Shown: piece by piece, positions 1-25,092 of the stretch
How the letters are laid out: every line of letters begins with the position of its first letter
Position numbering within the stretch: position 1 is the stretch's first letter
DNA from: a virus
IMG/VR virus record: IMGVR_UViG_3300008448_000583
Span: 1-25,092 of that record
DNA: 25,092 bases
Reading direction: 5' to 3' (one strand)
Position numbers and translations under genes: made by a program
Notes under the pieces: generated by a model
The model's database searches: none
The model's input: the letters and a program-made list of their open reading frames with translations, nothing else
Told to the model about the DNA's origin: nothing

Positions 1-351
1 GATTTCAGCAGAAGCTTTAGCTAATTGGTAAGCCTTTTCAGATTTACGACCAGCTTTGTTTACTGCTTCAAGAGTACCAGCAATCTTCACAGTTTTTTGT
101 GAGATTTGTGTACGGTTGCCAAGACGTGTTGTTGGTGATAATGTTGCATCAGATGCTGTTGCACCTTCAACTGCAGCGTTAGAACCATTAACAGCTGCTA
201 GGCTGTCTGTTTGCCACTCATGGAGAACACCAGTAGCTTTTGTTTTGCCAACTGATGACATAAATGGTGTTTCTGTTGGAGAAATGTTATAGATAACGTC
301 TGTTAAATCCTCACGTTGACCTATAGCGGTATAGGTTTGATATGTTGCCAT
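1..351 (-). CDS. Major capsid protein, N-terminal part (cut by window start)
   Basis: The first 117 codons of a leftward gene that runs off the window. The reading begins MATYQTYTAIGQREDLTDVI and continues with YNISPTETPFMSSVGK, which I recognise as the start of the DUF5309 / SU10-type major head protein family. These proteins form the HK97-fold capsid shell. The gene lies 16 bases downstream of the scaffold gene, the usual portal-scaffold-capsid order, and is probably translated from the same late message. The ribosome-binding site is poor (only a GAAAGAAGAA tract), which is odd for a highly expressed protein. The C-terminal part is not visible. Confidence 0.85.
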   Translation of the reverse strand, partial: MATYQTYTAIGQREDLTDVIYNISPTETPFMSSVGKTKATGVLHEWQTDSLAAVNGSNAAVEGATASDATLSPTTRLGNRTQISQKTVKIAGTLEAVNKAGRKSEKAYQLAKASAEI

Positions 352-367
352 GTTTTATTCTTCTTTC

Positions 368-1378
368 TTATAAAAATTGTTCAAATAAAGCTGCTGCGTC
401 ACGGACATGTCCGCTGTTACGCAACTGTGCTTTCTGTTTTTTAATTGTTTCTGTATTGTTATTACTTGTAGCAGATCCAGCCTTCAGCATCTTTGGTGCT
501 TCAGAAACTTTCTTTGTTACAGCAGGTTTTGACTTTTGAAGCTTGTCATACATCATCGCCTTGTGTAGAGTAATAACGTGCCTAGAATCATAGACGCTAG
601 ATAATTCAGCATCTGAAAATCCAAGCGATTTGCCATAATTGCGAATCTCATTACGGAGGTTTTCGCCTTTAGCAGGGTCTGAAAACTCTGGTAAGACTTG
701 CGTTAATTTTTGTGCTTCCTGTGCAACTCTTTCTTGCATGGCACGAGCAGTTTCAGATTGTTGCAATTGTGCAATTCTGTCTTGCTCTGCTCTTATAGCA
801 GCGAGTTGTTCTTTCCTTTCAGAAAGTTCAGCGACTTTAACAGCATATCCTATAGGGTCGTTTTCTTTAAGGGCATTTAAGTCCTCATTCGGCGTTTGTG
901 AAACTATAAATTCTTCTATAGCTTGCAAACGTTGAGCATATGTATCACGAGCATACTTTGCCTCCTCAATAGCTTTACGTTCAGCCTCAACAGCTTTACG
1001 TTGTTCAGCTACCTCTGTGGTCTTTTTAGTGTAATCAGCACCAAGTTGATAACCTTTAATTAATTCATCGAGGGTGACATCTTTTTCTTCCCCAGCCGCC
1101 TTTACTTTAAAAGTCTGGGGTTGTTCCTCTTCTTCAACTTCGGTTTCTTCTTGTTCTTCAGCTTCTTCCTCAACTACTTCTTCAGCTTCGTCAGTTGCTT
1201 CAGCTTCTTGTTGTGGCTCTGCTTCTTGAGCCTCTGTTTGTTCAGCTTGTTGTTCACCTGCTAATTGCTCTTCCGAGTTTGCTGGGGTGTTCATTAAACC
1301 TTCAAAAGCATTGGCTGCTTGATTTACTGTAAGCTCGCCACTTCCAGAATCTTCTGGAGTCATGGTTGTTTCACTCAT
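368..1378 (-). CDS. Capsid scaffolding / assembly protein
   Basis: A 336-residue protein with a very acidic N-terminal third (about residues 30-90, long runs of Glu with Gln and Ala) followed by a charged helical region rich in Ala, Glu, Arg and Gln (about 105-235) that should form coiled coils. The C-terminus is more basic. No catalytic motif is visible. Composition, lack of globular motifs and position between portal and major capsid genes are typical of scaffolding proteins, which guide procapsid assembly and bind the shell through a basic C-terminus. The start has an AGGA site seven to eight bases upstream. The function rests on context and composition, not on a recognised domain. Confidence 0.8.
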   Translation of the reverse strand: MSETTMTPEDSGSGELTVNQAANAFEGLMNTPANSEEQLAGEQQAEQTEAQEAEPQQEAEATDEAEEVVEEEAEEQEETEVEEEEQPQTFKVKAAGEEKDVTLDELIKGYQLGADYTKKTTEVAEQRKAVEAERKAIEEAKYARDTYAQRLQAIEEFIVSQTPNEDLNALKENDPIGYAVKVAELSERKEQLAAIRAEQDRIAQLQQSETARAMQERVAQEAQKLTQVLPEFSDPAKGENLRNEIRNYGKSLGFSDAELSSVYDSRHVITLHKAMMYDKLQKSKPAVTKKVSEAPKMLKAGSATSNNNTETIKKQKAQLRNSGHVRDAAALFEQFL

Positions 1379-1426
1379 TTTTATTTCCTATAATCCTCTA
1401 GGGGAGGTTACCCATTTTAGAAATGT

Positions 1427-1660
1427 CTAAAATATCTTCCATGCTTTACTTTTAATTTCGCCAGTTTTAGCGATTGATTCCAAGTAAGACATAAGTTCGT
1501 TATAACAAGCTAATCTTTGATAGGCTTGTTCTCTCACATCAGACTCATTTTGATTTGAGTACATAATGGTTTGTAATTGGTTTTGTTGTAGTTCTTTAAT
1601 TACAGATTGAAAATGTTCGTCATTAAGTATGCCAGTAATAGCGTCTACTTTATTGGACAT
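1427..1660 (-). CDS. Small protein between portal and scaffold, unknown
   Basis: A 77-residue, mostly helical protein rich in Gln, Asn and Glu, with one Cys and no membrane segment. Its start lies inside the end of the portal gene (11-base overlap) and is preceded by AGGAAAATAATA, so it is translationally linked to the portal. Small genes at this place in related podoviruses are often unannotated head-completion or assembly helpers. I do not recognise the family and make no functional call. Confidence 0.75.
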   Translation of the reverse strand: MSNKVDAITGILNDEHFQSVIKELQQNQLQTIMYSNQNESDVREQAYQRLACYNELMSYLESIAKTGEIKSKAWKIF

Positions 1661-3764
1661 TATTATTTTCCTGTGTCATGTTATTGATGGTATTTAAAGC
1701 ATCTACAATAGATTTTGTATTAGCACCACGAGTTTGTTCTGCTTGATTAGCAGCATCAGCTTCAATCTTCAATTGTTTAAGAGCTAATTCAGTATTTTGT
1801 TTTAGTTCTTGTTGTTGAAGTTCTAATGCTTTACGAGCATTCTCTAATTGCATTTGCTCACGCTCTAAATCAAGTTTAGCAGCGTCAGTTTGTGCTTTAA
1901 GTTGTGCTTTTTCACGTTCAACTTGTACAAGAAGTTCTGTAGCTTGTACATTTGCATCTGGTTTTTCTGGTTGAGGTTGTGACAAGATTTCGTTTTGCTC
2001 TGGTGTAATCTCATTCATGAATTGTGCAGCATCTTTAAAACCAGCCATGTTAATAAACTTGGCTAATGTGTTACGATATTGCATTAAGTTCACTAATGGA
2101 TTAGATAAACCATATTGCTGAATGATTTGCTCTTGTTTTTGCAAGATCATTTGCATTGTTGTTAATTGTTCTTGACGTGTACCTGTACCTAAACCTACGT
2201 TAATAGATACATTGTATTGGTTGCTCCACTCACGAGGATTAAATGATACATATTTACCATTTAAACGCACCAATTGCTCTTTATCTTGATATTTGCATAG
2301 TAGGGTAAGGATTCCTTTGAAAAGCGATTTAACGCCTGTTTCTGCAAAGATACGAGCTATTAATTCAAGCTTTCCTGCACTTGCTTGTGACATTGCTGAC
2401 ACAGCAGCAGCTGTTACGTTTTGTAGTATGTTAGGATCAATACCATTTTGTGAATCTGATACACCTGTACGTCTTGCTTGTACGCCATCTAGGTATTCAA
2501 GCATTGGGAATGAGCCAGATGTTGTAGGAGCTACAGTTAATGGTACTAAAGCGTTAGGATTCTTTAATCTTACAACGCCACCAGCTGTAGATGTCAATAA
2601 ATCATCAAGATTTACTTGTCCTTCTACTGCACCAACACGATAATTGTTAGTTAAGTAGAGATTATCCAACATTTGACGTAAAACAGTAGACTTAATAAGC
2701 TGTAAATCTAGTGCACGATCAGCTAAAGACTGTCCGTAGAATTTATGTGGGATCGGAATTGGGCAAAGTGAGTGGAATGGTACATAATCACACTCTTCAT
2801 CTTCTAAAATCTCATTAGAAGCGTATACAATGCGTCTTAATTCAGCAATACCGTCATTATTGTAGTCTACTTTGATGTAACATTCGTAAACTTCTACAAC
2901 TTCCATAGATTGGTCTTGAGAACCCATGCTATTTGGTTGTTCGCCTTGTGAATAACGAGCAATTCTGTCTGGACTAAACTCTAAAGTATCACCAGATTCT
3001 AAAGAATCTACTATTTTTTTGTCAAAACCCATAGCAACTAACTCTGAACGAGTCAACATTCTACGATGTGCTACAAATGGTGAGTCTTGAATGGTTCTAG
3101 CACGTTTAGAAATAAGGAATTCTTCTGGTGGTACGTTTTCTACGACCACTTTACCTTCTTTTTTAGTGCGTTTGATCTTAACTTCGTGTTCACGTTTAAT
3201 GTTTTGGAAGACTTGACCAGTCATTGGGTCAGTAATTTCTTCTATTTCTTCTTCTGTTTCTTGTTCTACGATTTCTAAATCATCATCTTGCATGAGCATC
3301 ATGAGCTCATCGTCTGTAAGTGACTCGTATTTTTCTTTTGTAACGTCTACTTTCTCATCCCAGTATGCTTTTACAATACCAGTTTTTTGTAGAAGTGCGT
3401 CTTTAAACCAATTATGTAGAATTAAGAAGCCATCGTTTTGTCTGTAGAATATCCAATTACAATATTCAGTTGCTTGTTGTGCAAAAGGTTCGTCACCACT
3501 GTTAGTAGGTTGGAATTCAACAACACCATCTGTAGAAGTAAATACACGAATAAGTTGAGGCAAAGCTCCATCTACAACTTCTGCTACTTCACCAGTAACA
3601 ATTTGTGATTTGCCTTCTACTTCGTTACCATATGGCTCACGAAGATAGTATTCAAGTGCTTGTTGACGTTCTGCAACTGTGTCTGTTTCAACATAGCCAA
3701 TAGAATCATCAATTTCAGACTCGACAATGCTTTTTAATTTGTTAATATCCATTAAACTATCCAT
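1650..3764 (-). CDS. Portal protein (P22-like)
   Basis: A 704-residue protein forming the dodecameric ring at the capsid vertex through which DNA is packaged and ejected. The N-terminal half (PYGNEVEGKSQIVTGEVAEVV near residue 45; a central segment with KFYGQSLADRALDLQL) matches P22-type portals as I know them. The last 120 residues are a long Gln/Glu/Lys/Ala coiled coil, suggesting an extended helical barrel. An acidic stretch near residue 170 (EEEIEEITDP) is also seen. The start used overlaps terL by 13 bases. An in-frame ATG at 3752 forms a TAATG junction with the terL stop and is an equally plausible start; neither has a clear Shine-Dalgarno sequence. Confidence 0.92.
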   Translation of the reverse strand: MDSLMDINKLKSIVESEIDDSIGYVETDTVAERQQALEYYLREPYGNEVEGKSQIVTGEVAEVVDGALPQLIRVFTSTDGVVEFQPTNSGDEPFAQQATEYCNWIFYRQNDGFLILHNWFKDALLQKTGIVKAYWDEKVDVTKEKYESLTDDELMMLMQDDDLEIVEQETEEEIEEITDPMTGQVFQNIKREHEVKIKRTKKEGKVVVENVPPEEFLISKRARTIQDSPFVAHRRMLTRSELVAMGFDKKIVDSLESGDTLEFSPDRIARYSQGEQPNSMGSQDQSMEVVEVYECYIKVDYNNDGIAELRRIVYASNEILEDEECDYVPFHSLCPIPIPHKFYGQSLADRALDLQLIKSTVLRQMLDNLYLTNNYRVGAVEGQVNLDDLLTSTAGGVVRLKNPNALVPLTVAPTTSGSFPMLEYLDGVQARRTGVSDSQNGIDPNILQNVTAAAVSAMSQASAGKLELIARIFAETGVKSLFKGILTLLCKYQDKEQLVRLNGKYVSFNPREWSNQYNVSINVGLGTGTRQEQLTTMQMILQKQEQIIQQYGLSNPLVNLMQYRNTLAKFINMAGFKDAAQFMNEITPEQNEILSQPQPEKPDANVQATELLVQVEREKAQLKAQTDAAKLDLEREQMQLENARKALELQQQELKQNTELALKQLKIEADAANQAEQTRGANTKSIVDALNTINNMTQENNNVQ

Positions 3765-5020
3765 TTAGTATTTACGTTAATAGGTTTATTCCACTCTTCA
3801 GCTGGACTCTCATCTAATCCTGTAGCTAGATATCTAAACGAGTCTGCAGCATGTGATGACCAATCATGTAGTGGTCTATCGTGGAAAACTGCACGCTTCT
3901 CATCATAGTGTCTACGATAGTTGCGTAGTGCATCTAGACCTTGTTTTGTTTTAGGATCAAACCAACATCTAGGTATTATTCGTCTAACTGCTTGTATGCC
4001 ATCCATAACATTAAGGCGAGGAGCAGTAACAATTGATAATCCTGCATCTTCTAGTGTCTCCTTACGAGATTTACCAGTACCTAATTCTCTTACTTCTACG
4101 TCATGTGGCAATATGTGTGTAAAGTGTGCATAGTCGTTATCTCGCAACCATTGCACATAGTAGTCTAATCCTTGACCATGATTTTCCATGTAGTCAATAA
4201 GACGTATTTCTTTACCTGTAAGTTGTGCTACCCAAATAGATGTAGAGTCAGAGATACCCAAGTCCCAAGAGGTATAACTACGGCACAAGTCATCACGAGG
4301 AATCTCTGTAATGTGTGCTTTCTCTTCTATTTCATTAATTAGTTTAGAGTAGAATGATCCTTCTACAGGAGCATTAAAAGAACACTCAAACTCTTGCATA
4401 AACTTATCTTCGCCCATTTCAAGACGAGCAGCTGTAAGTTCTTGTTCGTTTAGTAGCTTGGTGTCACTAGATTTAAACTCTAGTAATTTCCATCCTTGTC
4501 CTTCAGCAGCACGATCTCGTAGACCCCTGAAGTGATTGTTGCCTTTGGGTGTGCCCATTGCAACACAGAAACCTAGTCGGTCTGTTAACGCAGGTCTGAT
4601 AATGTCACTGAAGACAGATGGATTTATGTTACCTACTTCGTCTATGACTGCTCCATCTAGGTAAATACCACGAAGAGAGTCTGGGTTATCTGCACCATAA
4701 AGTGAGATACGTCTACCCATAAAGTCTACACGAAGTTCGGCAATGTTTACTTTTGCACCTAAAGGGCGTGTGTAATTAACAAGGTAATCCCATGCAATAC
4801 GTTTAGATTGGTTGTAGGTTGGAGCTACATATGCGTATCTAGGGTCTTTTTTTGTGCAGGTAAGTGCACTATGAATCAGCTGATTAATGGCTGATACAGT
4901 TTTACCCATACGTCTGTGTGCTACCACTACCACAAACCTATTATCTTTTACTGCTTGGTGAATCAATTTTTGGGGGACTCGTGGTCTATACCCAGTGTCT
5001 AAAGTTTTTTGCGACTCCAT
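3752..5020 (-). CDS. terL: Terminase large subunit (packaging ATPase/nuclease)
   Basis: A 422-residue motor that drives DNA into the prohead and cuts concatemers. The Walker A variant AHRRMGKT is at residues 34-41 and Walker B GAVIDE at 123-128 with catalytic Asp127-Glu128. A C-terminal RNase H-like nuclease begins with SWDLGISDS near residue 250 and continues with LPHDVEV and, near the end, HAADSFRYL, whose Asp residues fit the metal site. The length is normal for a compact TerL. An AGGAGG lies about 12 bases upstream of the ATG, a longer spacing than ideal. It sits between the small basic proteins and the portal gene, a standard packaging order. Confidence 0.95.
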   Translation of the reverse strand: MESQKTLDTGYRPRVPQKLIHQAVKDNRFVVVVAHRRMGKTVSAINQLIHSALTCTKKDPRYAYVAPTYNQSKRIAWDYLVNYTRPLGAKVNIAELRVDFMGRRISLYGADNPDSLRGIYLDGAVIDEVGNINPSVFSDIIRPALTDRLGFCVAMGTPKGNNHFRGLRDRAAEGQGWKLLEFKSSDTKLLNEQELTAARLEMGEDKFMQEFECSFNAPVEGSFYSKLINEIEEKAHITEIPRDDLCRSYTSWDLGISDSTSIWVAQLTGKEIRLIDYMENHGQGLDYYVQWLRDNDYAHFTHILPHDVEVRELGTGKSRKETLEDAGLSIVTAPRLNVMDGIQAVRRIIPRCWFDPKTKQGLDALRNYRRHYDEKRAVFHDRPLHDWSSHAADSFRYLATGLDESPAEEWNKPINVNTKWIV

Positions 5021-5048
5021 ATAGGGTCATCGCCTCCTAGTTGTTAAA

Positions 5049-5300
5049 TTACCACTTTACTTTGTTTGCCCAATATGCTGCAGACATTTTGCCTTTAGCA
5101 ATATTTTTGGCGTGTCGTGCCTTAAATGATTTAGCTCTTGCTGTATCTGTTTTGTCACCACTTACACCTTTTTGTCCAAAGCGTATAAGTTTCTCTTTGT
5201 CACCTTCTTTTGCTAAAACAGCATGTGATTTAGTAGGGTGGCTTGGTGTGCGTTTAGGTTTGTTAAAACCAGAGAACGTTTCTTTGCCTTTTTTAATCAT
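5049..5300 (-). CDS. Small basic conserved phage protein (DUF6321-like)
   Basis: An 83-residue, very Lys-rich protein. The central SHPTKSHAVLAKEGDK and C-terminal SFKARHAKNIAKGKMSAAYW are motifs I recall from a widespread family of small phage proteins near terminase and head genes (I believe DUF6321, name from memory). Its ATG overlaps the stop of the preceding 49-codon gene as ATGA, so the two are translationally coupled. High positive charge suggests DNA or nucleoprotein binding, but the function is unknown. Confidence 0.8.
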   Translation of the reverse strand: MIKKGKETFSGFNKPKRTPSHPTKSHAVLAKEGDKEKLIRFGQKGVSGDKTDTARAKSFKARHAKNIAKGKMSAAYWANKVKW

Positions 5301-5446
5301 TTCTTTTTAGCTGTCTTTGCTGATTGTTTAAATGCTTTTGCAGTAGGTGCACCTTTAGAACCTACCTTACGCATCTTCTCGCCAGAGCCTTCAGCGATAC
5401 GTTTGCGTTTAGCATGTATGTTAGCGTATAGACCTTTAGTAGCCAC
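5297..5446 (-). CDS. Small basic protein, GTG start
   Basis: A 49-residue protein beginning (GTG) VATKGLYANIHAKRKRIAEG and ending in a Lys-rich tail (AKTAKKK). The pattern MATKGLYANIHAKR...GSGEKMRKVGSKGAPTA is familiar from many unannotated phage genomes. No ATG is available at this position, and the GTG lies 11 bases inside the end of the upstream gene, with AGG about eight bases before it. The stop codon overlaps the next start (ATGA). Role unknown; its charge suggests nucleic-acid contact. Confidence 0.75.
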   Translation of the reverse strand: MATKGLYANIHAKRKRIAEGSGEKMRKVGSKGAPTAKAFKQSAKTAKKK

Positions 5447-5567
5447 TCTTCATGCCTTTTTTAGCAGGTTTAGCAGCCATCTTTTTACCTGTCTTTTTAG
5501 CGTATTCTTTAGCTTCTTTCTTACCTTTTTCTGTGTAAGCAAATTTCTTTTTTCCGACCATTGGCAT
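5436..5567 (-). CDS. Small Lys-rich protein, unknown
   Basis: A 43-residue protein starting MPMVGKKKFAYTEKGKKEAK and continuing with repeated Lys-Ala-Lys pairs to a terminal SGY. It has an excellent ribosome-binding site (AAGGAG, six bases before the ATG). Small proteins of the pattern M..VGxKKFxYTxKGK are common near packaging genes in phages. It overlaps the next gene by 11 bases. With its two downstream neighbours it forms a cluster of three tiny basic proteins between terS and terL. Confidence 0.75.
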   Translation of the reverse strand: MPMVGKKKFAYTEKGKKEAKEYAKKTGKKMAAKPAKKGMKSGY

Positions 5568-5577
5568 AGCTTTCTCC

Positions 5578-5931
5578 TTATCTAGATATCATTCTTAAAA
5601 GTGTGTTTAAATCCATAGGTGGTCTTGCATTACTTACAGACATACCACCTGCTTGTGGAGGTACATTAGTCATTGTGTTACCTAGTGGATTTGTTTGTTG
5701 GTAGTACGGTACTGCTCTTGGATTAGACATAAAAGCATTTTGTCTAGAGAACTCATCCATTTTCATTTGCATCATAAGTTGGTTTAATCGTGCAGCTTCA
5801 GCTTCAGTCATCTGACCCATGTTTACACCGCCCATAAGTCTTGCAGCTTCTGCTTCTGAAAGCTGACCAACACCTGCACCTGTAGGTGAAGATTTGCGTA
5901 TTGCGTCTAAATATTCTAATAAGCCTGCCAT
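5578..5931 (-). CDS. Unknown protein with internal SEAEAARL repeat
   Basis: A 117-residue protein with two imperfect copies of a short motif, GQLSEAEAARLMGG (about residues 22-35) and GQMTEAEAARLNQL (about 39-52). A Met/Gln-rich helix and a Pro/Asn/Gly-rich C-terminal half follow. No membrane segment or catalytic motif is seen. It follows terS in the late leftward unit and its stop abuts the ribosome-binding site of the next gene. The low-complexity, Gln/Met-rich make-up would suit a minor structural protein, but this is a guess. Confidence 0.7.
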   Translation of the reverse strand: MAGLLEYLDAIRKSSPTGAGVGQLSEAEAARLMGGVNMGQMTEAEAARLNQLMMQMKMDEFSRQNAFMSNPRAVPYYQQTNPLGNTMTNVPPQAGGMSVSNARPPMDLNTLLRMISR

Positions 5932-6039
5932 AATAATATCCTATAAAAAATTTGGGTACTGCCGTTTTAAATAATTCTGGTTTTTCGATTTTTAAAAAAC
6001 AAGGGGGTGGGGGTCTACTCTATGCGAGCTTTAGCTTGC

Positions 6040-6522
6040 TTATTCTATACCTGTCACAATCTTAACTTCTACAGGTGTGCCATCTGGATTCCCACTGATC
6101 TCATGCTGTGTTGATTCTTTCCACTTGGCACGAGACTTTAACCAGAAGATCATAGCTGTGGTGTTTCCTTCTTTAGCTTGCTTAAACAAAGTCTCTGCTA
6201 CAGAAGCGTTAGCCTCAATACGACCTTTGTCAAGTTCTTCCTTGTAATATTTAGTCAAGGTATCTGCACTAATAGATAGTACTGTGGCGATATCCTCATG
6301 GCGTGTTCCTACTGACGATAACATAAACACTTTATTTCGGGTGTCGCTTGTTGGAAGGTGCGGGGGTCTTCCGCCTTTATCCTTGCTTGTCTCAAGGCTT
6401 TCGGGCTGCTTTATCATGTCAATAGATAGGCTGCTATCCATGCTTATATCATCCGCCTTTAATGCATCGGGCTTTATGTCAATGCTTACTTGAGAATGAT
6501 TCTCGTTATCGTTATCGGTCAT
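6040..6522 (-). CDS. terS: Terminase small subunit
   Basis: A 160-residue DNA-recognition subunit of the packaging terminase. The first 45 residues are Asp/Ser-rich and probably disordered. GGRPPHLPTSDTRNKV (about 50-65) leads into a helix-turn-helix (EDIATVLSISADTLTKYY) and then a helical region with the family pattern ANASVAETLFKQAKEGNTTAMIFWLKSRAKW. I know this arrangement well from phage small terminases; the C-terminus probably binds the large subunit. The start is supported by AGGA nine bases upstream. It is the first gene of the late leftward unit, and a Fur-box-like repeat lies within its first 11 codons. Confidence 0.88.
   Translation of the reverse strand: MTDNDNENHSQVSIDIKPDALKADDISMDSSLSIDMIKQPESLETSKDKGGRPPHLPTSDTRNKVFMLSSVGTRHEDIATVLSISADTLTKYYKEELDKGRIEANASVAETLFKQAKEGNTTAMIFWLKSRAKWKESTQHEISGNPDGTPVEVKIVTGIE
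6492..6516 (-). promoter_or_regulatory. Fur-box-like hexamer array at the terS start
   Basis: Read on the minus strand the bases are GATAAC GATAAC GAGAAT C ATTCTC. This follows the 6-6-6-1-6 hexamer arrangement of the Fur consensus (GATAAT repeats with an inverted ATTATC). It lies just downstream of the leftward promoter elements, where a repressor could block transcription. The same bases encode Asp-Asn-Asp-Asn-Glu-Asn, so a coding coincidence is possible. Function is inference. Confidence 0.4.
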
Positions 6523-6547
6523 TATACTATTATCCTAGTTTTGTCAA
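6521..6547 (-). promoter_or_regulatory. Possible leftward promoter for terS
   Basis: A perfect TTGACA (6547 to 6542) is followed by a 15-base spacer and a perfect TATAAT (6526 to 6521). The spacer is short and the -10 overlaps the terS ATG, so the message would begin inside the gene. A second -10 candidate, GATAAT at 6534-6529, would leave the start codon intact but has only a weak -35. The actual start point cannot be decided from sequence. Confidence 0.4.
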
Positions 6548-6586
6548 TATGTGATAAGTAAATTAAATCACAATTATATATTGACA
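6542..6586. repeat. 45-base interrupted inverted repeat with back-to-back -35 hexamers
   Basis: TGTCAATAT (6542-6550) is the exact reverse complement of ATATTGACA (6578-6586). Nested inside is a second inverted pair, GTGAT (6551-6555) and ATCAC (6567-6571). The outer arms each contain a perfect TTGACA, one facing terS and one facing the rightward small-gene block. The symmetry suggests one regulator controlling both divergent units. Confidence 0.7.
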
Positions 6587-6608
6587 TTGTTTAATATTGT
6601 TTTACTAT
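6581..6608 (+). promoter_or_regulatory. Rightward promoter for the small-gene block
   Basis: TTGACA (6581-6586), a 16-base spacer, then TACTAT (6603-6608). The -35 is perfect and the -10 matches four of six bases. It sits about 45 bases before the first gene of the rightward block. Confidence 0.55.
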
Positions 6609-6653
6609 GATCATGTAAACTTTTATTTACTATTAATTATTGAAAGGGCTATT

Positions 6654-6989
6654 ATGAAATCAATCGTTTTATACACTGATCCTGCTCATGGATGGGCAAA
6701 AGTAAGCTTATCCGAGCTTTTTAACCTTGAAATACACGATAAGATCAGTACATATTCTTATATCCGCAGCAATGAAAAGCACTCTTATGCTTACCTTGAA
6801 GAGGATTGTGACTTGTCACTATACCTAAAGGCTTTAGATGATAAAGGCATTAAGTTTCGAATCATTGAAAAGCATACTGATAAATCAAGTAAGATTAGAT
6901 CATATAAGCGTTATACATTAGGCATTAATTATAAGAATCCTTTTTATAATTCCGATTTACCTATTGAAGTAAAATCTAATTTACTATAA
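6654..6989 (+). CDS. Conserved hypothetical protein (TDPxHGW...LEEDCD type)
   Basis: A 111-residue cytoplasmic protein. The start was chosen at 6654 because GAAAGGGC precedes it; an upstream in-frame ATG at 6597 has no such site and falls in the promoter. The N-terminal VLYTDPAHGWAKVSLSEL, the central SYAYLEEDCDLSLYL and the C-terminal EKHTDKSSKIRSYKRY are motifs I recall from an uncharacterised family in phages and plasmids. No enzyme motif can be named. It is the first and best-conserved gene of the AT-rich block. Confidence 0.8.
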   Translation: MKSIVLYTDPAHGWAKVSLSELFNLEIHDKISTYSYIRSNEKHSYAYLEEDCDLSLYLKALDDKGIKFRIIEKHTDKSSKIRSYKRYTLGINYKNPFYNSDLPIEVKSNLL

Positions 6990-7023
6990 TATCTATTCTT
7001 TTACACTATATAAGGGGCAATAT

Positions 7024-7212
7024 ATGAATCAATTTATCAATGAATTAAAGTATAAAGTACATAAAGCAAGATCTAAAGCTTATATGAATAGATCACAATT
7101 AAACTATGTAATAGGGTTTAATGATCAAGGCATTTATAGCATATGGGCTAATAATGAGCATAAAGCAGCATTAAACTATTTAAACCAATTACAAGGGGCA
7201 ATTCATGAATAA
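7024..7212 (+). CDS. Small unknown protein
   Basis: A 62-residue, Asn/Lys/Gln-rich protein with no recognised family, signal or membrane segment. TAAGGGGC seven bases before the ATG is the block's typical ribosome-binding site. Its end overlaps the next gene by eight bases, which supports both as real. Products of such blocks often act on the host early in infection, but nothing in the sequence shows this. Confidence 0.65.
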   Translation: MNQFINELKYKVHKARSKAYMNRSQLNYVIGFNDQGIYSIWANNEHKAALNYLNQLQGAIHE

Positions 7213-7411
7213 TACAATGCAGGGCTTAAAACAGTATTTAAAGGCTTTAGAAGCTCATGATTGGCATTATTCTTATTCTGATGATCATGCAGCCTATATG
7301 AAAGGCATTAATGAAAAGCATAATTTAAGAAAGCTTGCTATGATTTACGATCATAATTTTCAAATATGGGATAGCATAGCCCCTGATGAATATAAGAAAG
7401 GGGCTTATTAA
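7205..7411 (+). CDS. Small unknown protein
   Basis: A 68-residue protein rich in His, Tyr and Lys, with LKALEAHDWHYSYSDDHAAY in its first half. It has AAGGGGC six bases before the ATG (inside the preceding gene). Its stop shares one base with the next start (TAATG). The aromatic and His-rich N-terminal half looks like a compact folded domain. Family not recognised. Confidence 0.65.
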   Translation: MNNTMQGLKQYLKALEAHDWHYSYSDDHAAYMKGINEKHNLRKLAMIYDHNFQIWDSIAPDEYKKGAY

Positions 7412-7581
7412 TGATCACAATAGATAATATTGACACTATAAACCAATTAAGCTTAAATGATATATGTAATGAATTGGATCGATTAATAACACTTGATTCA
7501 AAACAATTACAAAATTTATATTTAATAGCTGTTTTATCTAATAACATAACCGAAAGGCTAAAAAATGAAACAAAACATTAA
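7411..7581 (+). CDS. Small unknown helical protein
   Basis: A 56-residue, acidic-to-neutral protein beginning MITIDNIDTINQLSLNDIC, with Leu/Ile/Asn repeats suggesting a helical hairpin. It is preceded by AAAGGGGC, starts on the previous gene's stop (TAATG) and overlaps the next gene by 17 bases. This packing in a polycistronic run is the main evidence that it is translated. No family recognised. Confidence 0.6.
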   Translation: MITIDNIDTINQLSLNDICNELDRLITLDSKQLQNLYLIAVLSNNITERLKNETKH

Positions 7582-7750
7582 ATCACTAGCTAAAGCATTA
7601 AATAGCATTGACAGTAAAAAAAGATTTACATTAATCACTATTCCAGAAAATATTGACTATGAGCTCGAATCGGATCTACTGCATGAATATAATGAAATGC
7701 TAGCAAAAGATCATGGCGATTTTTCAAGCTTACATGTAGAGGATCAATAA
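7565..7750 (+). CDS. Small unknown protein
   Basis: A 61-residue protein, Lys-rich at the start and acidic at the end (ending HVEDQ). Its ribosome-binding site, AAAGGC, lies in the preceding gene and is weaker than the block's usual motif. A short hydrophobic strand (RFTLITIPENIDYEL) is flanked by helices. No catalytic motif or known family. Confidence 0.6.
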   Translation: MKQNIKSLAKALNSIDSKKRFTLITIPENIDYELESDLLHEYNEMLAKDHGDFSSLHVEDQ

Positions 7751-7752
7751 TT

Positions 7753-7839
7753 ATGCAAAATCTATTTAAACATTTTATCTATGCTTTTTTAGGCTTTATA
7801 GCCTTATATAGCTGGATTCTATTTATATTTTTACTTTAA
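7753..7839 (+). CDS. 28-residue membrane peptide
   Basis: A 28-codon reading frame for a peptide that is almost all membrane segment: after MQNLFKHF come about 20 hydrophobic residues (YAFLGFIALYSWILFIFLL). AGAGGA lies upstream, and the frame fits exactly between its neighbours (stop at 7837-7839, next start at 7851). Tiny membrane proteins are common in phage early regions, but this one cannot be assigned a role. Confidence 0.5.
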   Translation: MQNLFKHFIYAFLGFIALYSWILFIFLL

Positions 7840-7850
7840 AGGGGCATTAA

Positions 7851-8087
7851 ATGATTAATAATTTTGATTATGGTTACGATGCAGGGCTTAATGCTTTAGA
7901 AGCCTTATCATTAATAAAAGAAAATCCCGATCATGAAACGTTAGCGGGGCTTTTATCGTCAATTATGAATTGCATTTATTATTATGCACCTTCCGAAAAG
8001 GCAGCTAGTGAGCTTGTAAAATTTGCCGTTGATTTTGCAATTGTAGAAAATCAAAAAATCGGTATGTATTTACCAAAAGGGGCTTAA
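7851..8087 (+). CDS. Small unknown helical protein
   Basis: A 78-residue acidic protein, largely helical by composition (Ala, Leu, Glu), with DAGLNALEALSLIKENPDHE in the first half and EKAASELVKFAVDFAIV in the second. A strong AAAGGGGC precedes the start. No membrane segment, signal peptide or known motif. The two amphipathic helical halves might form a small bundle; function unknown. Confidence 0.65.
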   Translation: MINNFDYGYDAGLNALEALSLIKENPDHETLAGLLSSIMNCIYYYAPSEKAASELVKFAVDFAIVENQKIGMYLPKGA

Positions 8088-8088
8088 T

Positions 8089-8274
8089 ATGTATGTAATA
8101 GATTTCAAGGATAAGAAAATAGCCCGTTTTGATAATCAAGGCTTAATGCTATTTATGAATGATCTTTTTAAATATCGGGATCAAGGTTTAATAAACCAGC
8201 GATATTTTCTAGTCAATAATAAAAAACTAGCTAACAAAATAATAAAGCAAGCTTTAGGCGGAAAGCCTATTTAA
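8089..8274 (+). CDS. Small basic unknown protein
   Basis: A 61-residue basic protein beginning MYVIDFKDKKIARFDNQG and ending KQALGGKPI. It starts one base after the previous stop, with AAAAGGGGC inside the upstream gene as its ribosome-binding site. The N-terminal beta-like segment and C-terminal Lys-rich helix are visible, but no family is recognised. Two hairpins follow before the next gene. Confidence 0.6.
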   Translation: MYVIDFKDKKIARFDNQGLMLFMNDLFKYRDQGLINQRYFLVNNKKLANKIIKQALGGKPI

Positions 8275-8283
8275 ATATATCTT

Positions 8284-8325
8284 AAAGCTTATTTTCTTAA
8301 GTAAGCTTTAGGGCTATATTTAGCC
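8284..8325 (+). other. Two consecutive hairpins before the GP88-family gene
   Basis: AAAGCTTA (8284-8291) pairs perfectly with TAAGCTTT (8302-8309). GGCTA (8312-8316) pairs with TAGCC (8321-8325) around a four-base loop. Neither is followed by a convincing run of T, so they look like mRNA structure or weak attenuation rather than true terminators. Confidence 0.4.
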
Positions 8326-8357
8326 TTCACAATTACAATTATAAAAAGGGTTATTTT

Positions 8358-9095
8358 ATGAAATTATTATCTATCAATCACGATACAAAAACTATAAAGG
8401 GGCTTGAAAAGGGTTATCTTACTGGTATCATGTACCTTGCCCCGTATACTTTAGGCGGGAAAAACTTATGCCCTTTTGCTAAAGCTGCAGGATGTACTGA
8501 TGCATGCCTGTATACCGCAGGGCGGGGCATTTTCAATAATGTACAAAAAGCCCGCTTAAATCGTACAAAACTATTTAATACCGATTTAAATGCATTTATG
8601 AATAAATTAGCCCTTGAAATTGACTGTTTACAAAAGACAGCAATTAAAAAGGGTTTAATACCAGTGATAAGGCTTAATGGTACTAGTGACATTGAATGGG
8701 AAAATATACGATTTGACTATGAATTCATACATAACAAAATCCGCAGCGTCACTATTTTTGAATTATTTCCCGAAATCCAGTTTTATGATTACAGCAAAAA
8801 TCCTTATCGTGATAATTTACCTAAAAATTATGATCTTACTTTTTCATATTCAAATAAACCAGAATTCAAAAAATTTAATGATATCGCAATTAAAAAAGGT
8901 TTAAGGCTTTCGGTTGTATTTTCGGATCAAAACTTACCCGCTTATTATTTAAATAGGCAAGTATTAAACGGCGATGAAAGCGATTTGACGTTTTTAAGCC
9001 CTAAAAATACGATTTTAGGCTTATATGCTAAAGGCAAGGCTAAAAAAGAAAATAACGGCTTTATTGTAAAAACGATCCCGATCCTAGCAATATAA
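8358..9095 (+). CDS. GP88-family protein
   Basis: A 245-residue protein that I recognise as the family of mycobacteriophage gene 88 (Pfam 'Gene 88 protein'). Signs are GYLTGIMYLAPYTLGGKN near the start, a Cys cluster at residues 38, 46 and 50 (CPFAKAAGCTDACLYTAGRG), and RLNGTSDIEWE at about 105-115. The Cys arrangement hints at metal binding, but I know of no established biochemical function. A GGG-containing site precedes the ATG. It is the last gene of the rightward AT-rich block, immediately upstream of two terminators. Confidence 0.85.
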   Translation: MKLLSINHDTKTIKGLEKGYLTGIMYLAPYTLGGKNLCPFAKAAGCTDACLYTAGRGIFNNVQKARLNRTKLFNTDLNAFMNKLALEIDCLQKTAIKKGLIPVIRLNGTSDIEWENIRFDYEFIHNKIRSVTIFELFPEIQFYDYSKNPYRDNLPKNYDLTFSYSNKPEFKKFNDIAIKKGLRLSVVFSDQNLPAYYLNRQVLNGDESDLTFLSPKNTILGLYAKGKAKKENNGFIVKTIPILAI

Positions 9096-9114
9096 TCGGA
9101 TTTAAATCAATTTT

Positions 9115-9136
9115 AAGGGGCTTTTTAGCCCCTTTT
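9115..9136 (+). terminator. Terminator after the GP88-family gene
   Basis: AAGGGGCT (9115-9122) pairs perfectly with AGCCCCTT (9127-9134) around a TTTT loop, followed by TT. It lies 20 bases after the stop codon. Because the stem begins with A and ends with T it could act weakly in both directions. Confidence 0.75.
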
Positions 9137-9183
9137 ATGTTTTGTTAAGGGTTTATATTATGAATTAATTATTTAATGCTTAT

Positions 9184-9204
9184 AGCCCTATTATGGGGCT
9201 TTTT
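9184..9204 (+). terminator. Second rightward terminator
   Basis: AGCCC (9184-9188) pairs with GGGCT (9196-9200), followed directly by TTTTT. It backs up the terminator about 50 bases upstream. Confidence 0.6.
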
Positions 9205-9302
9205 AAAATTGTATTTATTTACAAGGGGCATGCTATCGCTTTAAAAACGATTATTTTTAAAAACTTTATAAAGCTTAAGGGGCAAGCCTTGCCTAAATAC
9301 TT

Positions 9303-9321
9303 AATGAGAATGATTCTCATT
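9303..9321. promoter_or_regulatory. Perfect 19-base Fur-box-like palindrome
   Basis: AATGAGAATGATTCTCATT is a perfect inverted repeat about a single central base. It matches the 7-1-7 form of the Fur box (TGAGAAT G ATTCTCA). Its 14-base core TGAGAATGATTCTC also occurs at 6491-6504 in terS. There is no obvious promoter or gene immediately downstream on either strand, so its target is unclear. Confidence 0.5.
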
Positions 9322-9432
9322 CGCAATACCACAAACCCATGCAGGATTGAAACCTGTAAATTTTAAATGAAATTTATTTTAGAAATCGGATTTTTCACCT
9401 GATTTTTCCAGATTCAAATGAAAACTTTTGAA

Positions 9433-9606
9433 TTACTTTTTCTTCTTTTTACTCATGCCAGCTTCTGACAAGGCAATCGCAATTCCTTGCTTTGTGTCCT
9501 TGACAATATTGCCGCTTTTGCCTGAATGAAGCTTACCTCGCTTAAATTCACCCATGACTTTAGCTACTTTAGCTAACTTACCTTTTTTAGTTGTAGGTTT
9601 CTTCAT
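9433..9606 (-). CDS. DUF6496-like small basic protein
   Basis: A 57-residue protein with KVMGEFKRGKLHSGKSG (about residues 16-32) followed by KQGIAIALSEAGMSKKKKK to the end. This matches a small family widespread in bacteria and phages that I know as DUF6496, of unknown function. The high Lys content suggests nucleic-acid binding. The ribosome-binding site is weak (GGA), and a strong terminator lies 10 bases upstream of the start, so expression may depend on read-through, for instance by the antiterminator-like protein encoded just before it. Confidence 0.75.
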   Translation of the reverse strand: MKKPTTKKGKLAKVAKVMGEFKRGKLHSGKSGNIVKDTKQGIAIALSEAGMSKKKKK

Positions 9607-9615
9607 ATAATGTCC

Positions 9616-9644
9616 AAAAAAAAGCCCTTTATTTACAAGGGCTT
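9616..9644 (-). terminator. Strong leftward terminator
   Basis: On the minus strand AAGCCCTT (9644 to 9637) pairs perfectly with AAGGGCTT (9629 to 9622), with a seven-base loop and eight T residues after it. It ends the leftward early operon about 70 bases after the Q-like gene, and is a natural candidate for antitermination control. Confidence 0.85.
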
Positions 9645-9714
9645 AAATGTATTACGGAGATGATGGGCGAGACTATCCCAACAGCCGAATTATAGCATAA
9701 AACATATTGATCTG

Positions 9715-10041
9715 TCAAGCGACAATACGCCTAGAAGCCATAGTTAGTAAGTTATCAAAGGCTAGTGCCAACTGGGTCTCATAGTCATCATACTTTGAAG
9801 TCTTGAGGTATCTAGCGTAGATAGCATCTCTCTGGTCTGGCTCAAGGCTTGATATGCAAGCATCTATCGTTCTAACGTTAGTCATATCCATTTCTGAAAC
9901 CATATCCTCAAAAGCATCATTGGTAGACTCGCCACCACTAATCATGCCTAATGACTTACTAGGATATCCTAGTTTGCTACTAGGTGCGTGCATCCATAAA
10001 GCCCAATCATCAAGTATCTGTTTTAATCTATCTGCGTGCAT
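9715..10041 (-). CDS. Q-like antitermination protein (tentative)
   Basis: A 108-residue protein. An N-terminal segment (ILDDWALWMHAPSSKLGYPS) and a C-terminal sigma-region-4-like helical part (NVRTIDACISSLEPDQRDAI, then YARYL) resemble the phage antitermination Q family (Pfam Phage_antitermQ) as I know it. Q proteins load on RNA polymerase at the late promoter and let it pass terminators. It is the last gene of the leftward early operon, directly upstream of a strong terminator, the right place for such a factor. Its ATG directly follows the previous stop, with GAGGAATAG as ribosome-binding site. Another small sigma-like regulator remains possible. Confidence 0.55.
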   Translation of the reverse strand: MHADRLKQILDDWALWMHAPSSKLGYPSKSLGMISGGESTNDAFEDMVSEMDMTNVRTIDACISSLEPDQRDAIYARYLKTSKYDDYETQLALAFDNLLTMASRRIVA

Positions 10042-10359
10042 CTATTCCTCGCTTGAATGAATATAAATACTTTTGATCCTATCGCTAAAGTCTGGCATAG
10101 GATGAAATATCTCTTGTAGCATTGGCACTTTTACTTTAGAGAATATGAGAAATCTGTTTTGTTTATTGACATGAACTAAACCTGCTGCGTGCATATTATA
10201 CAATACACCCATAAGTCTTCTAGAGTCTGTCTTTAATGCTTCTGCTATTTGTGGTATAGTTAATTCGTCATTCTCAATGACATCTAGAATATGGATGCGG
10301 AACTTTTCTAGATTAACTGATTTACCATGCACTTCATATTGTCTTTGATGTGGGCTCAT
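10042..10359 (-). CDS. Winged-helix DNA-binding protein
   Basis: A 105-residue protein with a helix-turn-helix of the winged type at about residues 24-70: ILDVIENDELTIPQIAEALK, then SRRLMGVLYNMHAAGLVHV and a short wing (NKQNRFLIF). Such folds bind duplex DNA as regulators. The last 35 residues lack known motifs. The start overlaps the upstream stop as ATGA. Lying just before the Q-like gene, it might regulate transcription or help replication; the specific role is unknown. Confidence 0.65.
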   Translation of the reverse strand: MSPHQRQYEVHGKSVNLEKFRIHILDVIENDELTIPQIAEALKTDSRRLMGVLYNMHAAGLVHVNKQNRFLIFSKVKVPMLQEIFHPMPDFSDRIKSIYIHSSEE

Positions 10360-10673
10360 GATACGTCAATCACTTTCAATTCCCAACGATTGCTTTTATT
10401 CTTACTCCATCCCCAAACTTCTATTTGCCAATTACATTTTCTTATTTTGCCAATGTGTTCTGAATCACCAATCTTTTTAACTCTAGCATTCATGTTTGAT
10501 TTACTCGTGGTTTGTATTGCTAACACTTGACCATCTTTAATTGCAAGTAAGTCTATAAAACCAAATAAGTCTTGACGTATTCTAGCGAATGGATTCCAAT
10601 GCTCTGTGATAGCAACTAAATAGCCATCTTCTTTTAACTTCTTAAGACTCAACTGCGTTGGACTCGTTGCCAA
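10356..10673 (-). CDS. PD-(D/E)XK nuclease-like protein, TTG start
   Basis: A 105-residue protein. The start is placed at TTG 10673 because GGAG sits six bases upstream, whereas an in-frame ATG at 10703 has no ribosome-binding site and lies deeper in the upstream gene. EHWNPFARIRQDLFGFIDLL followed by VLAIQTTS matches a small phage family with a PD-(D/E)XK-like core. The Asp of GFID is present, but the usual E/D-x-K is replaced by Q-x-T, so catalysis is doubtful. The C-terminal part contains WGWSKNKSNRWELK. It may bind DNA or be an altered Holliday-junction-type nuclease. Confidence 0.65.
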   Translation of the reverse strand: MATSPTQLSLKKLKEDGYLVAITEHWNPFARIRQDLFGFIDLLAIKDGQVLAIQTTSKSNMNARVKKIGDSEHIGKIRKCNWQIEVWGWSKNKSNRWELKVIDVS

Positions 10674-10890
10674 ATTGTTCTCCGTTAGGCTTTTCAAATC
10701 CATCTATAAATCTTTTTTCTACTTCGCCTGTTGATTTATTTAATTCGTATTCGTAGTGATCGCCATTGTTTCCATTTTGACCAATGGTATCCATGCGAGA
10801 TTGTTTCTTCTTACCAAATATCAAATCCCAATTCTTTTCTAATTGTTCATTCTCAATTAGTAATGGTCTTCTGCCAGAGCCTTTACCCAA
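10642..10890 (-). CDS. Small hydrophilic protein, unknown
   Basis: An 82-residue, Asn/Glu/Lys/Gly-rich protein starting MGKGSGRRPLLIENEQLEKN, followed by WDLIFGKKKQ. The N-terminal GKGSxRRP plus NWDxIFG pattern is familiar from small phage proteins near nin genes. The rest appears disordered. It overlaps the upstream HNH-like gene by eight bases and the nuclease-like gene by 32. No function is known to me. Confidence 0.7.
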   Translation of the reverse strand: MGKGSGRRPLLIENEQLEKNWDLIFGKKKQSRMDTIGQNGNNGDHYEYELNKSTGEVEKRFIDGFEKPNGEQFGNESNAVES

Positions 10891-11206
10891 TTTTAATTAT
10901 CTCCTTTTCAAATAACCAACCAATAGTTTTACGATGAGCAGACTCCCATGCATCAACACGTTCTTGCTTATCTAATTCTTTGTGATTGTCTATCATATCA
11001 TGACATGTATAGCAAAGACTAGCGATTCTATAATCATGAGCCTTGATACCTGTGCCCTTGCCATCACGCTGCTGATTAGAGTGAGCAGCACAAACTGTTC
11101 CGTCTTGTCTTCCACACATAGCACAAGGAAAATCTCTCACAGCTTCTAATAGTTTTTTATTGCGATAGTTCAAAGCTCCCAACTCCAACCAAGACTTGCA
11201 GCCCAT
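10883..11206 (-). CDS. YbcO-like HNH/zinc protein
   Basis: A 107-residue protein resembling YbcO (DUF1364), a small nuclease-like family from lambdoid phages. Visible are CAMCGRQDG (first Cys pair), CAAHSNQQRDGKGTGIKAHD with the expected His and Gly-Lys-Gly, and ASLCYTCHDMID (second Cys pair with His). The C-terminal helix ESAHRKTIGWLFEKEIIKI also fits. The four Cys probably bind zinc and the His residues may form a beta-beta-alpha metal nuclease site. It overlaps ninB by 37 bases, as recombination genes in nin regions often do. Confidence 0.75.
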   Translation of the reverse strand: MGCKSWLELGALNYRNKKLLEAVRDFPCAMCGRQDGTVCAAHSNQQRDGKGTGIKAHDYRIASLCYTCHDMIDNHKELDKQERVDAWESAHRKTIGWLFEKEIIKIG

Positions 11207-11526
11207 CGTTCACAATTCTCTTGATACTCTGTCATTTCTTTTGTAGTAAGTTTTGTGGTGGACTTAACCAACTCTACAGGATTCCCAGCGATCTCTGTTT
11301 GATAGCGTAAGAATTTATATGTTAACAACTCGTGAACTGTGCTAGGATCTTCCCCAATGTAATTAGCGATTGACCCATATAGCGACCACAGTCTTTCATT
11401 CTGCTCAAGTGAACGTACAGCTTTTTCTTCAGTCACATTTACTCTCCATCGTTTAGACAAGTCTAGTGATTTAATCTTTACCAAGAAATTCTCTAGATTG
11501 TACTTCGTTAAAACGAACCGAATCAT
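11170..11526 (-). CDS. ninB: NinB recombination mediator
   Basis: A 118-residue protein of the NinB (lambda Orf) family, which binds single-stranded DNA and helps load annealing or recombinase proteins. The family pattern RSLEQNERLWSLYGSIANYI near residue 38, then LTYKFLRYQTEI and KLTTKEMTEYQENCERWAAS are all clear. GGAGAG before the ATG gives a good start. It overlaps genes on both sides. Its partner here would be the Erf-type protein encoded in the rightward arm. Confidence 0.85.
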   Translation of the reverse strand: MIRFVLTKYNLENFLVKIKSLDLSKRWRVNVTEEKAVRSLEQNERLWSLYGSIANYIGEDPSTVHELLTYKFLRYQTEIAGNPVELVKSTTKLTTKEMTEYQENCERWAASLGWSWEL

Positions 11527-11641
11527 AACTATCTCTCCATCCTTTTGATTTAAAAGTTACACCATCTTTTGATGTTGCTTTATAAATTATGTCATCACCA
11601 AATAATTCTTTGCATTGTTTTATAAAATCATTTATTGTCAT
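11471..11641 (-). CDS. Small protein coupled to the helicase gene, unknown
   Basis: A 56-residue reading frame starting on the helicase stop codon as ATGA and running 56 bases into ninB in another frame. It begins MTINDFIKQCKELFGDDIIY and contains a basic Gly/Trp/Arg stretch (KSKGWRDSYDSVRF). The coupled start and the otherwise empty 110 bases support translation. No family recognised. Confidence 0.55.
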   Translation of the reverse strand: MTINDFIKQCKELFGDDIIYKATSKDGVTFKSKGWRDSYDSVRFNEVQSREFLGKD

Positions 11642-12558
11642 CGTGGTGATTCTTTATATTTTAATCCTTTAGGGTCAAACCAAAAACTAAACTTTCCTTC
11701 AAACTGATAATTACGTTGCTTCTGAACAAACACCATAGCATCTGGAATCTTCTTTAATTCATCTTCCGTCTTCTCGTTATTCTCAACTTCACGTTCTTTG
11801 TTTCTGTTCCTCCAAACACAAATTATGTTATCGCATAAATTGCGTATGTGGCTCGAGCCTAATATGTGAGTAGCATCTGGCACTTCTGATTCATCTGCCA
11901 TCTTCCTAGTATGAGCTACCAAGAATACATGAATTTCTAAATCTCTGCAAGTGACTGCTAGTCTATCTATGAAGAGTTTTTGTTTTTCATAATTGTCTTC
12001 AGAAATATCTGACATCTTCATAAGTGAGTCAATCACAAACACATCGACACCTAAAACATGTTTACCCCAATACAATGTAGCAATCATGTCTTCACTAGAT
12101 GTTGATCCAGTCTGATCGTAAATATATAATTTATCTTTTGCACGTTCACAAAACTTTTCTATGTATTCATCAGTAGGTTCTGGTGACCCTAAAGTTTGCT
12201 GGATCATGCGTGCAATAGAAAGCACTGGTCTCATCTCGAGGCTTGATAACAAACATTTAGTGCCTTGTGACATGAGAGATAATATAACCTGTGACAACCA
12301 GAGCGATTTACCATGCCCTGACACTCCTGTCAATACAGTCAACTCACTAGGTCTTACCCTAAACGAATCTTCCGTTTTAATGAAGCCCAACGTTTTGCCA
12401 CTATGTATTTCAGTATTAAAATATCGCAAGACATCGTCAGTAAATACAGACGTATCCTTAACCTTAAATTCTGCATGAGCATATTCCTCTTTTTCATAAT
12501 AGTCAGTAATAACAGACTGACTGACTGTGAGTGATTGCATAGCATCGCCTAAATTCAT
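11638..12558 (-). CDS. Replicative DNA helicase (DnaB C-terminal type)
   Basis: A 306-residue RecA-fold ATPase that unwinds DNA at the phage fork. Walker A is GVSGHGKS (residues 78-85), Walker B is VFVIDS with Asp177, and VFLVAHTRK near residue 217 is the helicase H3-like motif. ILGSSHIRNLCDNIICVWRN and a final Arg-containing region complete the DnaB/Twinkle-type C-terminal domain. There is no primase or full DnaB N-terminal domain: only about 70 residues precede the ATPase. It starts on an ATGA junction with the 43-codon gene. Without a phage primase in the window it probably uses host DnaG and initiator-mediated loading. Confidence 0.9.
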   Translation of the reverse strand: MNLGDAMQSLTVSQSVITDYYEKEEYAHAEFKVKDTSVFTDDVLRYFNTEIHSGKTLGFIKTEDSFRVRPSELTVLTGVSGHGKSLWLSQVILSLMSQGTKCLLSSLEMRPVLSIARMIQQTLGSPEPTDEYIEKFCERAKDKLYIYDQTGSTSSEDMIATLYWGKHVLGVDVFVIDSLMKMSDISEDNYEKQKLFIDRLAVTCRDLEIHVFLVAHTRKMADESEVPDATHILGSSHIRNLCDNIICVWRNRNKEREVENNEKTEDELKKIPDAMVFVQKQRNYQFEGKFSFWFDPKGLKYKESPR

Positions 12559-12686
12559 TCTTCATCCTCAAGTTTAATCTTTCCTATGTAATAAAAAGAT
12601 TTTTTAATACAACTAATGGAATCAAGTTTATGATAATAAAATTCATATTCACCATTTTTACCATTTGCATACATATACATAAACAT
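12555..12686 (-). CDS. Small aromatic-rich protein, unknown
   Basis: A 43-residue protein with many Tyr, Phe and Lys residues (MFMYMYANGKNGEYEFYYHK at the start). TAGGAG precedes the ATG, and its stop overlaps the helicase start (ATGA). No membrane segment and no recognised family. The arrangement between the initiator and helicase genes hints at a small replication accessory protein, but that is only context. Confidence 0.6.
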   Translation of the reverse strand: MFMYMYANGKNGEYEFYYHKLDSISCIKKSFYYIGKIKLEDEE

Positions 12687-12694
12687 ATAATCTC

Positions 12695-12874
12695 CTAATA
12701 TAAACACTCACCTACAAGTGCATACAAATCTTCTTTGATAATTTGTTTTTCTAATTTAATTACGGTGACGTTAGGATTATTGTCTTTAAACCATTTGGCT
12801 TCTCTTGCAGACCATCTGTGTTTACGAACAACTTCACCATCGTCATCTAGTATTGCATAGCTAAACGGAATCAT
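12695..12874 (-). CDS. Small unknown protein in the replication operon
   Basis: A 59-residue protein starting MIPFSYAILDDDGEVVRKHR and containing WSAREAKWFKDNNP, a pattern I have seen in small unannotated phage proteins. The ATG overlaps the initiator's stop (ATGA). Its end contributes to the next gene's ribosome-binding site (TTAGGAG). The N-terminal beta strands followed by a charged helix suggest a small folded domain; function unknown. Confidence 0.7.
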   Translation of the reverse strand: MIPFSYAILDDDGEVVRKHRWSAREAKWFKDNNPNVTVIKLEKQIIKEDLYALVGECLY

Positions 12875-13461
12875 ATTGCATTATCCCATACATTGCGTTT
12901 AGGTGCATTGTCATCTTCCCAACGTTCTTGATTTATGTAGGTTAATGGTGCTGGATTAAAACCATCTTTCCATTGTTTAGTAAGTTTCATATTTTTGACA
13001 TGAAGTATAATCTTATCTGCAATTTTGTCAAGACCTTTTCTTTGCCATTTTACTTCACATGGTTTTCTACCTACCTTACGATTACTTGGATACTCTTTCC
13101 AAAAATCATTAAATCTAGACAACGATATATCTGTCTCTCTCTCTGTCTCTGTAACCCCACTTTGCTTGCATGATGCTAGCATAATGCTATCATTATCAAT
13201 AAGCCATTGTTTTAAAACAGATAAATGTTTTTCTAGTTCTGATTCAGACATTTGCAAGCGAAATGCTAGCGTTCTGCTATCTGGTAGCTTCCCATCGACA
13301 TCTTCTGATGCAATTAACCAAATATTAATTAAAACCCATGCACTTTTACTATCTTTTAGTGCAAACCAATCTGGATCTTTCAAAAGATCATTATGTACTT
13401 TAATCCAAGGCGGGCATCTATTGTTATAATGCTGAAATTTTTTCCAGTTTCTAGGCATCAT
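12871..13461 (-). CDS. Replication initiator (lambda O-like)
   Basis: A 196-residue DNA-binding protein with the layout of phage replication initiators. The N-terminal winged helix-turn-helix domain spans about residues 15-95 (WIKVHNDLLKDPDWFALKD, then AWVLINIWLIASEDVDGKLP and FRLQMSESELEKHLSVLK). After a Ser/Thr-rich linker the C-terminal part (RFNDFWKEYPSNRKVGRKPC and the final NPAPLTYINQERWEDD) is typical of initiators that recruit helicase. The start at 13461 has GGAGG eight bases upstream. It lies between Cro and the helicase, as O lies before P in lambda. The origin may lie within this gene, but no iterons were evident. Confidence 0.8.
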   Translation of the reverse strand: MMPRNWKKFQHYNNRCPPWIKVHNDLLKDPDWFALKDSKSAWVLINIWLIASEDVDGKLPDSRTLAFRLQMSESELEKHLSVLKQWLIDNDSIMLASCKQSGVTETERETDISLSRFNDFWKEYPSNRKVGRKPCEVKWQRKGLDKIADKIILHVKNMKLTKQWKDGFNPAPLTYINQERWEDDNAPKRNVWDNAI

Positions 13462-13636
13462 TAGTAATACCTCCAGATTGTTTAGCAAGAATATCTTTAA
13501 TCTGATATGCACGCAACTCTGGAATAGGTTTATCTAAATTTTTAGACCAATGTTGCACAGCCTGTCTAGTTAAACCTAATGCTTTAGCCATTTGGTATTT
13601 AGTTTTAAAATGTGATACAGCCTCTTGATACGTCAT
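13451..13636 (-). CDS. Cro-like repressor
   Basis: A 61-residue helix-turn-helix protein: MTYQEAVSHFKTKYQMAKAL then GLTRQAVQHWSKNLDKPIPE, typical of small Cro-family regulators that bind operators as dimers. CTGGAG precedes the ATG. It is the first gene of the leftward early operon, next to the divergent promoters, and probably represses one or both. No CI-type repressor is encoded beside it in the window, so the phage may be virulent or keep a repressor elsewhere. Its stop overlaps the initiator start by 11 bases. Confidence 0.8.
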   Translation of the reverse strand: MTYQEAVSHFKTKYQMAKALGLTRQAVQHWSKNLDKPIPELRAYQIKDILAKQSGGITNDA

Positions 13637-13652
13637 TTTTATCTCCAGTTAT

Positions 13653-13680
13653 TTAACGTAAAGGCATATTAACATAAAGA
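13653..13680. promoter_or_regulatory. Two direct repeats, candidate Cro operators
   Basis: TTAACGTAAAGG (13653-13664) and TTAACATAAAGA (13669-13680) agree at 10 of 12 bases and start 16 bases apart. They cover the -10 region of the leftward promoter, where binding of the Cro-like protein would repress its own operon. Confidence 0.5.
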
Positions 13681-13694
13681 ATTATTAAAAGCAA
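13666..13694 (-). promoter_or_regulatory. Leftward early promoter
   Basis: On the minus strand TTGCTT (13694 to 13689), a 17-base spacer, then TAATAT (13671 to 13666), about 30 bases before the Cro-like gene. The spacing is ideal and the hexamers are reasonable. Confidence 0.6.
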
Positions 13695-13718
13695 CAAATA
13701 AAAAAATTAAAATAGTTG

Positions 13719-13747
13719 TTGACTTTCAAATTTACTAGGAGTATAGT
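13719..13747 (+). promoter_or_regulatory. Rightward early promoter
   Basis: TTGACT (13719-13724), a 17-base spacer, then TATAGT (13742-13747). Each hexamer matches five of six consensus bases. It lies 24 bases before the first rightward gene and should drive the recombination arm. Confidence 0.75.
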
Positions 13748-13771
13748 GTCTGTTCTAGGTTAGGAGCAGAT

Positions 13772-13903
13772 ATGAACGTAGATAGATTTATGAGAATAGT
13801 AACAAATGAAAGATTGCAAAAAAAGTTTACACAAAAGTTCTATTATGTGGTAAAGTGGTTTGTAATAATATTTTGGAGTTATTTTTTATGGCGGATAATT
13901 TAA
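13772..13903 (+). CDS. Small membrane protein, unknown
   Basis: A 43-residue protein with a strong ribosome-binding site (TAGGAG, six bases before the ATG). After a basic N-terminal part (MNVDRFMRIVTNERLQKKF) it ends in a hydrophobic, aromatic segment of about 18 residues (YYVVKWFVIIFWSYFLW), probably a single membrane helix. It is the first gene behind the rightward early promoter and overlaps the next by 16 bases. Position suggests an early host-directed peptide; nothing more can be said. Confidence 0.65.
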   Translation: MNVDRFMRIVTNERLQKKFTQKFYYVVKWFVIIFWSYFLWRII

Positions 13904-14073
13904 GAAGAGTATCAGAAATATTGCACGACATGGTAGAAGACTTTAAAAAGTCTAATGACGAATGGGAGAAAAAATATGGATCAACAAATGTATCACGATC
14001 AAGTAATGATGGAAAAACAAATGATGGAAGTAAACAAATACATAACGGAGGGAAGCAAGATGGGAGTTTATAA
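13888..14073 (+). CDS. Small protein with low-complexity tail
   Basis: A 61-residue protein: an acidic helical first half (MADNLRRVSEILHDMVEDFK) and a Ser/Asn/Gly/Asp/Lys-rich second half (SSNDGKTNDGSKQIHNGGKQ) produced by a repeated ATGATGGAA DNA motif. GGAG precedes the ATG by nine bases. The tail is probably disordered. It overlaps the Erf gene by 14 bases, or by about 100 if Erf starts further upstream. Family not recognised. Confidence 0.6.
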   Translation: MADNLRRVSEILHDMVEDFKKSNDEWEKKYGSTNVSRSSNDGKTNDGSKQIHNGGKQDGSL

Positions 14074-14479
14074 AAAGTTAATGCAAGCAAGATTAGAGTT
14101 ACAAGAAACAAACTTAACTAAATCTGGACACAATAAATTTGCTGGATATAAGTATTTTGAACTGGGTGACTTTTTGCCTGCTATTCAAAAAATATTTGCA
14201 AAATTAAACATCTGTGGTATTGTGTCTTTTGGTCAAGAGTTAGCAACATTAACTATTACAGATTTAGAAGACGGATCTCAAACACAAATTACTAGCCCTA
14301 TGTCTACAGCAGCACTTAAGGGCTGTCATGAAGTGCAGAATCTAGGTGCTGTGCAAACATATATCCGTAGATACTTATGGGTAGCTGCTCTTGAGATTGT
14401 TGAGCATGACGTAGTAGATGCAAGTGCTGGTGCTGCAACATTTAAGATGAAAGATACTAAAGCAGAGGACTTTATCTAA
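14060..14479 (+). CDS. erf: Erf-family single-strand annealing protein
   Basis: A 139-residue annealing protein of the ERF superfamily, which pairs complementary single strands in phage recombination and genome circularisation. The signature is NKFAGYKYFELGDFLPAIQK early and, later, GCHEVQNLGAVQTYIRRYLW with the conserved Gln/Tyr/Arg-Arg segment. The start used has GGAGG eight bases upstream. An in-frame ATG at 13976 also has GGGAG seven bases upstream and would add a Met/Gln-rich leader of 28 residues, so the true N-terminus is uncertain. The next gene encodes the matching exonuclease. Confidence 0.85.
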   Translation: MGVYKKLMQARLELQETNLTKSGHNKFAGYKYFELGDFLPAIQKIFAKLNICGIVSFGQELATLTITDLEDGSQTQITSPMSTAALKGCHEVQNLGAVQTYIRRYLWVAALEIVEHDVVDASAGAATFKMKDTKAEDFI

Positions 14480-15081
14480 TGGAACAACGTTCAGAAGAGT
14501 GGTTTCAGGCACGACTAGGCAAAGTTACAGCTAGTCGTGTAGCTGATGTATTAGCCAAGATTAAAAGTGGTGAGTCTGCATCTAGACGTAACTACAAGAT
14601 TCAGCTAGTAAGTGAAAGACTTACAGGTGAAAAGCAAGAAACATATATTAACCAAGCGATGCAAGATGGAATTGACAGGGAATTCTATGCTAGGGAAAGA
14701 TATGTGCAACAACATGGTGAAGTGGAAGAAGTAGGATTTATTCAGCATCCTACTTTGGAAGCTGGTGCTAGTCCAGATGGTTTAGTAGGTGATGATGGAT
14801 TGATTGAGATTAAATGCCCATTAGGCACTACACATACTGAAACATTAATGACACAAGAAGTTCCGAGCAAGTATATACCACAAATACAATTTCAGCTACT
14901 ATGTACAGGTCGGAAGTGGTGTGACTTTATAAGTTACAATCCTATGTTTCCAGAGCATTTGCAATTATTTGTGAAACGTGTGGATGCCGACCCTGTATAC
15001 CAAAAAGAACTAGAAGTAGAAGTAGGTAAGTTTTTAGATGAGGTGAATGATGTAATCAACAAACTTAAGGAGATTGAATGA
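14479..15081 (+). CDS. YqaJ-type recombination exonuclease
   Basis: A 200-residue lambda-exonuclease-like nuclease that resects double-stranded DNA to make substrate for the annealing protein. The N-terminal RSEEWFQARLGKVTASRVAD is the YqaJ signature. The catalytic core is GASPDGLVGDDGLIEIKCP with Asp100, Glu110 and Lys112; an upstream Glu in GIDREFYARERY completes the site. YIPQIQFQLLCTGRKWCDFI also fits the family. It starts on the Erf stop (TAATG). Together they form a two-component recombination system like Red alpha/beta. Confidence 0.9.
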   Translation: MEQRSEEWFQARLGKVTASRVADVLAKIKSGESASRRNYKIQLVSERLTGEKQETYINQAMQDGIDREFYARERYVQQHGEVEEVGFIQHPTLEAGASPDGLVGDDGLIEIKCPLGTTHTETLMTQEVPSKYIPQIQFQLLCTGRKWCDFISYNPMFPEHLQLFVKRVDADPVYQKELEVEVGKFLDEVNDVINKLKEIE

Positions 15082-15290
15082 GACTAACAGAGGAACAAAG
15101 ACTAAAACTTATGATGGCTAGTAGTGGTTTAACGCCTAGAAAGTTTTGGGATTTAGGTGAAGATGGTCAAGCACCTTACATGGAAAAGCTTCATGCAGCA
15201 ATAGATGAAATACTAGAAGCTAATCCAGACGCATTTAGAGGTTCAGTAGTAAAGAAGCATTATACTAGACGTAAAAACGCAGTTAGATAA
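15078..15290 (+). CDS. Small basic unknown protein in the recombination operon
   Basis: A 70-residue protein with LTEEQRLKLMMASSGLTPRKF at the start and a basic end (KKHYTRRKNAVR). AAGGAG precedes the ATG and it overlaps the exonuclease stop by four bases (ATGA). It sits between the exonuclease and SSB-like genes, so a role in DNA processing is possible. No family recognised. Confidence 0.7.
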   Translation: MRLTEEQRLKLMMASSGLTPRKFWDLGEDGQAPYMEKLHAAIDEILEANPDAFRGSVVKKHYTRRKNAVR

Positions 15291-15305
15291 CTTAAGGAGA
15301 AAAGC

Positions 15306-15542
15306 ATGGCAGAACAAAAGTACGATAATACAAACACCTTTACATTGTTTAAGAACGATCAAGGTGACAACCCTAAAAAACCAAACTACACTGGAATTTT
15401 AAATTCTGAAGGAGTTGAGTTTAGACTTGCTGGTTGGATTCGTGAGGGTAAAAACGGTAAGTTTATTAGCGGAACTATTCAGTTAAAAGACGGTGATATT
15501 AAACCTAAAAAACAAGAGGTAGATGAGGATGTTCCTTTCTAG
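15306..15542 (+). CDS. Small SSB-like protein
   Basis: A 78-residue protein ending in the acidic tip DEDVPF, which mimics the DDDIPF tail by which bacterial SSB recruits partner proteins. The body (TFTLFKNDQGDNPKKPNYTG, then EFRLAGWIREGKNGKFISGT) has the beta-rich, aromatic make-up of a short OB fold. It is much shorter than cellular SSB, with almost no linker. An excellent AAGGAG precedes the ATG. It follows the Erf and YqaJ genes and probably coats single strands in the same pathway. A hairpin overlaps its stop codon. Confidence 0.7.
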   Translation: MAEQKYDNTNTFTLFKNDQGDNPKKPNYTGILNSEGVEFRLAGWIREGKNGKFISGTIQLKDGDIKPKKQEVDEDVPF

Positions 15543-15552
15543 GAACACCCTC
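15525..15552. terminator. Hairpin between SSB-like gene and pqqA
   Basis: GAGG-A-TGTTCCT (15525-15536) pairs with AGGAACA-C-CCTC (15541-15552) with one mismatch and a TTCT loop. It covers the stop codon of the SSB-like gene and lies 10 bases beyond the end of the opposing pqqA. There is no T tract on either side, so termination in either direction is plausible but unproven. Confidence 0.45.
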
Positions 15553-15561
15553 TCTAAAGCA

Positions 15562-15633
15562 TTACTTATTCATTACATACATTGTAACTTCAAAGCCAAA
15601 ACGCATTTCAGTAACAGCTGGTTTTGTCCACAT
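15562..15633 (-). CDS. pqqA: PqqA, peptide precursor of pyrroloquinoline quinone
   Basis: A 23-codon gene on the strand opposite its neighbours. The peptide reads MWTKPAVTEMRFGFEVTMY and ends VMNK, which matches proteobacterial PqqA (MWTKPxxTxxRxGFEVTMY pattern). The two residues that become PQQ, Glu15 and Tyr19 in E-V-T-M-Y, have the exact spacing. In the known pathway PqqD presents the peptide, the radical-SAM enzyme PqqE crosslinks Glu to Tyr, and proteases and PqqB/PqqC finish the cofactor used by methanol and glucose dehydrogenases. AAGGA lies eight bases before the ATG. No other pqq gene is in the window, so host enzymes must process the peptide. No clear sigma-70 promoter is seen upstream; a small CAAGC/GCTTG hairpin lies at 15655-15670. 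The 207-base gap between rightward genes holds only this gene and its flanks. Confidence 0.9.
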   Translation of the reverse strand: MWTKPAVTEMRFGFEVTMYVMNK

Positions 15634-15749
15634 GATTATGTCCTTATTAAAATCCAAGCGAATTAGCTTGTATAGATATTGTGACCAATAATCTGTGTAA
15701 TAGCAAGTAATAAACATTTATTTTACCCTAATGAAAATACGGAGACATT

Positions 15750-16112
15750 ATGGATTATGATGACGATATAGTGGATTATGATGACAAAAGCCAACTGTCA
15801 GAGCTTCCAGAAGCCAAGCTATTATTGGCTATGCTATACCAGACTATTAATGACGCACTTTATGAACCTAAAAAAGTAAGACAAAATGCTACAAGTAGAT
15901 CTGTAACAAGTTTAAAGTCTAAAAATAAAATAGCTTTACGAGACAGGATTGATGCTATACAATGGTTATTTGATGATAATGATGTTTATGATTTATGTTG
16001 TGAATTAGCTGGCATGAGTAAATATAATATCAGAGAAATGATTATTCAGAAACTTGGTGCAGCACAGATACTCCCTTTAGTACATGGATTCTATCAACCA
16101 AATGGAGATTAA
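15750..16112 (+). CDS. Unknown acidic protein
   Basis: A 120-residue protein with a very acidic N-terminus (MDYDDDIVDYDDKSQLSELP), a basic middle (KKVRQNATSRSVTSLKSKNK) and a helical C-terminal half with ALRDRIDAIQWLFDDNDVYD. CGGAG is eight bases before the ATG. The alternating charge suggests a nucleic-acid or protein-binding adaptor, and the C-terminal half could be a helix-turn-helix-like bundle. No known family. It begins the second part of the rightward unit, after pqqA. Confidence 0.7.
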   Translation: MDYDDDIVDYDDKSQLSELPEAKLLLAMLYQTINDALYEPKKVRQNATSRSVTSLKSKNKIALRDRIDAIQWLFDDNDVYDLCCELAGMSKYNIREMIIQKLGAAQILPLVHGFYQPNGD

Positions 16113-16485
16113 TACTTTAGAAGCAGATATAGCTTGTTATGCTACAGCTGTATATCATGAAGTTAATAATAGATCATTAGAGGAGAAATTAGGTGTCATT
16201 AATGTTATTCGTAATCGTGTCAAATCTGGTCGCTGGGGTTCTGATGTATGCTCTGTTGTTTATGCTTCTGGGCAATTTATTGGCGTTACAGACGAAAGCC
16301 ATAAGAAGGTTGATAAAAAGACGTATCTTGAAACGAAACTACTGGTGCTTGATGCAGTTGTATTTAATAAATATGCTAACCCAGTTGCAAATGCTTTATA
16401 CTTCCATGATGACTCGATTATACCGAAACATTCGTGGTTTGGTTATAGCAAAATTACTCACATAGGAAGGATGGTATTTTATTGA
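16102..16485 (+). CDS. SleB-type cell wall hydrolase
   Basis: A 127-residue protein of the Hydrolase_2 (SleB) family, lytic-transglycosylase-like enzymes that cut peptidoglycan glycan strands. The family pattern is ACYATAVYHEVNNRSLEEKL, with the probable catalytic Glu at residue 20, followed by VINVIRNRV and VYASGQF. The C-terminal half (NALYFHDDSIIPKHSWF) also fits. There is no signal peptide, so it needs a holin or acts at entry. It may start at 16084, six codons earlier; neither start has a good ribosome-binding site, and it overlaps the previous gene. It is distant from the holin cassette at about 21 kb. Confidence 0.8.
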   Translation: MEINTLEADIACYATAVYHEVNNRSLEEKLGVINVIRNRVKSGRWGSDVCSVVYASGQFIGVTDESHKKVDKKTYLETKLLVLDAVVFNKYANPVANALYFHDDSIIPKHSWFGYSKITHIGRMVFY

Positions 16486-16715
16486 TGAAACCGTTAGCAT
16501 GGCTTGTAGAAGAATTTGATAGCACAGGTAAACTTGTATGGTCTGGTCTTATGACTGCAGAACCTACAGAACTTTCATGGTTTAAAGACCTGAAATCTAA
16601 ACTTCACAATGTCACTATAACGCCATTGATACCAGACACTAAAAAGATTATTAAGGTTACTAACATAAAGAAATACGACAGTAAAAAATTAACGGAGGCA
16701 CATGGTGGACTATAA
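16485..16715 (+). CDS. Small unknown protein
   Basis: A 76-residue protein beginning MKPLAWLVEEFDSTGKLVWS and containing TPLIPDTKKIIKVTNIKKYD. The ATG at 16485 shares one base with the hydrolase stop (TGATG), so translation is probably coupled; AGGAAGG lies 14 bases upstream. Beta-rich in its first half, basic at the end. No recognised family. Confidence 0.65.
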   Translation: MKPLAWLVEEFDSTGKLVWSGLMTAEPTELSWFKDLKSKLHNVTITPLIPDTKKIIKVTNIKKYDSKKLTEAHGGL

Positions 16716-16851
16716 CCCACTTACACAAGAACAAATAATTGATGCTTATAGCAAGGTTTTTCCAACCAGATATGAGCCAATGACAATAGATAGAATGATA
16801 CAGTTTGCAAGAATTATTGAACAATTACATGGGATAAAATATGAAGCCTAG
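16702..16851 (+). CDS. 49-residue unknown protein
   Basis: A short helical protein with PLTQEQIIDAYSKVFPTRYE and TIDRMIQFARIIEQLHGI; the last motif is common in small phage proteins of unknown role. GGAGG lies three bases before the ATG at 16702 and six before a GTG at 16705, so the GTG may be the real start. It overlaps its neighbours by 14 and 11 bases, which fits a tight operon. Confidence 0.65.
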   Translation: MVDYNPLTQEQIIDAYSKVFPTRYEPMTIDRMIQFARIIEQLHGIKYEA

Positions 16852-17566
16852 TTTATTTATAGCAACACCAATGTACGGAGGTTTGTGTTACGGCACATAT
16901 CTAGAATCTATGCTTAAACTACAGGCATGGCTTATATCTAAAGATATAGACGCATATTTCTCATTTCTTTATAATGAAAGTCTTATTACTCGTGGTCGTA
17001 ATACGCTTGTAAATGATTTTCTAAAAGGTGATGCAACACATATGATGTTTATAGATGCAGACATTAGCTTTGAGCCAGAGCACTTCTTTAAAATGCTAGA
17101 TGCTGATGTAGATATTATCTGTGGTGTATATCCAAAGAAAGAAATAAATTGGGCTGGTGTTAAATTTGCTATTGACAAGAAAGTTCCAGAACATCAACTG
17201 AAATACTTTACAGGTGAGTATGTAGTGAATCTAGTTAATGAAACTGATCTAGTTCCTACTGATAAACCATTTGAAGTTAAACATGGTGGCACAGGCTTTA
17301 TGTTAATCAAGCGTGAGGTATTTGAGAAGTTAAAAGACAAATGTCCGTCATATATTCATAACATGAATGACACTAATGATAACTCTGATCTAGGCGATAA
17401 AATTACAGAATACTTTGCAACAAGTATAGATGAGAACAATCATTTATTATCTGAAGATTACCATTTCTGTAAACTTGCTCGTGATAATGGTATTAAAGTA
17501 CATGGTGCAGCATGGACACAGCTAGTCCATACAGGAACTTATCAGTATAGTGGGAGATTAGTATGA
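16841..17566 (+). CDS. GT-A type glycosyltransferase
   Basis: A 241-residue cytoplasmic protein with the fold signs of a GT-A glycosyltransferase. SLFIATPMYGGLCYGTYLES begins the nucleotide-binding half. FIDADISFEP near residue 71 carries the D-x-D motif (Asp72, Asp74) that binds metal and nucleotide sugar. HGGTGFMLIKREVFEKL and SEDYHFCKLARDNGIKV follow as in related enzymes. The acceptor could be phage DNA, a virion protein or host surface sugar, and cannot be told from sequence. The next genes include a methyltransferase, suggesting a modification cassette. Confidence 0.8.
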   Translation: MKPSLFIATPMYGGLCYGTYLESMLKLQAWLISKDIDAYFSFLYNESLITRGRNTLVNDFLKGDATHMMFIDADISFEPEHFFKMLDADVDIICGVYPKKEINWAGVKFAIDKKVPEHQLKYFTGEYVVNLVNETDLVPTDKPFEVKHGGTGFMLIKREVFEKLKDKCPSYIHNMNDTNDNSDLGDKITEYFATSIDENNHLLSEDYHFCKLARDNGIKVHGAAWTQLVHTGTYQYSGRLV

Positions 17567-17766
17567 CCAAGCCATATATCAAAGTAGTTAGTATTAAAGA
17601 TACAAAAGTAGGTGATTGCAAGTTAACGCTTGACATGAATCAAGCAGGAAGAGAAATAATACTACAAGCAGGCATACAAAAAGCGTTATCAGATTACGTT
17701 GTAGAAAACTCAAAAAAACTATCGTTTTGGAATAAGCTACAAATCTGTTGGAACATATTGAAATGA
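17563..17766 (+). CDS. Small unknown protein between modification enzymes
   Basis: A 67-residue protein: YIKVVSIKDTKVGDCKLTLD, then a helix (GREIILQAGIQKALSDYVVE) and a C-terminal hydrophobic aromatic part (LSFWNKLQICWNILK). GGGAG precedes the ATG, which overlaps the glycosyltransferase stop (ATGA); its own stop overlaps the next start in the same way. This coupling suggests a shared role with the two enzymes. Unrecognised family. Confidence 0.65.
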   Translation: MTKPYIKVVSIKDTKVGDCKLTLDMNQAGREIILQAGIQKALSDYVVENSKKLSFWNKLQICWNILK

Positions 17767-18353
17767 TAATTCCTAATAACATGATTAGCCATATAGGTAA
17801 GATATTTCAAGGTGAATACGCTATTGGGAAAATTAGCAATCCATCTATTATAGATATTGGTGCTAACGTTGGTGGCTTTGCAGTATGGGCACATGAATAC
17901 TTTGATAACGCAAAAATAGATTGTTATGAGCCTATAAAAGAAAACTATAATCTGTTAAGGCAAAACATAGAAGGTACTGATATAGCTGTTAGGAACATAG
18001 CCATAGGCAAAGATGATGGTGAACGTATGATGTATTATGGCACTCATAACTGTGGTGAAGCAAGTTTATATCAAGGTGAAGAGCAAAGAGCAGATGGTGA
18101 AATGGTAAAAGTAATGTCAGCTAAACATTTACCAAGATGCGACATCATGAAGATTGACACAGAAGGTGCGGAAATTGAGATACTTGAAAACCTAGTTCAT
18201 TTTCCAAGCATATTTTTAATAGAGTTTCATTCTGCATACAATAGACGTAGAATTGATGAATTATTACTTGACTATACGCTAATAGAGTGTACAATGCGAG
18301 GATGGAATTATGGAATACTTAAATATATTAAATCATCTTTAGTGGGGATATAA
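17763..18353 (+). CDS. FkbM-family methyltransferase
   Basis: A 196-residue SAM-dependent methyltransferase. Motif I is SIIDIGANVGGF (about residues 28-39), the acidic ribose-binding residue follows in IDCYEP (about 52-57), and DIMKIDTEGAEIEILENL (about 127-143) is the FkbM signature. FkbM enzymes O-methylate sugars and other small groups, often beside glycosyltransferases, as here. The start at 17763 forms an ATGA junction; an in-frame ATG at 17748 would add five residues. The likely role is finishing a sugar made or attached by the neighbouring enzyme. Confidence 0.85.
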   Translation: MIIPNNMISHIGKIFQGEYAIGKISNPSIIDIGANVGGFAVWAHEYFDNAKIDCYEPIKENYNLLRQNIEGTDIAVRNIAIGKDDGERMMYYGTHNCGEASLYQGEEQRADGEMVKVMSAKHLPRCDIMKIDTEGAEIEILENLVHFPSIFLIEFHSAYNRRRIDELLLDYTLIECTMRGWNYGILKYIKSSLVGI

Positions 18354-18673
18354 TGGGAGCACCAAGACTTTATAATCAAGAGTTAATAAACGAAATACAA
18401 GCGTTTATAGACTCACCACAATGCAGAACTAATACTGATGCTAGAAGACATTTTAAGATGAATGGAACAAAGCTAAAAGAATTAGCAGCACAAGGCTTAC
18501 TTAAACTTAAGCCTACATTAAGCAAGAGTATGGTAGCAAGAATTGGTAATGAAGCGTATCGTATTAAAAAATCTTTAACAAAGGAGGTAGTAGATGGACA
18601 ACGTAAATCATCCGAAGCATTATTTGGTAGGGGGGTTGGAAGCGATAGATATTATAGCGAGTCGTTTGACTAA
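18353..18673 (+). CDS. Small basic helix-turn-helix-like protein
   Basis: A 106-residue basic protein starting MGAPRLYNQELINEIQAFID. RTNTDARRHFKMNGTKLKEL resembles a helix-turn-helix. The C-terminal part (TLSKSMVARIGNEAYRIKKS) is Lys/Arg-rich. It starts on the methyltransferase stop (TAATG). The last 80 bases overlap the DUF3310 gene in another frame. DNA binding is plausible, no family is assigned. Confidence 0.6.
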   Translation: MGAPRLYNQELINEIQAFIDSPQCRTNTDARRHFKMNGTKLKELAAQGLLKLKPTLSKSMVARIGNEAYRIKKSLTKEVVDGQRKSSEALFGRGVGSDRYYSESFD

Positions 18674-18872
18674 AGAGGAGTTTATTGGTTATTTAAAAGG
18701 ATCTAAACTTAAATATGATTTAAGATATCCATTTAAGGGTAGACCAGAAGAAGATTTAGCTAAATCTGAATGGTATAAAAACAAGTTGGTAGAGGTAATG
18801 CGTGATGAAGAGGCTATTAATCCTCCAGAAGTTACTGCACAGCTACAAAGACTTGAAATGGTAGATGATTAG
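18594..18872 (+). CDS. DUF3310 protein
   Basis: A 92-residue protein of the DUF3310 family (sometimes labelled SaV-like or nucleotide kinase), widespread in phages. DNVNHPKHYLVGGLEAIDII at the N-terminus and the later LKGSKLKYDLRYPFKGRPEE with DLAKSEWYKNKL are the hallmarks. Its biochemical role is not established. A near-perfect AAAGGAGG lies six bases before the ATG, one of the strongest ribosome-binding sites in the window, inside the preceding gene. Confidence 0.85.
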   Translation: MDNVNHPKHYLVGGLEAIDIIASRLTKEEFIGYLKGSKLKYDLRYPFKGRPEEDLAKSEWYKNKLVEVMRDEEAINPPEVTAQLQRLEMVDD

Positions 18873-19377
18873 CATTAAAATAAAAGATGAAATTGTATCC
18901 CATTGTAGAAGCATATTAAAAACAACTAATTTTGGGAAAAGAGGTATTGCTGATGGTGATGCCTCTGAACAATTAAGAGGTATTGTAGGTCAATCAGTTG
19001 TTCAAGACTTACTTGGTTTGCCATTAATACAAGATGCTAATGGATTTGATGGTGGTATAGATTTTACATATAAAAATAAAACTTATGATGTAAAAACTAT
19101 GGGTAGAAACTGTGATCCTAAACCTTATTTTGTAAATAATTTAATAGGTATGCAAGATAAGTATAAAGTAGACAGATATATATTTTGTAGTTTAAATCGT
19201 ATTAATATGACTTTAACAATATGTGGATGGATAGATAAAAAAGAATTTTTACAAAAAGCTAATTTTTATCTAAAAGGAACTGTTAGAACAAGAAGTGACA
19301 ACACTACTTTTGAAACAAAAGCAGATCTATATGAGATTAAAAATACAGATCTACATAACTTTAATTTAATCGTCTAA
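18865..19377 (+). CDS. PD-(D/E)XK nuclease-like protein
   Basis: A 170-residue protein with a restriction-endonuclease-like core: RGIVGQSVVQDLLGLP, then GFDGGIDFTYKNKTYDVKT, in which Asp66 and Asp75-Val-Lys77 fit the D...(D/E)-x-K metal site, and Glu35 may be the helical acid. A C-terminal beta-rich half follows (RYIFCSLNRINMTLTICGWI). It may be a phage DNA-processing or host-DNA-degrading nuclease; specificity is unknown. It overlaps DUF3310 by eight bases and ends the rightward unit, overlapping the opposing gene's end by 12 bases. No terminator was seen there. Confidence 0.7.
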   Translation: MISIKIKDEIVSHCRSILKTTNFGKRGIADGDASEQLRGIVGQSVVQDLLGLPLIQDANGFDGGIDFTYKNKTYDVKTMGRNCDPKPYFVNNLIGMQDKYKVDRYIFCSLNRINMTLTICGWIDKKEFLQKANFYLKGTVRTRSDNTTFETKADLYEIKNTDLHNFNLIV

Positions 19378-19533
19378 ATCTGGAATTTCTGAATATACTG
19401 ATAAACCATCGCCACTAATCTCTATGTGGCTTCCGTCATCCAATACCAGAATAAGTAAGTCTTCACCGTAGTAGGCTTCTGCTTCTACTATTTGCTTTCC
19501 TACAATGTGCTCACATAACTTTTCTAAATTCAT
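19366..19533 (-). CDS. Small acidic conserved phage protein
   Basis: A 55-residue acidic protein: MNLEKLCEHIVGKQIVEAEA, then LLILVLDDGSHIEISGDGLS and a final IPDLDD. I have seen this pattern in small unannotated phage proteins with a beta-strand core. The start was set at 19533, where AGGAAATATT precedes the ATG; a longer frame exists upstream but overlaps the exonuclease end. It ends the leftward lysis-side unit. Function unknown. Confidence 0.7.
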   Translation of the reverse strand: MNLEKLCEHIVGKQIVEAEAYYGEDLLILVLDDGSHIEISGDGLSVYSEIPDLDD

Positions 19534-19541
19534 AATATTTC

Positions 19542-20279
19542 CTATATGCTGATAACCGCTTCTTTTGCTACTTTTTCTGATTTTACTGCACGAGACCATG
19601 AGCCACATCCTTGACATTGAAAGCGTTGATAAACTCTAGACAAACTAACTTGAGTGCCACGTTTATTTAATTTGCGTGAACCGCAATTTGGACAACAAGT
19701 ATTTGCGGAATACGCATTATGATTTGGATGTGATTTAATCCATGCTTTAAACTTGTCGTACACTTTCTCTAGAAGAATAACATCGTTCTTATTGTATTCT
19801 TCCATAGTCTTCCATGCCTTACGATCATTATTCATACACTTGACCCATAAAGTATGACCTTCATGTTCAGTCTTGCTTCCTAATCCTAAAGCTTGTGATA
19901 CATAGTCTAGTTTGTTAGAAACAAATCTAAACTGTCTTCTTGCTACTTGCAATAAATCTATCTGTTTAACAGGTGCTGGAGGGCTCATACCAGACAATAA
20001 AAATTCTTTTTGTAGGATAGGTATATCAAACCTAGATCCATTATAATGCACTACGGCATCAGCTTCGTCTAATAGTTTATGCACTGACTCTAACATTTTT
20101 TTCTTGCCAGACTTCTGAATTGAGTCAAACATGATTTTAGATTCACCATACCATTTAGCAGCATAGCAAAGTGTATAAGATGATTCTAATAGCTGATTAA
20201 TTGAAATGTTTTGGTCGTAGATACCCCATACATGAGCTGTATTAGGTGATACTTCTATATCAATCATTAAAATTTTCAT
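19542..20279 (-). CDS. DEDDy 3'-5' exonuclease-like protein with zinc ribbon
   Basis: A 245-residue ribonuclease-H-fold exonuclease. MKILMIDIEVSP gives Asp7 and Glu9 (motif I), VVHYNGSRFDIPILQKEF gives Asp85 (motif II) and YNKNDVILLEKVY gives Tyr162 and Asp166 (motif III), so all DEDDy residues are present. The C-terminal 55 residues are an added zinc ribbon: CCPNCGSRKLNKRG then QRFQCQGCGSWSR (Cys196, 199, 222, 225). The domain resembles the exonuclease part of polymerase B and YprB-type proteins, without a polymerase. Substrate unknown; the ribbon may hold DNA or RNA. A -10 element lies 27 bases upstream. Confidence 0.8.
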   Translation of the reverse strand: MKILMIDIEVSPNTAHVWGIYDQNISINQLLESSYTLCYAAKWYGESKIMFDSIQKSGKKKMLESVHKLLDEADAVVHYNGSRFDIPILQKEFLLSGMSPPAPVKQIDLLQVARRQFRFVSNKLDYVSQALGLGSKTEHEGHTLWVKCMNNDRKAWKTMEEYNKNDVILLEKVYDKFKAWIKSHPNHNAYSANTCCPNCGSRKLNKRGTQVSLSRVYQRFQCQGCGSWSRAVKSEKVAKEAVISI

Positions 20280-20305
20280 AGTAGTCTCTATTAATTAGAT
20301 ACACT

Positions 20306-20311
20306 ATTATA
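20306..20311 (-). promoter_or_regulatory. -10 element upstream of the exonuclease gene
   Basis: A perfect TATAAT on the minus strand, 27 bases before the exonuclease start, in a 109-base AT-rich gap. The -35 region is weak (TGTTTT at 17 bases), so this is a tentative promoter that may need an activator. Confidence 0.4.
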
Positions 20312-20388
20312 TACTAGATATCCTAATAAAAACAGTAATATATACTTAAAATGATCTATTGCACAAAGTATATCGCAGATAAAATAAT

Positions 20389-20778
20389 CTAGCATATTTT
20401 AATGGTAGCTGTTTTAGCTTTCTTTAGTTTGTCAAAAAACTTTTTATAAGCTACTCTAGAGTTTCCAATAAAGTCTTTTCCTGACCATGTTGTGCCTAGC
20501 AATATACATCCGTCAGTATGTGCAGATGTATTACCTGCATGAATACGAACACCTGTAAAGTTAGGTACGTTAAGTATGTGTGGCATGTCTTGTTTAAATC
20601 GTACAGATGCGTCTATAATGATTTTATATTCGCCAGTAGGTATAGCAGTCTTGCCCATGACTTTAGTGCCATTTCTAACTACATCTTCTAATGTATAACA
20701 CTCATATACACCGTCTATATACATCTTGCCTATAGTATGTGTATCTTTAAACTCAAATCGCTTTACTTCAATCAACAT
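20389..20778 (-). CDS. DUF5675 protein, L,D-transpeptidase-like
   Basis: A 129-residue protein of the DUF5675 family: TIGKMYIDGVYECYTLEDVV, GKTAIPTGEYKIIIDAS, then VRIHAGNTSAHTDGCILLG. The last segment keeps the His (residue 80) and Gly-Cys (Cys91) arrangement of L,D-transpeptidase (YkuD) catalytic sites (H-x-G...S-x-G-C), with Thr-Asp in place of Ser-x. It may cut or remodel peptidoglycan crosslinks. Its place just after the holin and a small membrane protein suggests the endolysin of the lysis cassette, but enzymatic activity of this family is an inference. The start overlaps the preceding gene by 11 bases. Confidence 0.7.
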   Translation of the reverse strand: MLIEVKRFEFKDTHTIGKMYIDGVYECYTLEDVVRNGTKVMGKTAIPTGEYKIIIDASVRFKQDMPHILNVPNFTGVRIHAGNTSAHTDGCILLGTTWSGKDFIGNSRVAYKKFFDKLKKAKTATIKIC

Positions 20779-20926
20779 ATGAATTGATATATTCCAATGC
20801 GTATGTAAGTGATTCCATTGCCATCATAAATGCTAGAGAGAATCCCATAGCAATAAATAATAATGTAACAACAATTAATTTAAGAAACGATAACCCAATA
20901 AAATTCATAAAATGTAAGATTATCAT
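20768..20926 (-). CDS. Small membrane protein in the lysis cassette
   Basis: A 52-residue protein whose residues 8-37 are hydrophobic (NFIGLSFLKLIVVTLLFIAM, then GFSLAFMMAM), forming one or two membrane helices, with a short acidic C-terminal end. Its ATG overlaps the holin stop (ATGA) and its end overlaps the DUF5675 start. It could be an antiholin, pinholin or spanin-like factor; position argues for lysis, the sequence itself does not decide. Confidence 0.65.
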   Translation of the reverse strand: MIILHFMNFIGLSFLKLIVVTLLFIAMGFSLAFMMAMESLTYALEYINSYVD

Positions 20927-21330
20927 TTAGCACTCTTTTTAATGTGTAATAGTGAACGTTCACCGAATAGATAGAAACCAACTGCACTTGCAAAGTTATC
21001 TACTTCAGATGTTGCTGTACCGTTAAGGTGCATAGTAGCCCATGTTGTTAAAACTAATAAGCCAATAGCTGGTCGCATAAGTCTGATAATAGCTTCTACC
21101 CATAAGTATGATGGGTTACCACCACCAGCTTCATTCATTACTTTAAAGAATTCTAGGTCAATTTCTTTCATCTTGACATATTGTTCTATAGTAGCTGGTT
21201 TAAATTGGTCAGGTGCAATAAACTTATTTATAAGTGATTTGCCTAAATCTACAGCTACTGGTGCAAAAGCAGATAATATTGTGATTGGATCTATGATATT
21301 CTCCTTATAGTTCTTTAGGGTCGTAGCCAA
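20923..21330 (-). CDS. Holin, 3TM superfamily
   Basis: A 135-residue membrane protein resembling the GTA-type 3TM holins. Residues about 12-35 (DPITILSAFAPVAVDLGKSL) and 75-100 (SYLWVEAIIRLMRPAIGLLV) are membrane-like, with a third weaker segment (VDNFASAVGFYLFGERSLL), and a charged loop in between (ATIEQYVKMKEIDLEFFKVM). Pro-Ser-Tyr-Leu-Trp-Val before the second segment is typical. Such proteins permeabilise the inner membrane to release or activate the lytic enzyme. It is followed by the small membrane protein and DUF5675 genes and overlaps the SprT-like gene by 26 bases. Confidence 0.75.
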   Translation of the reverse strand: MATTLKNYKENIIDPITILSAFAPVAVDLGKSLINKFIAPDQFKPATIEQYVKMKEIDLEFFKVMNEAGGGNPSYLWVEAIIRLMRPAIGLLVLTTWATMHLNGTATSEVDNFASAVGFYLFGERSLLHIKKSAK

Positions 21331-21664
21331 GTGTGTTAGCTACTCTCTTTTGTAGTTTTAAGAATAAACCTTTGTGACTTGTATATTTCTCGGTTTTAGG
21401 GGATTCAAGATAGCATATCATGTGGATAATTTCATGACAAATAGTCTTGATAACTGTATCTAAATGTCCACACTTTGCAGTTGATATAGTGATGATATGT
21501 GGTTCGCCTGCTTCTGGTGGTTCGTATTGTCCACAGATAGTATCGTCATGTACTACTACGAAGTCCACTTTGCTTGCAGGTGGGAGTTTATATTCGTCAA
21601 ACACAGGAAATTGTATAAGTGTGTCATACAAGTTCGCTATATTATTTTCAGTAATAAATGTCAT
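21305..21664 (-). CDS. SprT-like zinc metalloprotease
   Basis: A 119-residue protein with a zinc-protease motif HEIIH (His77, Glu78, His81) and a probable third ligand, His97, in YTSHKGLFLKL. The pattern (TVIKTICHEIIHMICYLESP) is that of SprT-like metallopeptidases found in phages. No signal peptide is present, so it should act in the cytoplasm. Its target is unknown: host protein, phage structural protein or stalled complex. It overlaps the holin gene by 26 bases and the upstream gene by four. Confidence 0.8.
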   Translation of the reverse strand: MTFITENNIANLYDTLIQFPVFDEYKLPPASKVDFVVVHDDTICGQYEPPEAGEPHIITISTAKCGHLDTVIKTICHEIIHMICYLESPKTEKYTSHKGLFLKLQKRVANTLGYDPKEL

Positions 21665-21990
21665 AGTGTTGAACGTGGGCTAAATAGTTGTGGATTATAT
21701 ACTGCTGTAGAGTCTATTTCAGGAAAGTAAATTAAGACAGATGACATACCATTGACATCATCTTTACGCCAACATCCTTCATGGTTAGCTTTACCTTTTT
21801 CAGTAGCGTATGCAGCATAAGGATAGTTTTTTAAGCCCATCTTTATAAAGATACATTCTTCTGTAGTAAGCACAACTTCACCTACATCTGTTTTCATAGA
21901 CATTTCTTTTGGAAGTTCTTTGCTATCCGCATAGTCATATAAAAACAACCATAGCAATACTAGAGTAACTGCCATGAGGAATTTTTGCAT
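21661..21990 (-). CDS. Membrane-anchored or secreted unknown protein
   Basis: A 109-residue protein with an N-terminal signal or anchor (MQKFLMAVTLVLLWLFLYDY) and a periplasmic-type domain with two Cys (TTEECIFIKMG and ANHEGCWRKDDVNG) that could form a disulfide. The second half (SSVLIYFPEIDSTAVYNP) matches small exported phage proteins I have seen without function. No Ala-x-Ala cleavage site is clear. As it lies in the lysis unit, a spanin-like or superinfection role is possible but unproven. Confidence 0.65.
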   Translation of the reverse strand: MQKFLMAVTLVLLWLFLYDYADSKELPKEMSMKTDVGEVVLTTEECIFIKMGLKNYPYAAYATEKGKANHEGCWRKDDVNGMSSVLIYFPEIDSTAVYNPQLFSPRSTL

Positions 21991-21991
21991 T

Positions 21992-22198
21992 TTATTTTCC
22001 TAACCAGTTGTGCATAATAAATGTAAATAGTCCGCCAATAAATGAAGCTATAGTCATGCCTGCCCAAAATCCACCTTTGGATTTATTAGCAAGGGCTAGT
22101 AGTTCATCCATGCCTTGTTCTAATTTATCTATTTTCTTTTCCATTTGCTCTACTTGAGCCACAAGTTGTCCGTACTTAAATGGGTCGATCTCACTCAT
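21992..22198 (-). CDS. XhlA/holin-like coiled-coil membrane protein
   Basis: A 68-residue protein: an N-terminal coiled coil (LVAQVEQMEKKIDKLEQGMD) and a C-terminal membrane helix (FWAGMTIASFIGGLFTFIMH) ending NWLGK. This coiled-coil-plus-single-helix design is that of haemolysin XhlA-like proteins, associated with phage lysis. It may be a second holin or a lysis accessory. The start lies four bases after the stop of the 20-codon frame, and it has a start-proximal site of poor quality. Confidence 0.7.
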   Translation of the reverse strand: MSEIDPFKYGQLVAQVEQMEKKIDKLEQGMDELLALANKSKGGFWAGMTIASFIGGLFTFIMHNWLGK

Positions 22199-22202
22199 TT
22201 TT

Positions 22203-22265
22203 CTAAACTTTCGGTGCGTTATATAAGTTAATAGGAGGTAATTTTAGATCATGCCACTCTATCAT
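22203..22265 (-). CDS. 20-residue conserved-looking peptide
   Basis: A 20-codon frame starting on the stop of the upstream virion gene (ATGA) and containing WHDLKLPPINLYNAP. Short frames with the pattern LKLPPxNLxNAP recur in phages in my memory. It exactly fills the gap between two genes. It lacks its own ribosome-binding site, so it would depend on translational coupling. Confidence 0.5.
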   Translation of the reverse strand: MIEWHDLKLPPINLYNAPKV

Positions 22266-23884
22266 CGCTGATTTTGATACATCTGATCTAGTTGTTGTAG
22301 GTACAAATCTGGTTCTAATAAACTCATAGCATCTTGTACTTTGTTAAGCTGTACCCCTGTTTTTGCTGTTAAGTCAATAGGAGTGCCATATCTAGCAACT
22401 TTACCACCAGCTTGAGTTAATAAGCCAGTAATTTTAGGTGATGTGATACCAACACCTAATGCTGTTAAAGGATTTAATCCAGCACTACCAAATGCAATAT
22501 TGGCAATACCAGCACCACCTCCTAATGTACCAAGAAGACTTTTTGGCTCATAAGATTTCATAGATGCACCAGCAATTTCAGTTGTTAAATCAATACCAGT
22601 AGCGTTTTTCATTTTATCAGCTAAAGATAATTTAACACCAGTCTCATCACGAGTTGTTCTTAATAATTTTCTTAATGCTGTTTCTTGAGAAGCTCTGTTT
22701 CCGCCAAGCAATCCACGATCAATCTCTCTAATAGTTTCAATAGAGTTTTCATAGTCTGCCATTGCTTTTTTGTATTCTGGAACTTCTTTAACAAGATAAT
22801 TCTTTACACCATTGCGAGTAGTATCAATAATTCTTTGTGCTTGAGTCATGTTAGGACTCTCTGGATACACAGCATCTATTCTTTGTTTTAAGAAGTCTAA
22901 ACCAGCAGCTGTATGTAATTTAGGTTGAGATTCCCAAGTATTAAGAATTTGCTCTACTTCATTAATTGCAGCTAATTCTTTGTCACCAACACTTACTTGA
23001 CCTCTGTAAGTAATAGATCTTTTAGCATCATCAAAAGACTTTCTAATTGGTGCAAAGTCTAATCTAGCTGAACTTGCAGCCCATCCAGTATCTGTAGCTT
23101 TAAATGGACTTGATTTTTTAGCTGTTGAATATTGCATATTTTTCTGTGCAATCATCTCTTGTAAACCAGCTTTTGCTTTATTTAATATATCTACTGATTC
23201 TGTTTTTCCTACAATTTGATTAATTGCAGTATCAATACCAGCTTTAGATGCTTCATATACTTTTTTAACAGCTTCACCACCAACACCAGTTGTTATTCCT
23301 AATACTGGAGGCAAACCAGCTTCTAATACTTTACCGCCTAAATATAATGGATTTGTTGCTTTAGATAGTTCTGAAAAACCTACAGCAGGTGTAGTTACTT
23401 GTCTTTCTGTAAATGGAACTTTTCCTGTAACAGATGGAATTTTATATGGCACAGCTTTAGATGCAATACCAGCACCTGTAGATATATCTAATAATGCTTC
23501 TACTGGTCTTTCTTGTGCGTATTGTTTAAATGATTCTGCACTTTGATATGGTGCTGCAAATGTTCTAAACATTTCTTCTTGTCTAGATACTGGCATCTTT
23601 CTCAATACTTCTTCTGGCGAATACATTTGCTCTAAACTTTTTCTTGCAGCCGTTTGAGCACCACCAGCTATAGTTTCGCCAACACCATAACCTACATTTA
23701 ATGGATCTGTGATTACATTGTATCCACCACGCAAGATATCAAATAGGTTTTGAGGTATATTTGCACCAGCTTGTAAAACAGAAAAGTTAGTTGGAACATC
23801 TGCTACAGCACCTGCTTTTACAGGACCAGCAGTAGTGACATCTGGAACTTTATTTAATTGTAATTTATATAATTCAGCAGCCAT
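22262..23884 (-). CDS. Probable virion / DNA-ejection protein
   Basis: A 540-residue protein rich in Ala, Gly, Thr and Lys, without signal peptide or catalytic motif. The first 200 residues contain Gly/Ala-rich hydrophobic stretches (GVGETIAGGAQTAARKSLEQ, ALLDISTGAGIASKAVPY), the middle is helical and charged (about 225-400), and a second Gly/Ala-rich hydrophobic region follows (GTLGGGAGIANIAFGSAGLN). This amphipathic, membrane-active make-up is typical of internal virion or ejection proteins of podoviruses, which help DNA cross the envelope. The protein upstream in the same unit is similar in type. Function is inferred from composition and place. Confidence 0.6.
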   Translation of the reverse strand: MAAELYKLQLNKVPDVTTAGPVKAGAVADVPTNFSVLQAGANIPQNLFDILRGGYNVITDPLNVGYGVGETIAGGAQTAARKSLEQMYSPEEVLRKMPVSRQEEMFRTFAAPYQSAESFKQYAQERPVEALLDISTGAGIASKAVPYKIPSVTGKVPFTERQVTTPAVGFSELSKATNPLYLGGKVLEAGLPPVLGITTGVGGEAVKKVYEASKAGIDTAINQIVGKTESVDILNKAKAGLQEMIAQKNMQYSTAKKSSPFKATDTGWAASSARLDFAPIRKSFDDAKRSITYRGQVSVGDKELAAINEVEQILNTWESQPKLHTAAGLDFLKQRIDAVYPESPNMTQAQRIIDTTRNGVKNYLVKEVPEYKKAMADYENSIETIREIDRGLLGGNRASQETALRKLLRTTRDETGVKLSLADKMKNATGIDLTTEIAGASMKSYEPKSLLGTLGGGAGIANIAFGSAGLNPLTALGVGITSPKITGLLTQAGGKVARYGTPIDLTAKTGVQLNKVQDAMSLLEPDLYLQQLDQMYQNQR

Positions 23885-23892
23885 TATTTATC

Positions 23893-25092
23893 CTAGAAAT
23901 AATATAATTCGTTATTCATAATGTAATACTGTGCATTTGGATCTAATCCAGCTGCTTTAGCTGGGAAACGTTTTTTGATATATGGGTTTGCACCAGAATA
24001 TACTTTAATTTCACCTTTGTCTGTTTTTACTTTTGTTTCTAGTGGTAAAAATTCTGATTTTGGAAACTCAAAGTCATTACCATAATCATTGACATAACCT
24101 TGATTAAGATTAGCTTTTGCGGTTTGAATAGTTTGTAATAATTCAACAATTACTCTCTTACCTTCTTCTGGCGATAATCCTAATTTAATTTTATTTAAAG
24201 AAGTAATAATTCTATCACCTTCTTTTTCTGATAACTGACCAGTTCCTGCAGATCCTTGAGGTGATAACGCTTTAAGTTTTTTTAATTCATTTACTAACGC
24301 AGCACCTTCTGTACTTGTAATAAGATTGTTTACTTTAAAAGCAGCAGTTCCTTCTATACCAGCACGTTTAGTTGCTAAAGGACCAAAAGCATTATCAAGG
24401 TCTTTATCAGTAATAATATCATATACTGTTTTTTCAAAATTATTTAAACTTGTAAATGAATCTGTTAATCTCTTTTGAATTTCGCCTTGATTATCTTTTA
24501 ATTGCTGTCTTGCAACCGCAGAAACATCTTGTCTATTTACAAATGGAATGGTAGTTTTTGTTTTTGCAGAAGGAGCTGGAGGTGCAGACAAGTTTGTTTG
24601 TGGAACTTTTGTTGTATTAACTGCAGCAGGTTGAGTTTGTGGTGTAACCTGTGGTTGCGTTACTGGTGCAACATTAGTTTGTGCAGGGGTAGTAACTTGT
24701 GGTTGAGTAACAACTTGATTTGGTTGATTAATTCTATTTGCTCTATTTAGTTTAATTTGAGCAATAATTTTATCTGCAGATGGTAATTCATCAAGTGGAG
24801 CAGTTGGCAATTTAGATTTAAATTCTGCTCTAGGAACTGCTAATTTTGACTTCTCTAAAGAAGACACAGCAATAGCATCTTTTGCAATACGAACATCAGC
24901 CATATCTTGTGCAGATGGATTTCTTGGGTCAATGCCAAGTTCTTGCATAATTGAAAGGTCTTGCTTATCAATCTCTGGAAGAGGTCTGAATTGTGGTTGT
25001 GTTTTTTGTAATCTTTCTAATGTGCCCTTTGGATCAATACCAAGTTCTTGCATAATTGAAAGATCTTGTTTGTCAAATTCTGGAAGAGGTCT
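23893..25092 (-). CDS. Probable structural protein with N-terminal repeat (cut by window end)
   Basis: At least 400 residues are visible; the start lies beyond the window. The visible part begins with tandem copies of a 35-residue unit containing DKQDLSIMQELGIDP. Then comes a long Pro/Gln/Thr/Val-rich linker (about 140 bases around 24,560-24,720) and a helical domain. The C-terminal 45 residues (KVYSGANPYIKKRFPAKAAG, ending MNNELYYF) look compact and globular. The repeat plus disordered linker suggests a virion protein that binds partners several times. No enzymatic motif. An internal ATG at 25053 is not the start, because the repeat frame continues upstream of it. Confidence 0.65.
   Translation of the reverse strand, partial: RPLPEFDKQDLSIMQELGIDPKGTLERLQKTQPQFRPLPEIDKQDLSIMQELGIDPRNPSAQDMADVRIAKDAIAVSSLEKSKLAVPRAEFKSKLPTAPLDELPSADKIIAQIKLNRANRINQPNQVVTQPQVTTPAQTNVAPVTQPQVTPQTQPAAVNTTKVPQTNLSAPPAPSAKTKTTIPFVNRQDVSAVARQQLKDNQGEIQKRLTDSFTSLNNFEKTVYDIITDKDLDNAFGPLATKRAGIEGTAAFKVNNLITSTEGAALVNELKKLKALSPQGSAGTGQLSEKEGDRIITSLNKIKLGLSPEEGKRVIVELLQTIQTAKANLNQGYVNDYGNDFEFPKSEFLPLETKVKTDKGEIKVYSGANPYIKKRFPAKAAGLDPNAQYYIMNNELYYF
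24935..25092 (-). repeat. 105-base tandem coding repeat
   Basis: The sequence CCAAGTTCTTGCATAATTGA occurs at 24935 and again at 25040, exactly 105 bases (35 codons) apart, with high similarity continuing to the window end. Translated, both copies read RPLPE(F/I)DKQDLSIMQELGIDP. More copies may exist beyond the window. Confidence 0.85.

Follow-up and report, generated by a model that had tools for sequence, protein, structure and literature searches.

We found that a stretch of freshwater phage DNA (IMG/VR record IMGVR_UViG_3300008448_000583, positions 1–25,092; this whole stretch of 25,092 nucleotides is referred to as the window) carries two 19-bp Fur-box-like sites, which are quite likely to be binding sites of the host Fur. 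They flank a gene cassette lying antisense within the phage late transcription unit, and the full explanation that we consider fairly probable is that host-Fur sites, kept by selection, bracket this cassette and would titrate Fur. The reading of the sites as Fur boxes is well supported by their conservation among related phages and by identical sites preceding iron genes of Methylophilaceae.

Two copies of one site in the window

Both sites are real. The 14-base word TGAGAATGATTCTC occurs on the plus strand at 6491–6504 and 9305–9318, as described in the initial annotation, and has no other exact copy in the window. It is the longest word common to both ends; in 100 trials with shuffled regions, the longest such word averaged 9.1 bases and never exceeded 13. 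The right copy indeed extends to a perfect 19-base palindrome, AATGAGAATGATTCTCATT (9-1-9; 9303–9321), positioned in the gap between the convergent gp88 and DUF6496 genes. The left copy (6491–6509) forms an array which reads GATAAC GAGAAT C ATTCTC on the minus strand, and its longer minus-strand reading GATAACGATAACGAGAATCATTCTC was likewise confirmed. Its placement at the terS promoter, in turn, proved wrong: the left site is coding and covers terS codons 5–11, the start codon being located at 6522–6520.

The 19-mer AATGANAATNATTNTCATT occurs once in the window and gave 0 matches across 100 shuffles. The pattern TGANAATNATTNTCA (9-1-9/7-1-7) is matched exactly by the right site, with one mismatch by the imperfect left site of the window, and exactly by the left site of several relatives. 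Each site comprises three or more GATAAT-like hexamers in register; scores against the E. coli Fur consensus are 16/19 for the left site and 15/19 for the right site, and left sites of relatives reach 18/19. Sixty Markov simulations yielded on average 0.43 hits scoring at least 15 and 0.017 scoring at least 16 against the same E. coli consensus. Loose matching (up to two mismatches) returned 8 hits with 4.9 expected, which is not significant.

Conservation of the sites and their association with the cassette

Relatives were IMG/VR contigs, divided into class A, which bears the sites, and class B, which shares the same backbone, has a different cassette and possesses neither site. Duplicate contigs (L080, L082, L083, L086, L094, L147 and L155) were removed ahead of the counts, and contigs that stop short of a site were not counted for that site.

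The left site is embedded in terS, encoding the small terminase subunit (PHROG 309; 6040–6522, minus strand), the N-terminus of which differs between class A and class B. Then come the exchangeable AT-rich cassette (6654–8274, plus strand), consisting of small genes of unknown function oriented opposite to the late genes, and the gp88-like gene (PF17338; 8358–9095, plus strand), which is the final large gene in the cassette. AlphaFold modelled gp88 poorly (mean pLDDT 45.6), and in subclass A' an unrelated 289-aa gene (c26) takes its place. A conserved, mostly non-coding stretch (9096–9302, plus strand), which includes a terminator-like hairpin at 9115–9134 and is missing from relatives with context R2, leads from gp88 to the right site. 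The late leftward unit is opened by the DUF6496 gene (PF20106; 9433–9606, minus strand). The proposed late promoter, a consensus sigma-70 TTGACA-18-TATAAT (9689–9718, minus strand; 12/12 match), is located just before a terminator-like hairpin with T8 (9622–9644, minus strand). A Q-like antiterminator/activator gene (9715–10041, minus strand) gave a weak PHROG 248 match, and the gene in the same position of MW202481 is annotated as "phage antitermination protein Q". A tRNA scan of the window was empty.

The sites sit at both cassette ends and travel with the cassette. Thus, the suggestion that the shared core marks the borders of an inserted segment holds in so far as the sites flank an exchangeable cassette and move with it. 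The terS sequence, however, switches between the A and B types around residues 24–41, deeper in the gene than the left site and not at it.

The right site was found in 25/25 testable class A relatives with the same kind of gene cassette, 23 of which show zero mismatch to TGANAATNATTNTCA; L091, whose right end turns into bacterial-looking sequence, was excluded from this count. In an identity profile anchored on the site and comprising 24 right-site contigs (all except L077, which is almost identical to the window), pairwise identity amounts to 0.95 within the 19 bp vs. 0.46–0.50 in the adjoining 20 bp, with sharp edges. Within the site, the centre and one GAGAAT/GATAAT position are free to vary. 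The site is kept in two unrelated sequence contexts and in both orientations; its flanks, orientation and reading context vary freely among relatives, and the sequence to its right is mosaic.

With at most one mismatch, the left site is present in 21/23 testable relatives with independent cassette evidence, the exceptions being L046, which retains it with two mismatches only, and L004, where it is gone by deletion. Loss of the palindromes in close relatives was named in the initial annotation as refuting the Fur reading; among cassette-bearing relatives, the outcome favours this reading (right 25/25, left 21/23). The left-site stretch is the longest run of frozen codons in terS: the residues change, and still Glu is encoded by GAG only, Asp by GAT only and His by CAT only, a codon count made on class A contigs picked by peptide motif, for which 21/23 serves as the unbiased left-site figure. 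A TCG in the left site of 12/20 distinct relatives breaks the palindrome.

The same site before iron genes of Methylophilaceae

Among phages whose host is known, Methylophilales phage Venkman is the nearest (terL 73%, portal 61%), and from it we infer that the host is a Methylophilaceae bacterium; Venkman itself is devoid of the site. No terL relative was detected in 31 Methylophilaceae genomes, nor among the genome contigs searched. Across 31 genomes from a single Methylophilaceae genus, 71 instances of the 15-mer class of the sites stand against 14 for the control, exact site copies precede a TonB-receptor gene and feoA-feoB, and Fur is encoded in 3/3 genomes tested. The iron-uptake Fur boxes of Methylophilaceae (TonB receptor, feoAB, porin/PepSY operon) share the 15- to 19-bp sequence of the phage sites down to the GAGAAT/GATAAT variation. 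Unlike these boxes, the phage sites do not directly precede a gene start: one is part of a coding sequence, and the other lies between two convergent genes. Further viral contigs with the exact palindrome, whose contexts were tallied on the plus strand only with mechanical ORFs, were excluded from the results.

A Fur gene was not found within the window. Only one gene cluster recurs across class A and A' cassettes, it is also present in site-less phages, and the backbone genes checked rightward are the same in both classes; hence, no phage gene tracks the sites. Because site-bearing phages share no gene peculiar to them, the reader of the sites is probably the host Fur. Since the sites look like Fur sites of the probable host and are conserved letter by letter even in terS, our analysis points to the phages binding the host iron switch and perhaps sequestering it.

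Titration, local regulation and other readings of the sites

Among the readings offered in the initial annotation, titration fits the site placement best. The proposed mechanism starts from the 19-bp Fur-type site, which is conserved as DNA at both cassette ends and stands before iron-uptake genes in one Methylophilaceae genus, whose tested genomes encode Fur. In a Methylophilaceae host, Fe-Fur would occupy the phage sites, and the multiplying phage DNA could then pull Fur off the few chromosomal sites, so that iron uptake and TonB receptors would be derepressed. Taken alone, this last step, i.e., Fur titration by replicating phage DNA, is put forward tentatively. We nonetheless prefer a function as a Fur sink, because the sites show no consistent promoter relation and one of them is coding, and we rank local iron-dependent regulation shortly after it. 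A pair of sites per phage genome may not be enough to titrate Fur, and related class B phages manage without any site; both points weigh against the full explanation.

It is a speculative possibility that phages of streamlined freshwater methylotrophs carry selected Fur decoys, one of them in the codons of a packaging gene, which would activate iron uptake and TonB receptors of the host with no phage protein involved. If true, a DNA-only element recruiting the host iron repressor would represent protein-free viral reprogramming of host metabolism. The left site is also an example of a regulatory-type site held inside a packaging gene through selection on synonymous codons. In many waters iron is in short supply, and phages are assumed to rely on the iron metabolism of their hosts. 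A literature search, conducted at the level of abstracts and covering few subscription papers, retrieved no paper on phage-borne Fur decoys. A close likeness is the Fur titration assay (FURTA), in which a multicopy plasmid with a single Fur box titrates Fur by drawing it from chromosomal operators (PMC3145626). FURTA, however, uses an artificial high-copy plasmid, whereas here a natural phage with two sites is concerned and titration is proposed from sequence.

Local regulation, a possible but rather doubtful alternative, assumes that Fe-Fur at both sites acts in cis, either repressing the leftward late transcript or cassette expression or standing in their way as a roadblock, and so makes late or cassette genes dependent on host iron. 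The path of the late transcript leads across both sites, which flank the cassette and move together with it; the right site is positioned ~380 bp after the late promoter (356–392 bp downstream in the 19 class A loci that yielded both features) and the left site at the terS start. In Shiga-toxin phages, host Fur acts on the stx1 promoter site in the late region, a precedent of a phage-borne Fur-controlled gene to which the present arrangement can be likened. The stx1 site, however, lies at the promoter of one gene, and no such promoter is seen at the sites of the present phage. No scanned promoter overlaps the right site, whose flanks, orientation and reading context change freely; the only one adjoining the left site (6557–6529; 9/12 match) is at chance level (21 found vs. 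20.5 expected in shuffles), and the candidate cassette promoter at 6581 stands ~70 bp off this site.

The remaining readings are far less likely than a function involving Fur. The sites might be recombination borders of the cassette, with the repeated core used for exchange and no regulator, which would agree with the identical core at both ends, the cassettes swapped between backbones and the mosaic flanks right of the right site. We consider this very unlikely, as the terS switch is not at the site, class B cassettes show no shared terminal repeat beyond the shuffled level, and exchange would select neither the GAG/GAT codon pattern nor a match to host iron promoters. Sequence exchange at the repeat, as a mobile-element border would entail, was not encountered, the terS switch being further into the gene, and this reading was rejected.

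Packaging sites are frequently located in or near terS, and the left site, frozen as DNA within terS, resembles pac sites in being a DNA-level signal in its coding sequence. A TerS recognition (pac-like) site with a second copy on the right, its Fur-box likeness due to convergence, is still less credible: class B phages with related TerS and terL 92–99% identical have no such site, L015 has both sites and yet a class-B-type HTH in TerS, and the right site exactly equals the iron-gene sites of the host clade. Unlike pac sites, the present site is thus absent from relatives with a closely related terminase, and its sequence is that of host-clade Fur boxes. The pac/TerS-binding candidate was set aside; 26/30 terS-bearing contigs without cassette evidence, including class B, have no left site.

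A protein-level constraint ranks lower again, although a similar peptide is encoded at both places (ENxNHSQ in TerS, NENDSHSQ in a small right-hand ORF), class A conserves the TerS motif NHS[HQ] and, by eye, many right sites are readable in the frame LNEND(S/Y)H. Inspection by eye also revealed that the window's own group has the right frame shifted by one base with the DNA unchanged and that the right site overlaps the stop codon of an unrelated gene in five relatives; moreover, residues vary while codons stay frozen. Least plausible of all is an RNA hairpin serving the late transcript as terminator or processing site: the palindrome of the right site speaks for this, but the site is absent from the terminator scan, an Rfam scan of the window gave no match, and instead of compensatory arm changes the common variant AATGAGAATGATTATCATT (7/24 profile sequences) breaks a base pair uncompensated, as do host sites such as TGATAATGATTCTCA.

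Two Fur-type sites bracketing the cassette

The 25,092-base virus record carries two Fur-type sites which are tied to its exchangeable AT-rich cassette and conserved at the DNA level. As the initial annotation stated, an identical 14-mer occurs at 6491-6504 and 9305-9318, the right copy forms a perfect 19-bp palindrome (9303-9321), and the left and right sites flank the AT-rich block, i.e., they bracket the cassette. The left copy, placed there at the terS promoter, falls instead in terS codons 5-11, where GATAAC GATAAC GAGAAT is read as Asp-Asn/Glu-Asn codons. The complete 19-bp pattern occurred in none of 100 shuffles.

Relatives were gathered with terL (74 loci), gp88 (18 and 32 loci) and c26 (19 loci), the last encoding a 289-aa protein that substitutes for gp88 in some cassettes; the site sequences were absent from all these queries. 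The palindrome is kept in close relatives: we found the right site in all 25 family contigs (20 plus five added later) whose gp88 or c26 cassette reaches the right end, 23 of them with zero mismatches to TGANAATNATTNTCA and two (L022 and L380) with one each. The chimeric-looking contig L091 was left out of this count; at 3760-4888 its phage cassette passes, by eye, into a bacterial-looking gene, and it is probably a chimeric assembly. Among 24 sequences, mean pairwise identity is 0.95 inside the 19 bp and 0.50 and 0.46 in the flanking 20 bp, with free variation confined to the centre and one hexamer position. The context of the right site changes completely between relatives: usually it comes after a conserved stretch 3' of gp88 or c26, while in L085, L088, L186, L362 and L380 it is reversed and overlaps an unrelated gene's stop codon. 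Within the group to which the window belongs, a small ORF beside the site appears by eye to be frame-shifted by one base, the site being unaltered.

The left site is present at no more than one mismatch in 21 of the 23 contigs that retain the terS start and have independent cassette evidence (gp88, c26 or orf6654). The exceptions are L046, with two mismatches, and L004, where a deletion (560-640) removed the left site along with the start of terS; the first gene of its cassette is still 93% identical. Among 30 terS-bearing contigs without cassette evidence, the site is absent from 26 and present in four (L036, L041, L042 and L055), which stop short of the cassette's right end. Across 20 distinct, related and hence not independent sequences, the site's codons are uniform (at one position Glu GAG 13/13 and Asp GAT 7/7; His CAT 19/19; Asn AAT 19/19), compared with 39, 70, 45 and 52%, respectively, in the remainder of the same genes. 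This six-column run is the gene's longest codon-frozen run, the maximum elsewhere being four. For the Ser that follows, 8 sequences use TCT and 12 use TCG, the latter disrupting the strict palindrome; the left sites closest to the E. coli consensus agree with it at 18/19 positions.

Linkage to the cassette and the putative reader

Neither site occurs on any of 14 maps of class B phages, which carry another cassette, nor, even allowing one mismatch, in five class B records that are 21-38 kb long. The genes right of the cassette are the same in class B as in site-bearing relatives, and the one recurrent gene cluster common to the cassettes of class A (site-bearing) and its c26 subclass A' is found in class B too. 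Since none of the phage genes examined follows the distribution of the sites, their simplest reader would be a host protein. In other phage families, the right site is missing at the corresponding place beside gp88 or c26 genes; a Fur-like site with one mismatch lies upstream of c26 in one unrelated family (L389:5442-5460 and L390:566-584).

The exact palindrome was detected in at least 119 viral contigs vs. 2 for a composition-matched control palindrome, an excess of at least about 60-fold. Several viral contigs hold two or three copies, those of L154 (three) being spaced 30 bp apart.

Host sites and possible function

The window's host is likely a Methylophilaceae bacterium, judging from relatedness to the Methylophilales phage Venkman, the closest phage with a known host (terminase 73%, portal 61%); no site was found in Venkman itself. 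Overall, the two proteins are closest to those of a Manatee Spring phage (98 and 93%). Scanning bacterial genomes for the site returned at least 118 stretches, and three Methylophilaceae or Methylophilales were among the matches listed. Their sites, sometimes doubled, precede a TonB-dependent receptor gene, a feoA-feoB pair and a porin/FMN-binding/PepSY operon. In 31 genomes of one Methylophilaceae genus, the pattern occurs 71 times (27 genomes) and its reversed control 14 times; the looser pattern is partly non-regulatory, at least two of five matches in LSUCC0665 lying inside open frames. Fur (PF01475) was found in all three Methylophilaceae genomes tested.

We infer that Fur binds the phage sites, which may act as a sink for the host protein. 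Such a role fits sites whose placement is indifferent to promoters, orientation and coding context, and Fur boxes in multicopy are known to titrate Fur (PMC3145626); the small number of sites per phage genome speaks against it. The main rival is that the sites control late or cassette transcription locally. Binding by TerS is unlikely, as the site is missing from phages whose terminase is closely related, and L015 combines both sites with a class-B-type HTH. An RNA structure is likewise unlikely because arm changes are uncompensated in 7 of 24 right sites and host sites show the same kind of change.

Late leader and cassette layout

The window has a lambdoid-like layout, with late genes oriented leftward. 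A Q-like gene (9715-10041; weak match, with a positional counterpart in MW202481 annotated as antitermination protein Q) is followed on the minus strand by a consensus promoter (9718-9689; 12/12), which we read as the late promoter, and right behind it by a strong terminator-like hairpin (9644-9622). This promoter is present in 13/13 class B and 19/20 class A loci examined, the remaining one being a truncated contig. In this relative of methylophages and pelagiphages, we read the arrangement at 9622-9718 as a lambda-like antitermination switch.

The cassette (6654-9095), including gp88, lies antisense to the late genes between DUF6496 and terS, with the late leader on the DUF6496 side; it comprises many small genes and is swapped as one unit among phages of the same backbone. 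The mostly non-coding stretch 3' of gp88 (9096-9302) is conserved, holds terminator-like hairpins and mini-ORFs, and is retained even where c26 replaces gp88. The gp88-like protein (8358-9095) gave a poor structure model; its cysteines C38, C46 and C50 are invariant in 14 relatives.

Follow-up and report, generated by a model that had tools for sequence, protein, structure and literature searches.

A 23-codon pqqA gene conserved in a phage group and shared with cultured phages of methylotrophic bacteria

Why would a phage carry a gene for the precursor peptide of the cofactor PQQ and none of the genes for the enzymes that process it? The question is raised by a 23-codon frame, pqqA, at 15562..15633 on the minus strand of the window, the whole stretch of DNA analysed here. 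The window corresponds to a virus record of 25,092 bases which includes genes for a portal (SU10-type), TerL, ERF, a YqaJ exonuclease, SSB and an endolysin; pqqA sits in a genuine tailed phage genome. Read on the minus strand from 15633 to 15562, the frame translates into a 23 aa peptide, MWTKPAVTEMRFGFEVTMYVMNK, followed by a stop. The peptide scores above the curated thresholds of the two PqqA models over their full length, the equivalog TIGR02107 (model positions 1-21 of 21, 2.2e-12, 46.5 bits, cut-off 20) and PF08042 (1-19 of 19, 2.3e-11, 43.8 bits, cut-off 21.1), a similarity well beyond chance; a search of PHROGs v4 gave no matching family. It carries Glu15 and Tyr19 in the spacing E-V-T-x-Y, whose Glu and Tyr are the pair joined in PqqA by a carbon-carbon crosslink. 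A Shine-Dalgarno sequence, AAGGA (15641..15645, minus strand), precedes the frame, and the same kind of site precedes nearly all phage pqqA copies. The original prediction, made from the sequence alone, of a pqqA frame with an AAGGA site lying opposite to all its neighbours is confirmed: pqqA is on the minus strand and the plus strand encodes the exonuclease, ssb, the gene at 15750 and the endolysin. Judged by its translation, its Pfam and TIGRFAM matches and the conservation described below, the element is very probably a functional phage pqqA.

The convergent neighbour is ssb (15306..15542, plus strand), encoding a single-strand DNA-binding protein (phrog_18154, 4.3e-13) and separated from pqqA by 19 bases, tail to tail. 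A strong hairpin 3′ of pqqA (15520..15557, minus strand; z = -4.58, calculated over a full 156 nt) overlaps the 3′ end of ssb and is probably a shared transcript end of the two genes. The divergent neighbour (15750..16112, plus strand) has no function assigned. The YqaJ-type exonuclease gene (14479..15081, plus strand) provides a marker independent of pqqA.

How widespread is the gene? A tblastn search of 50,697 phage records gave PqqA matches in the genomes of nine isolated phages of Methylophilales/Methylophilaceae and in one spring-water phage. The isolates MEP431-434 and Venkman EXVC038S are listed in the taxonomy and did not turn up in these searches. The cultured carriers, Venkman, P19250A, MEP301, MEP401/402 and four Melnitz phages, belong to three unrelated types (siphovirus-like, Zobellviridae and T4-like), in agreement with the proposed association with methylotrophs, and we infer that the host of the window phage is also a member of the Methylophilaceae. 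At the position of pqqA the annotations of the nine cultured genomes show either no feature or an unnamed antisense frame and none names pqqA. That so small a gene would be easy to miss had been anticipated, and its 23 codons are probably the reason. A scan of IMG/VR with degenerate DNA patterns for the PqqA peptide identified at least 120 carrier contigs, a lower bound. The alphaproteobacterial peptide type, GMEVT, matched a single contig, in which the filter recognised no PqqA. Several viral contigs include PqqA peptides unlike the Methylophilaceae type (L011, L020, L025, L031, L032, L035, L082, L084, L086, L107 and L116). Phage structural genes lie beside pqqA in several of these, which are probably phages of other PQQ-making hosts.

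From these sequence data, it is quite probable that the phage supplies PqqA to the PQQ enzymes of its host so that methanol dehydrogenase keeps working, and the interpretation in the original prediction is supported to that extent. We infer transcription, crosslinking and an effect on methanol oxidation during infection as follows. In an infected Methylophilaceae cell, a host-type promoter would drive transcription of phage pqqA; host PqqD would bind the phage peptide and host PqqE would crosslink Glu15 to Tyr19, and host PqqB and PqqC would then finish the crosslinked peptide into PQQ for methanol dehydrogenase. The phage copy would in this way replace pqqA once host transcription fails, a gene which the hosts themselves amplify. 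PQQ made from the phage peptide could instead serve another quinoprotein dehydrogenase, or redox protection, rather than methanol oxidation. Some of the unlike viral peptides (L011, L035, L032), which may come from phages of other PQQ makers, would agree with such a use, but all cultured carriers infect Methylophilales/Methylophilaceae, for which methanol oxidation is the defining catabolism, and we consider this alternative improbable.

Supply of the precursor by the phage presupposes the remaining enzymes in the host. Searches by tblastn with pqqB, C, D and E revealed none in the window or in 373 viral loci searched over their local flanks; identical queries gave matches in 21 of 120 host loci. 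Methylophilaceae PqqC and PqqE queries found no match in any true phage record, and the claim that only the precursor is encoded therefore stands. Matches to records named Acinetobacter phage MD-2021a were rejected as phage, being host-type pqqBCDE sequence: CAKLQF020000010.1 and CAKLQH020000055.1 have ppk in addition to a pqqBCDE operon and resemble bacterial chromosomal DNA. The pqqB-E neighbourhood that is a common feature of PqqA is thus absent from the window and the viral loci, but it is not required, since many host copies also stand alone. Indeed, pqqA is present in all 100 Methylophilaceae genomes searched, in 1-12 copies (median 4), many of them located apart from pqqBCDE. PqqA is consumed at one peptide per PQQ, so that production from pqqA, unlike that from the other pqq genes, would have to rise with demand, and the multiple host copies fit such a peptide. 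A methanol-grown PQQ producer has likewise been described with five pqqA copies (PMC9851590). Between tandem host pqqA genes (L144:2550-2641 and L141) we also noted, by eye, a frame of about 30 aa which ends in CxCPxCSxKS.

Is the phage peptide itself maintained? The exonuclease, which lies about 500 bases from pqqA and was chosen without reference to it, was used as bait for related phages. Among the best 80 of 312 relatives by exonuclease, 76 had enough DNA and four were cut by contig ends; pqqA occurs at the same place and on the same strand in all 76, 282-620 nt downstream of the exonuclease and on the opposite strand to it. In the window group (41 distinct pqqA genes) dS is 0.55, dN 0.045 and dN/dS 0.082, with synonymous changes at many codons and Glu15 and Tyr19 invariant in 41/41. 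The prediction had proposed looking for pqqA at the corresponding position in related phages and named absence from them with random codon changes as the contrary outcome; what is found is retention with mostly synonymous change. Phage pqqA is under strong purifying selection and is core to its phage group. As a homologue of a host metabolic gene which is kept by selection, it is a candidate auxiliary metabolic gene. One window relative (L321) has an altered PqqA core, MWTTPAATEIRLGMEITAYVMNR. These data also bear on the idea of a decoy, in which the phage peptide would occupy PqqD/PqqE and shut down PQQ synthesis to stop host metabolism. The precursor alone is carried, and in excess it could overwhelm a radical-SAM enzyme that turns over slowly, but loss of the Glu or the Tyr would be expected of a decoy, whereas purifying selection maintains the whole peptide, crosslink residues included, and many phage PqqA peptides are identical to those of hosts. 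A decoy is slightly less probable than use of the PQQ outside methanol oxidation. With so many peptides identical in phage and host, an effect of dosage alone, or of regulatory titration, would also be compatible with the data.

The DNA upstream of pqqA resembles that of the host genes. An operator matrix with the consensus TMATGATTTTMMKKAG, learned exclusively from DNA upstream of host pqqA, gives matches of ≥8 bits ahead of 74 of 116 phage pqqA genes and 92 of 100 host pqqA genes, compared to 3.1% of other phage genes. The distance from operator to best -10 box peaks at 37 or 59-61 nt in phages and at 60-61 nt in hosts. Many operator-pattern matches in host genomes lie about 115 nt upstream of listed pqqA genes (in G002, for example, five of six). 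The link between TMATGATTTTMMKKAG and host pqqA can be seen in host loci L129-L248 and in genomes G002, G004 and G023. In the window, a putative host-type operator, TCCGTATTTTCATTAGG, is located at 15727..15743 (minus strand), with an intact right half and a degenerate left half; the best match (11.0 bits, 15729-15745) overlaps this aligned position. It was found with a 150-nt search range, lies outside a 100-nt range, and shares sequence with the ribosome-binding site from which the divergent gene at 15750 is read. A likely -10 box, CACAAT (15678..15683, minus strand), would lie 60 nt from where the operator starts, a spacing shared with host pqqA promoters, and a 5′ leader stem-loop, CAAGC-TAATTC-GCTTG (15655..15670, minus strand), occurs just before the ribosome-binding site. 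Rfam returned nothing at the window; hairpins resembling its leader, with other arm sequences, can be recognised by eye in many phage copies. From sequence, phage pqqA looks wired under the control switch of the host itself.

Such an arrangement might suggest that the regulatory DNA or RNA is the selected element, the operator or leader titrating a host pqqA regulator and the coding part being secondary. A host-type operator precedes most phage copies and a structured leader is common to some phage copies and host pqqA, but the dN/dS ratio reveals selection on the protein, and the phage copies parsed from the first IMG/VR scan are all full open reading frames, and a ribosome-binding site precedes almost every one of them. 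We regard this explanation as slightly less probable again than a decoy.

The gene is not a fixture of every phage group. With the Venkman exonuclease, pqqA was found in 31 of 34 relatives with room at ≥62% identity and in none of 43 more distant ones, which probably belong to other hosts. It lies alongside the Melnitz neighbour gene in 8 of 80 loci and alongside the MEP401 neighbour gene in 3 of 12, and either the place or the gene therefore varies in those groups. In Melnitz-like phages about 148 bases including pqqA are swapped for 12 bases with the flanks intact, and in seven loci with conserved flanks (L359-L361, L422, L423, L427 and L428) pqqA was not found at the expected place, although it may be located elsewhere in these genomes. 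The gene is therefore not essential everywhere, and these natural variants constitute a useful natural experiment. Clean gain and loss of a small cassette is what passive host DNA might show, but carriage by unrelated phage types, the 76/76 retention and the strong purifying selection strongly contradict this and exclude a chance frame, leaving a functionless origin a negligible probability.

A phage PqqA has been reported previously. The T4-like methylophage contig VP_266 from Lake Baikal encodes PqqA together with methanol dehydrogenase, and the authors proposed that its PqqA acts as an auxiliary metabolic gene in methanol oxidation (PMC7678222). According to that paper, P19250A has none of these genes; our tblastn search shows that P19250A does carry pqqA and corrects this point for pqqA. 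VP_266 resembles the present phages in being a Methylophilaceae phage with PqqA and differs in that methanol dehydrogenase is also on the contig; wide spread, regulation and a solo precursor are not described there. With one such contig already known, the present work is a wide extension of an existing idea. The main texts of open-licence papers on cultured OM43 phages (PMC9004378, PMC10580990, PMC8024684, PMC8163748) do not report a phage pqqA, and in a sediment study from 2026 viral pqqA is grouped with phosphorus genes (PMC13188868).

The closest cellular counterparts are bacterial PqqA (TIGR02107/PF08042) and the orphan copies of Methylophilaceae. The phage gene is a full-length match with the same crosslink residues, and the orphan copies share a near-identical peptide and the same kind of operator, many of them also standing apart from pqqBCDE. 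The phage gene differs in being phage-borne with no pqqB-E found alongside in the viral loci examined, and often in having a single operator at 37 nt spacing rather than 60. A second comparison is with cyanophages, whose psbA replaces the fast-consumed D1 protein. By analogy, pqqA would, like psbA/psbD, be a phage copy of the component of the host energy system that is consumed most rapidly, although psbA/psbD encode reaction-centre proteins and pqqA a 23-aa cofactor precursor. We lean, with some reserve, towards a broader view: an unannotated pqqA cassette in unrelated methylotroph-phage families would be wired into the host pqqA control circuit through an operator linked to pqqA and, in some phages, a structured leader RNA not described before, making a stoichiometrically consumed, ribosomally made cofactor precursor the methylotroph counterpart of cyanophage psbA. 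This widens the auxiliary metabolic gene idea to a consumable precursor peptide and exposes the operator and leader RNA linked to pqqA in the hosts. In coastal and lake water, Methylophilaceae play an important part in the oxidation of methanol. Phage pqqA suggests that the host energy supply is kept running during infection and, if most Methylophilaceae phages carry it, infected cells may go on oxidising methanol. This role could be tested directly in systems already in culture (Venkman and Melnitz on H5P1, MEP301, MEP401); the OM43 medium as published includes 1 nM PQQ (PMC9004378), an addition that could hide an effect.

The leader RNA referred to above is of a second type, distinct from that of the window, and is found in 14 phage loci (L040, L042, L043, L047, L050, L071, L074, L075, L076, L090, L093, L122, L125 and L323) and in pelagic hosts; it was also noted in loci L502-L512. 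Its pattern, CUCAA-helix-GAC...CUC-helix-GANCUG, lies directly before pqqA in pelagic Methylophilaceae and some phages. Pairing in the 6-bp helix reaches 97%, and 26 two-sided changes occur in it, compared to 7.5 in shuffles; an H-type pseudoknot reading was replaced by this simple covarying helix. No Rfam family reached its gathering score for the pqqA leaders, freshwater-2 giving weak matches in one host locus, far below that score. A model of the second leader has strong matches (≥38 bits) in 11 of 100 family genomes and two weak ones, and each strong match directly precedes a tandem pqqA pair. We consider it a candidate new cis-regulatory RNA. On one phage contig, L076:4506-4572 matches the ROSE_3 RNA thermometer at gathering score.
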